Origin: Stigmatella aurantiaca DW4/3-1
GTDB taxonomy: Bacteria; Myxococcota; Myxococcia; Myxococcales; Myxococcaceae
DNA: 64,000 nt
NCBI RefSeq assembly: GCF_000165485.1
Contig: NC_014623.1
Location: forward strand, 5,784,893 to 5,848,892
Direction: 5' to 3'
Shown: in pieces, positions 1 through 64,000 of the stretch
How positions within the stretch are numbered: position 1 is the stretch's first letter
Layout of the letters: the number at the start of each line of letters is the position of its first letter
Translations under genes and position numbers: made by a program
The notes under the pieces: generated by a model
What the model was told of the DNA's origin: nothing
Seen by the model: the letters and a program-made list of their open reading frames with translations, nothing else
Databases searched by the model: none

Positions 1-580
<580 letters not shown>

Positions 581-690
581 GTGTCTGCTGCCCTTTCGAT
601 GCTCGGCGGGATGGGGGCCACGCTTCAAAACTTCCAACTATTCCAGCATGTTGTCCCGACGCCAGCGAGCCGCTCGACGTTGGACCGTAT

Positions 691-726
691 CAGCAACAAC
701 AAAAGGCCCTCAACTATTTAAGGGCC
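691..726 (-). terminator. Intrinsic terminator after tilS
   Basis: On the minus strand a hairpin with 6-bp arms (GGCCCT at 726-721 and AGGGCC at 710-705, about 10-nt loop) is followed by TTTTGTTGTTG. It sits 32 bp past the tilS stop and would separate tilS from ftsH transcription. Confidence 0.6.
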
Positions 727-758
727 CAGGAACAGCCCCTCTTCGCAGCCTGGGGACT

Positions 759-2117
759 CTATAACGAAGCACTGCCTCTTCTGCTTGGCCCAGGTGGTGA
801 AGCCCACAGCGACTGTCTGGAAACCACCTTCTCCCGCGGCGCCGCCCACAGCCCTGGCACCCAGAGCACCTGGCCCCGTGCGTCCACGACGACGGGGTGG
901 AGATCTCGACGCTCGGCGGGCATCCGAAGGTCCACGAGCACATCCTGCAGCTTGCGCGAGCCGTTCTTGCCCCGGAGCCGGTCTCCTGGACGGCGAAGCC
1001 GCACCGTGAGGGGCCAGCACGTCTCCTCGGACAGCGGCAGGACGAGCGCGCCAGGGGGCTCCTCGCCTCCCCGCACTTCGAAATGCCAGCCCGTCTCTGC
1101 CCAGGGGCCCGAAGCCCCTGGGCCCTCCAGGGCCAACGCCCTCGGCTCGGGCCGGGACACCGGCACCCTGACGCACCGCACCAAACCTCCCGAGGCGCGG
1201 AGTTGGAGGCCATGGCTCAGCGTCGCGGAACGGCCTCCCTCCACCGCCGCCAACACCCGCTCCAGCGTCGCCGCGTCGACGACGGCCCTTGCCTCTGCCA
1301 GCAAGCGGGCGAGCACCCGGCGGCGCAGCGGAAGCTCCAAGGCCCGGACACCCACCGCATCCAGTCCTTCTCCAGACCCCCTCAGGCGATCCCACGCGGC
1401 ACCAGCCAATGATTGGAGCAAGGCCTCATCCTCGGCCGCCAGCCGTGCGAACGAGGCCAACCGCTCCGTCACCGGGTAGCCCACGGCCTGGGTGAGGGCT
1501 GGAAGCACGTGGTGGCGGATCCGCGCGCGGAGGAAGCGCGGATCCGCGTTCATCGGATCCACCGCGAAGCCCTCCTCTTGCTCCCCCAAGAACGCTTCCA
1601 CCTGCTCCCGGGTGAGCGCGAGCAGCGGGCGCACGAGCACACCGCGCGCGGATGTGATGCCGGTGGCGCCCCGGAGCGAGGTGCCACGGGCCAGCCGCAT
1701 GAGCAGCGTCTCGGCCTGATCCGAGGCGGTGTGCGCGGTGGCGATCGCCGCCAGCTTCCTCTCCGAGCAGAGCTGCGAGAGGGCCGCGTACCGTGCCTCG
1801 CGTGCCCGCACCTCCAAGCCAGGACCCTCCTTCACGTGGAGCGAGCGCACATGGCAGATCATCTTCTGGCGCGCAGCCAGACGCTCGACCGCTCGAACCT
1901 CTTCCATCGCCTCGGGCCGCAGGCCGTGATCCAGCGTGGCCACCTCCACCAGGATCCCCAAGCGCTCGCGCACGAGCGCCGTGCCCAGCAGCAACGCGGT
2001 GGAATCCACGCCCCCCGAGACGGCGAGCAACACGGAGCGGTGCGCGAGGCCCACAGAACGAAAGGACGCCTCGAGCGTCCTACAGATGAGTCGAGTGGCG
2101 CGGCGGGGGCGAGGCAT
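759..2117 (-). CDS. tilS: tRNA(Ile)-lysidine synthetase TilS
   Basis: ATP-dependent enzyme that converts C34 of tRNA-Ile2(CAU) to lysidine so that it reads AUA. The PP-loop ATPase motif SGGVDST lies at residues 34-40 of the form that starts at the ATG at 2117. Other family signatures are TLDHGLR, the TAHTASDQAETLLMRL block, and the C-terminal substrate-binding domain with RRPGDRLRGKNGSRKLQDVL. An upstream GTG at 2210 is in frame but would add 31 residues without N-terminal homology, so I prefer 2117. Length (452 aa) is normal. A tRNA with a CAU anticodon, a possible substrate, lies in this window at 46057. Confidence 0.93.
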   Translation of the reverse strand: MPRPRRATRLICRTLEASFRSVGLAHRSVLLAVSGGVDSTALLLGTALVRERLGILVEVATLDHGLRPEAMEEVRAVERLAARQKMICHVRSLHVKEGPGLEVRAREARYAALSQLCSERKLAAIATAHTASDQAETLLMRLARGTSLRGATGITSARGVLVRPLLALTREQVEAFLGEQEEGFAVDPMNADPRFLRARIRHHVLPALTQAVGYPVTERLASFARLAAEDEALLQSLAGAAWDRLRGSGEGLDAVGVRALELPLRRRVLARLLAEARAVVDAATLERVLAAVEGGRSATLSHGLQLRASGGLVRCVRVPVSRPEPRALALEGPGASGPWAETGWHFEVRGGEEPPGALVLPLSEETCWPLTVRLRRPGDRLRGKNGSRKLQDVLVDLRMPAERRDLHPVVVDARGQVLWVPGLWAAPREKVVSRQSLWASPPGPSRRGSASL

Positions 2118-2259
2118 CACGAGTGGAGGGGGAATGGATTTTTCGCAGGCCACGTTACATGGCACGCAGATGGGTGGAAGGTGCAGGGGCTGGGCGGGCG
2201 AACCCCTCACGGGGAAGCAGGTTGAAGCCAGGCCGGAATAGAAGACCTGGCCTGCGGTG

Positions 2260-2288
2260 TTGATTATCAGAGAGTCGCTCTCGAAAAT
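2260..2288 (+). promoter_or_regulatory. Candidate promoter of the 2295-2412 RNA, with a palindrome in the spacer
   Basis: TTGATT (2260-2265) and GAAAAT (2283-2288) are 17 bp apart and match the sigma-70 consensus at 4 of 6 positions each. The spacer holds a palindrome, GAGAG-TCG-CTCTC (2270-2282), well placed to be an operator or part of the leader. The transcription start would be near 2295. Confidence 0.35.
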
Positions 2289-2294
2289 TCTTGA

Positions 2295-2412
2295 CGTTGG
2301 GCCTAGGGGTCCCCCCCCTCCCCCTCTGGGCCCACGGGGCCGCTGGGATAATTTTCCGGCGGTCCCTCTTTCCAGAACGCCCCGGGCCGATTTCTAGGCC
2401 CGGGGCGTTTCT
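2295..2412 (+). ncRNA. Candidate small RNA with three stem-loops
   Basis: No protein is encoded here, but three hairpins follow one another. Stem 1 pairs 2298-2303 with 2329-2334 and carries a loop rich in C. Stem 2 pairs 2336-2346 with 2356-2366: 11 bp with two G-U pairs and a 9-nt AT-rich loop. Stem 3 is a perfect 13-bp terminator (2376-2388 with 2397-2409) followed by TTTCTCTTTT. A promoter-like pair lies just upstream, and the next gene has its own promoter at 2471. The C-rich loop could pair with Shine-Dalgarno sequences, which is inference. A three-hairpin, about 120-nt RNA recalls Pxr of Myxococcus, but I cannot align the two. Confidence 0.5.
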
Positions 2413-2470
2413 CTTTTCGGCCCTAAAAGTGCCTCATCCCGAAGAGTTGCGTGGGAGGCTTCCGAAACCG

Positions 2471-2499
2471 TTGACCCGCTAGTGCGTCTGTCGGATAAC
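2471..2499 (+). promoter_or_regulatory. Promoter of the tandem RHH genes
   Basis: TTGACC (2471-2476) and GATAAC (2494-2499) are separated by exactly 17 bp. The start would be near 2506, about 45 nt ahead of the ATG at 2550. Confidence 0.55.
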
Positions 2500-2549
2500 C
2501 CCCCCGGTGTGTACAGGTCGTCACCTCGCATCCACTCCGGAGACTCGGT

Positions 2550-2753
2550 ATGGCAGGCACCGACAAGCGTAAGCAGTCGCTGTACTTCCCCGAAGAGATG
2601 TTGAAGGAAATCCAGGAAGAGGCGACCCGCCAGGACCGCTCCCTGTCATGGGTCGTGCAGCAGGCGTGGAAGATCGCTCGTGAGCGCATCAAGGCCTTCC
2701 CTGCCGTCAATGATGTCACCGGCGACGAACGCCAAGATCCCCGCGAGGAGTAA
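2550..2753 (+). CDS. Ribbon-helix-helix small protein (first of a tandem pair)
   Basis: A 67-residue protein whose residues 6-44 (RKQSLYFPEEML ... SLSWVVQQAWKIAR) have the strand-helix-helix pattern of CopG/Arc-type DNA-binding proteins. I believe this is the small family called TIGR04563 in myxobacteria, but that is from memory. The tail is short and acidic. It has a strong promoter at 2471 and is followed after 8 bp by a paralogue, so the two are probably co-transcribed. No toxin gene is next to them, so a role as a chromosomal regulator is more likely than a toxin-antitoxin pair. The target is unknown. Confidence 0.8.
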   Translation: MAGTDKRKQSLYFPEEMLKEIQEEATRQDRSLSWVVQQAWKIARERIKAFPAVNDVTGDERQDPREE

Positions 2754-2761
2754 CCACGAGC

Positions 2762-3019
2762 ATGTCGTCCACAGATCATCGCAAGCAGAGTCTCTATTTC
2801 CCGGAGGACATGCTCGAGGAGATCCAGCGCGAGGCGACTCGGCAGGATCGCTCGCTCTCCTGGATCGTCCAGCAGGCCTGGAAGGTGGCCCGCGGGGACA
2901 TCCGGAAGATGCCTTCCGTCAATGACGTGCTCAGCCCAGTGCCCGCCAAGCCGGTGCCCGTGGCGCCCGCGGTCACCCCCGTACCGGTGGCCGCGATTGA
3001 CGGCGAGCCCAAGCCCTAA
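2762..3019 (+). CDS. Ribbon-helix-helix small protein (second of a tandem pair)
   Basis: An 85-residue paralogue of the preceding gene. Over the 39-residue RHH core, 33 positions are identical by eye. It differs by a longer C-terminal tail of Pro, Val and Ala (PVPAKPVPVAP...), probably flexible. The 8-bp gap to the first gene points to one transcript, and the proteins could form homo- or heterodimers. Two GC-rich hairpins follow the stop codon. Function is not known beyond the predicted DNA-binding fold. Confidence 0.8.
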   Translation: MSSTDHRKQSLYFPEDMLEEIQREATRQDRSLSWIVQQAWKVARGDIRKMPSVNDVLSPVPAKPVPVAPAVTPVPVAAIDGEPKP

Positions 3020-3020
3020 A

Positions 3021-3060
3021 GGGGGCGTTTGCCCCCGGCCTTCCTTCGGGCGGGCCGGGG
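3021..3060 (+). terminator. GC-rich hairpins after the RHH pair
   Basis: GGGGGC-GTTT-GCCCCC (3021-3036) is followed directly by CCCCGGCC ... GGGCCGGGG (about 3033-3060). The two are partly mutually exclusive. The T-run afterwards is weak (GGTTTC), so termination is plausible but not certain. Confidence 0.4.
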
Positions 3061-3135
3061 CGGTTTCATGCAGTGCTCGAAGCATCCGGGTGAGGGCGCG
3101 AGGGGCGTGATCCGCGCCGTTTTTTTGCCGCCCCC

Positions 3136-4719
3136 ATGAGTGCGTGCGACGTTCAACGCCGCTTCCACTCCATGCGCGCGTCGCTTGCCCTCCACCTTGC
3201 CCTGTTCCGCCGCCAGAAGGCCCTGATCGCCCGTGCGGTCGAAGGTCAGTCCAGTGCGTTCCGCGCCTACGAGGCCCGGTACCGCCGCCGGACGGCGAGC
3301 TACCACCAGGTTCTCCCGCTCCCCACCGTGCACCAGCAGGTTCTGGCCGCGGACGTGGTGTACGTCGGCGATTACCACACCCTGCCGCTGGCTCAGGAGA
3401 CCTACCTGGGGTTGGTGGAGCGGACCCTGAACACCGGCCGCCGCACCGTGCTGGCGCTCGAATGCGTGGAGGGACGGCACCAGGCCGCACTCGATGCCTA
3501 TCTCGCGGGAAAGCTGCCGGAGCGCTCCCTGCTGGCGCGGCTCGGGCATGCGCCGGGACCCGATGGCTGGTCCGGCTTCCGGCCCCTGCTCGCCTTCGCC
3601 CGCCGCCACCGGCTGGAGGTGGTGGGAATCGATCGCCGGGCACAGGGCAAGCACTCCCTCGCGCTGCGGGACGCGTATGCCGCCGAGCGCATCGCCCGGG
3701 TGGCCCGGGCCGAGGATCGGCCTCGCGTCATGGTGCTGGTCGGCCAGTACCACATCACCCCGTGCCACCTCCCGGCGCAGGTGGAGCGGGCGCTGGGCGA
3801 GGCCCAGGCGCGGCGGGGGCTCGTGGTGTACCAGAACTGCGAGGGTGTCTACTGGCGGCTGGCGCGCGAAGGACGGGCGGGCGCGGTGGAAGCGGTGGAG
3901 TTGCCTGACGGCTCGCTGTGCCTGCTGAACGCCTCGCCGGTGGTGTGCCAGCAAAGCTTCCTGGACTACCTGGAGGCCGAGGCCGGGGATGCGCCGCTGC
4001 GAGAGCGCAGCGCGGCGGAGCGCTTCCGGGAGATGGCGAGCCTGATTGCCCGGCTCGCGGGAGTCCAGGTGGGCCGGGCGCTGGAGGCGGTGGAGGTGGC
4101 GACCGCGGCGGACAGCGACGTGCTGGCGCGCATCCAGCAGCGAGGACGCTTCACGCAGGCGGAGCTGGGCCAGCTCCGGCGGCACATGCTCTCGCGCGAG
4201 AGCAGCTACATCCCCAGGGCCCGGACGGCGTACCTGGCCTCCCTGTCACTGAACCACGCGGCGGAGGAGGCCGCGCACTTCGTCCGGCACTGCGCCGTGG
4301 GAGACGCGATGGAGGCGTCCCGGCGAGCCTCGGATGCGTTCTACGCACGGTGCCTGGAAGAAGCGCTGGGCTTCTTCGGCTCGAAGCTGGTGAACCCGCG
4401 GCGAGGCTGCGCGGGGCTCGCCGAGTGGGCCCGCCGGTTCGGCGAGAACCGCGGGGTGGACCGGCAGATCGCCGCATTCGTGCTGGCCCACAAGGCCGCG
4501 GAGACCGAAGGGCCCGACGAGGCGGTGAAGCTGCTACCGCTGCGCAAGGACCGGCTGTTCCACGGTGTCAGCCACGCACTGGGCTACCTGCTGGGAGATG
4601 CGCTGTACCGGGCCTTCGACGCGGGACAGGTGGAGAAGCCGGAGATCCGCGCCCTCTTCCGGGATCCGCTCGCGGACCCGCGCAGCACCTATTTTCACTG
4701 GGTCCACCGTCTGGGCTGA
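3136..4719 (+). CDS. ChaN-like domain protein
   Basis: A 527-residue protein with an N-terminal ChaN/DUF399-like domain: VVYVGDYHTLPLAQ (residues 74-87) is the family's usual G-[ED]-x-H motif, and a second block, MVLVGQYHI, lies near residue 198. ChaN of Campylobacter is a haem-binding surface lipoprotein, but this protein has no signal peptide or lipobox and is much longer, with an all-helical C-terminal half of unknown function. So it is a cytoplasmic member with a lineage-specific extension. It stands alone between the RHH genes and a convergent YjbR gene (1-bp gap). Ligand and role are unproved. Confidence 0.65.
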   Translation: MSACDVQRRFHSMRASLALHLALFRRQKALIARAVEGQSSAFRAYEARYRRRTASYHQVLPLPTVHQQVLAADVVYVGDYHTLPLAQETYLGLVERTLNTGRRTVLALECVEGRHQAALDAYLAGKLPERSLLARLGHAPGPDGWSGFRPLLAFARRHRLEVVGIDRRAQGKHSLALRDAYAAERIARVARAEDRPRVMVLVGQYHITPCHLPAQVERALGEAQARRGLVVYQNCEGVYWRLAREGRAGAVEAVELPDGSLCLLNASPVVCQQSFLDYLEAEAGDAPLRERSAAERFREMASLIARLAGVQVGRALEAVEVATAADSDVLARIQQRGRFTQAELGQLRRHMLSRESSYIPRARTAYLASLSLNHAAEEAAHFVRHCAVGDAMEASRRASDAFYARCLEEALGFFGSKLVNPRRGCAGLAEWARRFGENRGVDRQIAAFVLAHKAAETEGPDEAVKLLPLRKDRLFHGVSHALGYLLGDALYRAFDAGQVEKPEIRALFRDPLADPRSTYFHWVHRLG

Positions 4720-4720
4720 G

Positions 4721-5227
4721 TCAGCGCGCCCGCTTCGCCGCCGTCTTCTTCTTCGCTGGTTTGCGCGCCACGGTTTTCTTCGCGGCGGCGGGCTTCTTCA
4801 CGGCAGCGGCCTTCTTCGCGGCGGCAGGCTTCTTCGCGGCGGCAGCCTTTCCAAGGGCTGTCCCTCCGAGCTGCGCCACGAGCTTCTTCGGGGCCACGGA
4901 GCGGTAGCTCTCGTCGATCCACTGGCGCAGCAGGTCCAGGGGAGGCTTCTCCTTCGGACCGAACTGGACCGACACCCAGCCGCTCTTGCCGAGACCGTAC
5001 CCGGTGGGCTTGGCGAACGGCATCATCAGGGCCGCCTCGCTGGACTGGGGAAGCTTGACGGAGAGCCCCAGCTCCGCACTTCCTGTTCCCAGGAAGACAA
5101 AGACCTTGCCCTGGACCTTGAGGACAAGCTCCCCCCAGGGGAAGTCCTCGTGGGAACCGGGATAACCAAGCGCGAACTCACGCAGCGCCTGCCGATGGGG
5201 GTTGTTCACGCCTTTGGCGTCGGACAT
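4721..5227 (-). CDS. YjbR/MmcQ-family protein with histone-H1-like tail
   Basis: Residues 1 to about 115 form a YjbR (CyaY-like fold) domain: the family landmarks [15 protein letters not shown] and GWVSVQF are present. After residue 118 comes a tail of some 50 residues made almost only of Ala, Lys and Pro in AAAKKPAA-type repeats, like the C-terminal domain of histone H1 or bacterial AlgP/Hc1 proteins. The start at 5227 is chosen because AAGGA lies 8 bases ahead; the GTG at 5242 is itself part of that ribosome site. YjbR proteins are putative DNA-binding proteins; the basic tail supports binding to DNA here. It is divergent from the carboxyltransferase gene. Confidence 0.85.
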
Positions 5228-5289
5228 GGGGATTTCCTTCACAGCTCAAGTAGGATTGACTCGCGAATCAACATCCGGGAGCGCACCGC

Positions 5290-6873
5290 ATGAAGATGAA
5301 AGATCGCATGGACAAGCTCGCCGAGCACCGCCGCCGCAATGAAAGCATGGGTGGAGCGGAGCGGGTCGAGCGCCAACGCGCCAAGAACAAGCTGGATGCC
5401 CGCTCGCGCCTGAAGCTGTTGTTCGACCCGGACACCTTCGAGGAGCTGGGACTGTTGGCTGCGCACCATGGCAACCTCCCAGAGGAAGAAGAAGCAGACA
5501 AGCCCTCTTCTGCGGATGGGGTCATCACCGGCACCGGCGAAATCGACGGCCGCCCCGTGGCCGCCGCCATCTACGACTTCACCGTGTTCGGTGGCTCCAT
5601 CGGCGAGATCGGCGAGCGGAAGGTGGCGCGGCTGAGGGACATGGCCCTCAAGAGCCGCATCCCCATGGTGTGGCTGGTGGACTCGGCGGGCGCCCGGCTG
5701 GATGCCTCCGCGGGCATTGATCCGCGGCGCATCGCGGGCTTCGCGGACACGGGCTACCTCTTCCGGGAACAGGTGGTGATGAGCGGGGTGATTCCGCAGG
5801 TGGCGGCCATGATGGGGCCCGGCGCCGCGGGCACCGCCTACATTCCCGCCCTGGCGGATTTTCTGCCCATGGTGAAGGCCACGAGTTCCATCGCCATTGG
5901 CGGTCCGTACCTGGTCGAGTCCGTGGTGGGCGAGAAGGTGACGGAAGAAGAGCTGGGCGGCTCCAAGGTGCACACGGAGATCTCCGGGGTGGCGGATGCG
6001 GAGTATCCGGATGACCCGGCGTGCATTGCCGCCGTGCGCGAGTACCTGTCCTTTTTCCCCTCGCATTGCGAGGAGAGGCCCCCGCGCAAGCCCTCGGCGG
6101 ACCCGTTCAACCGGCGGGACGAGGAGATCCTCAAGATCGTCCCGGACAGCCCCCGGCAGGCGTTCGACATGCACAAGGTCATCCTGTCGCTGGTGGATGA
6201 CCGGAAGTTCTTCCCGCTCAAGCCCCGCTGGGCGCGCAACCTCATCACCGGGCTGGCGCGCATCGACGGCTACCCGGTGGGCATCGTGGCCAACAACTCG
6301 ATGTACCTGGGCGGCATCCTCGACGTGAACGCGTCGGACAAGGCGGCGCGCTTCGTGAACCTGTGTGACGCCTTCAACATCCCGCTGGTGTTCCTGCAGG
6401 ACGTGCCGGGCTTCATGGTGGGCACGAAGGTGGAACAGGCGGGCATCATCCGTCACGGGGCGAAGATGATGTACGCGGTGGCGAGCGCCACGGTGCCCAA
6501 GTTCACCGTGGTGGTGCGCAAGGGCTACGGTGCGGGCTACTACGTGATGAACGGGCGGGCGTTCGAGCCGGACCTGCTCATCGCCTGGCCGGGCGCGGAG
6601 ATCGGCGTGATGGGCCCGGAGGGCATGGTGTCCATCGCGGCGCGCAAGCTCTTGCAGAGCGCGGAGAGCCCCGAGGCCGCCGAGGCGATGAAGAAGGAGA
6701 TGGCGGACAACCTCCGCCAGCACATCCGCATCGAGCGCACGGCGGCCCTGGCCATGGTGGACGACGTGGTGGACCCCCGGGACACGCGGCGCCTGCTGGC
6801 GCGGGCGCTCAAGCGCACGGCGAACAAGAAGGTGGAGCGTCCCTTCCGCCGCCGGGAGATCTCCCCCGTCTGA
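5290..6873 (+). CDS. Acyl-CoA carboxylase carboxyltransferase (beta) subunit
   Basis: A 527-residue carboxyl transferase of the propionyl-/methylcrotonyl-CoA carboxylase beta type, which moves CO2 from carboxybiotin to an acyl-CoA. The two crotonase-like halves are clear: an N half with VVMSGVIPQVAAMMGPGAAGTAYIPA and a C half with DVPGFMVGTKVEQAGIIRHGAKM and YVMNGRAFEPDLLIAWPGAEIGVMGPEG. The start has GGGAG nearby. No biotin carboxylase or biotin carrier gene is adjacent, so the alpha subunit must lie elsewhere. The exact acyl-CoA cannot be read from the sequence; methylmalonyl-CoA production from propionyl-CoA is one choice. Confidence 0.9.
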   Translation: MKMKDRMDKLAEHRRRNESMGGAERVERQRAKNKLDARSRLKLLFDPDTFEELGLLAAHHGNLPEEEEADKPSSADGVITGTGEIDGRPVAAAIYDFTVFGGSIGEIGERKVARLRDMALKSRIPMVWLVDSAGARLDASAGIDPRRIAGFADTGYLFREQVVMSGVIPQVAAMMGPGAAGTAYIPALADFLPMVKATSSIAIGGPYLVESVVGEKVTEEELGGSKVHTEISGVADAEYPDDPACIAAVREYLSFFPSHCEERPPRKPSADPFNRRDEEILKIVPDSPRQAFDMHKVILSLVDDRKFFPLKPRWARNLITGLARIDGYPVGIVANNSMYLGGILDVNASDKAARFVNLCDAFNIPLVFLQDVPGFMVGTKVEQAGIIRHGAKMMYAVASATVPKFTVVVRKGYGAGYYVMNGRAFEPDLLIAWPGAEIGVMGPEGMVSIAARKLLQSAESPEAAEAMKKEMADNLRQHIRIERTAALAMVDDVVDPRDTRRLLARALKRTANKKVERPFRRREISPV

Positions 6874-6874
6874 G

Positions 6875-7654
6875 TCACCGGGCGGCGGGCTTCACCGCGC
6901 GCGTCGCGGCGAGCGGAGACAGGTACTCCGACAGCTTGTCTCCCTCGGAGTGCAGGTCCTCATAGAAGCCCGCCAGGAGGAAGCCCGCGGCGAGCTGTCC
7001 ACCGATCTGGTCCTCCAGCGAGTGCGCGATGCACAGGGGCTCGCCCTTGTCCGTGTACCGCCGCCGCTCCTCCTCGGTGAGGCTGGTGAAATCCGAGTAG
7101 GGCATCCGGTACTTGAGCTGCATCGTCCCCTGCTTCTCCAACTCGGGATCGAACAGGAAGCCGATCGGGTTGCAGAACCCCGACAGCAGGACGCCTCCGG
7201 GGCGCAGAACGCGGTACGCCTCGCGCCAGACCTGGCGCACATTCTCCACGAAGCAGTTCGAGGCCGGGTTGAAGATGAGATCGAAGCTCCCGTCCGCGAA
7301 GGCGGACAGATCCCTCATGTCCCCCTCGACGAGCCGCATCTCCAACCCCTCCCGTTCCGCCACCAGGCGGTCCTGTCCCAGCTGCGCCGGTGAGTTGTCG
7401 AAGATCGTCATGCGGGCCCCTGCCGCCGCCAGGACGGGCCCCTGCTGCCCTCCCGCGCTCGCGAGGCCCAGCACCTCCCGGCCCTGAAGCTCCCCGAACC
7501 ACTCCCGGGGCACGGGCTTGTGCGGCGTCAGCACCACGCTCCACTCGCCCCGGCGCGCGGCGGCGATGACCTCTGGACTCACGGGCAACGTCCACCGAGA
7601 GCCTTGGGCCACCTGCCGGTTCCACGCCTCCCGGTTGTACTCCCGGACATCCAT
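6875..7654 (-). CDS. Class I SAM-dependent methyltransferase
   Basis: A methyltransferase of about 259 residues with motif [19 protein letters not shown], an acidic residue after strand 2 (IFDNS), the GDMRDLSAF motif and the post-motif [13 protein letters not shown]. Substrate unknown; members of this type are often annotated as UbiE/Methyltransf_11. The ATG at 7654 has GAAGG ahead of it and comes just after the SDR stop. An alternative ATG at 7666 would overlap the SDR gene by 11 bp. The tight spacing suggests translation coupled to the SDR gene. Its stop is 1 bp from the end of the convergent carboxyltransferase gene. Confidence 0.85.
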
Positions 7655-7655
7655 G

Positions 7656-8444
7656 TCAGCCTTCATGAATCACCCTGCCTTCCATGCCCCCCGCCACGGT
7701 GACGACTTCACCGGTCACGTGCCCTGAGATGCGATCCGATGCCAGCGTGACAATGACCCGGGCAATGTCCTCGGGCTGGGCCACCTTACGCAAGGCCATG
7801 GTCCGCGTCACCCGGGAGAGAAACGCCGGGTCTTGCAGCCTCGCCCGGTTTCGATCCACCTCGGTCCAGCCCGGACACACCACGTTGACCCGCGCCAGCG
7901 GCGCGATGCGCCCCAGCTCGTTCTTCAGGCTCTTCACGAAGCCGCTGGCCAACGCGCCCTTGGCCGCCGCGTAGTCTGAATGGCCCGCCTCGCCGAAGAG
8001 ACCCGCCGTGGAGCTGATCAGCACCAGGCTCCCGCCCCGCGTCACCTCGACATGCCTCAGGAAGGCCCGGCAGCACAGAAAGACGCTGTCCAGGTTCTCC
8101 GCCATCGACTGGCGCCACCGCGACAGCGGCATCTTCCACACCGGCACGTCCAGGGGCGCCCAGTGGCCCGCGTTGGCCACCAGCACATCCAACCGCCCCA
8201 GCGCCCTCACCGCCTCGGGGATGAGCGCATCCACCTCCGCTTCGGACGTCAGGTCCGCCCGGAGCGCCACCCCCCCGACCTCGCCTGCCAGAGCCCGTGC
8301 CGACGCCTCGCTCGACCGGTAGTGCACCGCCACCCGGGCGCCCTCTTCCGCGAAGGCGCGCACCGTGGCGGAACCAATTCCCCCGGCGCCCCCCGTCACG
8401 AGGACGCCCTTGCCCTGCAGTTCCGTCTCCATAGGTGGCGCCAT
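7656..8444 (-). CDS. Short-chain dehydrogenase/reductase
   Basis: Classical SDR of 262 residues. The nucleotide-binding TGGAGGIG motif follows the N-terminal strand; NAG (VANAGHW), the catalytic Ser in SSTAG and the YAAAK catalytic pair are present, with [11 protein letters not shown] after them, where classical SDRs have PG. The Tyr-x-x-x-Lys pair supports an active NAD(P)-dependent oxidoreductase of the FabG-like type. Substrate unknown. It lies 34 bp after kce on the same strand and just before a methyltransferase, so it may be read through from the lysine operon, but no pathway step there needs it. Confidence 0.87.
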
Positions 8445-8478
8445 TATGGGCCACCGGGAGACCCGGGAAAGTTCCCGC

Positions 8479-9306
8479 TCAGCCGAGGCGCAGCAGCTTT
8501 CGCGCCTCTTCCGGAGTCGCCGGCGTGCGGCCCTTCGCCTTCGCCCGCTTCGCGGCCTCCGCCACCAGTTCCCAGTTGCCCTTCGCCAGCACGCCCTTGG
8601 ACACGTAGATGTTGTCCTCGAGCCCCACGCGCGCGTTACCGCCCTTCACCGCCGCCAGGTCCACGAACGGAAGCTGGTGGCGGCCCACCGCGGCCACCGT
8701 CCACGTGCTCCCCTCGGGCAACGAGGCAATCATGAAGTCCAGCGCGGCCTCCCGGGCCGCCAGCGCCCCCGGCACGCCCAGCACGAAGTCATAGTGCGCT
8801 GGCTGCTGAACGAGCCCTTCCTTCGCCAACGCGTTCGCCTCGTCGATCATCCCCACGTCGAAGCACTCGAGCTCTGGCTTCAAGCCCAGCTCCTTGATGC
8901 GCTTGGCGATGTCCCGCACCAGCGGGCGAGGGTTCCAGAACACCTCTTCGCCGAAGTTGACGGTGCCCGTGGTCAGCGTCGCCATGTCCGGACGGTCCGC
9001 GCCGGTGAGCGTCAGCCCCCCACAGCGCTCGTCCACGCCCATGCCCACCGCGCCGCCCGTGGAGACCTGGACGAGGATGTCCGTCCGCTTGCGGATGGCC
9101 CGGATGGCCGCCCGGAACAGCTCCGCGTCCTGGGAGGGCTTGCCGTCCGGCGTGCGCACGTGCAGGTGCACCATCGCCGCCCCGGCCTCCCGGCACCGGG
9201 CCGCGTCCTCGGCGATCTCCTCGGCGGTGATGGGCAAATGCGGGGTCTGCTCGCGCGTCGTCTCCGCCCCCACCATCGCCGCGGTGATGACCATTGGGTT
9301 GCTCAT
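8479..9306 (-). CDS. kce: 3-keto-5-aminohexanoate cleavage enzyme
   Basis: BKACE-family aldolase-like enzyme that condenses 3-keto-5-aminohexanoate with acetyl-CoA to give 3-aminobutyryl-CoA and acetoacetate. Signs are the zinc-binding VHLHVR (His47, His49), STGGAVGM, the GTVNFGEEVFWN block and a late VGLEDNIYV. The start at 9306 has a near-perfect ribosome site (AAGGAGAGG); an upstream extension to 9384 overlaps kal and is not needed. At 275 residues the length is typical. The neighbours kal, kamE and kamD make the lysine-fermentation assignment far stronger than for a lone BKACE protein. Confidence 0.92.
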   Translation of the reverse strand: MSNPMVITAAMVGAETTREQTPHLPITAEEIAEDAARCREAGAAMVHLHVRTPDGKPSQDAELFRAAIRAIRKRTDILVQVSTGGAVGMGVDERCGGLTLTGADRPDMATLTTGTVNFGEEVFWNPRPLVRDIAKRIKELGLKPELECFDVGMIDEANALAKEGLVQQPAHYDFVLGVPGALAAREAALDFMIASLPEGSTWTVAAVGRHQLPFVDLAAVKGGNARVGLEDNIYVSKGVLAKGNWELVAEAAKRAKAKGRTPATPEEARKLLRLG

Positions 9307-9326
9307 CGCTGCTCCCCTCTCCTTGC

Positions 9327-9719
9327 CTAGCGAGGAATGCGCTGCTTGTCCTTGGGAACCACACAGGTGCCGGTGGCACGGCACACCACCACGGGCTCGG
9401 ACAGGAGGTCGGCCGCCGAGTCGTTCACATCCGTGCGCGGGCGAATCACCTTTCTCGCCTCGAAGCGCATCTTCCGCGACGTGTTGCCCTCGCTGAGGAT
9501 CTCCCCTTCCGCCTCGATGAAGTCCCCGGCGTACACCGGGGCCAGGAACTCCACCGAGTCATAGGCCCGGAACAGCCCCTCGTCCCCGTCGTGGCGAATG
9601 CACAGCTCCGTGGCCACGTCTCCGAACAGCCCCAGCATCCGCGCGCCGTCCACCAGGTTGCCGCCGTAGTGCGCGTCGTGGCTGCTCATGCGCAGCCGGA
9701 TGATGGCCTTGGTGCTCAC
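9327..9719 (-). CDS. kal: 3-aminobutyryl-CoA ammonia-lyase
   Basis: A 130-residue hotdog-fold protein that removes ammonia from L-3-aminobutyryl-CoA to give crotonyl-CoA. The start is a GTG (9717-9719) that overlaps the kamE stop by 4 bp (GTGA). Family features are [18 protein letters not shown] near the N terminus and [16 protein letters not shown] in the middle. It has 20 bp before kce. The many in-frame codons upstream of 9719 only repeat kamE in another frame and are not part of this gene. Confidence 0.88.
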
Positions 9720-10501
9720 GTGGGCTCTCCCTGGTAGTGGGCGTTCGGATCTTCCTTGCCCATCTTCTTCAACACCGCGTGCGCCACGTAGTTGGCCACG
9801 TCCGAGGGCTTGGTGCCCGGACCGAAGCCCGCGTCGAAGCCCAGCTCCAGCGCCAGCTTGTGGTCCACGCGGGGGCCTCCCAGCAGCAGGATGGTCTTGC
9901 CGTGAATGCCCCGGGCCTTGGCCGCCTCGATGAACTGGCGCGAGTTGTCCTTGTGCACGTCCCGCTGGGTCACCACCTGGCTGACCAGGATGGCATCCGC
10001 GTTCTTTGCCAGGGCCTTGGTGATGAGGTCCTCGTTGGGCACCTGGCTGCCGAGGTTGAAGGCCTCGAACCAGGGGTAGCGCTCCAGGCCGTAGTCGCCC
10101 GCGTAGCCCTTCATGTTCAGGATGGCGTCGATGCCCACCGTGTGCGTGTCCGTGCCCGTGCACGCGCCAAACACGACGATGCGCCGCCCCACCTTCTCCT
10201 GGATGAAGACATTGAGATCGTCGAAGCCCATCTTCTTGACGATGACCTCGGGGACGTCGACCTCCGCGTAGTCCAGGGAGACGCTCGTGTGGGCGTACAC
10301 GATGAAGAAGGTGTAGCTGTCGGCGGCCCGCTCGGCCGCGGCCACCTTCACGTCGGAGAAGCCCATCTTCCGGGCAAATTGCGCCGCCGCCTCCTTGGCC
10401 TTCTCCGACAGGGGCACCGGCAGCGTGAACGACAGCTGCACCACGCCGTCATCCCGGCGGTCGCCGTAGGGCCGGATGATCTGCTTGCTCGGCTTCACCA
10501 T
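9716..10501 (-). CDS. kamE: Beta-lysine 5,6-aminomutase, beta (B12-binding) subunit
   Basis: Smaller subunit of the adenosylcobalamin- and PLP-dependent mutase that turns beta-lysine into 3,5-diaminohexanoate. The cobalamin-binding signature DTHTVG (residues 118-123, D-x-H-x-x-G, His120 as cobalt ligand) is intact. Lys131 in [15 protein letters not shown] is the likely PLP Schiff-base lysine. Later LLGGPR and the GTKPSDVA region complete the B12 domain. Length (261 aa) is usual. It follows the small secreted-protein gene by 4 bp rather than kamD directly, which is odd for subunits of one enzyme. Confidence 0.94.
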
Positions 10502-10505
10502 GAAG

Positions 10506-10985
10506 CTACTTTCCCTTGGTGTAGGAGATGCTCTGGACCACCTTCGACAGCACCGGCTCCAGCTCCTCTTTCTTGAGCTGGTTCATGGAGAAGATGAGGG
10601 ACCAGGTCGTCTTTCCGTTGCACCCGACATAATGGATGCTCTCCACCTTGTCCTTGCCATCCTCGGTGGCGTCCACGCTCACGCGCCGGGCGGCCGGCTG
10701 AGAGGCCACCTGGATCTTCTTCCAGCCATCCGGCCCCACGCCCGCGAGGATCTTGTCCAGGCAGACGTCCGCCTTCATCCCCGCCGTCTGGACCTGCCCC
10801 ACGTCCAGCAAGAAGAACGTCCCCCCCGTGGGGGCGTCGAACTTCTCCGTCCCGTCCTCCTGGCTGCGCTCCCAGGACTCGGGCACCTGGATCGACAGCG
10901 CCTTCACCTGATGCTTCACCTGCTTCTCCGCCGCGCCGCTTACCCCCGCGGCCAGCACCACCAGCATCAGCAGCGTGTTCTTCAT
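10506..10985 (-). CDS. Small secreted protein encoded between kamD and kamE
   Basis: A 159-residue protein with a signal peptide (MKNTLLMLVVLAAGVSGAA, cleavage near residue 19). The mature part looks like a compact alpha/beta domain with VPESWERSQEDG, FLLDVGQVQ, and two Cys residues (DVCLDK and VGCNGK) that could form a disulfide in the periplasm. Its ATG overlaps the kamD stop (ATGA, 10982-10985) and kamE starts 4 bp after it, so it is firmly inside the operon. I do not recognise the family. A periplasmic or surface protein has no known role in lysine fermentation. Confidence 0.85.
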   Translation of the reverse strand: MKNTLLMLVVLAAGVSGAAEKQVKHQVKALSIQVPESWERSQEDGTEKFDAPTGGTFFLLDVGQVQTAGMKADVCLDKILAGVGPDGWKKIQVASQPAARRVSVDATEDGKDKVESIHYVGCNGKTTWSLIFSMNQLKKEELEPVLSKVVQSISYTKGK

Positions 10986-12538
10986 GATGTCGCCCCCTCC
11001 AGGAGCTCCAGGAATGGATTGAAATAGTCCGGTGACTTCTCCAGCACGCCGTCCAGCCCCTTGCCGCCCGTCTCCTCGCGCTTCACGTCGCCAAAGCGGC
11101 CCTTGCCGATGGCGGCCACCATGCCCTCGTTGCGGCACTCCTCGAGCAGCTCCAGGGCCTTGCCGAACACTTCCCGGGCACGGTGGGCGATCTTCCCGTC
11201 CTCGCGCACGGTGAACTCCTCGTCGATGCCCCGGGCGGCCCGATGGATGTACGCCGCCGACTTCAACGCCACGTACCGGTCCGCCAAGAGCGGCGTGTGC
11301 ATGGCCTCGGTCATCATCCCCAGCAGCTGGATGCCCTGCCGCGTCCAGATGGCCACCAGGTCCGCCATCACGTCGTACGCGTGGCTGAAGAAGATGTCCG
11401 TCTCCTTGTGCTTGGTGGGCGGCATGTACTTCAGCGGCGCGTCCGGGAAGCAGCGGCGCACCAGCATGGCCTGGGACAGCTCCAGCAGCAGCGTGTCCTC
11501 GCGGTACGGATCGATCTCGTACGAGTGCCCGATGCCCAGCTGCCAGTCCTTCAGCCCCGCGCGCCGGGCGAAACACTCGTTGATGAACTGGCTGGCGATG
11601 ACGGTGTGGGCCGCATCGTAGGCATCCGCCGTGGTGATGTAGTTGTCCTCCCCCGTGTTGATGATGATGCCGGCCAGGGCGCAGATGCGGCGGCTGAAGT
11701 ACTGATCGATGAACGTGCGCCGCATGTTGATGTCGCGGAAGAGGATGCCGTACATCGCGTCGTTGAGCAGCATGTCCAGCCGCTCGGTGGCCGCGCAGAA
11801 GGCGATCTCCGACATGCACAGACCGGACGAGTAGTTGGTGAGCTGGATGTAGCGCTTGAGCTTCTTGCTCTCCTCGTCCAGCGCCTCCCGCATGATGCGG
11901 AAGTTCTCCTGGGTGGCATAGGTGCCGCCGTAGCCCTCGGTGGTGGCGCCGTGGGGCACGTAGTCCAGCAGCGACTGGGCCGTGGAGCGGATGACGGCGA
12001 TGACGTCCGCGCCCGCCTGGGCCGCCGCCCGGGCCTGATCCACGTCGTCATAGATGTTGCCCGTGGCGACGATGACGTACTTGTGCGGCGGGGGCGACAT
12101 GGGGAACTGCTTCCGGAGCGCATTGCGCTGAGCGATGCGCGACTGGAGATCCTCCATCGCGGCCCGGGCCTCGGCGCGCACCTCGGCGCGCAGGTTCTGC
12201 TCCATCTCGGGAGACAGGGGCCCCAGCTTCTCGACCGGCAACGCCGTGAGCCGCTCGACCGCCTCCAGCGGACTCTTTGCGCCCAATTGAAGCGCACGGC
12301 CATACCAATAGGCAGCGCCCCGGTTGAGCACCCCGGAACCCTTGAGCTTGTCCACCATGAGGTTGGCCAGCGGAACGCCGCGCGCCCCCGCCCCCGAGAT
12401 TCCAAAGAAGCGCAACACGGTGCGCTCATTGGACACAGTGGTGTTGCGGCGGATGAGCTCGAAGATCGGATGGACGATCTCCTCCGCCAACTGACGCGCT
12501 CGCGCGATCTGCTCGTCTTGAATGAACGGACCCGGCAT
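10982..12538 (-). CDS. kamD: Beta-lysine 5,6-aminomutase, alpha subunit
   Basis: Large PLP-binding subunit of the aminomutase, 518 residues as expected for the family. It reads through the family's landmarks: RRNTTVSNERTVLRFFGI near residue 32-49, the TIM-barrel block TGNIYDDVDQARAAAQAGADVIAVIRSTAQSLLDYVP, then TTEGYGGT(Y)ATQENFR and MCMSE-like GLCMSEIAF. It heads the leftward operon kamD, secreted protein, kamE, kal, kce with overlaps at most junctions. No lysine 2,3-aminomutase (kamA) is in the window, so either it lies elsewhere or beta-lysine is taken up. The upstream region carries operator-like repeats shared with the divergent catalase gene. Confidence 0.94.
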   Translation of the reverse strand: MPGPFIQDEQIARARQLAEEIVHPIFELIRRNTTVSNERTVLRFFGISGAGARGVPLANLMVDKLKGSGVLNRGAAYWYGRALQLGAKSPLEAVERLTALPVEKLGPLSPEMEQNLRAEVRAEARAAMEDLQSRIAQRNALRKQFPMSPPPHKYVIVATGNIYDDVDQARAAAQAGADVIAVIRSTAQSLLDYVPHGATTEGYGGTYATQENFRIMREALDEESKKLKRYIQLTNYSSGLCMSEIAFCAATERLDMLLNDAMYGILFRDINMRRTFIDQYFSRRICALAGIIINTGEDNYITTADAYDAAHTVIASQFINECFARRAGLKDWQLGIGHSYEIDPYREDTLLLELSQAMLVRRCFPDAPLKYMPPTKHKETDIFFSHAYDVMADLVAIWTRQGIQLLGMMTEAMHTPLLADRYVALKSAAYIHRAARGIDEEFTVREDGKIAHRAREVFGKALELLEECRNEGMVAAIGKGRFGDVKREETGGKGLDGVLEKSPDYFNPFLELLEGATS

Positions 12539-12611
12539 GCGCGCACCTTAGCCGCTCTTCGCCTCTAAAGGGCCGAAAGTGCTCGGCTTCTTGCGTCAAG
12601 ACCGCCGTCCA

Positions 12612-12627
12612 CACCGAAATATCGGTG
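12612..12627. promoter_or_regulatory. Operator-like palindrome 1 between kamD and catalase
   Basis: CACCGA-AATA-TCGGTG, a palindrome with perfect 6-bp arms, 74 bp upstream of kamD. Two related 16-bp copies lie 49 and 69 bp away. It is the most symmetrical of the three and the one nearest kamD. Confidence 0.5.
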
Positions 12628-12660
12628 CCAGCCTGGGCAACGACTTGTGGTGATGCGGTT

Positions 12661-12676
12661 TACCGAAATGCCGGTG
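12661..12676. promoter_or_regulatory. Operator-like palindrome 2
   Basis: TACCGAAATGCCGGTG, the same 16-bp pattern as the site at 12612 (YACCGAA-T--C-GTG). Its start is exactly 20 bp from copy 3, so both would lie on one face of the DNA. Confidence 0.5.
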
Positions 12677-12680
12677 GTTT

Positions 12681-12696
12681 CACCGAACTGTCAGTG
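12681..12696. promoter_or_regulatory. Operator-like palindrome 3
   Basis: CACCGAACTGTCAGTG, a weaker copy of the sites at 12612 and 12661, 110 bp upstream of the catalase start. Together the three suggest cooperative binding of a dimeric regulator. Confidence 0.45.
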
Positions 12697-12806
12697 CCAT
12701 GCCCCGAAGCCCAAACGGCAACTTCTTGATTTCATTGGAGGATTTGTCCGGCATGACTCCTGCTTAGTGCCCGGCGCAGCACCCCCGAACTTCACCAGGA
12801 GTCATC

Positions 12807-14342
12807 ATGAAATCCCACCTCTTTTTCATCTCGGCGCTGCTCATGGGCAGCACGGCCTTGGCGGAGCCTCCCCCGCTGACAACCGACACGGGCTCGCCGG
12901 TCGGCACCAACCAGAGTTCGAAGACCGCCGGCCCCCGGGGCGGCATCCTCCTGGAGGACTTCCACCTCATCGAGAAGCTGGCGCGCTTTGACCGGGAGCG
13001 CATCCCCGAGCGCGTCGTGCACGCCCGAGGCGTAGGGGCCTACGGCACCTTCGAGAGCGCGGGAGACTTCTCGCAGCTCACCCGCGCGTCGATCTTCTCC
13101 GCCAAGGGGAAGAAGACGCCCATGTTCGTGCGCTTTTCCACCGTCATCCACCCGCAGGGCTCTCCCGAGACGCTGAGGGATCCGCGGGGCTTCGCGCTCA
13201 AGTTCTACACGGACGAGGGCAACTGGGACCTGGTGGGCAACAACCTGCCGGTCTTCTTCATCCGGGACGCCATCAAGTTCCCCGACATGGTGCACTCGCT
13301 GAAGCCCTCGCCCATCACCAACCGGCAGGAGCCGGGCCGCTTCTTCGACTTCTTCTCGCACCAGCCCGAGTCCACGCACATGCTGACCCAGCTGTACTCG
13401 GACATCGGCATCCCGGCGAACTACCGCCAGATGAACGGGCACGGCGTCCACTCCTTCAAGTTCGTCAACGCCAAGGGCGAGATGCGCTACGTCAAGTTCA
13501 ACTGGCGCTCGCTCCAGGGCGTGAAGTCGCTCACGGCGGAGGAGGCCGCGCGCACCCAGGCCCAGGACTTCCAGCACGCCACGCAGGACCTCTACACCTC
13601 CATCGGCAAGGGGCAGCACCCCTCCTGGGAGCTGAGCGTGCAGGTGCTGGATCCGAAGGATCTGGATGCCTTCTCGTTTGATCCGCTCGATGCCACGAAG
13701 GTGTGGCCGGAGGACAAGCTGCCGCCCACCGTGCTCGGCAAGTTCACGCTGAACCGGACGCCGGACAACTTCTTCGAGGAGACCGAGCAGGCCGCGTTCT
13801 CCCCGGGGGTGATGCCGCCGGGCATCGAGCCCTCCGAGGATCGCCTGCTCCAGGGCCGCCTGTTCTCTTACGCGGACACCCAGCGCTACCGGGTGGGCGC
13901 CAACTACCAGTCCCTGCCCGTCAACAAGGCGCGCGCGGCCGTGAACAGCAACAACCAGGCCGGCAGCATGAACTCCGGCAACACCAAGTCGGACGTCAAC
14001 TATGAGCCGAGCGTCGCCAAGGAGACCGCGGACAAGCCCTCGTTCCTGTTCTCCCAGCTGCCGCTGAGCGGGACGACCCAGCAGGCCACCATCGCCAAGA
14101 CGGACAACTTCTCCCAGGCGGGGGCCTTCTACGCGAAGCTGTCCGCCCCCGAGAAGGAGCGGTTGGTGAAGAACCTCGCCGGGGATCTCAACCAGGTGAG
14201 CAACCCGGTGGTGAAGGCCCGGATGGTCGGCTTCTTCTTCAGCGCGAACCCGGAGTACGGGACGCGCCTGGCCAAGGCCGTGGGCGTCTCCCTGGACGAC
14301 GCCAAGGCCACCATCGCCCCCCTGGCGACCGCGACTCCTTGA
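12807..14342 (+). CDS. Exported monofunctional catalase (KatB-like)
   Basis: Haem catalase of 511 residues with a signal peptide (residues 1-19, ending STALA). All functional residues are seen: catalytic His72 in RVVHARGVGAYG, Asn145 in VGNNLPVFFIRD, and the proximal haem Tyr355 in RLFSYADTQRYR. It removes hydrogen peroxide, here in the periplasm. The next gene is an exported ankyrin protein, the katB-ankB arrangement of Pseudomonas aeruginosa, where AnkB supports KatB activity. Three operator-like repeats lie upstream. It points against the lysine genes on both sides. Confidence 0.95.
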   Translation: MKSHLFFISALLMGSTALAEPPPLTTDTGSPVGTNQSSKTAGPRGGILLEDFHLIEKLARFDRERIPERVVHARGVGAYGTFESAGDFSQLTRASIFSAKGKKTPMFVRFSTVIHPQGSPETLRDPRGFALKFYTDEGNWDLVGNNLPVFFIRDAIKFPDMVHSLKPSPITNRQEPGRFFDFFSHQPESTHMLTQLYSDIGIPANYRQMNGHGVHSFKFVNAKGEMRYVKFNWRSLQGVKSLTAEEAARTQAQDFQHATQDLYTSIGKGQHPSWELSVQVLDPKDLDAFSFDPLDATKVWPEDKLPPTVLGKFTLNRTPDNFFEETEQAAFSPGVMPPGIEPSEDRLLQGRLFSYADTQRYRVGANYQSLPVNKARAAVNSNNQAGSMNSGNTKSDVNYEPSVAKETADKPSFLFSQLPLSGTTQQATIAKTDNFSQAGAFYAKLSAPEKERLVKNLAGDLNQVSNPVVKARMVGFFFSANPEYGTRLAKAVGVSLDDAKATIAPLATATP

Positions 14343-14428
14343 GCGTGACGGTGGGTCCCGCCCCTCCGGGGGTGGGGCCCACCGGTTGTCCCCCTTTCCC
14401 CTTCGAAGTCCCGACGTGGAGTGAACCG

Positions 14429-15049
14429 ATGATGCGCAAGGCGATGAAGCTCTTGGCCGTGGTGGCCGCCGTGATGACCGTGGGCATGGCGCTGATGGCC
14501 GGCTCCCTGTTCCTCTGGGAGCGTCCCTCACCTGGGCGGGTCCTCGCCGTGAGCGAAGCGGAGCGCTACCTGCTCGCCGCGGCCCGGGAGGGGGACTCTG
14601 AAATCGTGGAGGGCCTCGTGAAGGCCGGCACCCCCGTGAACGTGCAGGACAAACGGGGCTTCTCGCCGCTCATCCTCGCGGCGTACCACGGCCACATCGG
14701 CACGGTGCGGGTGCTGCTGGCCTCGGGGGCGGATGCCTGCTCCGGCGACTCGCGCGGCAACACGGCGCTGATGGGCGCGGCCTTCAAGGGGCACGCGGAC
14801 ATCGTCGAATTGCTCCTCCAGCAACCCTGCGCGGTGGACCAGTCCAACGGAATCGGCCAGACGGCGTTGATGTTCGCCAGCCTCTTCGGCCGGAAGGACG
14901 TGGCCGACAAGCTCCGTCAGCACGGCGCCTCGATCGAACGGAAGGATGTCAGCGGGCGCTCCGCCCAGGACTGGGCCCGGACGCAGAGCGCCGAGCCGCC
15001 CATTCCCGCGGCGGAGCCCACCGCCGCGGCCCCCGGCAATCAGACGTAG
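14429..15049 (+). CDS. Membrane-anchored ankyrin-repeat protein (AnkB-like)
   Basis: A protein of about 206 residues with an N-terminal hydrophobic segment (KLLAVVAAVMTVGMALMAGSLFLW shortened here: residues 6-30) that anchors or exports it, then four ankyrin repeats (EAERYLLAAAREGD, GFSPLILAAYHGH, GNTALMGAAFKGH, GQTALMFASLFGR) and a Pro/Ala tail. The ATG at 14429 follows GGAG; the earlier in-frame start at 14339 would put 30 non-hydrophobic residues first. Its position 86 bp after the catalase strongly suggests an AnkB-type helper for that enzyme. Its end overlaps kdd by 10 bp tail to tail. Confidence 0.85.
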   Translation: MMRKAMKLLAVVAAVMTVGMALMAGSLFLWERPSPGRVLAVSEAERYLLAAAREGDSEIVEGLVKAGTPVNVQDKRGFSPLILAAYHGHIGTVRVLLASGADACSGDSRGNTALMGAAFKGHADIVELLLQQPCAVDQSNGIGQTALMFASLFGRKDVADKLRQHGASIERKDVSGRSAQDWARTQSAEPPIPAAEPTAAAPGNQT

Positions 15050-16071
15050 CGCGTCTCGAACAGCTTGCGCAGCGCGGGCTCGGCGCGGAGCAACTCCAGC
15101 GTCAGGTCCGCGTGTCCCGGCACGTAGCCGTTGCCCACCAGCATCGTGACGTCCTTGCCCACCCCTTCGGCGCCCAGGGCGGCCGCGGTGAAGCTGGTGG
15201 CCATGGAGAAGAAGATGACGGTGCCCCCGCTCTTCACGGACAGGATGGAGGCCATCTCCGTGTTGCCCACCGAGGCGCAGTTGACCACGAGATCGCACAG
15301 CTCGCCGCCCGTGGCCCGGAACACGGCCCCCATCACGTCCACGCCCTGGGTGGCATCCACCTTCAGCGCCTCGTCGCACAGGCCAATGCCGGACAGCGCG
15401 GCCAGGGCCTTGTCGGAGATGTCGAGCGCCAGCAGCCGCCCCTTCCCCTGGAGTCCCCGCCGCGCCTGGGCCAGGCACAGCGCCCCGCTCTTGCCCGCGC
15501 CCAGCACCGCCACCGTCATGCCCGGCCGGACGTGACGGGCCACGAGCGCGGGCGCACCACACACGTCCAGCGCGGCCAGGGCGAGCGTCTCCGGCATGTC
15601 CTCCGGCAGCCGTGCGTAGATGCCCGAGGCGAACAGGAGGGCATGACCCCGGATGTCCACCCGGTCGATCTCCGGGTGCACGGCCTGGATCTCCTCGATG
15701 ACCAGCGGCGTGAGGGTGAGGCTCACCAGCGTGGCGATCCGGTCCCCGGGCTTCAGCGTCTCGCGCGCCGGGTGCCGGGGGCCGATCTCCTTCACCCGCC
15801 CGATGAGCATGCCCCCCGAGCCAGTGACCGGGTTCTGCATCTTGCCGCGCTCGCGGACGATGTCCTGGATGCGCTGGGCAATGCGCGCGGGCGATCCTCC
15901 CACCTCATCCTTGATCTGCTTGAAGGAGGCGGCATCGACGTTGAGGCTCTCCACGTCGATGAGCAGCTCGGCCTCCCGGCAAGGCAGGGAGGGATCCAAC
16001 CGGCGCGCCCGCTGGGGCAGCACGCCCTGCTCGGCCACGACCCGGGACAACCCATACAGGTCGATGCTCAT
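15040..16071 (-). CDS. kdd: L-erythro-3,5-diaminohexanoate dehydrogenase
   Basis: NAD(P)-dependent oxidative deaminase that makes 3-keto-5-aminohexanoate, the substrate of Kce. It has the medium-chain-like Rossmann motif VAVLGAGKSGALCLAQARRGL, an N-terminal domain with IQDIVRERGKMQNPVTGSGGMLIG and a conserved NCASVGNTEMASI region, all typical of Kdd. I prefer the ATG at 16071 (GGGAG ahead); a GTG at 16080 overlaps the esterase stop by 4 bp and is also possible. It completes the set kdd, kamDE, kce, kal, but a rightward catalase-ankyrin pair separates it from the rest. Confidence 0.9.
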   Translation of the reverse strand: MSIDLYGLSRVVAEQGVLPQRARRLDPSLPCREAELLIDVESLNVDAASFKQIKDEVGGSPARIAQRIQDIVRERGKMQNPVTGSGGMLIGRVKEIGPRHPARETLKPGDRIATLVSLTLTPLVIEEIQAVHPEIDRVDIRGHALLFASGIYARLPEDMPETLALAALDVCGAPALVARHVRPGMTVAVLGAGKSGALCLAQARRGLQGKGRLLALDISDKALAALSGIGLCDEALKVDATQGVDVMGAVFRATGGELCDLVVNCASVGNTEMASILSVKSGGTVIFFSMATSFTAAALGAEGVGKDVTMLVGNGYVPGHADLTLELLRAEPALRKLFETRYV

Positions 16072-16076
16072 CCGTG

Positions 16077-17084
16077 TCACTCCCGCGCCATTTTCGGGAT
16101 GAGGAAGCTCAACGAGTTCTCGAAGCGATAGGACACGCCCGAATGGGTGTCGTCGAACTCCTCGTGCCGCAGTTCCACGCCGCTGGCCTTGAACTCCTCG
16201 GCCAGGATGCGCGTGCCCCAGCGCAGGTTGAACTCGTCCCGGGTGCCGCAGTCGAGGAAGACGGACTTCACCTTGCGGAACGCGTCCAGGAACTTGGGCA
16301 CGAAGCGCACCGGGTCATGCACCAGCCAGCGGTTCCACACTTCCAGCTTCAAACGGGCCGTCTGGGGATCGAACGGCAGCTCGAGGTTGAGCGGCTCGCC
16401 CTTCTTCGGAGAGTACGCCGCCGCCATCGCCAGGATGTTGATGACGGCGAAGTCCTCACCGCGCGGCTTCGTCTCCCGGGAGCGCTTCTTGAAATCCTGG
16501 TGCCAAGCCTCCAGCCCGCCTGCCTTGAGCAGCGCGCCCGCCGCCTTGGGGAGGTCCGGCAGGTAGCAATACTCGAAGTAGCAGTCGCCGGAGTGGCTCC
16601 CCAGGTGCGAGAACAGCTCCGGGTGGTAGCGGCCCATCACCAGCGCGCCATAGCCTCCCGAGCTGTGCCCCAGCACCGCCCGGGAGGCCGCCTTGGGCAA
16701 CGTGCGGAAGGTGCGGTCCACGAAGCCCAGCACGTCCTTCACCAGGTAGTCGCGGTAGCGCCCGATGGCGTCGCTGTTGATCCACTGGCTGCCGCCAAGC
16801 GAGGTCCACGCATCGGGGAACACGCCGATGACGGGAGGAACCTGACCGGAGGTGATGAGCGCGTCCAGCCGCTCCGGCACGCTGAGCGTGAACGCAGAGG
16901 TGTTCGTCCACGAGCTGCCGCTGTTGGAGAAGGCGTGCAGGAAGTAGACGACCGGGTAGCGCTGATCGCCGTCGCTGTAGCCCGGGGGCAGGTACACCGT
17001 CAGCTTCCGGCGGGCGGGATCTCCCAGCGGGTTCGACTCCAGGGCGGGCGACTGCACCTCGCGCGTCTCAAGCACTCCCTGCAT
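16077..17084 (-). CDS. Esterase of the EstD/S-formylglutathione hydrolase type
   Basis: Alpha/beta hydrolase of 335 residues (Pfam esterase, PF00756 type). The nucleophile elbow GHSSGGYGALVMG puts Ser141 in G-x-S-x-G; an Asp in CGTRDEFNLRWG and a His in DDTHSGVSYRFE fill the other triad places. The oxyanion region YFLHAFSNSGSSWTN is present. No signal peptide. The start at 17084 has AGAGGAA ahead. It abuts kdd, so both may be on one transcript, though an esterase is not part of the lysine pathway. Substrate unknown. Confidence 0.85.
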   Translation of the reverse strand: MQGVLETREVQSPALESNPLGDPARRKLTVYLPPGYSDGDQRYPVVYFLHAFSNSGSSWTNTSAFTLSVPERLDALITSGQVPPVIGVFPDAWTSLGGSQWINSDAIGRYRDYLVKDVLGFVDRTFRTLPKAASRAVLGHSSGGYGALVMGRYHPELFSHLGSHSGDCYFEYCYLPDLPKAAGALLKAGGLEAWHQDFKKRSRETKPRGEDFAVINILAMAAAYSPKKGEPLNLELPFDPQTARLKLEVWNRWLVHDPVRFVPKFLDAFRKVKSVFLDCGTRDEFNLRWGTRILAEEFKASGVELRHEEFDDTHSGVSYRFENSLSFLIPKMARE

Positions 17085-17108
17085 CCGGTGTTCCTCTCAG
17101 GCCCGTGC

Positions 17109-18080
17109 TCACGTCCGGGCCCCCGCTTGCTTACCAAATATCTTCATCACCTGCTGCAAGTCCTCCCACGCCTTGCGCTTCTCGGCGGGGCTGCGCAGCA
17201 AGTAGGCCGGGTGGAAGGTGGGCATCAGCTTCACGCCCTGGTACTCGCGCCACTGCCCTCGCAGCCGGGTGATGGGCGTGGTGTCCCGGAGCAACGTCTG
17301 GGCGGCGAACTTCCCCAGCGCCACGATGACCTTGGGCTGGATGGCCAGCAGCTGCGAGCGAAGGAAAGGCTCGCACGCGGCAATCTCGTCGGCCTCCGGG
17401 TTCCGGTTGCCCGGCGGCCGGCATTTCACCACGTTGCAGATGTAGATCTCGTCCCGGCTGAAGCCCATCGCCTGGATCATCTTCGTCAGCAACTCTCCCG
17501 CCGCGCCGACAAAGGGCACACCCTGGATATCCTCGTTTTCCCCGGGCCCTTCCCCCACGAAGACGAGGTCCGCGCGCGGGTTGCCCACCCCGAAGACGAT
17601 GTTCTTGCGCCCCGTGCACAGCTTGCAGCGCCGGCAGTCGCCCAACTCGCGGCGGATCTGATCCAACGTCGGCCGCTCGCCCTCCACGACGCCCGGCAGG
17701 GGGCCCGGATAGCGAGGAGCCTGCTGCGGGACGTCGAGGAGCATCCCGTTGCTTGTCGCCGTCACCGGAGCACGAATGGCGGGGGGGGAGGCAGAGACAG
17801 CAGCAGGAGGAGGCGCGGCGGGAGGGGGCGTCTCGGCCCTTGGAGGGGACGACGGGGCCTGGACGGGCTCAGTGGGAGGCACCTTCGCCACGGCGCCGCG
17901 AGGGGGCAGCATGGAGCGCAGCGATGCCGAGCGCTCGGCGGCTAGCTTCGTCGCATCGGCGAGAAGGACAGGGCCGCCTGTCTCCTCCTGCCAGAGGAGG
18001 TGGCGGCGCAGTTCCTCCACGACTTCGCCCAATTCTTCAGCGGACTCAGGGGGTTCGTTCACGGGGGCCCAGGAGTTCAT
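17109..18080 (-). CDS. Type-4 uracil-DNA glycosylase
   Basis: Iron-sulfur uracil-DNA glycosylase that starts base-excision repair of deaminated cytosine. The catalytic domain begins near residue 130 with [16 protein letters not shown], the first two cluster cysteines being in this region, followed by [35 protein letters not shown] and the late motif FHPAYLLR. The first 120 residues are a Pro/Ala-rich unstructured arm containing many PP and AP runs, seen in other members of this family. It stands between an esterase and coaBC on the same strand. Confidence 0.92.
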
Positions 18081-18152
18081 GGAGGCGGTGCCTCCGGTTC
18101 ATGGTGCAGCTTCAAAATCTTATCCTATGGGTAGGCTTCCCGCTTGCCAACG

Positions 18153-19409
18153 TCATGCATCCTTTGACGGCCCAGGGGCCGGGGGCTCGGTGGGAGGGGC
18201 CGCCAGGGGGAGCAGCAGCTCCAGGATGCCCCGGGCGACTTCACGCTTGGTGCCCGAAAGGTCTCTCCGGGTACCCGCCCGCGTCAGCACCGTGACCTGG
18301 TTGGTCTCCGTCCCGAAGCCCGCCCCCGCCACCGTCACATCGTTGGCGACGATGGCATCCAACCCTTTCCGCTCCAACTTTTCACGGGCGTGCTCCAGCA
18401 CCCGCTCGGTCTCCGCCGCGAACCCCACCAGCACGGGCCGGCGGGAGCTGCCCGCCACCGTCCGCGAGGCCTCCGCGAGCACGTCCGGCGTCCGCACCAG
18501 CTTCAGCACCTCGGGTGTCTCCCCCTTCTTCACCTTCTGGGGAGCACGCGTCTCCGGCCGCCAGTCGCTCACCGCGGCGGAGGCAATGAACCAGTCGGCC
18601 TCCCGCACCCGGGAGAGCACCTCGCGCGCCATCTCCTCGGCGCTCACCACGTCCACCACCTCCAGCCCGGTCCGGTCCACCGCCCCGACCGGGCCGAGCA
18701 CCACCGTCACCCGGGCCCCCATCGTCCGGGCGGCCTCCGCGAGCGCCAGCCCCATCTTCCCCGTCGAAGGGTTGGAGATGAAACGCACCGGATCCAGGAA
18801 CTCGCGCGTGGGCCCCGCCGTCAGCAACACCCGCTTGCCCGCCAGCGGCCCCTGGCCAAACCGGGCCGCCGCCGCGGCGACGATGTCCGGCACCGGTGCC
18901 AGCCGCCCCTCGCCCACGTCCCCACAGGCCAGGAGCCCCGCACCGGGCCCCACCATCGAGAAGCGCGCATCCGAGAGCAGGGCCGCCACGTTCTCCTGCG
19001 TCCTCCGGTTGTCCCACATCGCCACGTTCATCGCGGGGGCCAGCACCACGGGGCCCCGGAACGCCAGCAGCGAGGTCGTCACCGCGTCCCCCGCCAGGCC
19101 CACCCGCACCTTGGCCAGCAGATCCGCCGTCGCGGGCACCACCATGAACAGCTCCGCCCAGCGCGCCAGGTCCAGGTGCCCGAAGTTCCCCTCCTGAGAA
19201 GGATCGAAGTAATCCGTGAGCACCGGGTGCCCGCAGAGTGCCTGGAAGGTCAGCGGCGTGACGAACTGCTGCGCCGCCGCCGTCATGGCCACCCTCACCT
19301 GGGCCCCGGCCCGCCCCAGCTCGCGTACCAGCTCGCACGCCTTGTAGGCCGCGATGCCACCGCCTACCCCCACAATCACCCGGCGGCCCTGCAATGACGA
19401 GACGTCCAT
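18153..19409 (-). CDS. coaBC: Phosphopantothenoylcysteine decarboxylase / phosphopantothenate-cysteine ligase
   Basis: Bifunctional coenzyme A synthesis enzyme, 418 residues. The N-terminal CoaC flavoprotein has [16 protein letters not shown], the active-site His in [14 protein letters not shown], the PAMNVAMW motif and the Cys of [13 protein letters not shown]. The C-terminal CoaB half has [31 protein letters not shown] and a late [17 protein letters not shown] block. The start at 19409 follows AAGGAAG. It makes 4'-phosphopantetheine from 4'-phosphopantothenate, CTP and cysteine. Confidence 0.95.
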
Positions 19410-19457
19410 GAGACTTCCTTACGCGCCGCCGGTCAGGCTCGCAACCGCGCTCGGGCC

Positions 19458-22430
19458 TCAGCGGATCAGGGAAACCTCGGCGGAGCTGGGCACCCGGATC
19501 GTGCGGAGGATGGGCCCCTCGGGCGTCTCCGAGTGGAAATTCGCCCACACCAGCGTGTAACTCCCCGGAGGCAGCCCATACAGGGTGATCCGCTCCGTCC
19601 GCGGCTGGTAGATCATCTGCCCGTAGGCGGACCGCAACAGCTCCGTGGGAGGGGTGCCCACGCTGGACAGCTCCCCGGCCACCACCCAGAGCGCCTTGCC
19701 CCGCTCGGGCTGGAGCACGACCGTGAGGGGCGCCGTGCCGGGCGCGGGCCCGATGTCCAGCCGCTGCTCCCCGCCGCCGATGCGCACCAGCAGCGCGGGC
19801 TCTCCGGCGAACTCTCGCTGAGAGCCCAGCATGAACCGGTAGCTTCCCGGGGACAGCTCCACGCTGTAGCGCCCATCGGGCCCCGTCACGATGGTGACGG
19901 GCTCGCCGCGATCCGCATTGACCCCTTCGAGCTGAAACCCGGCCGCGGCCTGTCCGTTCGGGAGGAAGACAGTGCCCGACACCCGCGTGGCGGGCCGCAA
20001 CGTCAGCTCCACCTGCCCGGGGCTGTCCCGGGGCACGACGCGGGTGGCCGTCAGCCGGCTCTTGCGCGCGGACACCGTGTACTGCGCCACATAGGGCGGG
20101 CTGGCCAGGGTGAAGCGGCCATCCGGGCCCGAGAGCACGGACTCGTCACACACATCGCACGTCACCACCGCATCCGCCGTGGGCGCCCCGCCCTCGTCAC
20201 GCACCAGCCCCGAGAGGGTCGGCGCCCGCTGCAATACCAGATCGCCCAGATCGGGCGTCACCGGCCGGTCCACCATCCGGGGCTCATGTCCGGCGGCTTC
20301 CACCGAGACGATGATCCGGTCTCCCGCCGTGGGCAGCGCGAGCTCGAAGCGTCCATCCGGGCTGGACACATCGTGCTCGTCCAGCCGGAAGCGCTTCAAC
20401 GGGGAGCCATCGTCACTCAACACACGGCCCCGGAAGAGCGGCCGCCGCTTGAGCACCACCTTCACCGGATCCCCACCAGGGCGTCCATCGACGGGCGCCT
20501 CCTGGTCATAGCCCGGGTGGCGGGCCTCCAAGCGGTAGGTGCGGTCCGGCTTCAGGGCGCGGATCTCGAAGTGCCCCCGTGCGTCGCTGGCCGCCGGCTC
20601 CGCGCCCCGGGGCATCACCACGAGCGTGGCCCCCGAGACCGGTGCCCCCTGGTCATCCACCACATCCCCCGAGAGCGTGGCCCCGGGGCGAAGCTCCGCG
20701 GTGAGCTTCAGCGTCTGCCCATCCTCCACGTTCACCTGCTGCCGGTCCGAGGGCTGGTAATCCGGATGGGAAGCCACCATCCAGTAGGAGCCCGTGGGGA
20801 GGCCGCGCATGGGCACCACACCATCCGGACCGGAAGGCCGGTCACTGCGGAAGATGCCCTGGGATTCGATCCAGAGGACGACATCGGCGCCCTCGACCCG
20901 CCGGCCCTCGGCGCTCACCGTGATCTCCATGGCGGCGGCAGGCTCCAGCTCCAACCGCACATTGGACGCGGGCGCCGTCACCTTGAGCCGCCCCCCACCC
21001 CACTCCGAGTGGTGCGCGTGCAGCTCGTACAATCCCGGCGTCGGCACCTGGGCGGAGAAGTGACCGTCCGCATCCGCCAGCACCGCGTCCCCCGTGGGCT
21101 GGACCAGCACCGAGACACCCGGGGCCGGCCGGCCATACTCGTCCATCACCTGGCCGGAGATGAGGGTCGCCCGCGCCATCTCCAACTCCAGGGACGTCTC
21201 TCCCGCCTTCACGCGCGCGGGCAACTCCACATCCCGGAAGCCCTCCGCGTGGCCCACCAGCGTGTAGTCCCCCACGCCCAGCGGGCCCAGCTCCACGAGC
21301 GCTCCCGTCTGCACCTTCTCGTGGCGAATCACCTCGCCCTTGTTGGTGCGCAGCGTCACCTCGGGTTGCGGCACGGGCTCTCCCGCCTCGTCCACCACGG
21401 TGACGAACAACCGGCCCGCCTCCTCCAGCTCCAGCGTCACCTGCGTCACGGCCTCGTCCAGGGTGACGATGCGCGGCACGGACCCCAGGCTCCCCGCCTC
21501 CGCCGTGACCACGACCTCGTCCGGAAACAGGCCAGTGAACCGCGCGGGCGCGCCTTCCGCACGGGCTTGCCGCGCGAGGTGATCCGCCTTCAGCCGCACC
21601 GTGGCGGCCGCGGGCGCGCCGTCCCGCGTCACCCGGACCTCCAGCGTCCGGGCGGGGCTCAACCGCAGGCGCACCGTCTGGGGTCCCGCCTCCACCTGGG
21701 GCGCCACCGCGGGCAGGAACCCCGCGGCACTGGCCAGCACGTAGAAGGGCCCTTCGCCCAGCCCATCCAGCGTGAACAACCCCTCCCCCGCAGCCTTCGC
21801 CTCATAGGGCAAAGCCGTGCGGCGGGACACCGCGTGGATGCGGGCGCCCGGCACCGGCCGGCCCGCGTCGTCCACCACCTGGCCATGAATGGTGCGCAGC
21901 GCGGGCAGGTACAGCTCCACTGCCTCACCGGGAGCGGCCCGCTCGCGCATCGCCGCGCCGAACCCCGGGGCCTTCGCCCACACCGAGAACGAAACGCCCG
22001 CCAGACGGTCGAAGCGGAACTTCCCTTCCGCATCCGTGCGCACCGTGGCCCGGGGCGTGAGAAAGCCTTGTTGCTGCTCAAAGAAGGCCAGGGCGTGGAG
22101 GCTGCTCTCGTGGGCCGGACAGGCCAGCAGCGCTTGCCCACACTCATCGCAGCGCACGGAGGTGATCGTCTTCTGGGCACTCGCCGCGAGGAAGACCTCG
22201 GCATCGGAGACGGGACGGCCGGAGGGATCCAGCACCCGGCCGGTGAGCGTGAGCCCCTCGGCCTCGCCCGAGGACACCTCCACCGATTGAAACTCCGGAA
22301 GGGCCCGGGACGCGGGCGCCGGGAGGGACGTGACGTCCCTCGACGAGGAGGGGTCGGCACTGGGCCAGAGCAGGGCCACGCACACGACCGCCAGGACGGA
22401 CGACGCCCCTATGAAGAGCCATTTCCGCAT
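19458..22430 (-). CDS. Large exported protein with many carboxypeptidase-regulatory-like domains
   Basis: A 990-residue protein with an N-terminal membrane segment (WLFIGASSVLAVVCVALLW) and then about ten repeats of a small beta-sandwich recognisable by GRVLDPSGRPVSDAEVFL, GQVVDDAGRPVPGARI, GDVVDDQGAPVSGATLVV and the like, each followed by DGRF or DGHF and a GSY/GTY end. These are CarboxypepD_reg/SdrD-B-type modules used as stalks or adhesive surfaces. No enzyme domain is visible. A cluster of four Cys (CDECGQALLAC near residue 100) is unusual for such a stalk. Role unknown; a periplasmic or surface scaffold is likely. Confidence 0.8.
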   Translation of the reverse strand: MRKWLFIGASSVLAVVCVALLWPSADPSSSRDVTSLPAPASRALPEFQSVEVSSGEAEGLTLTGRVLDPSGRPVSDAEVFLAASAQKTITSVRCDECGQALLACPAHESSLHALAFFEQQQGFLTPRATVRTDAEGKFRFDRLAGVSFSVWAKAPGFGAAMRERAAPGEAVELYLPALRTIHGQVVDDAGRPVPGARIHAVSRRTALPYEAKAAGEGLFTLDGLGEGPFYVLASAAGFLPAVAPQVEAGPQTVRLRLSPARTLEVRVTRDGAPAAATVRLKADHLARQARAEGAPARFTGLFPDEVVVTAEAGSLGSVPRIVTLDEAVTQVTLELEEAGRLFVTVVDEAGEPVPQPEVTLRTNKGEVIRHEKVQTGALVELGPLGVGDYTLVGHAEGFRDVELPARVKAGETSLELEMARATLISGQVMDEYGRPAPGVSVLVQPTGDAVLADADGHFSAQVPTPGLYELHAHHSEWGGGRLKVTAPASNVRLELEPAAAMEITVSAEGRRVEGADVVLWIESQGIFRSDRPSGPDGVVPMRGLPTGSYWMVASHPDYQPSDRQQVNVEDGQTLKLTAELRPGATLSGDVVDDQGAPVSGATLVVMPRGAEPAASDARGHFEIRALKPDRTYRLEARHPGYDQEAPVDGRPGGDPVKVVLKRRPLFRGRVLSDDGSPLKRFRLDEHDVSSPDGRFELALPTAGDRIIVSVEAAGHEPRMVDRPVTPDLGDLVLQRAPTLSGLVRDEGGAPTADAVVTCDVCDESVLSGPDGRFTLASPPYVAQYTVSARKSRLTATRVVPRDSPGQVELTLRPATRVSGTVFLPNGQAAAGFQLEGVNADRGEPVTIVTGPDGRYSVELSPGSYRFMLGSQREFAGEPALLVRIGGGEQRLDIGPAPGTAPLTVVLQPERGKALWVVAGELSSVGTPPTELLRSAYGQMIYQPRTERITLYGLPPGSYTLVWANFHSETPEGPILRTIRVPSSAEVSLIR

Positions 22431-22570
22431 TGGATGCCGGGCGGGACCTTACCCTGCGCCGGCAGGGGGAACCTTCCTTCTTTCCAGGAAATTCCCCACC
22501 GTGCAATTAAGAATACTTCACTGAATCCACGGGAGCGCCGGAGGCATCTTCTGTCTCAAGGAGAAGCTCG

Positions 22571-23284
22571 ATGGCATCCGTGAAAGCAATCATCGGAAGC
22601 GCGCTGGGACGGTTTGTTTTCCATGACGCCTCCGTGGTGGGCATCCGCGACGTGGCACCCCGGTTTCGGCGGGTCGACCTTGAGGGCCCGGCGCTCCAGG
22701 GCATCCGCTGGGAAGCAGGCGACAAGGTCCAGGTCTTCCTGCCCGAGACCGGCATGCGGACCTACACGCCCCTTTCCTGGGACGCGCAAAAGGGCGCCAC
22801 GGCGTTCCTCATCTACCTCCACGGAGAGGCCCCGGGAGCGGTGTGGGGACGGACACTCCAGCAAGGCACGCGGGTCCAGTTCTTTGGGCCCCGGCGCTCC
22901 GTGTCCCTGGGCGATTCCTCCGCGCCCCTCCTCTTCTTCGGGGACGAGACCTCGTTCGGGGTGGCCCATGCGCTCAAGCAGGCCCACGCCCAGCGCGACC
23001 TGACGTGCGTCTTTGAAGTCACGCGGCGCGCCGACTGCGCGGAGGCGCTGCGCGAGTTCGGCTTCGAGGACTCGGACGTCGAACGCTCGGCGGGCGACGC
23101 GCACCTGGCCGAGGTCCACGAGCGGCTCAAAGGCGTGCTCCAGGCGCGCAAGGAGGCCCGTCTGGTACTGACGGGCAAGGCCCAGTCCATCCAAGCCCTC
23201 CGGGCGCGGCTTCGGTCCGAGGGCCTCCCCTCTCCCACCCAGGTCAAGGCGTATTGGTCTGTCGGGAAAACAGGTTTGGATTGA
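22571..23284 (+). CDS. Siderophore-interacting flavoprotein
   Basis: A 237-residue ferric-siderophore-reductase-like flavoprotein. The FAD-binding motif RTYTPLSWD (residues 59-67) matches the R-x-Y-[ST] signature of the ferredoxin-reductase superfamily, and GPRRSVSL fits the second phosphate-binding loop. The NAD(P)-binding half is shorter and lacks a clear nucleotide motif, as in the SIP family. It starts after AAGGAG. It would release iron from siderophores in the cytoplasm. No siderophore genes are adjacent; it is alone between the stalk protein and the GH92 gene. Confidence 0.8.
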   Translation: MASVKAIIGSALGRFVFHDASVVGIRDVAPRFRRVDLEGPALQGIRWEAGDKVQVFLPETGMRTYTPLSWDAQKGATAFLIYLHGEAPGAVWGRTLQQGTRVQFFGPRRSVSLGDSSAPLLFFGDETSFGVAHALKQAHAQRDLTCVFEVTRRADCAEALREFGFEDSDVERSAGDAHLAEVHERLKGVLQARKEARLVLTGKAQSIQALRARLRSEGLPSPTQVKAYWSVGKTGLD

Positions 23285-23350
23285 TTTTCAAAGAATTCAT
23301 GTTATCGCGCGTCTTTCGGGTGAGGCAGTCCCACGAAAGGCGGTGCACTG

Positions 23351-26080
23351 GTGAGTCAACGATCCCTGAGGCAAGCACACCGGCGGTTCCCCCACGGTTT
23401 GAAAGCAGCCAGCCTGGCTTTGCTGTGGCCACTCTGGACACCGCAGGCACTGGCCGCCACGCCCCCTTCGGACTACGTGAACGCGCTGCGCGGGAGTAAT
23501 TCCGGCGGTGCGTACTCCCGGGGCAACACGTTCCCGGCGGCAGCGGTGCCCTTCGGCTTCAACTTCTGGACGCCGATGACCGATGCGAACTCGAAGAGCT
23601 GGATCTACGACTACACCCGGAGCGCGATCCAGGCCTTCACCATCAGCCACATGCCGAGCCCCTGGATGAGCGATCGCCAGACGTTCCAGGTCATGCCCCA
23701 GTCGGGCGCGGTGACCGTGGATCGCGCGGCCCGGGGCGCGGCCTTCAGCCACGCGAACGAAACGGCCAAGGCGCACCACTACAGCGTGAAGTTCAACAGC
23801 GGCCTCCAGACCGAGATCGCTCCGACGGACCACGGGGCGTCCTGGCAGTTCACCTTTCCGGGCACGGCGTCCTACCTGCTGTTCGACACCGCGGACGGCA
23901 TCGGCGGCTCGATCTCCATCGACCGGACCAACGGCGTCGTCTCTGGCTACACGGACCACTCGACCGGCTGGGGCCCCGCGCCCCGCATGTTCTTCTACGC
24001 GAAGTTCAGCAAGGCGATCACGGACTCGCTGAACGTGACGGGCCAGCGTGCCGTCACCTCGTGGATCCGCTTCAACACCTTCGCGGGCGAGAAGGTGACG
24101 ATGTCGATCGCCACGTCCTTCATCAGCGTGGCCCAGGCACAGTCCAACCTCGCGCAGGAGATCGGCACCAAGAGCTTCGACACCGTCAAGCAGGAAGCCC
24201 AAAGCGCCTGGGACAGCGTGCTGGGCAAGATTGAGGTGGAGGGCGCCACGGAGGATCAGAAGACCATCCTCTACTCCAACCTGTACCGGGCCTTCTTGTA
24301 CCCGAACTCCGCCTGGGAGAACGTGGGCGGCACGCCCAGCTACGCCAGCCCGTACGCGAGCGGCCACCCGGTGAAGACCGGCAAGGTCTACGTCAACAAC
24401 GGCTTCTGGGACACGTACCGGACCACCTGGCCGCTGTACACGCTGCTCATCCCCAACAAGACCGGCGAGATGCTCGACGGGTTCGTCAACGGCTACAAAG
24501 ACGGAGGGTGGGTCACGCGCTGGTCCGCGCCCGGATACGCCAACATCATGGTGGGGACCAACTCGGACGTCATCTTCGCCGACGCCTACCTGAAGGGCGT
24601 GCGCAACTTCGACGTCCCCGCCGCGTACGACTCGATGCTGCGCAACGCGGCGACCTACAGCAGCGATCCGGCCCGGGGCCGCAAGGGCATGAACCGCTCC
24701 GTCTTCCTGGGCTACACTCCGCAAGACGTGGTGGGCGAGTCGACGTCCTGGTCCCTGGAGGGCTACCTCAATGACTTCGGCATCGCCCAGCTGGCCCAGG
24801 CCCTGGGCAAGACCGAAGACGCCCAGTACTACCTGAACCGCTCCCTGAACTACGTCAACCTCTTCTCGCCTTCCGTGGGGTTCTTCCGCGGCAAGAACGC
24901 GAACGGCACCTGGCGGACCTCCGACGCGGACTTCAAGGCGAACCGGTGGGGCTGCGAGTACACCGAGGGCAACGCGTGGCACTACAGCGTGCTCGCGCCC
25001 CAGGACGGCCTGGGGCTGGCCAACCTCTATTCGGGCAAGAGCGGCCTGGCCAACAAGATCGATGCCTTGTTCGCGGCGCCCCGCGACTACGACGTGGGCT
25101 GCTACGGCGGCGTCATCCACGAGATGAAGGAGGGGTACGACGTGAACATGGGGCAGTACGCCCACTCCAACCAGCCCGTGCACCACACGCTCTACATGTA
25201 CAGCTACGCGGGCACCCCCTGGCGGATCCAGGAGCGTGTCCGGAACATCCTCAACACCCAGTACCAGTCGGGCCTCATCAACGGCGGGTACGGCTACCTG
25301 GGCGACGAGGACAACGGGGAGCTGTCGGCGTGGTACCTCTTCAGCGCGATGGGCTTCTACCCCGTCAGCATGGGCCGGCCGGAGTATGCGATCGGCGCGC
25401 CGTTCTTCACGAAGATGACCGTCCACCTGGAGAACGGGGCGAACCTCGTCATCAACGCCCCGAACGTCAGCGACACGAACCGCTACATCCAGAGCGTGAC
25501 CCTGAACGGCCAGCCCTATACCCGGAACTACCTGCCGCACAGCGCGCTCGCGAACGGCGCCACGCTCCAGTTCACGATGGGCCCCTCGGCCACCAACTGG
25601 GGCTCGGCCAGCAGCGATCTGCCCCCCTCCATCACCACGGGCTCTTCCATCGCGCAGCCGCTGGCCGATGTCGCCCGGGGCGGCATGGTCTCCGCCAGCG
25701 CGGACAACGCGGCGAGCAGCGAGGGCGCCGCGCAGGGCTTCGACGACAACTCGCTGACGAAGTGGCTCGCCTTCCAGTCCACGCCGTGGATCCGCTACCA
25801 GCTCTCGGGCGGGGCCAAGACGGTCAAGATGTACACCCTGACGTCCGCCAATGACTTTCCAGGCAGGGATCCGAAGAGCTGGTCGCTTCAGGCCTCCAAC
25901 GATGGCTCTTCCTGGGTCACCCTGGATACACGGACAGGACAGGACTTCCCGTGGCGATACCAGACACGCGCATTCGCGCTGAACAACAACACGCCCTACA
26001 GTCACTACCGGCTGCAGATCAACGAGACCCACGGCGACTCGATCACCCAGCTGGCGGAGATCGAGCTGCTCGGGAGGTAG
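23351..26080 (+). CDS. Secreted GH92 alpha-mannosidase with C-terminal F5/8-type C domain
   Basis: A 909-residue exported glycosidase that trims alpha-linked mannose, as from fungal or yeast glycans. It starts at GTG 23351 and has a signal peptide cut after about residue 36 (PQALAA). GH92 signatures are GNTFPAAAVPFG, NGFWDTYRTTWPLYTL, TEGNAWHYSVLAPQD (general acid Glu) and GDEDNGELSAWYLFSAMGFYP (the calcium/base Asp pair). Residues from about 770 form a discoidin-like carbohydrate-binding domain (VSASADNAASSEGAAQGFDDNSLTKW). The next gene encodes a sugar-binding lipoprotein, fitting a role in feeding on glycans. Confidence 0.93.
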   Translation: MSQRSLRQAHRRFPHGLKAASLALLWPLWTPQALAATPPSDYVNALRGSNSGGAYSRGNTFPAAAVPFGFNFWTPMTDANSKSWIYDYTRSAIQAFTISHMPSPWMSDRQTFQVMPQSGAVTVDRAARGAAFSHANETAKAHHYSVKFNSGLQTEIAPTDHGASWQFTFPGTASYLLFDTADGIGGSISIDRTNGVVSGYTDHSTGWGPAPRMFFYAKFSKAITDSLNVTGQRAVTSWIRFNTFAGEKVTMSIATSFISVAQAQSNLAQEIGTKSFDTVKQEAQSAWDSVLGKIEVEGATEDQKTILYSNLYRAFLYPNSAWENVGGTPSYASPYASGHPVKTGKVYVNNGFWDTYRTTWPLYTLLIPNKTGEMLDGFVNGYKDGGWVTRWSAPGYANIMVGTNSDVIFADAYLKGVRNFDVPAAYDSMLRNAATYSSDPARGRKGMNRSVFLGYTPQDVVGESTSWSLEGYLNDFGIAQLAQALGKTEDAQYYLNRSLNYVNLFSPSVGFFRGKNANGTWRTSDADFKANRWGCEYTEGNAWHYSVLAPQDGLGLANLYSGKSGLANKIDALFAAPRDYDVGCYGGVIHEMKEGYDVNMGQYAHSNQPVHHTLYMYSYAGTPWRIQERVRNILNTQYQSGLINGGYGYLGDEDNGELSAWYLFSAMGFYPVSMGRPEYAIGAPFFTKMTVHLENGANLVINAPNVSDTNRYIQSVTLNGQPYTRNYLPHSALANGATLQFTMGPSATNWGSASSDLPPSITTGSSIAQPLADVARGGMVSASADNAASSEGAAQGFDDNSLTKWLAFQSTPWIRYQLSGGAKTVKMYTLTSANDFPGRDPKSWSLQASNDGSSWVTLDTRTGQDFPWRYQTRAFALNNNTPYSHYRLQINETHGDSITQLAEIELLGR

Positions 26081-26129
26081 TGCGGCCCGGCGTTCACCAC
26101 CGCTTCTGTCTGAAAGTGAGGACCACGTG

Positions 26130-27254
26130 ATGATTCGATCCACTGTCTTCCGGATGAGCTCCTCGGCCCTGCTGGCCGGTCTGATGCTCGTGGGGACGGG
26201 TTGCAAGAGTGAGAAGAAGTCCGAGACCGGCGGAGACACCGCCGCGAAACCGGCGGCCCCGCAGGAGCTGACCATTGCCCTGCTGCTGCCCGAGTCGAAG
26301 ACGATGCGCTATGAGTCCTTCGACCGCCCGTACTTCGAGCAGAAGGTCCGGCAGCTGTGCTCGGAATGTAAGATCATCTACAGCAACGCGGACCAAGACG
26401 CATCCAAGCAACAGAACCAAGCCGAGGCGGCGCTGACCAATGGCGCCAAGGTGCTGGTGCTCGATCCCGTGGACTCCCTGTCGGTGGTCTCCGTCGTGGC
26501 CCGCGCCCGTCAGTCGAAGATCCCGGTCGTCAGCTACGACCGCCTGATCCTCAACGCGGACGTCGACTACTACATCTCGTTCGACAACGAGAAGATCGGC
26601 CAGCTCCAGGGCCAGGCGCTGGTCGACAAGCTCAAGGCGGACGGCAAGGACAAGGGCACCATCGTGGTGATCAATGGCTCGCCCACGGACAACAACGCGA
26701 AGCTTTACAAGAACGGCGCGCACAGCGTCATCGACGGGAGCGGCCTGGTGATCGGGGCCGAGTACGACACGCCGGACTGGAGCCCCGACAAGGCCCAGCA
26801 GCAGATGGAGCAGGCCATCACCAAGCTGGGCAAGAGCGCCATCGCCGGCGTGTACGCGGCCAACGATGGCATGGCGGGCGGCGCGATCGCCGCGATGAAG
26901 GCCGCGGGATTCAACCCGCTGCCCCCCGTCACCGGCCAGGACTCGGAGCTGGCCGCGATCCAGCGCGTCGTCGCCGGAGAGCAGTACATGACCATCTACA
27001 AGGCGATGAAGATGGAAGCCGAGGCGGCCGCCGAGGTGGCGGTGGCGCTCGCGCGGGGTGGCCAACCCTCCGCCGACAAGGTCAACGGCAAGGTCAACAA
27101 CGGCATGAAGGACGTGCCCTCCATTCTTCTGACCGCGGGCACGGTCACCAAGGACAACGTGAAGAGCACGGTGGTGGCCGACGGGTTCTGGAAGGCCGAG
27201 CAGATCTGCGAGGGAGCCTACAAGGACGCCTGCGCGGCGGCGCAGGTTCAGTAG
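26130..27254 (+). CDS. Sugar ABC transporter substrate-binding lipoprotein (XylF-like)
   Basis: A periplasmic-binding-protein fold of the xylose/ribose type (Peripla_BP_4). The lipobox LVGTGC anchors Cys to a membrane; a Lys/Glu-rich linker follows. Core motifs are LLLPESKTMRYESFDRPYFEQ, LVLDPVDSLSVVSVVARAR, PVVSYDRLI, VVINGSPTDNNAKLYK and AANDGMAGGAIAAMK. The start at ATG 26130 follows GAGGA. No ATPase or permease gene accompanies it: the next gene is on the other strand. So it either serves a transporter encoded elsewhere or works as a surface sugar sensor. It is 49 bp after the GH92 mannosidase. Confidence 0.88.
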   Translation: MIRSTVFRMSSSALLAGLMLVGTGCKSEKKSETGGDTAAKPAAPQELTIALLLPESKTMRYESFDRPYFEQKVRQLCSECKIIYSNADQDASKQQNQAEAALTNGAKVLVLDPVDSLSVVSVVARARQSKIPVVSYDRLILNADVDYYISFDNEKIGQLQGQALVDKLKADGKDKGTIVVINGSPTDNNAKLYKNGAHSVIDGSGLVIGAEYDTPDWSPDKAQQQMEQAITKLGKSAIAGVYAANDGMAGGAIAAMKAAGFNPLPPVTGQDSELAAIQRVVAGEQYMTIYKAMKMEAEAAAEVAVALARGGQPSADKVNGKVNNGMKDVPSILLTAGTVTKDNVKSTVVADGFWKAEQICEGAYKDACAAAQVQ

Positions 27255-27296
27255 CCTCCGGGGGAGGAGCGCCGATGCGCCGCACCGGCGCTCTCC

Positions 27297-28667
27297 TCAC
27301 CGCGCGGACGATGGGTCCATGAAGGTGTGCCGCTCCAGGTCGATGAAGAGGACGGCGAACGAGCGCACCTTGATGGCCAGGCTCTGCGCCATGAAGTTCA
27401 GGTCCGGGTCGTGGGGAGCCCGGTGGAGGGAATCCAGCACCTGCCAGTCCCCCTCCGTGAGCTTGCGCATGAGGAACTTCTCCCAGTTCTTCTGCGCATC
27501 CAGCGTGGGCATGGAGGGAATGCCCCCCTTGTCGAAGAACCGGGACAGCAGCCCATCGAGCACCTGGCGGGCATTGCCCTCGCTGAGCTGGAGACTCTGG
27601 AGCGAGGCCTTCATCTCCTGAGGGTTGCCCCCCAGGTGCTGCGAGAGCAGCGTTCCCCCCGTGCTGCGCCGCGCGGGCCAGTAAGCGTTCTGCGCCAGGG
27701 TCCTCGTCTGGCAGAACGCCTCCCTCACCACGGGCTTCAGCGAGGAGGGCACCCGGCTGGAAAAGGCCTCGAACGCATCGGCGATCTCCAGCCAGAACCG
27801 ATCGATGAGCAGCGCGCCCTCGGCGACCCCCTGGGCCCGCTCTGGAATGCCCGCCAGGGCCAACGCCCAGTCTTTCGGATTCACCCGCCTGCCGTGCAAA
27901 TCCCTCCGGGCGATGACCTTGGAGAGGTTGTCCAGCAACCGGATCTCCTGGAAGGGGAAGCCGAAGAGGGCCGCCACCCGCTCCAGCCTCGCCATGCCGT
28001 CCACCGCGAATCCGAACTCCTCGGACAGCCTGCCCCCCGAGGCCGCGCCGATGAGGCTGGAGGCAGCCTTCACATACGCGACAGCCACCTGGGGGGAGCC
28101 TCCCGTCCAGTCCGCCGCCACGAGCGGCAAGGCGCTCTTGAGGGCCCCCACCGCCTCCCGGGCCGCCACCACCTTGGGCGCATCTTCAGCCCGAGGCCTC
28201 ACCATCCCCTCGAGCAGCACCCCCAAGGCCTTGAGGCTCCCAGGGAGCACGCCGCCCTTCATGGGCGTGCGGACAGGCCCCTTGGGCTCGGCGCGGGCAT
28301 GAACGAGGCTCGCGGCCACGGAGCCAAGGAGCTTCCGCTCCGGCTCGGTGAAGAAAGCAAGCGCCTGCCGCAGTCCAATTTCAAACTTCCGCCGGTTCGC
28401 GTTCCACACTTCCAGGGATGCGCTCAACCCATTGCGCATGGCCACGAGCGCATGAAGCGCTTGCATCGCATCCTGAAGCAGCACCGGGCGAGAGCCGGGC
28501 GCGTAGCTCCCGGCCACGCGCTCGAGGGCGGAGTCCACATCACGCCTGTCCACGGGTCCCCAGCTCAGGCGCTCGACCACGGACATGAGCTGGGCACGGG
28601 CTTGCGCCTCTTCGAGTCTCTGAACAGCAGACAAGGCTGCCGCCCGAGCCTGGACGCGTAGAAACAT
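27297..28667 (-). CDS. Uncharacterised helical protein
   Basis: A protein of about 456 residues that I do not recognise. It is almost all helical by composition, with no signal peptide, membrane segment or nucleotide motif. Landmarks are SMPTLDAQKNWEKFLMRKLTEGDWQVLDSLHRAPHDPD near the C terminus and a Ser/Gly hinge, RRSTGGTLLSQHLGG. The ATG at 28667 has GGGGGGAG ahead; a longer start at 28694 lacks one. It stands alone between convergent and divergent genes, so context gives no clue. It has the normal GC-rich codon use of its neighbours, so it looks native. Confidence 0.7.
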   Translation of the reverse strand: MFLRVQARAAALSAVQRLEEAQARAQLMSVVERLSWGPVDRRDVDSALERVAGSYAPGSRPVLLQDAMQALHALVAMRNGLSASLEVWNANRRKFEIGLRQALAFFTEPERKLLGSVAASLVHARAEPKGPVRTPMKGGVLPGSLKALGVLLEGMVRPRAEDAPKVVAAREAVGALKSALPLVAADWTGGSPQVAVAYVKAASSLIGAASGGRLSEEFGFAVDGMARLERVAALFGFPFQEIRLLDNLSKVIARRDLHGRRVNPKDWALALAGIPERAQGVAEGALLIDRFWLEIADAFEAFSSRVPSSLKPVVREAFCQTRTLAQNAYWPARRSTGGTLLSQHLGGNPQEMKASLQSLQLSEGNARQVLDGLLSRFFDKGGIPSMPTLDAQKNWEKFLMRKLTEGDWQVLDSLHRAPHDPDLNFMAQSLAIKVRSFAVLFIDLERHTFMDPSSAR

Positions 28668-28764
28668 GGACTCCCCCCCGGTAAAGCACTCCAACCAATT
28701 CTCTCGTGAATGGCCGCAGGTTGCGATGCCGTGAATCGCCGGTTCAACAGTTTCGCCTTGGCGT

Positions 28765-31116
28765 TTACATTCCCGTCATCTGAGGCGAGGCAATCCGCAG
28801 CAAGGGGGGCTCGGAGGCATAGAGCAACTTATAAGCGCTGTAGCTGCCCAGCACGCGCTTCACATACTCGCGTGTCTCCTCGAAGGCGATGTGCTCCACC
28901 CACTCGTCGAGCTCCGCCTGAGGCAGTGCCCGCTGCCAGCGCTCCACCGCCATGGGGCCCGCGTTGTAGGCGGCCACCGCGAAGGCTGGGTTGCCTCCGA
29001 AGCGCTTGAGCAGTTGGCCCAGGTAGGCAGAGCCCAACCGGACATTGTCGGCTGGCTGGAACAGCACCTGTTCCGACACCGCCGGGAGCTGGAGCGAGGC
29101 GGCCACTTCGCGCGCCGTGGCGGGCATGAGCTGCGCGAGCCCCAGCGCGCCGGTGGAGGAGCGCGCCCGGGGGTTGAACCGGCTCTCCTCGCGAATGAGC
29201 CCTTGCAGCAGATCCGGATCCACCCGGGCCGCCTTGGCCTGGCGCTCGATGATGGAGCGGTATGCGAGCGGCCAAGTGGCCTCCCAGATGGGCCGGGACG
29301 CGGGGCTCAAGGGCCCCCGCACCTCTTCATGAAGCGAGGTCCGGGCCACCCGGCGCGCGGCCCATCCCCGCCCGGAGCGCTGGAGAATCTGGAAGACCAG
29401 CCGCGCGGGCTCCTCCGACAGCGAGCGGTGGTCCACGGCGAGCAGTTCCTCCACCGCACCGGGGAGCCCCAGCCGGAGCAACTCCACGCCCGCGGCGAAG
29501 CGGGCATCCCGCTTGAGGGAGCCCAAGGACAGGGGCCAGAGCTCGGTGGGAACCTCGTCGATGGTTTCCACCGCCGCCGGGGCCTTCTGGAAGGGGGACT
29601 TGAACGCCGCCAGACGGTCCGGCGAGAGCGTCACGAGCCGCGAGCGGGCCAGCATCCCGTACCAGCTCGCCGGGCGCTCGGTGGCGATGCGCTCGTAAGC
29701 GCTCAGCGCGGGCTCCAGGTTCTTCTGGGACTCCAGCACCCTCGCCTGCCAGTACCGGGCTCTCCAGAGCGCCTCGTCCGTCCGCGCCACGAGCGGCAAC
29801 TCCTCCACCGCCTGAAGCGACGCCAGCGCGGCCGCGGGAGCCCCTGCCCGCTGGTGAAGCCAGAACGCCCGGAAGAGGGCCTCGGAAGCGAAGTTTCCCG
29901 CCGGGTAGCGCCGAGCCACTTCCTCGTAGTGCGCCAGGGCCACCTCGGGCTGAAAGGTCCGCTGCTCGAGCCATGCCTCGAAGAAGAGGGCATCGTCGGC
30001 GTAGCCATGCTCCGGATAGTCCCGCGCCAGCGTGGCATAGGTGGAGATGGCGGTCTCCGGGTCCACCACGGACTGCGAGTAGCCCAGCACATAGAGCGCC
30101 TGGGGTCTGACCTCGGGCGAGTCGCACTGCTGCGCCACCGGCGTCAGCACCTGGATGGCCTGACGGTGCTTGCGCTCCTTGCGCAGGGCCCGGCCATAGG
30201 TCAGGTGCGCGCTGCACGCCAGCGGGTCCGGCAAGGCCACATGGGGCAGCACCCGGTCGATCAGCTCCATGGCGGAGACGTTGTGGTGCAGCTCCACGAG
30301 GGCCTCGCCCCGGCGCACCCGCCACTTGAGGGGCAGCGGCAGGCCCGCCAGCCGCCGCCGGGCATTCTCCGCCTCGCGCGACATGGGATGGGTGGCCCAC
30401 ACCTCCAGCAGCGCGCGGTGCTCCACGTTGTAGAGCCCCTGCTTGCGCGCCAGATCGCAGGTCTTCATCAGCGCCTTCATGCGCACGGCATCCGGCCCCC
30501 GGCTCTGGCGGCTCTGGATGAGTTCCTCGAGCGCCCCCAGCGCCCCGGTGACGTCGCGCTGGCGCTCGAGCACCCGCGCCAGACTGAAGCGCGCCTCGGG
30601 ATACAAAGGAGAGCCCACGCTCACGGCGCGGTACTGCCCCGCCGCGAGCTCCCAGCGCCGCAGCCGCTCATAGGCCTGGGCCGACCGCAGCAGACAGTGC
30701 TCTCTCAGCGCCCCGTATGCGTCCGCCAGGACGGCGAACTCCTCGGCCGCGGCGGCGAAGTCCTTTCCCTGAAAGGCGCTCTGCGCGCTCAGGAAGCGAA
30801 CCGGCAACGTGGGTTCCTCCCGCGCGAGGAGCGCCCGCACGCGGCGGTAGCGGCCCCGGCTGAACTCCGCCCGGGCCTGCGCCAGCGTTCCCTGTGAAAA
30901 GTGCGAGGTGAGCTGCTCCAGCCCGAAGGACTCTCCGGAGAGATCTCCGTCCGGGGGCTGCTCGGTGGGCGAGTCGAGCAATTGCTCCAGTTGCTCTTCC
31001 GAGAGCACCTCGCCCGTGGCCTCTTCCCCCGGCGCCTGAGCCCATGCCGGAAGCCCCGTCAGTGCCCCTGCGTAAACCAGGAGCACCATCACCGCGTCTC
31101 GACGACATTCGACCAT
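28765..31116 (-). CDS. Lytic murein transglycosylase (Slt type)
   Basis: A 783-residue periplasmic peptidoglycan lyase. The signal peptide ends near PAWAQA. Residues of about 60-600 are TPR-like helical repeats forming the ring-like superhelix of Slt70. The catalytic SLT domain is C-terminal: LQGLIREESRFNPRA carries the catalytic Glu, followed by STGALGLAQLMPATA and VAAYNAGPMAVERW. The ATG at 31116 has GGGAG ahead; the longer form from 31149 would bury the signal peptide. It cuts glycan strands into 1,6-anhydro products, for wall turnover or insertion of envelope machines. Confidence 0.92.
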   Translation of the reverse strand: MVECRRDAVMVLLVYAGALTGLPAWAQAPGEEATGEVLSEEQLEQLLDSPTEQPPDGDLSGESFGLEQLTSHFSQGTLAQARAEFSRGRYRRVRALLAREEPTLPVRFLSAQSAFQGKDFAAAAEEFAVLADAYGALREHCLLRSAQAYERLRRWELAAGQYRAVSVGSPLYPEARFSLARVLERQRDVTGALGALEELIQSRQSRGPDAVRMKALMKTCDLARKQGLYNVEHRALLEVWATHPMSREAENARRRLAGLPLPLKWRVRRGEALVELHHNVSAMELIDRVLPHVALPDPLACSAHLTYGRALRKERKHRQAIQVLTPVAQQCDSPEVRPQALYVLGYSQSVVDPETAISTYATLARDYPEHGYADDALFFEAWLEQRTFQPEVALAHYEEVARRYPAGNFASEALFRAFWLHQRAGAPAAALASLQAVEELPLVARTDEALWRARYWQARVLESQKNLEPALSAYERIATERPASWYGMLARSRLVTLSPDRLAAFKSPFQKAPAAVETIDEVPTELWPLSLGSLKRDARFAAGVELLRLGLPGAVEELLAVDHRSLSEEPARLVFQILQRSGRGWAARRVARTSLHEEVRGPLSPASRPIWEATWPLAYRSIIERQAKAARVDPDLLQGLIREESRFNPRARSSTGALGLAQLMPATAREVAASLQLPAVSEQVLFQPADNVRLGSAYLGQLLKRFGGNPAFAVAAYNAGPMAVERWQRALPQAELDEWVEHIAFEETREYVKRVLGSYSAYKLLYASEPPLLRIASPQMTGM

Positions 31117-31360
31117 GCCAGCTCCCGTGCGACCGAGTGGGGCTGACATGGATTGTCACGAACCGCGATCGGGGAACTGGCGCACCGCTCCTCGCGGACG
31201 CGCCCGTCTTCCAGATGATACCCCGGAGGGTCATGCCCCCGGGGCGGTGCACGAAAAGCGACGGGGCACGCACCGCGCCCACAAGGAGCTTCCGTGCGAC
31301 GCGAGCGGCGCGAGTAGCGGTTGGGCCTACCTGCGCATCCTCACACCGTCACCCGACCAC

Positions 31361-32674
31361 TCACTCCTCGGCGAAGGGCTGAATGGCCTGCGCGACGGCC
31401 AGCTCCTGCCGGGCCTCGCTCAGCTCCGAGTTCGTCGCGCGCAGCCGGTCCGACAACACCTGCACGAAGCTCCAGAGCATCTTCACCGCGAGGATGGACT
31501 CGCGCTTCATCAGGCTCATCAGGTCGGGCCGGGCAATCACCATCGTCCGCGTGGGCTCGGTAGCGCGCACCGTGGCCGAGCGGGGCGCATTGTCGATGAG
31601 CCCCATCTCTCCGAAGTGCCCTCCAGCGCGCAGCTCGGCGATCTCCACGCCGTTCTTCTCGATGACCACCCGGCCGCGAATGACGACGAACAACTCCTCG
31701 CCCGGCTGGCCCTCCACGACGATCTCCCGCCCCGCGGGGAACGTGCGCGTGGTGGCGATGGAGAGCACCGCCGTCTGCTCCTTGTAGGTGAGGTGCCGGA
31801 ACAGGGGAATCTTGCGCAGCGCCTCCATGCGCGACTGCGCCTCGCTCGTCTCCTCACTGGCGACGGCGCCATCCCCGGCCACCTTCACCACCACGGCGGT
31901 GATGTTGTCCTTGCCACCCCGCTCGTTGGCCGTCTCGATGAGCCGCTTGGGCAGGTCCGCGATGGCCACCCCGGCGACCATGGGCAGCATCTCCTCGTCC
32001 TCCAGATAGCCGTGCAGGCCGTCCGAGCAGAGGATGAAGACGTCTCCGGGCGCCAGCTCCACGATGAGCGTGTCGACCTGGACAGACTCCTGGATGCCCA
32101 CCGCGCGGGTGATGACGTTGCGGTACTGGGAGCTGGCCGCCTGCTCCTTGGTGATGGTGCCCGCCTTGAGCTGCGCGGCCACCAGGGTGTGGTCCTCGGT
32201 CAGGCGGTGACATTGGCCGTGCCGCACCAGGTACACCCGCGAATCTCCCACGTGGCCGATGACGCCCTTGTTGCCGCTGAGCGCCAGGCACACGAACGTG
32301 GTGCCCATGCCGCGCTTGGTCGCGTCCGCCATGGCCATCCGGTAGATGTCCGCGCACGCGCGCTGGATGGCCACTTCCATCAGGGCCGCGGCGGCCGCGC
32401 GACTGTCCTGGGAGGGGTTGCTCGCCAGATCCTTCAGAAGGTGCTTGTTCGCGGCGATGTGCTGCTTGACCGCCTCGGTGGCCCGCGCACTGGCGACCTC
32501 GCCCGCGGCGTGCCCCCCCATGCCGTCCGCGACGATGTACAGACCAAGCGCTGGGTCCACCAACATCGCATCTTCGTTGTGCTGGCGCTTCCGGCCGACG
32601 TCGGTCAAACCGAATGCTTCTGTGGTCAAGGCCAAAGCGGCGCTCTCCCGTGACTCCGAGGGGTTGCTCCGCAC
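31361..32674 (-). CDS. PP2C protein phosphatase fused to a cyclic-nucleotide-binding domain
   Basis: The N-terminal half is a PP2C Ser/Thr phosphatase with all metal motifs: RKRQHNEDA, VADGMGGHAAGE, HVGDSRVYLVR, LCSDGLHGYL and DNITAVVVKV. After a short linker the C-terminal 120 residues form a cNMP-binding domain with GHFGEMGLIDNAPRSATVRA, where the Arg that holds the cyclic phosphate is present. So phosphatase activity is probably tuned by cAMP or a related nucleotide, which is inference. I chose GTG 32674 (GGTGGG ahead) over the tracked 32773 because homology begins just after it. It would oppose the Ser/Thr kinases abundant in myxobacteria. Confidence 0.9.
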   Translation of the reverse strand: MRSNPSESRESAALALTTEAFGLTDVGRKRQHNEDAMLVDPALGLYIVADGMGGHAAGEVASARATEAVKQHIAANKHLLKDLASNPSQDSRAAAAALMEVAIQRACADIYRMAMADATKRGMGTTFVCLALSGNKGVIGHVGDSRVYLVRHGQCHRLTEDHTLVAAQLKAGTITKEQAASSQYRNVITRAVGIQESVQVDTLIVELAPGDVFILCSDGLHGYLEDEEMLPMVAGVAIADLPKRLIETANERGGKDNITAVVVKVAGDGAVASEETSEAQSRMEALRKIPLFRHLTYKEQTAVLSIATTRTFPAGREIVVEGQPGEELFVVIRGRVVIEKNGVEIAELRAGGHFGEMGLIDNAPRSATVRATEPTRTMVIARPDLMSLMKRESILAVKMLWSFVQVLSDRLRATNSELSEARQELAVAQAIQPFAEE

Positions 32675-32830
32675 GTTACGCAGCCCACCAAAGGCCTTGC
32701 AAGGTTCCCCATCAGGTGGGGTGAAGGAACGCGGTCCATGCATCAGGGAAACAACCGGGGACAGTCCGGACACGAAGTAAAACAGGACCTTCCCAGGGCT
32801 CCGCCCCCCTCCCCTCCCCCAAGACGGGAC

Positions 32831-32860
32831 TTGTCAACGAAGTCTCGGGTTGGCTATAGC
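32831..32860 (+). promoter_or_regulatory. Candidate promoter of the 61-residue protein
   Basis: TTGTCA (32831-32836) and TATAGC (32855-32860) are 18 bp apart. The start would be near 32867, about 70 nt before the ATG at 32939. Confidence 0.45.
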
Positions 32861-32938
32861 AGGCCCCCTGCCTCGTTCCCGTCTAGAGTCTCCGGGGCGG
32901 TGCGGAACACAGAAGCATCTCAAGGAGCAGGAAACCCC

Positions 32939-33124
32939 ATGCCCGTCGTGACAGTCCGGTCCTCCAAGCGTCCGGCGAAGTTCGACTCTCTGGCCCGTAA
33001 GGTGACCGAGGCGGCGTCGGATCTCCTCACCCAGAGTGACCGGGTCCTCGTCGTCTATGGCAAGGAGACGGCCAGCATCTACTACGAGGGCTCCGAGCTG
33101 CCCTCTACCTCCCACGTCTCGTGA
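32939..33124 (+). CDS. Small protein of unknown function
   Basis: A 61-residue protein with a good ribosome site (AAGGAG, 9 bases before the ATG at 32939) and its own promoter-like sequence. It reads as a mixed alpha/beta domain with a basic N terminus (VTVRSSKRPAKF) and RVLVVYGKETASIYYEG at the end. No Cys, no membrane segment. I do not recognise the family. The upstream extension to 32738 is only open reading without coding character and includes the promoter. It is divergent from the PP2C fusion. Confidence 0.65.
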   Translation: MPVVTVRSSKRPAKFDSLARKVTEAASDLLTQSDRVLVVYGKETASIYYEGSELPSTSHVS

Positions 33125-33278
33125 TGCCGTGAAGTGAGCGTTCAGCCGGGCGCCCCCATCCCAGGCTGCGGCGAGGTAACACTCCCAGACGCTGAAACGT
33201 GTGCTGGCAGACGGAAAGCCCGCTCAAGTGCCGGGGACTGACTGCCGTCCTCCTCGTGATGAGGATACATCCTGCGGC

Positions 33279-34871
33279 ATGAGTGATCGCCGTGTGACGG
33301 CCGCGCCGCAGGAGTCGATACCGACCCCGCTCCCCGAACGGCAGGGCGCGTCCGTTGGAGAATCCGTCGCCGGTGGCTGGGAATCCGAGCTCCCCTACCG
33401 AGAGCTCTTCCTGACCGTGGCGGAGCTGATCCCCGAAGCGCTCTACACGAAGGATCTCCAGGGCCGTTACACCTATATCAACAGCGCGGGGGCCCGGTAC
33501 CTGGGGCTGCCCATCCCGGAGATCATCGGCCGCAAGGACAGCGAGTTGATGACGCCCGAGGAGGCGCAAAACACGCTGGAGTTCGACCGGCAGACGCTGC
33601 TGGCCGGGCGCACCCTCCACGCGGAGATGACGGAATTTCTGGGAGGCGTGCGGCGCGAGTGGATCTCCACCAAGGGGATCATCCGCCGCGCCGATGGACA
33701 GATGGTGGGGATGTTCGGCATCTCCCGGGATGTCTCCGAGCACCGGCGCAGCGAAGCGGCCCAACTGCAAAGCGAGGCGCTCTTCCGCGCAACGGCCAGC
33801 AGCAGCTTCGACGCCTTCTTCCTGCTCCGGGAGGACCCCGAAGGCCTGCGTCTTCTGCGCCTCAACTCCCATGGCGAGGCCCTGCTGGGCTGCCAGGCAA
33901 CGGAGGCCGAGGGAGGCCTCTTCACGGACTTTCCGCAGGCGGGCTTCATCGCGCCGCCGCACCTGTGCCAGGAGGTGTGGCGAACCGGGAAGCCGCATGA
34001 CGAGGAGATCGAGCAGGCGTTGCCACAACAGGGCCGCCGCTGGTTTCGGAGGCAGCTGAGCGCGGTGGGCAATTGCATGGCCGTCATGCTGCGGGACATC
34101 ACCCGGCAGCGTGAGAACGAGCTGCGGCTGCGGCTCAACGAGCGGATGGCCGCCATTGGCATGCTGGCCGCCGGGGTGGCCCATGAGATCAACAACCCGC
34201 TGGCGTTCGTCTCCAGCAACCTCAACTTCATCGACACCGAGCTGCGCAGGCCCCCTCCTTCCGCGGTTGACATGGCCGAACTCAAGGAGGCCATCTCCGA
34301 CGCGCGGGAAGGCGCCGAGCGCATGCGAATCATCGTCCAGAGCTTGAAGGCGCTCTCCCGCGGCGACTCCATCACCACCCAGCCCGTGGACCTGCACGAG
34401 GTCCTGGAGAACTCGGTTCATCTGGCCTGGAGCCGGTTGCGCAGCAAGGGACGGCTGGTGCGCGACTATGGAGAGCTCTCACCCGTGCTGGGCAACTCGG
34501 TGCAGCTCTCCCAGGTCTTCGTCAACCTGATCATCAACGCCGCGCAGGCGCTGCGGAAGACGGGCGGGGAGATCCGGCTGGTGACCCGCATGCACAGCCC
34601 CCACCGGGCGCTGGTCGAGGTGCACGACAACGGCTGCGGCATCGCCGCCGAGCACTTGGACCGCATCTTCGAGCCCTTCTTCACCACCAAGCCCGTGGGA
34701 GAGGGCACGGGCCTGGGGCTGTCCATCAGCCACGACATCATCCGCGGCCTGGGGGGAGAGCTGTCGGTGAGCAGCACCCTGGACGTGGGGACCACGTTCC
34801 GGATCCTGCTCCCAGCGAGCCCCGAAGCCCCCCCGCAGGACACCCTGCCGGCCGACAAGGGGGTTCACTGA
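33279..34871 (+). CDS. PAS-domain sensor histidine kinase
   Basis: A kinase of about 530 residues without membrane segments, so a cytoplasmic sensor. Order: PAS domain at about residues 37-155 (IPEALYTKDLQGRYTYINSAG), a second, weaker PAS-like region, then the dimerisation helix with the phosphoacceptor His in GVAHEINNPLAFV and the ATPase domain with N box INAAQALRKTGG, G1 DNGCGI, F box FEPFFTTK and G2 GTGLGLSIS. These all look intact. No response regulator is next to it, so it is an orphan kinase, as many are in myxobacteria. Confidence 0.92.
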   Translation: MSDRRVTAAPQESIPTPLPERQGASVGESVAGGWESELPYRELFLTVAELIPEALYTKDLQGRYTYINSAGARYLGLPIPEIIGRKDSELMTPEEAQNTLEFDRQTLLAGRTLHAEMTEFLGGVRREWISTKGIIRRADGQMVGMFGISRDVSEHRRSEAAQLQSEALFRATASSSFDAFFLLREDPEGLRLLRLNSHGEALLGCQATEAEGGLFTDFPQAGFIAPPHLCQEVWRTGKPHDEEIEQALPQQGRRWFRRQLSAVGNCMAVMLRDITRQRENELRLRLNERMAAIGMLAAGVAHEINNPLAFVSSNLNFIDTELRRPPPSAVDMAELKEAISDAREGAERMRIIVQSLKALSRGDSITTQPVDLHEVLENSVHLAWSRLRSKGRLVRDYGELSPVLGNSVQLSQVFVNLIINAAQALRKTGGEIRLVTRMHSPHRALVEVHDNGCGIAAEHLDRIFEPFFTTKPVGEGTGLGLSISHDIIRGLGGELSVSSTLDVGTTFRILLPASPEAPPQDTLPADKGVH

Positions 34872-34910
34872 GCCAGGCCACGCCCCCGCGGGAATCCAGG
34901 CCATCCCCTG

Positions 34911-35866
34911 TCAGAAGCGGGCCTGGATCAACAGGTTGACGCCCACTGCATCCGGTGGCTGAAGGACAAAGTCACCCTGCCCGGTGGCATCATCGACGTA
35001 GAGGGTCTGGTTGGGATCCCTCACATAGAAGACCTCCGCCAGCATCCCCGCCACCGCGCCCAGGTCCCAACGGGCCGTGGCCTTCAGCGTCAGCACGGGG
35101 CCCCGGTCCTTGCCCTCTGGCAGAAGGGAGATCTGGTTGGGTGCCCGGAGCACCACGTTCCGGCCGTCCGCTCCAGTCGTCGGCAATCCCGGCCGGCCTT
35201 GAAACACCGCCGGCAGGGTGACCCGCGCGAGCAGCCCCGGCGTCACGCCCACCTCTTGAAAGAAGTAGTCGAACCCCAGCGTGCCGGACACCTCCGGGCG
35301 GAGTTCAGCGCCACGCGAGAAGGCCGTGTAGGCAGGCAGCCCGGGGACGTCCACCTGGATGAAAGCGGGCGTCCGGAGGTAGGCCAGCGCGTGCGCCCTC
35401 CAGAACCCCCGCTTCCGCTTCGCCTCCAGCGCCGCCGCTTGCGCCAGCTCGTTGCGAGACTCGCCCGCCGCCCCTTCCGCGTCTTGGAGACGCTGCGACG
35501 CGAGGCTGCCCTCCAGCGATACCGACGCGGAGAAGCCACCCGGATAGGTCTCGGGCGTGAAGAACCGCTCGAAGAAGGCCGGGTCTCCCCCATAGAGCGA
35601 CAGGTCCACGCTGTTCCCAATGGGAGAGCCCCGCTGCCACGAAGCCCGCAAAGAGCCCCCTTTCACATCTCCAGGGAGCCACCCGCAAGCAAGGCGTAGT
35701 GACGGGCGTCCTCCTTCTTCAGATCATCGATGAGGACCGCGGACTTGGTGGCCGCGAACACGCTCCACCGCTGGCGCGACAGGCTCACCTCCACTCCCGG
35801 CTCACCGCTGGAGCGGCGTGGGAAGGCCTGCCGTTCCCAAGTCACGGGATATGAGAACCCCATGTA
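34911..35866 (-). pseudogene. Decayed outer-membrane beta-barrel protein gene
   Basis: The last 250 codons (34911-35660) read as an outer-membrane protein: alternating strands and a typical end, AVGVNLLIQARF with terminal Phe. Upstream, another frame continues the same style for about 67 codons (from MGFSYPVTW at 35863 to GGSLEM then a stop at 35663), and the two join where one missing base would restore a single frame (GAGATGTGAAAGGG). No signal peptide or further barrel lies upstream; the CPBP protease begins there. So this is a gene with a lost 5' end and a frameshift. An open frame starting at GTG 35666 may be annotated as a short CDS. Confidence 0.6.
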
Positions 35867-35986
35867 CGTCCGGGTGCTGCCAAAACAACCCCTGCGCGAT
35901 GCAAGAAGGCAATGGCGTTCCGGCTTCAGCGTAGGAGCGCCGTCCTGCTCGCGCTCGGCCCTGGCGCCTTGGCAAGGAGCCCATGC

Positions 35987-36760
35987 ATGTCCCGACGATT
36001 CCTGAGTTCCCGCGTGGGCGTGACGCTCATCACCCTGGCGGTGTTCTTCCTCCTCGATAGATACATCCACACCCTGCCCTTCCTGCGCTTGCTGCCCCGC
36101 GACGTGCGGCTCTGGACGTGGCAAGGCGCCCAGGTGCTGGTCTGCCTGCTGGCGGTGGCCCTCGTCCACCGGTTGCGGCCCCGGGCTGCCCTGTCCGAAG
36201 TGGGCCTGGGCCCGCTGACGCTTCGGGCAATGGGCTTCTGCGCCATCGCGACCCTGCCCATGATCCTGACTTACGGCGTGGCGGCGGGCTTCCAGGTGCA
36301 CCTGACGTGGAAGGACGTGATGAAGCAGGCGGTGATGTCGCCGCTCGCGGAGGAGGTCCTCTACCGGGGTTACGTCCTGGGCCAGTTGCAGCGCAGGGCA
36401 CACTGGCCCTTCTGGGGTGCGGCGCTGGTCGGGCTTGTCCCCTTCGCGCTTGGGCACCTCTACCAGAGCACTCAGGCGGGCCATGACGCCTGGGGGATTG
36501 CCGGAGTGATGGCCATCACCGGGATGGGACACCTGTTCTTCGCCTGGCTGCTCGAGCGCTGGAGCGACCTGTGGGTGCCCGTGGGCATGCACGCCCTGAT
36601 GAACCTGTCATGGGAGGCCTTCCAGGTGGATTCCACGGCGTTGGGAGGGACTCAGGCCAACGTGGCACGCTTTGCCACGGTGGGGCTCGCCGTTGGGCTG
36701 ACGCTGCTGGGGCGGCGGGGCATGCCCGGCTGGGGCGCCACCCCTCCCGCTCCAGCATGA
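35987..36760 (+). CDS. CPBP-family intramembrane protease (CAAX-like)
   Basis: A membrane protein of 257 residues with about six transmembrane helices and the Abi/CPBP motifs: EE-x3-R in PLAEEVLYRGYVLGQL, the second-motif His in GHLYQS and the third in HALMN. Such proteases process prenylated or peptide substrates, or bacteriocin-type peptides, in the membrane. The ATG at 35987 follows AAGGAG, and the protein then begins with a hydrophobic helix. It is intact although both neighbours are gene remnants. Confidence 0.88.
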   Translation: MSRRFLSSRVGVTLITLAVFFLLDRYIHTLPFLRLLPRDVRLWTWQGAQVLVCLLAVALVHRLRPRAALSEVGLGPLTLRAMGFCAIATLPMILTYGVAAGFQVHLTWKDVMKQAVMSPLAEEVLYRGYVLGQLQRRAHWPFWGAALVGLVPFALGHLYQSTQAGHDAWGIAGVMAITGMGHLFFAWLLERWSDLWVPVGMHALMNLSWEAFQVDSTALGGTQANVARFATVGLAVGLTLLGRRGMPGWGATPPAPA

Positions 36761-36791
36761 CGATGCCCCCTCAACCGCGGGCGGACTTCAC

Positions 36792-37460
36792 TCACGCAGA
36801 GGGCACTGTCGGCGCCGGCTCGGGAAAGGGTCCATTGACCGCGAGCAGGTTGTGGGCCTCCAACGGATCCGTCTCGAGATCGTACAGCTCCCACTGGTCG
36901 GCCTCGACGCGGACGTGGTTCGGCTGACGCACCGGGCCCGGCGCCAGCTGCGACACATGGGTTATCCGCGTGGATGCAGGCAGCTCCTTGCTTGCCCCCT
37001 GGCGCACCACGTCCACGACCGTGCGGAAGAAGGCGTAGGCCTCCTCGTTCTGGACGGAGTGCGGATCGCCTTCCGCCGGAAGCGGCTCGGTGATCTCATC
37101 GTCTCGACGCCCACGAGTCGACATGGCTGGTCAGCGCTTCCACCTGGCTAGGCCGTGTGCCACTTCTCCATCATCAGGCCGTGGGCGCCGCCGTACTCGC
37201 CATGGTCCGACATGAAGACCACCAGCGTGTCGTCCCGGAGGCTGGACTCCTCGAGCGTCTGGAGCACGCGGGCAATGTGTTGGTCCACGGCCTGGTGCCA
37301 TCCGGCTTCAGCCAAGGGAAGGCGGCCGCATCACCACTCTTGAAGACCCCATCCGTCTGGGTGACCCCCGTCCGCGTGCCGTACTGGCCCGTCATGATGG
37401 CCGCGCGGCTGGGAATGCACGCCGAGGACGCAGGAGACGGGGACTTGGACCGGGACATGC
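36792..37460 (-). pseudogene. Decayed sulfatase gene
   Basis: Three pieces of one sulfatase survive in order on the minus strand but in different frames. First comes the active-site region with CIPSRAAIMTGQYGTRTGV (near 37385-37430), where the C-x-P-S-R Cys would become formylglycine. Then, after an internal loss, DDTLVVFMSDHGEYGGAHGLMMEKWH (shorter pieces visible at 37155-37240) ends in a stop. Last is the C-terminal WELYDLETDPLEAHNLL (36840-36900). The 5' end is missing. No functional enzyme can be made. Confidence 0.75.
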
Positions 37461-37858
37461 TGGGGTGACTCCCGTGAGGAGCAGCGGCGGAAGGGGGCCT
37501 CGAGAGGATCTGGTCCGCCTTGCTGAAGGGCCGCGCCCGTCACAGTAAAAAACAGCAACACCGTTGTTTTCTACCCCGCTTGAAAACATGTAACAGGCAG
37601 CCCCCAGACAGAGGGCATGTGACCACTACAACACCATTTTAAGACCACAGAGCGGACCGGTCCGAGGCCGCCCGAAGGGCCGCCCGAAACCCTCTGCAAA
37701 CCATTGATTTTGCTCTACTTTCCGAACGACCCAAACCTCTACTAACGGGTTTTATCCAAAGGTCAGCAACTTTTTCGTTGATATCTCGATTTAATTTAGT
37801 GCATTAAGAGCAGTCCAATCTAATACCACCTGCACATCGCTCAGGGAGCGTCACACAC
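37461..37858 (+). other. AT-rich leader/promoter region of the chitinase
   Basis: About 400 bp without a gene. From about 37540 it is clearly richer in A and T than anything around it, with runs such as AAAAAAC, TTGTTTT, TTGATTTTG and a stretch TTGATATCTCGATTTAATTTAG (37775-37797). AAAACAGCAACACCGTTGTTTT-like inverted sequence lies at 37546-37568. The likely contents are promoter and regulator sites for the chitinase plus the truncated start of the sulfatase remnant. I cannot fix one promoter. Confidence 0.45.
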
Positions 37859-39871
<2,013 letters not shown>

Positions 39872-39880
39872 ACCGTCTTG

Positions 39881-39916
39881 AGGGAAGAGGGGCGAAGTCA
39901 TCCGCCCCTCTTCCCT
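39881..39916 (+). terminator. Terminator after the chitinase
   Basis: Perfect stem GGGAAGAGGGGCG (39882-39894) with CGCCCCTCTTCCC (39903-39915), 8-nt loop, just past the chitinase stop. It can also fold on the minus strand and so may stop the convergent lysozyme gene. Confidence 0.65.
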
Positions 39917-39939
39917 TGCTTCACTTCTTGCTTCACCGG

Positions 39940-39980
39940 AAGGGACGCACCGGCCAGCTTCTGGCACCGGCGCGTCCCTT
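39940..39980. terminator. Second hairpin between chitinase and lysozyme genes
   Basis: AAGGGACGC (39940-39948) pairs with GCGTCCCTT (39972-39980), with further CCGG pairing inside. It lies 16 bp from the end of the lysozyme gene and probably ends transcripts from both sides. Confidence 0.5.
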
Positions 39981-39995
39981 TCGCATTGGCGCGGA

Positions 39996-41585
39996 TCAGC
40001 TGGCGCGCTGAATGCCCAGGTGCACGTGGTCGAAGTGCCCCTTCACCTTCCAGAGCAGCTGCAACGAGTACTTCTGCCCATCCACGTTGACGGTGTGCCG
40101 GTTGTACGTTCCGATGTTGCTCGCCGGGATGCCGTACTTCTTCGCGATGGCGCGGGCCAACTGATCGCCGCGCTGGCCGGAGACGCCGAAGTCCGTGGCG
40201 AACGCGTTCTTGTTGCCCGTGTAGTGGTCCGAGCCCGTGGTGGAGCCCACGCGCTGGGTGTCGGCGAGGTTGCGCTTCTGGCTCGTGACCGGAATGCCCA
40301 TGTCCCGCGCGATGGCCTTGGCCGCGTCGGCCACGCCCTCGGACCCGCCCCAGCCCCGGCCCGCGTCAATGTCGCCAGTCCCCTGCGAACGGGCCGCCTT
40401 CTCCATCGCCGCCAACGTCTTCGGCCCCACCGAGCCCGCGGCATCGCCGACGTCCAGGCGGTGCTCCCGCTGGAACTCGGCCACGGCCTTCCGGGTGTTC
40501 GGCCCAAACTTGCCGTCCGTCTCGACGCCCAGCAGCTTCTGCAAGTGCTTCACCGAGCCGCCCTCCATGCCCTGCTGGAGGTGCTCCTTGCCGGACTTCA
40601 CATCCGCCAGCGCGGGCGCGTCCTTCCACTTGCTCCCGCTCTCGAAGGCGTCGCTCTGGCGCTTCGCCTGCTCCGTGCGGGCGGACAGCGCCTTCTCGAT
40701 CGCCTGGTGCGTCTTCGGGCCGACGATGCCGTCCGCCTCCAGGTTGTGCTTGCTCTGGAAGCGCTTCACCGCCGCCTCGGTCTTCGGGCCGAAGACGCCG
40801 TCCTGCTGGCCCAGCTCGAAGCCCAACTTCTCGAGCCGGCCCTGCAGCGTCTTCACCTCGGTCCCCTTGCTGCCCTCTTTGAGCACCAAGGAGTTGCCGC
40901 CGGACGGCTTCGCCGGGCCCGTGCTGCCGCCGGTGCCCGCCGTGCTGCCCGCTTTGCCGCCGAAGTGCGGAGCCAGCTCCTGCGCCCGCGCCCACACGTC
41001 GGTGGAGTAGTCATCTCCGGTGGTGCCCTTGTCCATGCCCTTGAGGGTCTGGACGTTGCCCACCCCGGAGTTGTACGCGGCCACCGCGCCGCGCAGCTGC
41101 TGCTCGGGCGGCCAGTCGGGGTGCTTGGCCTTCACCTGGTTGTGGTACGACTTGAGGATGCCGGCCGCCTGATCGATGTGCGCGGCGCTGGTAGGGCCGC
41201 CCTTGGGGTTGTGGTAGCGCTTGTCGACCTGCATGAGCCCGAAACCGTTGCCGTGATCGCCATAGCCCCGGCTGTCGAGCGCCGAGCCGCCGCGCGATTC
41301 GCGGCTGGCGATGGCGGCCAGCAGCGCCGGGGGCAGATCGTGCTTCTTGCCCGCGGCGGCGAACGCGTCCGCGTACGGCTTGAGCTTGGACAGGTCCGTG
41401 CGCGCCATCTTGTGCGAAGAGGCAACACCGGCAGGCAAGCCGTCCTGCCGCGCGGTGGCCGCCGAAGCGCCCGTGGGCTGGTACTTCGAGAGGATGGCAT
41501 TGGGGTTCGAGGCAGCGCGGGTCGACGTCGTGGTGGCGCGCGTCGCGCTCGTGTTCTGCGAGCGGGTGGCTGAAGTGGTCGTCAT
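39996..41585 (-). CDS. Modular wall hydrolase: goose-type lysozyme, two PG-binding domains, M15-like peptidase
   Basis: A 529-residue protein without a signal peptide; the first 60 residues are Ser/Thr-rich and disordered. Residues 65-210 are a goose-type lysozyme/SLT fold with catalytic Glu96 in ASRESRGG and GHGNGFGLMQVD-type sequence after it. Two peptidoglycan_binding_1 domains follow (about 235-296, QGRLEKLGFELGQQDGVFGPKTEAAV; about 345-400). The C-terminal domain has His454-x10-Asp465 (DHYTGNKNAFATD) and HVH (520, 522), the zinc-ligand pattern of M15/VanY-like peptidases. The missing signal suggests a phage-type endolysin or a secretion-system cargo. It borders the toxin island. Confidence 0.85.
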   Translation of the reverse strand: MTTTSATRSQNTSATRATTTSTRAASNPNAILSKYQPTGASAATARQDGLPAGVASSHKMARTDLSKLKPYADAFAAAGKKHDLPPALLAAIASRESRGGSALDSRGYGDHGNGFGLMQVDKRYHNPKGGPTSAAHIDQAAGILKSYHNQVKAKHPDWPPEQQLRGAVAAYNSGVGNVQTLKGMDKGTTGDDYSTDVWARAQELAPHFGGKAGSTAGTGGSTGPAKPSGGNSLVLKEGSKGTEVKTLQGRLEKLGFELGQQDGVFGPKTEAAVKRFQSKHNLEADGIVGPKTHQAIEKALSARTEQAKRQSDAFESGSKWKDAPALADVKSGKEHLQQGMEGGSVKHLQKLLGVETDGKFGPNTRKAVAEFQREHRLDVGDAAGSVGPKTLAAMEKAARSQGTGDIDAGRGWGGSEGVADAAKAIARDMGIPVTSQKRNLADTQRVGSTTGSDHYTGNKNAFATDFGVSGQRGDQLARAIAKKYGIPASNIGTYNRHTVNVDGQKYSLQLLWKVKGHFDHVHLGIQRAS

Positions 41586-41696
41586 GCGGGGGTTCCCTTC
41601 GGGGGACCGCGGGCACTCAGGGCATGAGAACCCGCAGGTTCATTTCTCGATTATCGAAAAACGCCCAGGGAGAGTTTCTGCATCATTTTCCTTCAG

Positions 41697-42524
41697 TTAC
41701 ACCACTGGCTGGCGCCAGGTGCGGGACAGATGTCCCTGGCCTGCCTGGCAGAAGCGCCGCACCAGCTCTTCTCGACCTCGCTTCCCATTCTCCAGCAGAT
41801 ACGCCAGTTCCACGGGCATCAGCACCTTCACGGTGATCAGCCGCACCTCTCCGGCCGGCATGGTGAAGCGGCCTGGCAGCGTGCTCGACTCCATTCCCAG
41901 CAGCCCCCCCACCCGGCCCTCCTTCGTCAGCAGCGGCTCGGGCATGCCCTGGCCAGAGACCTCCATGGAAAGGAAGTTCACCTTCACCTTCTCTCGCACG
42001 CTCTCGTGTTCCGCGATTTCGTTCCCCACCCGTTCCAAGAGCAGCAGAGGCCAGCTCTTCTCGACATCCCCGAGGGGCTCGTTCGTCTCCAGGGCCAGTT
42101 CCAAGCCGAAGCCCACGGACGGCTCCGATCGGTCCACGAAGAAGTCTGACAACCCGTCCGTCACCAGCAGGGTGCGCCCACCTGGGCGATGGATGATGCG
42201 CCAGACCTGGCGCCGGGCGGGCCATGAGCCACCCACGACGATAGGGATGATGGCTTCCTCATCCAACCGTCCCAGCGTGCGCCAGAAGGCCTCGCGCGCA
42301 GCGTCCATCTGCTCTCGCAACTCGATGAGTCTCCGGTTCCGTTCACGCTCCTCCGGACTAATGGCGCTCGGACCAGTGACCTCCTTGAACTTCATGCCCG
42401 TGACGCTCGCGCGCTCCAGCGCCTCCTTGATGTCCTCGGACACGATGAGCGCCACCGTCCACCCCCAAGTGCGGAAGATCTTGGCGTCACCTACCTTCGT
42501 AGGCTCGATGCGCATGCCGTACAC
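41697..42524 (-). CDS. C-terminal part of an Imm11-SUFU immunity-type protein
   Basis: An open frame of 275 codons. Its first 50 residues (RTWGWTVALIVSEDIKEALERA ... GMKFKEV) look like the end of an Imm11/DUF1629 domain. The remainder resembles the suppressor-of-fused (SUFU) family of immunity proteins: VGFGLELALETNEPLGDVEKSWPLLLLERVGNEI. It is in the same frame as the upstream Imm11 gene; only the TAG at 42534-42536 separates them, and no ribosome site precedes the GTG at 42524. So it is probably the silenced 3' half of one gene, unless the stop is read through. Confidence 0.6.
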   Translation of the reverse strand: MYGMRIEPTKVGDAKIFRTWGWTVALIVSEDIKEALERASVTGMKFKEVTGPSAISPEERERNRRLIELREQMDAAREAFWRTLGRLDEEAIIPIVVGGSWPARRQVWRIIHRPGGRTLLVTDGLSDFFVDRSEPSVGFGLELALETNEPLGDVEKSWPLLLLERVGNEIAEHESVREKVKVNFLSMEVSGQGMPEPLLTKEGRVGGLLGMESSTLPGRFTMPAGEVRLITVKVLMPVELAYLLENGKRGREELVRRFCQAGQGHLSRTWRQPVV

Positions 42525-42533
42525 GTCCCGGCA

Positions 42534-42938
42534 CTACCCAACTTTCTCGGGTCTTCCATCTTCTGGCGTCCAATGTTCCACCTCCTCCGAGGCCTTGTCA
42601 TCGATACACCGGACAAGCCTTGTGGCAACGAGGATGCAGAATTGGTCTGGCTGGCCTTGGATGTCCACCGGAAGAACCTGAACGTCACGGGGGGCCAGCT
42701 CGGTGAAGACGGAAGCCACCCTGACGTGAACGACCGGGATGCTGAAGCCTGCGAGGGTGAAGTCGAGAGCCCTGCCCGAACGGTCGATGAGAATCTGCAA
42801 TCGTCCCGGGGACGGGACTGGCATGCCCTCTCTGAACATCCATGGGTTTTCTATCTCCCGGCCCTGTGGATCCGTGAAGTTGCCAAGATCCCACCCCGCA
42901 GAACCCTCAACTTCTTGAGACAGCTCGAAATACTTCAT
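42534..42938 (-). CDS. Imm11-family (DUF1629-like) immunity protein, ended by an in-frame TAG
   Basis: Begins at ATG 42938 (MKYFELSQEVEG) with AGAGGA ahead, 20 bp after the AHH-nuclease fragment. The sequence has the usual Imm11 features: an opening MKYF-L, GxxWxLG, and RLVRCIDDKASEEVEHWTPEDGRPEKVG. It ends at TAG (42534-42536), after which the same frame goes straight on with CRDVYGMRIEPTK and the rest of the Imm11 domain and a SUFU domain (next gene). So the stop cuts a conserved domain. The full gene would span 41697-42938 (412 residues plus the stop). Confidence 0.65.
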   Translation of the reverse strand: MKYFELSQEVEGSAGWDLGNFTDPQGREIENPWMFREGMPVPSPGRLQILIDRSGRALDFTLAGFSIPVVHVRVASVFTELAPRDVQVLPVDIQGQPDQFCILVATRLVRCIDDKASEEVEHWTPEDGRPEKVG

Positions 42939-42958
42939 CGGGATGATGGTCCTCTCCG

Positions 42959-43188
42959 TCACTGCTCCCGGGTCACCAGCTTGTTGAGGGAAGTGCCCTC
43001 CGTCGAGATCTGTTTCGCCAACCGTTCGAGTTCCGCCGTCAACGCCTTCCGGCACTGTTCGATGCTGCTACAGCCCTTGGTCGCTTCATCCAGTCGATTG
43101 TAGATCCGCTCGCGGTACTCCTGTGGATGGGGTCCTTGGTGGCCCTGGACGCGGACCTTGTTTGCCGGGTCGTTCAACGACATGCCTG
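42959..43188 (-). pseudogene. C-terminal fragment of an AHH-nuclease lipoprotein toxin
   Basis: About 75 codons from GMSLNDPANKVRVQGH to the stop at 42959. GHQGPHPQEY is the signature region of AHH nucleases in myxobacterial lipoproteins (TIGR02269 type), followed by the Cys-containing tail CSSIEQCRKALTAEL. In this family I expect His after EY; here it is Arg (EYRER), so the nuclease may be dead. The N-terminal lipoprotein part is missing: upstream the frame continues into recombinase-derived DNA (43186-43302). It directly precedes the Imm11 gene, the usual toxin-immunity order. Confidence 0.6.
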
Positions 43189-43302
43189 CGCGAGGTAGTT
43201 GCGGAAGGTCGATCAAGAGCGGCGCGTTCTTAGGGGGGTCCTCCCCCGCCGCCCTGAACCCCTGGGTCTGGGCCACGTTGCCCACGGAAAGCCGTGGGGT
43301 AT
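43186..43302 (-). repeat. Left copy of a recombinase-derived direct repeat
   Basis: A deletion copy of the recombinase remnant at 45718-45946. Positions 43186-43205 equal 45718-45737; 43201-43278 match 45801-45878 with 4 differences in 78; 43277-43302 match 45921-45946 with 2 differences. The missing pieces are bounded by short repeats (GCGGA; CGT). It is fused to the AHH fragment. The two copies flank the SitA-type cassette in the same orientation. Confidence 0.8.
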
Positions 43303-43404
43303 GGACGGACACGCCAACGAGCTACAACGACTCTCCGACTCGGACGAACCGCATCGGATGAGAATCTGTCGCTGCTTCACCCATCATGGAGCGAGTCGGC
43401 GAAA

Positions 43405-43740
43405 TCAGACCGCGCGTGCATAGAACTCGTCCAGCCAGCGGCCCTCCAGGTCGTACATGATCTTCAGCGTCCCCGAGCCTGAGCGGCCGGTGTACTTCCC
43501 GTCCTGGAAGGTGGGATTGAGGACGGACTTGACCAGGAAGTACCCGCCACCTCGAACCTCGGTGTTGCGAACCAGCATTTTCTCCACGACGTGGACTCGA
43601 GTCTCTGGGGGGAAGACGACCTCCTCGCCATCGAGTTCGAGCCGACGCCCCACCGCCTTGAAGAACTCCTCCGCGTCGCGGCGGACCTTCTCGTCCGAGA
43701 GGTGCGCGTCGAGCTCGGTCATCACGTGTGTCCAATCCAT
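43405..43740 (-). CDS. Candidate immunity protein of the SitA-like toxin
   Basis: A 111-residue acidic, cytoplasmic-looking protein 36 bp after the toxin gene, with AGGAAGA ahead of its ATG (43740). It shows an N-terminal helix pair (MTELDAHLSDEKVRRDAEEFFKAVG), then strands around VVFPPETRVHVVEKML and GGGYFLVKSVLNP. I do not recognise the family. In Sit systems the toxin gene is followed at once by its immunity gene, and that is the only basis for the call; the pairing is inference. It has no signal peptide, so it would act in the cytoplasm. Confidence 0.6.
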   Translation of the reverse strand: MDWTHVMTELDAHLSDEKVRRDAEEFFKAVGRRLELDGEEVVFPPETRVHVVEKMLVRNTEVRGGGYFLVKSVLNPTFQDGKYTGRSGSGTLKIMYDLEGRWLDEFYARAV

Positions 43741-43776
43741 GGTGTCTTCCTGCTGTCCGTCTGGCGAAGGTTCGGC

Positions 43777-45108
43777 TCAGTGGGTGGTGACCTTGTCGAA
43801 GATGATCCGGTCGCCGGAGACCTTCCCATGGATGCGGAAGTCGCCTCCTTGGCCAAGGATCTTGATCTTGTATTGGTACCCTTCCAGCTCGGACGGGACG
43901 ATACCGTTCTGCCCCTTGGGGGGAACGAGCCCCTTCTGCATGGCGTTCTCGAACTTGGAGCGAAGCGTCGGCTGCTCGGCGAGGAACTTCGCGGCATCCC
44001 CTTCGAAGACGGGAGTGAGTTGCTTCCCTCCAATCGGAACCCGGAGGGGGGCCTTCTCCGGCGGCTTGGGATACGTCTGCTGCCAGCCTTCTTGCCGCTC
44101 GGCGACCTTCTCGGGATGGTAGGGGTCGCCCTTGACGGCCGGCGCGGGCTGGTAGCCCGGCATGGACTCCGTGACAGCCACCGTAGCCACCGCCGCGGGA
44201 GCCAGGGCCCTGGTGAGGGTGCCCTCGGCGGAAATTGCCACCGCGCTCACCTGTCCTATCTCCGAAAGGGTGAGGCGCAGTTGTGAGGCCCCCAGCGCCG
44301 CCGCCTCCGTGAAGCTGGGCAGCATCACCAGCCTTGAGGCCAGCCATACCGAGCCCCCGGTCATGCCGTGGCTCACCACCACCGTCACTGCGAGGACGAA
44401 GACGCGGGCCACCTCCGGCCCCACCCGGCTTGCGAAGCGCTTGCTGGCGCGCTTCAACTCCTCCCAGGTCGTGGCCCGGTCGGTGGCCCACTTCAACTCA
44501 CGGCTCGCATCTACCAACTCCAGGAACGGCTCCACTCCCAGGTAGATCAACAGCGCCGCTGAAACGATCGCCGCCGCCTTGGTGAACACGGGCTCGGGGT
44601 TGGCCGCCAACACGGCCCAGGTGATGAGACCCGTGGCGATCACGGTGTAGAAGAGCTGGGGGGCCAGCGTCTCCTCCACCGCCTTGGAGATGCTCTCCTT
44701 GAGAGGATCGATCGACAGGCCCAGGGCCACCCCCAGTTTGTCCCACTTGCTCAGGCCCATCACGTCATCGAGCAGGGAGAGACAGCTTTCCTTGCGCTGG
44801 CCCGGCTCGCAGATGCCGCCGAAGCTCTTGCTCATCAAGCTCCGCCAGCGGGTGTCCGGGTTGTTGCTGGGGTAGGAGACGCGCACCAGCCAACCTTGCT
44901 GGGGTGGGCGGAGAGTGAGCGGCGCATCCAGCACCAACTGCGTCAGCGCTTCCTCGAACGCTGCCTCATCCACCTTCACGGACTTGTTCGAGGGAGGCCG
45001 GTGCTCCAGAGGCTCCCGCTGGCCCGTGTCGAGGCGCACGACATGCTGGGAGGCACACGCATTGAGCAGCGCCAACAGCACGACCGCAGCGGTCAGACGA
45101 GATGCCAT
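43777..45108 (-). CDS. SitA-like polymorphic toxin lipoprotein
   Basis: A 443-residue lipoprotein: LLALLNACAS gives a lipobox with Cys18, and the mature start (VVRLDTGQREPLEHRPP) is the conserved head of SitA5/SitA6-type toxins. Then a domain of about 100 residues, a membrane-like stretch (LFYTVIATGLITWAVLAA, AAAIVSAALLIYLGV), another hydrophobic region, and a variable C terminus with QNGIVPSELEGYQYKIKILGQGGDFRIHGKV, probably the toxic part. SitA proteins pass between kin by TraA/TraB outer-membrane exchange and kill cells lacking the immunity protein. The ATG at 45108 has GGAGGG ahead; the ORF to 45249 is only open reading. The activity of the C-terminal domain is unknown. Confidence 0.75.
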   Translation of the reverse strand: MASRLTAAVVLLALLNACASQHVVRLDTGQREPLEHRPPSNKSVKVDEAAFEEALTQLVLDAPLTLRPPQQGWLVRVSYPSNNPDTRWRSLMSKSFGGICEPGQRKESCLSLLDDVMGLSKWDKLGVALGLSIDPLKESISKAVEETLAPQLFYTVIATGLITWAVLAANPEPVFTKAAAIVSAALLIYLGVEPFLELVDASRELKWATDRATTWEELKRASKRFASRVGPEVARVFVLAVTVVVSHGMTGGSVWLASRLVMLPSFTEAAALGASQLRLTLSEIGQVSAVAISAEGTLTRALAPAAVATVAVTESMPGYQPAPAVKGDPYHPEKVAERQEGWQQTYPKPPEKAPLRVPIGGKQLTPVFEGDAAKFLAEQPTLRSKFENAMQKGLVPPKGQNGIVPSELEGYQYKIKILGQGGDFRIHGKVSGDRIIFDKVTTH

Positions 45109-45237
45109 GAGACGCCCTCCCGAACGAGGAGGGATCCAGTCTACGGGAACGTCACACCTGTGACGATGACGCTCCGAGTCCCATCCGCATACCACAGCCG
45201 GAATCGCTCCCCCGGGCATCACGCGCCCCGCGGGCAC

Positions 45238-45399
45238 AGGCCGGAGCAATTGGTGCCGATTTCAGGAGAGGATGCCAACCGCACGCAGTGGGGGACCATC
45301 AACCCGCGTACCGGCAGGCGCGTCGTCCTGGCGACCCGGCACGGTAGGCAGGAGGACTTCATGGCCTTCCTGCGTGTACTGCGCGCGGCCTACCCTCCG
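45238..45399 (+). mobile_element. IS630-family transposase fragment
   Basis: About 50 plus-strand codons read EQLVPISGEDANRTQWGTINPRTGRRVVLATRHGR and then DFMAFLRVLRAAYP (written here in pieces), the mid-domain of IS630 transposases in which [LV]PI-G-NA-R, FGA-N-RTG and DF-AFL--L are conserved. Neither the start nor the DDE-containing end is present, and no terminal inverted repeats are seen. It is embedded between the toxin gene and the recombinase remnant, marking an old insertion. Confidence 0.6.
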
Positions 45400-45403
45400 G
45401 CGG

Positions 45404-45946
45404 AGCAGCTCGTCGACGCCGCGCTCCGGTGGGTGCTGGGCCTGTCGACCCAAGAGGCCCTCCGCGAGGCAGGCTGCCTCGCCGACTTCCGGATCCACGG
45501 TGACGCGACCGGTCCCCTTCCGGCTGTACTTCTTCGACTCCCACCCCGCGATGGCTGTGTAGAAGCGCTCCACGTCGTGCATGGAGTAGCCCTTGTCACG
45601 CATCGCCTTCTCGGGCCGAGCCGGGGGCACCTTGAGCGCGAGCGTAAGATCCTCAGCGGTGGTGAGGGTTGCCTCCTCCTCCCGCAGCCAGGAGAAGAAG
45701 GACTTGATTGCAGCCCACTGCGCGAGGTAGTTGCGGACGTTCTTCCGGTGCCGCTCGGTGCGGCCCTCCCGCTTCAGGTGCTCGAGGAACTTCTCCACCA
45801 GCGGAAGGTCGATCAAGAGCGGTGCGTTCTTAGGGGTGTCCTCCCCCGCCGCCCTGGCCCCCTGGGTCTGGGCCACGTAGCCCGCTTGAACAGGGCAAAC
45901 TCAGCGAGCGCATCCTTCTCGTTGCCCCCGGAAAGCCGTGTGGTAT
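45404..45946 (-). pseudogene. Decayed tyrosine recombinase (integrase) gene
   Basis: The best part (about 45540-45880) reads LIDLPLVEKFLEHLKREGRTERHRKNVRNYLAQWAAIKSF in pieces, then LREEEATLTTAEDL and KGYSMHDVERFYTAI: the SAM-like N-terminal domain of a tyrosine recombinase and the start of its core. The catalytic half with R-H-R-Y is not found; the frame dissolves towards the IS630 fragment. Its 5' end lies about 110 bp from the tRNA gene, the usual place for an island integrase. A shortened copy lies at 43186-43302. Confidence 0.65.
45718..45946 (-). repeat. Right copy of the recombinase-derived direct repeat
   Basis: Fuller partner of the repeat at 43186-43302, about 2.6 kb apart and in the same orientation. 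It contains two stretches (68 bp and about 42 bp) that the left copy has lost. Confidence 0.8.
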
Positions 45947-46056
45947 AGAGCCGCCCCGGAATGGCGTTTCTTGAGGTCATTCCTGTTGCGCAGCGACGTG
46001 CAGGGCAGTAGGAAGCGCTGGAAGTTCCGCAGTAAAAGCAGTAGGTTACACCCCAC

Positions 46057-46130
46057 GGCCAGGTAGCTCACCTGGTTAGAGCGGCGGTCTCATAATCCGC
46101 AGGTAGTCGGTTCAAGTCCGACCCTGGCCA
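46057..46130 (+). tRNA. tRNA with CAU anticodon (elongator Met or Ile2)
   Basis: A 74-nt cloverleaf. The acceptor stem GGCCAGG/CCTGGCC is perfect with discriminator A; the D arm is GCTC-ACCTGGTTA-GAGC; the anticodon loop is CTCATAA; the T arm is GTCGG-TTCAAGT-CCGAC. CCA is not encoded. The G1-C72 pair rules out an initiator. Pair C4-G69 is as in E. coli tRNA-Ile2, but Met and Ile2 cannot be told apart with certainty by eye. The last anticodon-stem pair is U31-U39, a mismatch. It adjoins the island and could be its attachment gene. Confidence 0.93.
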
Positions 46131-46131
46131 C

Positions 46132-46170
46132 AAGCCCCGTCCCCAGGATCTCCCGGGGACGGGGCTTTTT
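46132..46170 (+). terminator. Terminator after the tRNA gene
   Basis: AAGCCCCGTCCCC pairs with GGGGACGGGGCTT across a short loop and is followed by eight T. A textbook intrinsic terminator one base after the tRNA. Confidence 0.9.
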
Positions 46171-46244
46171 TTTCGCCCAGGTGCACCCATCCCGATCCGT
46201 GTCCATCTTGCCCCGCGCATTCCGGCCGTCCTGGAGGGGCATGC

Positions 46245-46574
46245 ATGTCCACGCCGTTGCCGCCGCAGACCACACCTCCCGTCAAGGAGCCCGATCCCCA
46301 GACGCCCCGGCGTGAGCCACCGCCAGGCCCCCCTCCAGAGAAGGATCCGCCCTCGCGCCCCCCTCCCAAGGAAGACCCGCCCCCGACGCCACCCGAGCCG
46401 GGAAAGCCCGTCCCAGAGATAGAGGATCCTCCCGCGCCGGGTCAGCCGCCCCGGACACCGGGCATCATCGCCCGCGCACCCCGTGGTGGTTTTTTTGACG
46501 GAACGCCTGACCGGCCCCCTAATGCCGCCCACAGGCCAGTAGCGGCCTGTAGCAGCCCGCCAGGAGGTCCCTGA
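46245..46574 (+). CDS. Small proline-rich protein
   Basis: A 109-residue protein of which roughly two in five residues are Pro, in motifs such as PPPGPPPEKDPPSRPP and EIEDPPAPGQPP, mixed with Asp, Glu, Lys and Arg. It is disordered. The ATG at 46245 has GGAGG 8 bases ahead. Its stop overlaps the next start (TGATG), so it is the first gene of a three-gene unit. No signal peptide or membrane segment. Function unknown; such proteins may be scaffolds. The last 30 residues are less Pro-rich. Confidence 0.65.
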   Translation: MSTPLPPQTTPPVKEPDPQTPRREPPPGPPPEKDPPSRPPPKEDPPPTPPEPGKPVPEIEDPPAPGQPPRTPGIIARAPRGGFFDGTPDRPPNAAHRPVAACSSPPGGP

Positions 46575-46813
46575 TGCAGGATGGCAACGTCAGCCCACTG
46601 AGCGCCGACACCCCGTCGGCCCCCGCCGAATCGGGTGAAGTCCGCTCCGCTCCAGAGGTCGAGGTCGTCTCTACCCACGTCCTTGTCGCCGAGGAGCAGG
46701 TTCAGAAACTCCGCGAGCTGTCCCGGCGCACCCGGATTGCCCAGAGCGAGTACCTCCGCGAAGCCGTCGAGGATCTGCTCGCCAAGTACGGCCGGGGCGG
46801 AGGACAAACCTGA
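46574..46813 (+). CDS. Ribbon-helix-helix protein
   Basis: A 79-residue protein: a flexible N terminus to about residue 30, then STHVLVAEEQVQKLRELSRR and SEYLREAVEDLLAKYG, the strand and two helices of a CopG-like RHH repressor. GGAGG lies 6 bases before the ATG, and both ends overlap neighbours by one base (TGATG). It may regulate its own operon or serve as the antitoxin of the small third gene, but no known toxin fold is visible there. It is unrelated in sequence to the RHH pair at 2550-3019. Confidence 0.8.
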   Translation: MQDGNVSPLSADTPSAPAESGEVRSAPEVEVVSTHVLVAEEQVQKLRELSRRTRIAQSEYLREAVEDLLAKYGRGGGQT

Positions 46814-46977
46814 TGCCCGCCACCGCAGCGGTCAGCGCCGCCACGCGCACCCGCGAGGTCCTCCCCACCCCGCTCGCCCGGGAGCTGGAGGGTCTGCTCG
46901 GCCCCCGCATCCGGAATGCGGGACGGCCGCCCTCCATCAAGGACGCGATCATCCGCTGGCTCAACGAGGAGCTGTAG
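46813..46977 (+). CDS. 54-residue protein of unknown function
   Basis: Too short for most gene finders, but supported by GGAGG ahead of the ATG and by a TGATG overlap with the RHH gene. The protein has an Ala/Thr-rich N terminus and a helical end (LARELEGLLG, GRPPSIKDAIIRWLNEEL) that resembles a short RHH or helix-turn-helix piece: SIKDAIIRWLNEEL looks like the second half of an RHH domain. It could pair with the preceding RHH protein. I do not recognise a family. Confidence 0.6.
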   Translation: MPATAAVSAATRTREVLPTPLARELEGLLGPRIRNAGRPPSIKDAIIRWLNEEL

Positions 46978-46994
46978 TCCGCTCCCCGTCTCGC

Positions 46995-48056
46995 TCAGGC
47001 CGTGGGGGCTGAGGCCTCGCCCCCCTTGTCCATCTTCGTGGCGATGTCCCGGAAGGACAGGTGCCCCAAGGACAGCAGCAGCAGGCCGAAGCCCACTTGC
47101 TGGATCGTCTGGCACAGCCACGTCACGTTCGCGTAGGCCAGTCCGCTGGAGTTCACCACCGTGGCCGGCAGGAAGAGGCTCATGCCCACCTTCGTCGCCG
47201 CCTGGAAGGTGCCCATCATCCCCGGAGCCGCGGGAATCATCAGCCCCACCACCAGCACCGTCATCACCACATAGCCCTGGAACAACGTCAGGGTCATGGG
47301 CTGGCACGAAGGATCCACCGAGCCCGCGCAGCTGAACGCCCGCGAGAGCAGCGCCATGCCCGCGCCGTTCAGACCCCAGTACGCCAGGGTATAGAGGAAG
47401 AAGAAGGTGAGCTGCTTGCCATCCGGCAGCTGGTGCATCGCCCCGACAAAGCCGTCCACCACGTCGGCCATCTTGTCCGCCAGCTTCGGGACGAACCGGC
47501 CCACCGTGGCGCGCACCAGGTGCACCGCCCGGTCATGCTGCCAGCGCGCGAAGAGCAGGAAGGCCAGCCCGCCGCCAAACACGGCGAACATCAGCGTGGA
47601 GCCCAGCTTCACGTAGCGGACTTCCGGCGACTCCGTGGGGATGAAGAAGAGCAGCACCCGCAGCAGCGTGGCCACGAAGAGCCCGTCCGTGATGCGCTCG
47701 AGCACCACCGAGGTCATCGCCGCGCTGCTCCGGATGGAGCTGCGCTGGGCGATGAGGTAGGGCCGGGCGAACTCCCCCAGCCGGAACGGCATCACCAGCA
47801 GCATCATGAACCCGATGCCGGAGGCCTGGTTGAGCGGGCGGAACGGCACCCGCTCGATGCCTGACAGCAAGCACCCCCACCGCAGCGTCCGGCACAGGTG
47901 GATGAGCGTCAGGATGCCGAAATACGGCAGGACATAGAGGTAGTTCGCCGAGCGAAGGCTGGCCCACTGCGACGGCCAGTCCGTGTTCCGGAACGCCCAC
48001 CACGAGAACAGGAGGGTGACCAGCACGCTGGCCACGAGCTTGACGGCACGCTTCAC
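46995..48056 (-). CDS. Flippase-like membrane protein (LPG synthase TM / UPF0104 family)
   Basis: A 353-residue integral membrane protein with about eight helices and the family motifs RWGCLLSGIERVPFRPLNQ, RLGEFARPYL, SVVLERITDG and late PAAPGMMGTFQAATK. These proteins have the fold of the lysyl-phosphatidylglycerol synthase membrane part and may move lipids, though the C-terminal transferase domain is absent. The start is GTG 48056; homologous sequence begins there, and no better start exists before the CpsB stop. It is 17 bp after the CpsB gene, so probably co-transcribed with it. Confidence 0.85.
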   Translation of the reverse strand: MKRAVKLVASVLVTLLFSWWAFRNTDWPSQWASLRSANYLYVLPYFGILTLIHLCRTLRWGCLLSGIERVPFRPLNQASGIGFMMLLVMPFRLGEFARPYLIAQRSSIRSSAAMTSVVLERITDGLFVATLLRVLLFFIPTESPEVRYVKLGSTLMFAVFGGGLAFLLFARWQHDRAVHLVRATVGRFVPKLADKMADVVDGFVGAMHQLPDGKQLTFFFLYTLAYWGLNGAGMALLSRAFSCAGSVDPSCQPMTLTLFQGYVVMTVLVVGLMIPAAPGMMGTFQAATKVGMSLFLPATVVNSSGLAYANVTWLCQTIQQVGFGLLLLSLGHLSFRDIATKMDKGGEASAPTA

Positions 48057-48073
48057 GGCGGGGGGGTATACCG

Positions 48074-48805
48074 TCAGTCCTGCATGGACTCCAGCGCCTC
48101 TCCCGCCAGCAGCCGCCGTGGGTGCTCCTGGAGCAGCTGGCCAAAAGCCTTCTCTCCTGCTTGCTGGCGCAGTTCCTTCAGCGCTTGGCCCACCCACTCC
48201 CGGGCTCCTGTAGGAGCATGTAGGTCCGTTGCCGCCAGCGTGTACAGGCCGTCGTCCAGCATCGCCCGGGCGCTCTTCTTCGCGATCACCCCGTAGCGCC
48301 CGATGAGGGCCCCTATGTCCATCTGCAACAGGGCGCCCGCCCGGACGGCCTCGGCCGCACGGCCCTTGCGTTCGAACTCCCGGCACCGCTCGGGGTGCGC
48401 GATGACGGGCCAGACCCCCTTGGTGCGGATGCGAAAGAGGATGTCCAGCAGGGCGGGCACCGGAGACTTGTAGGGCAGCTCTACCAGGACATACGGGCCC
48501 GTGCCCATCATCCGGGCCCCCGGCGTCCCCAGCCCCCTCAAGAAAGCATCGTCGAGGATGTTCTCCGCGTTGCGCCCCAGGGCCAGCGCGATGCCCTCGC
48601 GCGCCAAGGCCACGCCCACCTCCGCCAACCGCGTCTCGACGACGTCCAGGGGCGCATACTCCGGCCGGGCGTGCGGGCTGGGCGCCACGGTGGAGAAGCC
48701 CAGGTCCACCAAGGCCCTGGCCATCTCCAAGCTGTCTTCCAGCGTCTTGGCGCCGTCGTCCACGCCCGGCAGCAGGTGGCAGTGCAGATCCACCAGACCG
48801 CTCAT
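48074..48805 (-). CDS. CpsB/CapC-type PHP-domain tyrosine phosphatase
   Basis: A 243-residue PHP-fold metal phosphatase. The N-terminal VDLHCHLLPGVDDGAKT has the metal-binding HCH and DDG; later STVAPSPHARP, NAENILDD and IAHPERCREFE and the C-terminal AATDLHAP supply the other ligands. CpsB enzymes remove phosphate from BY-kinases that control capsule length. No kinase or capsule gene is next to it; it lies between yacG (4-bp overlap) and a lipid-flippase-like gene, so an envelope role is reasonable. In place of ASPH the motif is PSPH. Confidence 0.87.
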   Translation of the reverse strand: MSGLVDLHCHLLPGVDDGAKTLEDSLEMARALVDLGFSTVAPSPHARPEYAPLDVVETRLAEVGVALAREGIALALGRNAENILDDAFLRGLGTPGARMMGTGPYVLVELPYKSPVPALLDILFRIRTKGVWPVIAHPERCREFERKGRAAEAVRAGALLQMDIGALIGRYGVIAKKSARAMLDDGLYTLAATDLHAPTGAREWVGQALKELRQQAGEKAFGQLLQEHPRRLLAGEALESMQD

Positions 48806-49005
48806 GCGTCGCCGCCCCGCTCGGGGTATCCCGGCGGCAGCTCATCCTCCCGCTCATCGGTCTGGCGGTCGGGCACCCGGTACTCCTCCCCCAACCACCG
48901 GCCCAGGTCCACCGCACGGCACCGCCGGGAGCAGAACGGATAGGAGGGATTTTCGGCGCGGGGAGGGGTTGGCTTCTGACAGATGGGGCAGGCAGGAAGC
49001 GACAT
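48802..49005 (-). CDS. yacG: DNA gyrase inhibitor YacG
   Basis: A 67-residue zinc-finger protein. Cys6, Cys9, Cys25 and Cys29 (CPIC ... PFCSRRC) form the expected zinc site, followed by DLGRWLGEEYRVP, the family signature. It binds GyrB and blocks DNA binding in E. coli. The ATG at 49005 fits the family start; its stop overlaps the next gene by 4 bp. Confidence 0.92.
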   Translation of the reverse strand: MSLPACPICQKPTPPRAENPSYPFCSRRCRAVDLGRWLGEEYRVPDRQTDEREDELPPGYPERGGDA

Positions 49006-49102
49006 GGTGAACTCTTCACCTTCATAAGCCGTGACGCGCTGCCAGGCCAGGGGGTTTGATGGTCCCACGGGAGAGCAGTCAGGCTTCTCACCGAGGTTTC
49101 CC

Positions 49103-50092
49103 ATGCACGTCTTCCGAACCACCGGGGCGGGCGGTCCCGAGGTCCTCTCCTTCGAGGAGCGGCCGGATCCCACCCCCGGCCCCTCCGAAGTGCTCGTCCG
49201 CGTGCGCGCCACCGCGCTCAACCGGGCAGACCTGCTCCAGCTCAAGGGCCACTACCCCCCGCCCCCGGGCGCGCCCCCGGACATCCCCGGCCTCGAGTAC
49301 GCGGGCGAGGTGGTGGCCGTGGGGCCCCGCGTGCGCCGCTTCCAGCCCGGCGCCCGGGTCATGGGGCTGGTCGGTGGCGGGGCCTGGGCCGAGCAGCTCA
49401 CCGTCCACGAGCGCGAGGCGCTCCCCATCCCCGAGGGCCTGGACTTCACGCAGGCGGCGGCCATCCCCGAGGTCTACTTCACGGCGTTCGATGCCCTGGT
49501 GCTCCAGGGAGGGCTGCGGCCCGGGGAGACCGTGCTCGTCCACGCCGTGGCCAGCGGCGTGGGATCCGCGGCGGCCCTGCTGTGCCGGGCCATGGGGGTG
49601 CGCGTGGTGGGCACCGGCCGCAATGCCTCGAAGCTGGAGCGCGCCCGCGAGTGGGGCGTGGCGCACACGGTGCTCGTCGAGGGCTCCCCTCCCCGCTTCG
49701 CCCAGGCCGTCCGCGAGGCCACGGGAGGCCTGGGCGCCGATGTGGCGCTGGATCTCGTCGGCGGTGACTACGTCCCGGAGACCCTGGAGGCCCTGGCCCC
49801 CCAGGGTCGGACGCTGCTCGTGGGGCTCGTGGCGGGCACCCAGACGCAGGTGAACCTCGGGCTCATCCTGTCCAAGCGCCTGCGCATCACCGGCACCACG
49901 CTCCGCAGCCGCCCGCTGGAGGAGAAGATCGCCGTGGCCCAGGCGGCCGAGCGGCACCTGCTCCCCCTGTTCCGCGCGGGGAGCCTCCAGCCCGTCATCG
50001 ACGCCGTGGTCCCCATCCGGGACATCCGGGAGGCCCTCCAGCGGCTGGCGGGCAACGAGACCGTCGGAAAGGTGGTCCTGCGCTGGGAGTGA
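49103..50092 (+). CDS. NADPH:quinone oxidoreductase-like zinc-free alcohol dehydrogenase family protein
   Basis: A 329-residue medium-chain reductase. The N half shows the GroES-like fold with ALNRADLLQLKGHYPPPPG and IPGLEYAGEVVAVGP; the Rossmann part has VLVHAVASGVGSAAALLCRAMG and VVGTGRNASKLERARE. The zinc ligands of alcohol dehydrogenases are missing, as in quinone oxidoreductases of the TP53I3/PIG3 type, which this resembles most (YFTAFDALVLQGGL). Cytoplasmic. Substrate unproved. It starts at ATG 49103 and is divergent from yacG. Confidence 0.9.
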   Translation: MHVFRTTGAGGPEVLSFEERPDPTPGPSEVLVRVRATALNRADLLQLKGHYPPPPGAPPDIPGLEYAGEVVAVGPRVRRFQPGARVMGLVGGGAWAEQLTVHEREALPIPEGLDFTQAAAIPEVYFTAFDALVLQGGLRPGETVLVHAVASGVGSAAALLCRAMGVRVVGTGRNASKLERAREWGVAHTVLVEGSPPRFAQAVREATGGLGADVALDLVGGDYVPETLEALAPQGRTLLVGLVAGTQTQVNLGLILSKRLRITGTTLRSRPLEEKIAVAQAAERHLLPLFRAGSLQPVIDAVVPIRDIREALQRLAGNETVGKVVLRWE

Positions 50093-50133
50093 GGGTTGCG
50101 AAGCATGGCCAGGCCCTTATCCTGCGCCGCGCC

Positions 50134-51171
50134 ATGGCTACCCACTTCGATCCCGGCGCCGCCGCCCCCGCTGATTCCGGCATCTTCGGTCTCCCCCACT
50201 CCCCGGAGGAGGCCCACGTCGTCCTCATGCCCGTCCCCTTCGAGGCCACCACCAGCTACGGGGGAGGCACCTCCGAGGGGCCCGCCGCCGTGCTCCAGGC
50301 CAGCCGCCAGGTGGACCTCTTCGACGTGGAGACGGGCCGCCCCTATGAGCGCGGCATCGCCCTGCTCCCCGAGTCCGAGGAGCTGCGCGCCTGGAACACC
50401 CGCGCCAAGGCGCGCGCCCAGCTCGTCATCGAGGCCGGTGGGGTGGACCCCTCCCAGCCCGAGCTCCAGGCCGCCGCCGACGAGGTCAACCAGCTCTGCG
50501 AGAAGATGAACGGCGCCGTCTACCGCACCACGAAACACTGGCTCGAGCAGGGCAAGCGCGTGGGGGCCGTCGGGGGAGACCACTCCATCTCCTACGGCAT
50601 CATCCAGGCCCACGCGGAGAAGTACCCCGGCCTGGGCGTCCTCCACCTCGATGCGCACGCGGATCTGCGCAACGCCTACGAGGGCTTCACCTGGTCCCAC
50701 GCCTCCATCATGTACAACGTGGTGAAGCGCATCCCCGGCGTGAAGTCGCTCGTCCAAGTGGCCGTGCGCGACATGAGCGAGGAGGAGAACCAAGTCATCG
50801 TGGACTCCCAGGGCCGCATCCGCTCCTTCTTCGATGCCACCCTCCAGCAGCGGCGCTTCGACGGCGTGCCCTGGAACCGGCAGGTGGACGAGCTCATCTC
50901 CCTGCTGCCCGAGCACGTGTATCTGTCCTTCGACATCGACGGGTTGGATCCCGTCCTCTGCCCCCACACGGGCACGCCGGTCCCCGGAGGCCTGTCCTTC
51001 CCGGAGGCCAACGCCCTCCTTGCGGGCGTGGCCCGCTCAGGGCGCACCATCGTCGGCTTCGATCTCACCGAGGTGGCGCCAGATCCCGAGGGCGGCGAGT
51101 GGGACGGCAACGTGGGCGCGCGGCTGCTCTACAAGATGATCGGCTGGATGCTGAAGTCGCAGCGCGCCTGA
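50134..51171 (+). CDS. Agmatinase/arginase-family ureohydrolase
   Basis: A 345-residue binuclear-manganese hydrolase. The metal-binding motifs are complete: GGDHS, DAHADLR and SFDIDGLDP, with the final EVAPDPEGGEWDGNVGARL near the C terminus. It most resembles agmatinase (urea plus putrescine from agmatine), but the insert of about 50 residues ahead of GGDHS means formiminoglutamase or another guanidine hydrolase is possible. I start at ATG 50134, since the upstream extension to 50089 is not conserved-looking. The gene follows the oxidoreductase by 41 bp. Confidence 0.88.
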   Translation: MATHFDPGAAAPADSGIFGLPHSPEEAHVVLMPVPFEATTSYGGGTSEGPAAVLQASRQVDLFDVETGRPYERGIALLPESEELRAWNTRAKARAQLVIEAGGVDPSQPELQAAADEVNQLCEKMNGAVYRTTKHWLEQGKRVGAVGGDHSISYGIIQAHAEKYPGLGVLHLDAHADLRNAYEGFTWSHASIMYNVVKRIPGVKSLVQVAVRDMSEEENQVIVDSQGRIRSFFDATLQQRRFDGVPWNRQVDELISLLPEHVYLSFDIDGLDPVLCPHTGTPVPGGLSFPEANALLAGVARSGRTIVGFDLTEVAPDPEGGEWDGNVGARLLYKMIGWMLKSQRA

Positions 51172-51172
51172 T

Positions 51173-52195
51173 TCACCCCTGGGGCAACAACAGGCTGAAG
51201 GTGACCCCCTTGCCCGGGTGGCACTCGACGGACAGCGCGCCGCCATGCAGGCGCGCCAGCTCCGAGGCGATGTACAGCCCCAGCCCCGCGCCCTCCTTCA
51301 CCGCGCGCGGCGCAAAGGGCGCGAACAGGCCCGGCAGCGCCTCCTCCGGGTAGCCCATGCCTTCATCCCGCACGCGCACGGCCGCCACGGAGCCGGAGGC
51401 GCTCAGCTCCACGCGAATCTCGCCCTGCCCCGCCCCGCGCTGGATGGCATTGGCCAGCAGCGCATCGAACACCTGGTGGATGCGCTCGGGATCGTAGCGC
51501 AACACCACCGGCTCCACGGGCACGGTGAGGTGAAGCGGCACCTCCGGTTTCTGCACCTGCCAGGCCTCCACCGCGAGCCGCAGGCACGGGATCAGATCCC
51601 CCGTCACCGGCTGCAACATCACGCTGCCAGCCGCCAGGTGGGCCGCCTCCTGGAGGCTCCGGCCCACGAACTCCATCGTCCGCAGCTGCGTTCCCAGCGC
51701 GTCCAGCGCCTGCCGGTCCATCGTGGGCGCCTCATTCAGGCGCTGAAGCTGCTCGCGGGCCACCGACAAGGGGCCCTGGAGCGTCTGCTCCACCCAGTGG
51801 CTCAGCATCTCCAGCGGCAGCGCCTCCGCCCCCGCCGGCGCCTGCGGCACCTGGGCCAGCGACTGGCGGATGAGCGCCTCGAAGTCGTTGATCTCGAAGG
51901 GCTTGTGGAGAAAAGCGGACGCTTCGGGCACACCCTGCGGCAACACCGCGCTCAGCAGGATGACCGGCACGCTCTTGAGCACGTCGTCCCCCCGCAACCG
52001 GCGGCACAGCTCTAACCCACTCAACCTCGGCATCATGTGGTCCGTCACCACCAAGTGCGGCCTGCGGATCTTCGCCAGCCCGAAGGCCTCCTCTCCGTCC
52101 CGGGCGCATAACACGTCGTGGCCCAGGTCCTCCACCACATGGCTGAGAACTTCAAGCACCGCCGGCTCATCGTCCGCTACCAGGACGAGACTCAT
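51173..52195 (-). CDS. Response-regulator receiver fused to a histidine-kinase-like ATPase
   Basis: A protein of about 340 residues. The receiver domain is at residues 1-118: DDEP acidic pocket, phosphorylatable Asp in VVTDHMMPRLSG, and the Lys in LHKPFE. A helical region follows (LPLEMLSHWVEQTLQGPLS), where a normal H box (SHELRTPL) is expected; it is altered and stretched. Then comes a HATPase domain with VRDEGMGYPEEALPGLF and GAGLGLYIASELARLHGG. So it may be a kinase with a divergent acceptor site or a phosphorylation-controlled ATP-binding partner. I start at ATG 52195; the longer ORF is non-coding. Confidence 0.82.
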   Translation of the reverse strand: MSLVLVADDEPAVLEVLSHVVEDLGHDVLCARDGEEAFGLAKIRRPHLVVTDHMMPRLSGLELCRRLRGDDVLKSVPVILLSAVLPQGVPEASAFLHKPFEINDFEALIRQSLAQVPQAPAGAEALPLEMLSHWVEQTLQGPLSVAREQLQRLNEAPTMDRQALDALGTQLRTMEFVGRSLQEAAHLAAGSVMLQPVTGDLIPCLRLAVEAWQVQKPEVPLHLTVPVEPVVLRYDPERIHQVFDALLANAIQRGAGQGEIRVELSASGSVAAVRVRDEGMGYPEEALPGLFAPFAPRAVKEGAGLGLYIASELARLHGGALSVECHPGKGVTFSLLLPQG

Positions 52196-52367
52196 TCCCC
52201 TGCTCCTCGCTCCCCCAGCGCGGGCACCCGCAGCCCGCCGCTCCGGACGATTTCTTGATCTATGCGCGCGTTGCGCATCGCATCCAGGTGGGGCCGGGAA
52301 TGCTGGCCGGTTCTCGACAGTCCAGCCGTCATTCTCTAGACATCGGCGGTGTGCACGGAGGTATGGA

Positions 52368-53696
<1,329 letters not shown>

Positions 53697-53708
53697 CATG
53701 TGCTTCAC

Positions 53709-55577
53709 ATGAGTCAGGTTCGCTATCAATCGCTGGGACCCTTGCTGTCAGGAGAGGGCTCCCGTGCTTTCCTTGGCCTCGCACTCGAGGAAGGTGTCTC
53801 GCCCCGGCCCGTGGTGCTCATCTGGGCGCCGCAAGACATCGCCCAGGATCCGGAGCTGACCGCGAGGCTCCGCCGGGAGACTCAGCGCGCGGTCGTCTTT
53901 GATCATCCGCACATCCTGCGCGTGCACGGCCTGGTCAACCTGGAGCAAGGGCTGGCGCGCATCACCGAGTACGCGGACGGTGAGTCGGTGCGGCGGGTGA
54001 TGGAAGTCACCCCGCGCATCCCTCCCCCGCTGGCCGCTCGGCTGGTGGCGGACGCCGCCCTGGGCGTCCACTACGCGCACATGGCGGGCAATGACGATGG
54101 CTCGCCGCTCGTCCACGGAGACCTGCGTCCCGAGACGCTGATCATCTCCTTCCAGGGCATGTGCAAGGTGACGGGCTACGGGGCCCTCAGCGTCGCGCCG
54201 CGCGAGCGGGGCGGACGCCGCGTGCGCAACCGGCGCAAGTACAGCGCCCCCGAGCAACTGCTGGGTGGCCGCGAGGCCGTCAACATCCAGACGGATGTCT
54301 TCCTGCTGGGCCTCACCCTCTACGAGTGCCTCACCGGCAAGGTCCCCTTCAAGGACGCGAAGGACGCGGACACGGCCACCCTCACCGAGGCCCTGCCATC
54401 CCTGCCCCCACCCATTCCGCGCACGCTCGACGCGGTGGTACAGCGGGCCACCGCCAAGCGCGCTCAGGAGCGCTACCCGTCCGCCCTCACCCTGCGTGAA
54501 GCCATCGTGGAGGCCATGGGTGGACTGCCTGAAACGGACGTCGTCGCGGCGTTCATGAACAAGCTCTTCCCGCCCCAGGATGAGGCGCGGGGAGCACGGG
54601 CCAAGGTGCTCGAACTGGGGATCGCGGACGTCATCCGCCGCGAGGGCCTCCCCGTTCCTCCTCCGGCCCAAGCGGTCCCCTCCAACACCGTGGCCCCTGC
54701 GCCCGTGCCCGTGGCAGCGCCCCCGCAGAAAGCCGTGGCGCCCCCGCCCGCAGCGAAAAAGCCCACTGCGGCCCCCGCTCCCCCGCCCCCTGCTCCTGCC
54801 GCGGCTCCTGCCTCACCGGCGGTGGCTGCTCCTCCACCGGCGGTGGCCGCTGTGCCACCGGCCGTCGCCGCCCCACCGGCTCCCGGCCCCGAGGCGCCTG
54901 CCCCGGCAAGCCCCCCCGCCAAGAAGTCCTCCCGGGGTGCTCGCATCTCGCTGGTGGTGGCCTCCCTGGCGCTGGCCTCCGTGGCGGCCATCGTGGTGTC
55001 CCGCGACCAGCTTCCTCCCCACCTCCGCACCTATCTGGACTCCCTGACCGCCACGGATGCTTCGGATTCCGATCTCCCGGAGACGCCGCAGTCCCCGCTG
55101 GGGCTCGCCGACGCGGGGACGCCCGATGGGGGAACGGACGCCGGGGTGGACACGATGCTGGAGTTGATCGTGGACCCCCGCGTGGAGGTCGGCTTGTCCG
55201 ATGGTGGGACACTCGGCCGCACTCCCCTGTCCGTGCCTTTCACCCCCGGCCGGCATTCGCTCTCCTTGAGCAACGCCTTCCTGGGCATCCAGACGGCGCG
55301 CACGCTGACCGTGAACCCCACGGGCCGCACCACGCACCGCATCTACCTGAACAAGGGCTTCGTCACCGTGAAGGCCCCTCCGGGGGCCATGGTTCAGGTG
55401 GATGGCCGGAAGATTGGCATTGCCCCCGTCGAAGAGCTGGATCTGTATGAGGGCTACCACCGGCTCGTGGTCACGGTGGATGGCGCACGCTGGCAGAAGA
55501 GCTTCCAGATCACCCCGAGCCAGCGCCTCGTCTTCGACGTGGACTTCGAGGAGCCCGCGGAAACCGCGGAGGAATGA
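53709..55577 (+). CDS. Membrane-bound pseudokinase with C-terminal PEGA domain
   Basis: A 622-residue protein with a Ser/Thr-kinase fold whose key residues have changed. The VAIK lysine is absent (VVLIW at residues 35-39), the catalytic loop is HGDLRPET (136-143) in place of HRDLKPEN, and DFG has become GYG (156-158). The APE motif (YSAPEQLLG) and the activation of a helical C lobe remain. After residue 310 there is a Pro/Ala linker of about 110 residues, a membrane helix (ISLVVASLALASVAAIVV), and two PEGA-like beta domains outside (PPGAMVQVDGRKIG). It is probably a scaffold or sensor rather than an enzyme; coupling to HtrA is suggested by the 12-bp gap. Confidence 0.87.
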   Translation: MSQVRYQSLGPLLSGEGSRAFLGLALEEGVSPRPVVLIWAPQDIAQDPELTARLRRETQRAVVFDHPHILRVHGLVNLEQGLARITEYADGESVRRVMEVTPRIPPPLAARLVADAALGVHYAHMAGNDDGSPLVHGDLRPETLIISFQGMCKVTGYGALSVAPRERGGRRVRNRRKYSAPEQLLGGREAVNIQTDVFLLGLTLYECLTGKVPFKDAKDADTATLTEALPSLPPPIPRTLDAVVQRATAKRAQERYPSALTLREAIVEAMGGLPETDVVAAFMNKLFPPQDEARGARAKVLELGIADVIRREGLPVPPPAQAVPSNTVAPAPVPVAAPPQKAVAPPPAAKKPTAAPAPPPPAPAAAPASPAVAAPPPAVAAVPPAVAAPPAPGPEAPAPASPPAKKSSRGARISLVVASLALASVAAIVVSRDQLPPHLRTYLDSLTATDASDSDLPETPQSPLGLADAGTPDGGTDAGVDTMLELIVDPRVEVGLSDGGTLGRTPLSVPFTPGRHSLSLSNAFLGIQTARTLTVNPTGRTTHRIYLNKGFVTVKAPPGAMVQVDGRKIGIAPVEELDLYEGYHRLVVTVDGARWQKSFQITPSQRLVFDVDFEEPAETAEE

Positions 55578-55593
55578 CGAGGGGCAGACGCCC

Positions 55594-56328
55594 TCAGCGA
55601 GCCCGCTCTCCAGCCCCCTCCGGGCTGGAGAGAAAGCCATCGAGGACGCCATAGGCATAGAGCGCCGCGAAGGCATAAGCCCCGGCGAGATAGGACACGT
55701 TGAGCCCACGGGCCTTGCCCGCGTCCCCGGCGCTGTACAGGCCATCGTCGCCCCGCAACGCGAGCGCCCCCCCCAGTGAGGCCGCGGACAGGGCGAAGAA
55801 CGCCCCCTGCGACACCGCCAGCACGGTGCCCTTCGCGTGCTTGCCGTGCTGAAAGTGCCCCACGCCGAAAGGCACCAGGTACCACCCCCGCGAGACCGTG
55901 GCGACCGCTGGAGCCGCTGGCCTCTCCGGCACGGCGCCAGGAGATGCCAACACCGGCGGCACGAGAATGGGCCGGCGGCGCGCGGCGGCCAGCGCGGCGA
56001 TGCGCTCTCCATGCACGGTGCGCACACGCTCCACGAAGGCGATGAAGTCGGGTGGGTACACCAGCGGATCCAGCGTCGCGTCGCGGCTCGCGGCAAGCCC
56101 CAGCACCACCTCGTTCTCGGCCCGCGAGGGATCTTCCTGGGCATGGTACGTGGCGGCCAGCAGCAGGTGAGCCTCCGCCTCCAGCCCGTCATCGTCGAGC
56201 CGCAACGGATAGAGCACCGCCTCCAGCTCGGCCCGGGCCTGTGCCAGTTCGCCCGATTGGTACGCCTCGCGGGCCGGGTCCAACGGAGATGCCAGCGACA
56301 GCACCATGGCCACGAGGAGGCCTGTCAT
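55594..56328 (-). CDS. Exported TPR-like protein of a kinase operon
   Basis: A 244-residue protein with a signal peptide (LLVAMVLSLASP), helical tetratricopeptide-like repeats (REAYQSGELAQARAELEAVL; EAHLLLAATYHAQEDPSRAENEV), then a linker and two hydrophobic helices (GTVLAVSQGAFFALSAASLGGALAL and SYLAGAYAFAALYAYGVLDGF in part). The pattern is common in myxobacteria beside PEGA kinases. Its start overlaps the kinase stop by 4 bp (ATGA), so the two are made together. It may assemble with the kinase at the inner membrane. Function not known. Confidence 0.78.
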   Translation of the reverse strand: MTGLLVAMVLSLASPLDPAREAYQSGELAQARAELEAVLYPLRLDDDGLEAEAHLLLAATYHAQEDPSRAENEVVLGLAASRDATLDPLVYPPDFIAFVERVRTVHGERIAALAAARRRPILVPPVLASPGAVPERPAAPAVATVSRGWYLVPFGVGHFQHGKHAKGTVLAVSQGAFFALSAASLGGALALRGDDGLYSAGDAGKARGLNVSYLAGAYAFAALYAYGVLDGFLSSPEGAGERAR

Positions 56329-58124
56329 CGCGTCTCCTTCAACACGGCCTGGATGCGCTTGCCCGCCACCGCGTTCACCTCATGTTGCAACGGGACCCTG
56401 CCAGGAACCCGGGCCGAGATGACATGCACGCCTTTCATGACATTCACGGCCCCAGGCAGCGGGGCCACGCCTACCTCCACCCCGTCGATCTCGACGAGGG
56501 CTCCCGCTGGCGCGACGATGGAGATCTCCGCCTTGGTCACCAGGAGCGTCACCTCCCGTGTCACCGTCTCACCGGGAGACACCTGGAGGACCTCTTCCAC
56601 CGTGTCACACAACGGGTTGACGTAGCGCAACCGGTGCGTCCCTGGGGACAGGCTCAGCTCCCTCACGCGCGGTGTGTAGCCCCGGCTCGTTCCATCCACG
56701 AAGACTTCGGCCCAAGGGCGGGTCGACACCTTCAGCGTTCCAGGTTCCGTGGACACGTGCGCCGGAGGCGCCTGGGGAATGATGTCCTGGGAGCTGCCGG
56801 AGCCCGCGGGCCGGACGGGCACCGAGGGATCTGGCCGCGTCTCCACCGGGCCTCGCCGCGAAGGACCCTTGGCCTTGGATTGGGAAGTGGGCGGAGGGGG
56901 TGCCTCCTGGACCGCCTCAGTCGGCACGGTCTCTGGCAGGGTCGGCACGGGCACCTGGACCGGCGCCGCTTGGACCGGCACCGCTTGGACCTGTTCAGGC
57001 TGCGGCCGCCCGCGCCACTGAGACATGCCCCACCCCAGAGCCCCCAGGCCCACCAGCGCCGCGCCCATCCCAAAAACCTTCGAGCGTCCAGACCTTGGAC
57101 GCTGGCGCAACAGGGCCATCACCTCGGGAGCATCCGGCCGAAGTGCCAAGGCGCCGTTGAGCACCTGGGCGGCCCGCGCCCCCTGCCCCTTCGCCAGCAG
57201 CGCGCGGCCCTCGTTCAGCAGGAGTTGGAACCGGATCTCCCGCCGACGCGCGGAGTAGCCCAAAGGATCCTGGAAAAAAGCGCGGGACTCCTCCGAGGGA
57301 GGCCCCGCGCTGCGGCTCACCACGTCCTCCAGCAACGCCGCCAGCTCCTGTCCATTCGCGGGGCGGTCCCTTGCATCCCGCGCCAGACACCGCGCCACCA
57401 GCGCGCTCAGTGGCTCGGGAGTGCCCGGCACCCGTTCGGCCAACCTCGGCGCATCCTTCGTCATCACCGAGACCGCCAGGTGGGCGCTGCCCTTGCCTCC
57501 ATGCGGCGTGGTGCCCGCACAGAGCTCGAAGAGGATCACCCCCACCGCGTAGACATCCGAGGCGGGAGAGAACGCGCCCGTGTCGATGCGCTCGGGCGCC
57601 ATGTACGCCAGAGAGCCCGTGACGGCCCCGGTGCTCGTCAACCGCTCCTGGTCCTCCAGCGCGGCGATGCCGAAGTCCGCCAGCTTCAGCGGCCCCCCCC
57701 GCGCCACCAGCACGTTCTCGGGCTTCACGTCCCGATGCACCACCCCCCGCCCATGCGCCTCTCCAAGCGCCCGGGCCAGCTCCCAGGCCAGCACCGCCGC
57801 CACCTCGGGAGGCACTGGCGCGAGCCGCTGGGCCCACTCGCGCAGGCTCTCGCCCTGCACCCACTCGCACACCAGGAAGGGCCCTCGTGCCACATCCTCG
57901 CCAAAGTCGTGAATCTCCAGCACGTTGGGGTGCTTGAGCGAGGCCACCAGCTCCGCTTCCCGGCGGAAGCGCTCGGCCCGCTGCCCATCCCCTCCCGGGT
58001 GCATCACCTTCACCGCCACCCGCCTCGCCAGCCGCAGGTCCATGGCCAGGAAGACCGTCGCCATGCCTCCACGCCCCAGCTCCTGTTCCAGCTGGTACCG
58101 GCCCGCCAGCAATTCACCCGTCAT
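56325..58124 (-). CDS. Ser/Thr protein kinase with PEGA domains
   Basis: A 599-residue transmembrane Hanks-type kinase with all catalytic elements: glycine loop ELGRGGMATVF, Lys39 in VAVKV, HRDVKPEN (130-137), DFG (150-152) and APE in YMAPERI. After the kinase come a helical segment, a membrane helix (KVFGMGAALVGLGALGWGM), a Pro/Thr-rich linker, and two PEGA-type beta domains (WAEVFVDGTSRGYTPRV; PAGALVEIDGVEVGVAP) on the far side. It starts at ATG 58124 and is followed with a 4-bp overlap by a TPR-like protein. It contrasts with the dead kinase encoded convergently at 53709. Confidence 0.93.
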   Translation of the reverse strand: MTGELLAGRYQLEQELGRGGMATVFLAMDLRLARRVAVKVMHPGGDGQRAERFRREAELVASLKHPNVLEIHDFGEDVARGPFLVCEWVQGESLREWAQRLAPVPPEVAAVLAWELARALGEAHGRGVVHRDVKPENVLVARGGPLKLADFGIAALEDQERLTSTGAVTGSLAYMAPERIDTGAFSPASDVYAVGVILFELCAGTTPHGGKGSAHLAVSVMTKDAPRLAERVPGTPEPLSALVARCLARDARDRPANGQELAALLEDVVSRSAGPPSEESRAFFQDPLGYSARRREIRFQLLLNEGRALLAKGQGARAAQVLNGALALRPDAPEVMALLRQRPRSGRSKVFGMGAALVGLGALGWGMSQWRGRPQPEQVQAVPVQAAPVQVPVPTLPETVPTEAVQEAPPPPTSQSKAKGPSRRGPVETRPDPSVPVRPAGSGSSQDIIPQAPPAHVSTEPGTLKVSTRPWAEVFVDGTSRGYTPRVRELSLSPGTHRLRYVNPLCDTVEEVLQVSPGETVTREVTLLVTKAEISIVAPAGALVEIDGVEVGVAPLPGAVNVMKGVHVISARVPGRVPLQHEVNAVAGKRIQAVLKETR

Positions 58125-58169
58125 CTCGGGTGCATTCTAGAAGCCGGTCTCCCAGGAGCAATCTCCCCC

Positions 58170-58965
58170 TCAGGGGAGCTGGCAGGCCCCCTGCTGGGAC
58201 GAGCCCACCTTCTCGCACACCCCCGCGTTGGGGCAGTCCAGAGAGGACTCGCAGGCCTGGCGGCACTGCTTCACCCGGCTGTTGGTGGGAATGCACAGAC
58301 CGCAACGTCCACAGTCGAGGGATGTCTCACAGGCAAGGCCCGCCATCTCCAACGGCCCTTGGGTGCACGCCTCCACGCACTCGCCATCGGGACTGCACCC
58401 GTAGCCCTCCAGTCCGCAAATGCCGTTGACGGGACAGGACTTCGAGCAACGTTTCTGGGCATTGCAAGACGCCCCGAGTTGGCAGTCCGAAGGCTCCTCG
58501 CACCGCTGCCCAATGCGAGGCCCTCTCTCACAATGCGAGTTCTCATTGCACCGCCGCCCCTCTGGGCAATCCTGTTCCTTGAAGCACAGCAGCACGCACA
58601 TGTTTCCACTGCAACTACCCAGGGCGTGAGCACGCCGGACCGCAGACACGCATGCACTGGCCCAGCTCCGAAACACAGACAGAATTCGATGGACACGCCC
58701 CATTGGGACCACACGCCTTGAGACAATAACCACCGGGGAACCCTGTCCCGCAGTGGAGTCCAGCGCCACATTCCGCATCGGAGGCACAGGCCGCGCCCAC
58801 CCGCGTCTCCTCGGACACGGCTGGAATGCACCTTCCCGCGACACACGCCTCGCCTTCTCGGCAGGGGAAACTCTCGTCACAACGAATCTCAATGACAAGC
58901 GGGCATCCAGGCACGGCGGCCAGCAGCCCGAGCGCGAGCCAGGGGAGAAGAAGAAACCGTCGCAT
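58170..58965 (-). pseudogene. Cys-rich lipoprotein gene with a frameshift
   Basis: Reads as one secreted Cys-rich protein in two frames. Frame 1 begins at ATG 58965 with a lipoprotein signal (LLAAVPGC) and regular C-x5-C spacing (CDESFPCREGEACVAGRC) and stops at 58615 after MRVCGPACSRPG. A second frame goes on without a break in style: SCSGNMCVLLC, EQDCPEGRRCNENSHC and so on to the stop at 58170. A one-base insertion near CCTGGGTAGTTGC (58610-58625) would join them. Over 30 Cys in four-Cys modules suggest a disulfide-rich surface protein. Either a recent mutation or a sequencing error. Confidence 0.65.
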
Positions 58966-59080
58966 GGCGAATCCGAAGGTGCAGTCTCTGCAAGCGCGGG
59001 CGAAAGGGCTGTCTGAAAAAGACGTCGCCCTTCCGCCCGCTGGGTATTACCGCATCATGCGAGTGAGGTCGCTCCCCTCG

Positions 59081-59597
59081 CTACATACAAATGCCCGGTG
59101 TTCCCGGGATCACCATGCAGTTGTTGCTGGCGCACTGCGCGTTGCTCGTGCAGCGCAGTAGGCATCCGCCTGGGTGGCGTTCTCCCCATTGGGATCACTG
59201 CAGATGGCGTACTTGTCACAGCCATCGTTCGCAGCGCCCGCCTTGTCCGGGTCACACGCGGGCTTCACTTCGGGCGGCTTCAGGCTGCAGAAGCCCTTGA
59301 GGCACATCTGGGAAGCAGCGCACTGGCTGTCCGAGGAGCACGTCGGCACCGACTTGTTCTTGCAGAAATACAACGGCCCCTGATCCTGGGTGTCGCAATA
59401 CATATCGTTGCCACAGTTGCTGTTGGACGTGCAGCCAAGGGCACAGATGCCATTGAAGCAGAACTGCCCGTCCGGGCACTTGACCGAGGCACTGCACAAA
59501 CCCGGGGGAAGCTCCCCATCGCCCCCTCCTCCCCCGCCTCCATCCCCGCCCTCTGAATCGCTACAGGCCACCGCCAGCAGCCGCCCTGGAGACGCAT
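59081..59597 (-). pseudogene. Second Cys-rich lipoprotein gene, frame broken at both ends
   Basis: The middle (59165-59570) reads LLAVACSDSEGGDGGGGGGG then Cys modules (CPDGQFCFNGIC, CTSNSNCGNDMYC, CSSDSQCAASQMCLKGFC). The lipobox-like AVAC has no good in-frame start; the ATG at 59597 (MRLQG) would fit after a one-base shift. At the 3' end the frame loses its style (AARATRSAPATTAW), while another frame reads GCLLRCTSNAQCASNNC and ends at TAG 59081. So two indels separate a natural start and end. It is a paralogue in style of the gene at 58170-58965. Confidence 0.55.
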
Positions 59598-59670
59598 GCT
59601 TCCGGAGGGAAACGTGCCAGATCTGGCACGGGCGGGGCCGCGCCCCAGGGCTCCGCCTGTCATAGGGGGT

Positions 59671-61404
59671 TCAGCCCTCTTCCCCCAGATAGCGGAACAA
59701 GGAGCGCAGCCCGATTCCGAGCGCTTGTGCCGCGTCCTTCTTGCTTCCGCCACTGCGGGCAATGGCCTCGCGCACGTACCGCTGCACGAATGCATCCCGG
59801 GCCTCGTCCAGCGGCGTCAGGGGCGCGGAGTCCCCTCCCAGCTCCAGATCCTCGGGCCCCAGCAGTTCCCCCGAGGCCAGCACCGCCGCGCGCCGCACCC
59901 GCGACACCAGTTCCCTCACGTTGCCCGGAAAAGGGTGTCCCCGCAGCGCCTCCGTGGCCTTCTGGGTGAACCCCCGGGCCCTCCGCCCCTCCTGGGACAA
60001 GACGTGGTGAGCGATGAGCAGCACATCGTCTCCGCGCTCCCGCAGGGGAGGAACCTCCACCCGGACCTCGTCCAGCCGGAACAGCAGGTCCGTGCGGAAG
60101 GTGCCCTGCTCTCCCATCGCCTGGAGCGGCTTGTGCGAGGCCGAGACGATACGCATGTCCACCTTGCGCGCCCGGCTCTCTCCCAGCCGTGTCACCTCCC
60201 GCTCCTGCACCACCCGGAGCAGCCGGGACTGGAGCGACAGGGGCATGTCTCCGATTTCATCCAGGAAGAGCGTGCCCCCATCCGCGGCCTCCACCAGGCC
60301 GGCCCGGTCCGAGCCCGCCCCCGAAAAGGCCCCCCGCGCGTGCCCGAACAGCTCCCGCTCGATGAGGGACTCGGGCAACGCCGCGCAGTTGATGGCCACC
60401 AGCCGCCCCCGCCGCCCGCCGCGCCGGTGCAGCGCCCGGGCCACCCACTCCTTGCCCGTGCCCGTCTCGCCCTGGATCAGCACGTTGAGCGAGGTGGGCC
60501 CCAGCCGCTCCACCTGCCGGTACAGCTGACGCATGGCGGGCGACTCGCCGATGAGCCCCTCGAAGGTGGCCGCCTCGATCCGCTTCGTGAGGCTGTCCAC
60601 CTGGGTGCGCAACTCGGTCAGCTCGCGCGAGGTGGCCAGCAGCAACGCCGCCAAGGAGGAGAGCGCCATGGCTTCCTCCAGATCCACGGAGGAGAACGGA
60701 GGGCTGCCCACCCGCCGGCCCAGGTAGATGGCCGCGAGGGAAGACCCCACGCGCAAGGGCAGCACCAGCGTGGAGGTGAGCTTCAGGGCGACCACGCTGG
60801 GGGCGCTGCTCAACCCTGCGTCCGCGGCCACCTCCGGCACCCACACGGGCGCTCCCGAGGCCATCACCCGATCCACGAGGCTGTCCACCACCGCCGCTTC
60901 CGGGACAGGCCCCGTGGAGCACACCACCTGGCGCCGCTCCCCTTCCACCCACACGAGGAAGCCCACGTCCGCGCCCGCCGTCTCCGTCAGCCCCCTCATG
61001 GCCACTTCCAGCAGTTCCGCCGCGGGGCGCTGCACCAGCAACCGCGCCGCGAAGTCCGCCAGCACCGTGGCGAGCCGTCCCGAGGAAGCAGGCGCGGCGA
61101 GGTTCTTTCCGTGCGGCAAGGGCTCCTCGGCCGAAACCAGGGTGAGGACGGCGCTTCCCACGGAGAAGGTGTCCCCCGCGATGAGCGAAGCCACCTCCAC
61201 CCGCTTGCCGCGCACCCGCACGTCACAGCCCTTGCTCGCCGGAGACACCGACCAGTCATGGCCGTCCCGGAACAGCAAGGCGTGGCTGGGCTTCACCCCG
61301 GCTGCGGTGAGGACGACGTCACAGGCGGCATCGGTGCCCACGGACACCACCGGCTTTTCCAGGGGAAGGCGGCGCCCATCGGGGAGGAGCAGAAGGACCG
61401 GCAT
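59671..61404 (-). CDS. FHA-GAF sigma-54-dependent transcription activator
   Basis: A 577-residue enhancer-binding protein. Residues 1-95 form an FHA domain (VGTDAACDVVL, then KPSHALLF), 115-260 a GAF domain, 283-515 the AAA+ domain, and the end a Fis-type helix-turn-helix (GSKKDAAQALGIGLRSLFRYL). Walker A is GETGTGKE (312-319), Walker B LDEIGDM (381-387). The sigma-54-contacting loop is GAFSGA (358-363) instead of GAFTGA. The FHA domain suggests control by a Ser/Thr kinase through phosphothreonine binding, which fits the kinases nearby. Target genes are unknown. Confidence 0.92.
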   Translation of the reverse strand: MPVLLLLPDGRRLPLEKPVVSVGTDAACDVVLTAAGVKPSHALLFRDGHDWSVSPASKGCDVRVRGKRVEVASLIAGDTFSVGSAVLTLVSAEEPLPHGKNLAAPASSGRLATVLADFAARLLVQRPAAELLEVAMRGLTETAGADVGFLVWVEGERRQVVCSTGPVPEAAVVDSLVDRVMASGAPVWVPEVAADAGLSSAPSVVALKLTSTLVLPLRVGSSLAAIYLGRRVGSPPFSSVDLEEAMALSSLAALLLATSRELTELRTQVDSLTKRIEAATFEGLIGESPAMRQLYRQVERLGPTSLNVLIQGETGTGKEWVARALHRRGGRRGRLVAINCAALPESLIERELFGHARGAFSGAGSDRAGLVEAADGGTLFLDEIGDMPLSLQSRLLRVVQEREVTRLGESRARKVDMRIVSASHKPLQAMGEQGTFRTDLLFRLDEVRVEVPPLRERGDDVLLIAHHVLSQEGRRARGFTQKATEALRGHPFPGNVRELVSRVRRAAVLASGELLGPEDLELGGDSAPLTPLDEARDAFVQRYVREAIARSGGSKKDAAQALGIGLRSLFRYLGEEG

Positions 61405-61449
61405 GCGGAAGCCAGCGTAGCGTCTTTCACACGAGACGCCGGTCCCTCC

Positions 61450-61821
61450 CTACGAGCGCACGCGCTTGCCGAAGGGCGCCAGCGCCAGCATCGCGAGCTT
61501 CACGTGCTGGATGGCGAAGGGAATGCCGATGATCGTAACCGCCAGGCCCAGGGCCAATCCGAGGTGGCTCAGGAAGATCCAGATACCGGCGACGACAATC
61601 CAGAAGACGTTCAGCACGCAGCCTACGGGGTTGGCCCCTGGCTCATCGAGGATGTCCTTTCCGAAGGGCAGCAACCCCAGCCAGGCGAGCTTGAAGCACT
61701 GCAATCCGAAGGGAATCCCGATGATGGTGAGGCAGAGCAGCAAGCCGCCGAGCAGGTATTCGATCCAGATGATGAAGCCACCACCGAACACGACCCAGAG
61801 GAGATTCAAGAGCAGGCGCAT
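61450..61821 (-). CDS. YccF-type inner-membrane protein
   Basis: A 123-residue membrane protein made of two copies of the YccF module, each a hydrophobic hairpin ending in IGIPFxxQxxKLAxLxLxPFGK (TIIGIPFGLQCFKLAWLGL and TIIGIPFAIQHVKLAMLAL). Function unknown. The gene is alone, between the sigma-54 activator and the MshEN protein. Confidence 0.9.
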   Translation of the reverse strand: MRLLLNLLWVVFGGGFIIWIEYLLGGLLLCLTIIGIPFGLQCFKLAWLGLLPFGKDILDEPGANPVGCVLNVFWIVVAGIWIFLSHLGLALGLAVTIIGIPFAIQHVKLAMLALAPFGKRVRS

Positions 61822-61879
61822 GTCATGAGCTTAATGCCTGCCCACGGCCATCGGGGGCCGTGGAGGGCCCGCCCCCCCC

Positions 61880-63652
61880 TCAGGCGCTCTTGCGGCGCCG
61901 GATCATCGCCTCGTACGAGCGGCCCACGCTCTGGGCGAGGATGAGCAGTTCGCCCACGTCGGTGGGGGGCGTGAGCTGATCGGGCCCGTTGTCCAGATAC
62001 AGCAGGTGGACGACCTTGCCGCGCACGAGCAGCGGGAGAATCACCGCGGTCTTCGGGTAAGTGGGGTCGGGCCGCTTGTCCGCACCCAGCAGCCGGTAGA
62101 AGACGGCCATGGCCGCATCCCGGCGGACGGGGCCCACGTAGTGCGACCGCGTGTCGCGCACCAGGCGGAAGGTGCTCTGCTCGCGCAGCGCGACGCCGAT
62201 GCGGCGCACCGCCCCCTCGCGGACCCCCTTGCCCATGCCGTGCCAACCGGTCACCAGGCTGCCCTGGACGGACAGCAGCAGGCACCGCCGCCACTTGCCC
62301 ATGGCATAGCGAAGCACCGTGGTGGCCACGTCCTCGCGATCGATGCTCTGGGTGAGCTGCGCTTGGGCCTCGGCGAAGGAAAGCTTCGGAGGGGGCGCTG
62401 GCTTGGCGGCCGCCTCCTTGCGGGGCGCGGCCTTGCCGGGCACCGCGGGCAAGGGCTTCGCGACGGGAGGAATGGGCGCCCGCGGCCGGGGCGCTTGAGC
62501 CACGGGCGGCACCACGGGCGCCACCACTGGTGCCACGGGCGGAAGCGACAGCGGCTGAGCAGACGGGGGCGGGGCCACATCCGAGGGCACCGGGATGAAG
62601 GAGAGCGTCTGACGGCGCGGGGCGGGCACCTCCGCGGGGCCCGGAATGTAGGGGATGTGCTCGGGGGGCGCGGACGGCTCGGGCGGCTCGTACCGCGGCG
62701 CCGGGAGATCCGGGACGGGCGGGGCACTGACGGAGGGGTCGCCCTCCAGGACGAGCTCCGCGGGCAACGTCCACATGGGGATGGTCGTCCGCTGAGGCGA
62801 GGACGGAGCCTCCTCCTCGGGCACGTACTCTTCCGTGGGCTCGTAGACCTCCTCGCCGGTGATGACCTCTTCCTCAGCGCTCGGTGCCTCGAACGAAGCG
62901 GCCTGGGCCTCCAGAACGGGCGCGGCCTCCAGAACGGGCGCGGCCTCAGCCTCGGCCCCGGCTTCCATCGCGGGCGCCGCCTCGGCCTCCACGGCGGGCG
63001 CGGCCACCGGCTCGAGGCTCACCTCCTCGCCGGTGATGACTTCTTCCTCTTCTTCGAGAAGATCAATGAGGTGATCCGACCGGGCCCCTCCGGTGAGCGC
63101 CTGGGCGTAGACCGACTGAAACTCCTCCTCGCTGATGAGCTCCGCGGCCTTGATCGGCTTGACCGGCTCGCCCGACGCCTCTTGCAGCGTCTTCGAGGGG
63201 CGCACGGCATTCATGTCGATGGCGCGCAGCGGCCGGAACGCCTTGCAGTACCGGCGCAGCAGCTGGTTCATCCGGAACTCGGGGACGACCACCGGCACCA
63301 CCCGCTTGCCCGTCTTGAACGCGAGCGCATCGAGCATCGCGTAGTCGTGCGGGTTCATGACCGCGACGCTCAGCCGCGTCGCGTCCACCCGCATGGGCAG
63401 GTAGTCCCTCTTGTCCGCGTCGTTGAGGTTCACCAGCTTCAACGCCTGGGGCTCCGGTGTCAGCTCCCCGGAGGCGTGGGCACACCCGTGGAGTTGCCCG
63501 AGCAGCCGCGCCAGGTCCTTCTCGGAGAGCAGCCCCAGTTCCAGCAGGTTGGTTCCCAGGCGCCCACCGTGGACAACCTGGGACTCCAGCGCCTCCTCGA
63601 GCCCCTGGCGCGTGATGAGCTTCTCCTGGATGAGCAGTTCCCCGAGGCGCAT
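61880..63652 (-). CDS. MshEN-domain (putative c-di-GMP-binding) protein without ATPase
   Basis: A 590-residue protein. The N terminus is a GspE/PilB-type MshEN domain with two tandem RLG motifs: RLGELLIQEKLITRQGLEEAL (from residue 2; shown in part) and RLGTNLLELGLLSEKDLARLLGQ (from residue 31), the pattern that binds c-di-GMP, though the first lacks the usual Gly. Residues of about 170-430 are a long Glu/Ala/Pro-rich linker with a repeated EEVITGEE. The C-terminal 150 residues form a GAF-like domain (VATTVLRYAMGKWRRCLLL). The GspE ATPase motifs are absent. So it looks like a c-di-GMP sensor or adaptor; annotation as GspE would mislead. Confidence 0.82.
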   Translation of the reverse strand: MRLGELLIQEKLITRQGLEEALESQVVHGGRLGTNLLELGLLSEKDLARLLGQLHGCAHASGELTPEPQALKLVNLNDADKRDYLPMRVDATRLSVAVMNPHDYAMLDALAFKTGKRVVPVVVPEFRMNQLLRRYCKAFRPLRAIDMNAVRPSKTLQEASGEPVKPIKAAELISEEEFQSVYAQALTGGARSDHLIDLLEEEEEVITGEEVSLEPVAAPAVEAEAAPAMEAGAEAEAAPVLEAAPVLEAQAASFEAPSAEEEVITGEEVYEPTEEYVPEEEAPSSPQRTTIPMWTLPAELVLEGDPSVSAPPVPDLPAPRYEPPEPSAPPEHIPYIPGPAEVPAPRRQTLSFIPVPSDVAPPPSAQPLSLPPVAPVVAPVVPPVAQAPRPRAPIPPVAKPLPAVPGKAAPRKEAAAKPAPPPKLSFAEAQAQLTQSIDREDVATTVLRYAMGKWRRCLLLSVQGSLVTGWHGMGKGVREGAVRRIGVALREQSTFRLVRDTRSHYVGPVRRDAAMAVFYRLLGADKRPDPTYPKTAVILPLLVRGKVVHLLYLDNGPDQLTPPTDVGELLILAQSVGRSYEAMIRRRKSA

Positions 63653-63716
63653 GTCGCACCTTGATACCCGTGGGCACTCGCCTTGTGCAAGGCGGCCCTC
63701 CCTGCCCGGTAGGGGG

Positions 63717-64000
63717 TTAGTCCTCTGGGTGATGGCTCAGCGCCACCCGGTTGCCCTCCGGGTCCCGGACGTACACGGTCCACCGCGTCTCGTGCTCCAG
63801 CGGCACCCCCGCCCGGGCGAACGTCTCCACCACCCCCGCCCGCGACGCGCGGGCCATCCGGAAGGCCAGCAGCAGCAGCCCCGGCTGCTCGTGACGGAAC
63901 GGTGACGCCTCGGGGGGGCCCGAAACGGCCTCGATGGCCAGAAAGCCTCCCCCGGGCACCCCAACCCAGATGCTCCTCAGGGTGCCATCCGGCCGGAGGT
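63717..64000 (-). CDS. VOC-family (glyoxalase-like) protein, 3' part
   Basis: The last 94 codons of a VOC-fold protein that enters from beyond the right edge. Visible are RSIWVGVPGGGFLAIEA, the middle LLLLAFRMARASRAGVVETFARAGVPLEHE, and the terminal WTVYVRDPEGNRVALSHHP, whose YVRDPEGNRV is the usual end of the second beta-alpha-beta-beta-beta unit. The reading frame is open to base 64000, so the start shown by an internal GTG at 63959 is not real. The N-terminal half and any metal ligands there are outside the window. Confidence 0.8.
   Translation of the reverse strand, partial: LRPDGTLRSIWVGVPGGGFLAIEAVSGPPEASPFRHEQPGLLLLAFRMARASRAGVVETFARAGVPLEHETRWTVYVRDPEGNRVALSHHPED

Follow-up and report, generated by a model that had tools for sequence, protein, structure and literature searches.

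What is encoded in the interval between tilS and the two small genes that are divergent from it in Stigmatella aurantiaca DW4/3-1? The question arose from a first-pass annotation of a 64,000-nt stretch of contig NC_014623.1 (the whole stretch analysed, hereafter the window), which had proposed a self-contained small RNA (sRNA) with its own promoter boxes, two stem-loops, one of them with a C-rich loop, and a terminator, and had likened it to Pxr, an RNA that controls development in Myxococcus. The elements that it described are all present in the sequence at 2260-2417, and we define the features of the locus as follows.

2296..2417, plus strand: sRNA gene, comprising stem-loops SL1 and SL2, a linker, the SL3 terminator and a U-rich end (from folding, covariation and covariance model R1)
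2298-2309 paired with 2323-2334, plus strand: SL1, a 12-bp stem and the most conserved part (100% of cells paired)
2310..2322, plus strand: C-rich 13-nt loop of SL1, UCCCCCCCCUCCC, the presumed pairing seed
2336-2348 paired with 2354-2366, plus strand: SL2, 13 bp including G-U pairs
2367..2374, plus strand: linker UCUUUCCA between SL2 and SL3
2375-2388 paired with 2397-2410, plus strand: SL3, 14 bp including one G-U pair, the terminator typical of the window's family
2408-2417, plus strand: U-rich end UUUCUCUUUU, the initial three U of which lie inside the SL3 stem
759..2210, minus strand: tilS, the divergent neighbor, given as the longest ORF (TIGR02432, 153.2 bits; the actual start probably lies downstream of the ORF's first codon)
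2550-2753 and 2762-3019, plus strand: two TIGR04563-family genes (123 and 120.9 bits), the RHH pair of the first-pass annotation
2260..2288, plus strand: candidate sRNA promoter boxes TTGATT (2260-2265) and GAAAAT (2283-2288) with a 17-bp spacer, read from the sequence
2471..2499, plus strand: promoter-like sequence of the TIGR04563 genes, TTGACC-17-GATAAC (from a pattern count)

Three hairpins are predicted by folding for 2296-2417 on the plus strand. The 118 nt at 2295-2412 fold at -80.9 kcal/mol (z = -7.0), whereas 200 dinucleotide shuffles give -54.45 kcal/mol (sd 3.78), and 0/200 of the shuffles fold as well as the native RNA. Both of the proposed stem-loops exist, with the C-rich loop in SL1, although SL2 has 13 bp with G-U pairs and not 11. 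The terminator with its U tract is also there, but its stem is of 14 bp including a G-U pair rather than a perfect 13, and the first three U are part of it. A terminator scan picked SL3 (2375-2410); taken by itself this is weak evidence, because shuffled sequences average 0.7 terminators versus the one found. The G-U pairs and the direction of the terminator make the plus strand the likely transcribed one. The locus is matched by R1 at 2296-2420 with 120 bits and the runner-up elsewhere in the genome has 21.5 bits; by this search the gene looks single-copy in S. aurantiaca.

Strong support for an RNA gene comes from its relatives. The alignment for the window's family contains 79 sequences, after removal of identical duplicates and of the truncated copy L059, and the RNAalifold consensus of 39 pairs was scored on its 78 distinct rows. 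The hairpins are kept in these related genomes, a point on which the first-pass annotation had made its reading depend: 96.9% of cells are paired and 25 of the 39 pairs have changed on both sides. None of 500 shuffles (0/500) reached the native alignment on any of five measures, and slid versions of the alignment drop to 37.6-63.1% paired. SL1 pairs in 78/78 distinct family sequences, with five pairs changed on both sides and with U-G and G-U the most frequent combinations at two pair positions, while double changes occur in 8/11 consensus pairs of SL2. In a wider set of 59 sequences aligned to R2, a two-hairpin model, 19/24 pairs have double changes, a figure that leans towards the model since the alignment was fitted to it. 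Taken together, the gene looks like a real structured RNA.

The SL1 region has hardly moved. Among the 59 diverse sequences the loop region has six C columns that never vary, the U that separates the C runs persists in at least 90%, and the length of the first C run is 6-8 in most cases and 4-5 in a few. The UCUUU of the linker is invariant or nearly so in the window's family. The initial 40 nt, which take in SL1, are identical (40/40) between the window and L126, a copy from another family whose tilS match is 46% identical. Other copies outside the window's family diverge more (L107 26/40 and L090 25/40, ungapped, with loop length shifting the register). In these alignments very strong constraint acts on SL1 and its C-rich loop, and SL1 is nearly unchanged in sequence across the order Myxococcales.

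The same comparisons bear on the reading that the locus encodes a small protein, or is a cluster of terminators that arose by chance, and is no RNA gene at all. A 63-aa ORF with a TTG start does overlap the sRNA, but the loop varies in length by 1-2 nt between clades, which disfavors a coding frame, and the covariation speaks against both versions. We rejected the small ORF on the strength of the loop length changes and regard the reading as a whole as almost certainly wrong.

How far the RNA extends was determined in genome collections that hold one genome per species, in searches for which covariance E-values are rough and the scores are those of first-look candidates. Using blastn (E <= 0.01), the region was found in 84/96 genomes of the window's family, at least one match (G086, contig 43) being non-syntenic. 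A covariance search, a check that the first-pass annotation had suggested, was run across the order Myxococcales, and R1 identified the sRNA in 125/145 genomes and 38/46 genera, in eight families of the order: 88/96 genomes of the window's family (8 misses) and 37/49 of other families (12 misses). Several of the 20/145 order genomes with no R1 match are incomplete or fragmented. R2 matched in 127/195 genomes of the phylum, the sole one outside the order belonging to the same class and having the RNA beside tilS as well. R2 also recovered L148, a diverged copy located within the tilS to TIGR04563 interval of G086, a family genome of 2.1 Mb; this copy is strongly diverged yet its position is kept. 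One genome (G137) carries two copies of the RNA arranged head to tail (L140:3093-3264).

An exact-core pattern that captures the majority of copies, though not every one, found 55 stretches in a collection of 84,980 species. Their named genera are Myxococcus (with M. xanthus AM003, L155), Corallococcus, Pyxidicoccus, Archangium, Hyalangium, Citreicoccus and Anaeromyxobacter, and the other titles are metagenome-assembled genomes labeled as Myxococcales, Myxococcaceae, Archangiaceae, Deltaproteobacteria or Proteobacteria, along with one Comamonas. The latter record (Comamonas sp. KCTC 72670, BNCN01000007.1, L159) contains the RNA and is probably misnamed. The exact-core pattern had zero matches in viral contigs and blastn had zero in plasmids or phages, and a mobile origin was rejected on these grounds. 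The sRNA probably dates back to about the common ancestor of the order.

The genomic context was counted for 124 copies in 123 loci (the family hits in G009 and G013 were left out). A tilS gene is upstream and divergent in 124/124 copies, whereas the position of the TIGR04563 genes is less fixed: they follow on the same strand at no more than 700 nt in 95/124 copies, lie 1.5-3.2 kb off in 22/124, and were not found in 5/124 despite at least 2.9 kb read (2/124 were untestable). In several deep lineages the sRNA and the TIGR04563 genes are separated by a long minus-strand ORF, whose N-terminus appears lipoprotein-like by eye in some of them. These data decide against the idea that the RNA acts in cis, as a leader or attenuator, on the TIGR04563 operon that follows it. 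While the proximity of the genes in most copies is what such a leader would lead one to expect, a promoter-like sequence belongs to the operon itself: TTGACC-17-GATAAC at 2471-2499, the separate RHH promoter foreseen in the first-pass annotation, recurs as a pattern in 65/66 family loci, with 0.9 expected from shuffles. Because of this promoter, and because in deep lineages the genes lie far off or are absent, in several cases with the long ORF in between, we rejected the leader reading, which we consider very improbable. On the evidence of its surroundings the sRNA is a unit separate from both tilS and the TIGR04563 genes. An independent feature of the locus is that the first TIGR04563 protein (2550-2753) has matches 85-100% identical across the family loci, at least 94% in most, in loci where tilS is mostly 46-81% identical; this is slow evolution for a small protein.

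The promoter of the sRNA itself is less clear. The proposed boxes, TTGATT-17-GAAAAT, are present in the window, but a comparable pattern occurs in just 6/80 distinct family upstream sequences (1.0 expected) and the promoter scan found no promoter. In a second upstream set, which includes three family loci, the pattern was seen in 9/41 sequences versus 0.4 in shuffles. What is conserved upstream in 67 family sequences is a T at -8 (96%), a T at -7 (81%) and a G at -3 (93%). As a putative autonomous transcription unit the sRNA has its terminator and its independence of neighbors in its favor, while a promoter of the simple form is rarely conserved.

The copies outside the window's family differ in architecture. 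They consist of SL1 and SL2, and SL2 ends in a T-run, making it the terminator: at least six T in the 8 nt directly 3' of SL2 were counted in 34/38 of these copies versus 12/86 in the window's family. Conversely, a third hairpin (<= -15 kcal/mol) is present in 84/86 family copies, 80 of which have a U-tail, whereas it occurs downstream in 12/38 of the other copies and has a U-tail in one (two could not be judged). We infer from this distribution of hairpins and U-tails, and not from a tree, that the two-hairpin form is ancestral and that SL3 would be a later addition, a new terminator in the window's family. The T-run of the other families is at the position that matches the window's linker, and UCUUUCCA, with its UCUUU, may be the decayed U-tract of the ancestral SL2 terminator.

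The three hairpins and the C run in the SL1 loop are what had suggested Pxr, and likeness to Pxr does hold for the general shape. It goes no further, as the window copy scores 18.9 bits and the M. xanthus copy 19.5 bits against a gathering cut-off of 80 for Pxr (RF01812), and the genuine Pxr of S. aurantiaca sits at a separate locus with 134.8 bits. Pxr was found (E <= 1e-4) in 93/145 order genomes, all from the window's family (93/96), and had a match in 0/49 order genomes outside it. Three of the Pxr loci (L347, L349 and L350, from G003, G034 and G035) contain Pxr as tandem arrays of five copies each, about 290-330 nt apart. The tilS-linked sRNA occurs in families without a Pxr match, including that which holds Anaeromyxobacter. 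Given the separate Pxr gene, the score below cut-off and the presence of the RNA where Pxr is unmatched, we rejected it as a Pxr orthologue; for the last of these reasons a role in development is not supported by the genomic distribution. The interpretation in the first-pass annotation is partly supported: covariation, synteny and order-wide conservation give strong backing to a self-contained structured sRNA with a C-rich loop of anti-Shine-Dalgarno type, and the comparison with Pxr is limited to overall shape.

A looser relationship, in which the sRNA is a paralogue or ancestor of Pxr and acts in the same switch from growth to development, deserves more discussion. Over 30 Pxr loci (88.7 kb) R1 gave 44 matches at E <= 1, of which 40 are full-length on Pxr copies, two are partial on Pxr terminator hairpins and two are elsewhere; the full-length matches fall in 24/30 loci and reach 33.3 bits, and the secondary R1 matches in two genomes (G034 and G012) are Pxr copies. 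R2, on the other hand, scored at most 19.7 bits on the Pxr loci and 16 bits on the Pxr of the window's own genome, which neither R1 nor R2 listed at E <= 10 in the genome searches. Moreover, ar14 (31.6 bits) and sX13 (20.9 bits) score higher with the sRNA than does Pxr, so the similarity of Pxr to R1 is read as a shared design that may be general. Together with the families that have the sRNA and no Pxr match, these results render a functional Pxr relative distinctly improbable, while the two RNAs may share a common descent. The two RNAs have much in common: a similar length (the pxr coding region is 108 nt), three predicted hairpins, a C-rich SL1 loop, a variable SL3 and a host without Hfq. 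In PMC5684412 the SL1 loop is described as essential for Pxr function. They differ in locus, in stems and in range, Pxr having been found in one family versus eight for the tilS-linked RNA, whose copies in other families have two hairpins. PMC5568312 describes the origin of Pxr as recent.

Among other known sRNAs, the tilS-linked RNA reaches no family cut-off in Rfam; the only match at cut-off in the whole window is a tRNA elsewhere. Below threshold, the top scores of the window copy are mir-1915 (21.5 bits, other strand) and sX13 (20.9 bits). Those of the M. xanthus copy, besides Pxr, are ar14 (31.6 bits, aligned over the whole model), Xoo2 (23), P11 (21.1, other strand) and ncS037 (20.7), to which a narrower scan adds ar7 at 24.1 bits; those of the two-hairpin copy L126 are mir-540 and CcsR1. 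These matches are mixed, since they include C-loop sRNAs but also families without such loops, e.g., mir-1915 and P11. With Xanthomonas sX13 (RF02232) the RNA shares C-rich loops, stable hairpins and a putative mode of action, the Hfq-independent repression through G-rich motifs described for sX13 in PMC3771888. It differs in having one long C-rich loop where sX13 has three C-containing loops, and in its distant bacterial group; its scores (20.9 bits for the window copy and 14.5 for the M. xanthus copy) are far from the sX13 cut-off of 50. The alpha-r14/NfeR1 RNAs, which the literature connects with the 'cuckoo' RNA family (RF02344), share three hairpins with it and, presumably, an anti-Shine-Dalgarno loop and Hfq independence. 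However, every alpha-r14 hairpin carries CCUCCUCCC, according to PMC10746234, and this motif is absent from the window copy, where a long C-rich loop is found in SL1 and in no other hairpin; the RF02344 cut-off of 58.8 bits compares with 31.6 for the M. xanthus copy, and the window copy is unlisted. The RNA was unreported in the literature searched, although a survey of M. xanthus DK1622 (Whitworth and Swain, 2020, as cited in PMC8538405) may list it, and in that literature we found no functionally characterized myxobacterial sRNA other than Pxr. The tilS-linked RNA would add a family absent from Rfam 15.

How might such an RNA act? We think it probable, if not assured, that it is a trans-acting sRNA that works without Hfq by pairing its C-rich loop with G-rich ribosome-binding sites, in the manner of sX13 and alpha-r14. 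In this mechanism a rigid SL1 would display UCCCCCCCCUCCC as a pre-formed seed. By pairing with Shine-Dalgarno regions that are rich in G and resemble GGGAGGGGG, the seed would block the entry of ribosomes on several mRNAs and so lower translation without Hfq. SL2 and SL3 would stabilize and terminate the RNA, and the window's family could have two forms side by side, a short one that stops at SL2 and a long one that stops at SL3. We favor it because sX13 and NfeR1/alpha-r14 repress through such loops independently of Hfq, as presented in PMC3771888 and PMC10746234. The feature typical of C-rich-loop sRNAs, a conserved C-rich loop exposed in a stable hairpin, is present. Consistent with this mechanism, Hfq (PF17209) was detected in 0/40 order genomes by a search that was positive in 5/14 control genomes, and M. 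xanthus is described as having no hfq homologue in PMC5684412.

The targets were sought with the pattern GGGAGGGGG-N-ATG in three genera (G000, G018 and G077), with all places fetched. There were 65, 24 and 21 places, respectively, versus 20, 17 and 7 for reversed-pattern controls, and 32, 13 and 11 ORFs of at least 60 aa lie behind 63, 24 and 21 loci. No conserved target set was found among the ORFs of these three genomes: a single protein pair was shared, which looks internal to an NRPS-like protein. The test is a strict one because sX13 needs only GGGG; a further pattern, GGGGAGGGG-N-ATG, was scanned in ten genomes. The neighboring TIGR04563 mRNAs were rejected as targets, as pairing of the loop with their leaders was no better than with shuffles (RNAduplex, 14 loci).

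The missing partner set is one of two observations that would fit a protein-binding RNA, in which the SL1 stem and C-rich loop form a recognition site and the RNA titrates or scaffolds a protein without pairing to mRNA, a logic akin to that of 6S and CsrB. The other is that the stem, and not just the loop, is near frozen in some comparisons, as in the 40/40 nt of L126. Nevertheless, the stem does change with compensation, which indicates that its exact letters are not strictly needed, and for C-rich loops it is mRNA pairing that has precedent. We therefore judge a protein-binding role unlikely and retain pairing to ribosome-binding sites as the preferred reading.

With a wider distribution than Pxr and an almost frozen sequence, in fruiting myxobacteria and Anaeromyxobacter alike, the tilS-linked sRNA probably serves a basic function. 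One could go further and envisage a core translational riboregulator of this Hfq-lacking order: an anti-Shine-Dalgarno RNA, at first with two hairpins, would have acquired a second terminator in the window's family, and with it regulated short and long forms, and would have become the template for Pxr, the developmental gatekeeper, by duplication; this fuller scenario we regard as quite unlikely. The RNA offers a system, order-wide and Hfq-independent, for studying targets, the short and long forms, and how terminators evolve. Finally, repeats of about 160 nt in six genomes (G062, G065, G077, G059, G014 and G006) score about 30-35 bits with R1 among the matches listed; apparently they belong to a hairpin repeat that is unrelated to the sRNA and has at least several copies in each genome.
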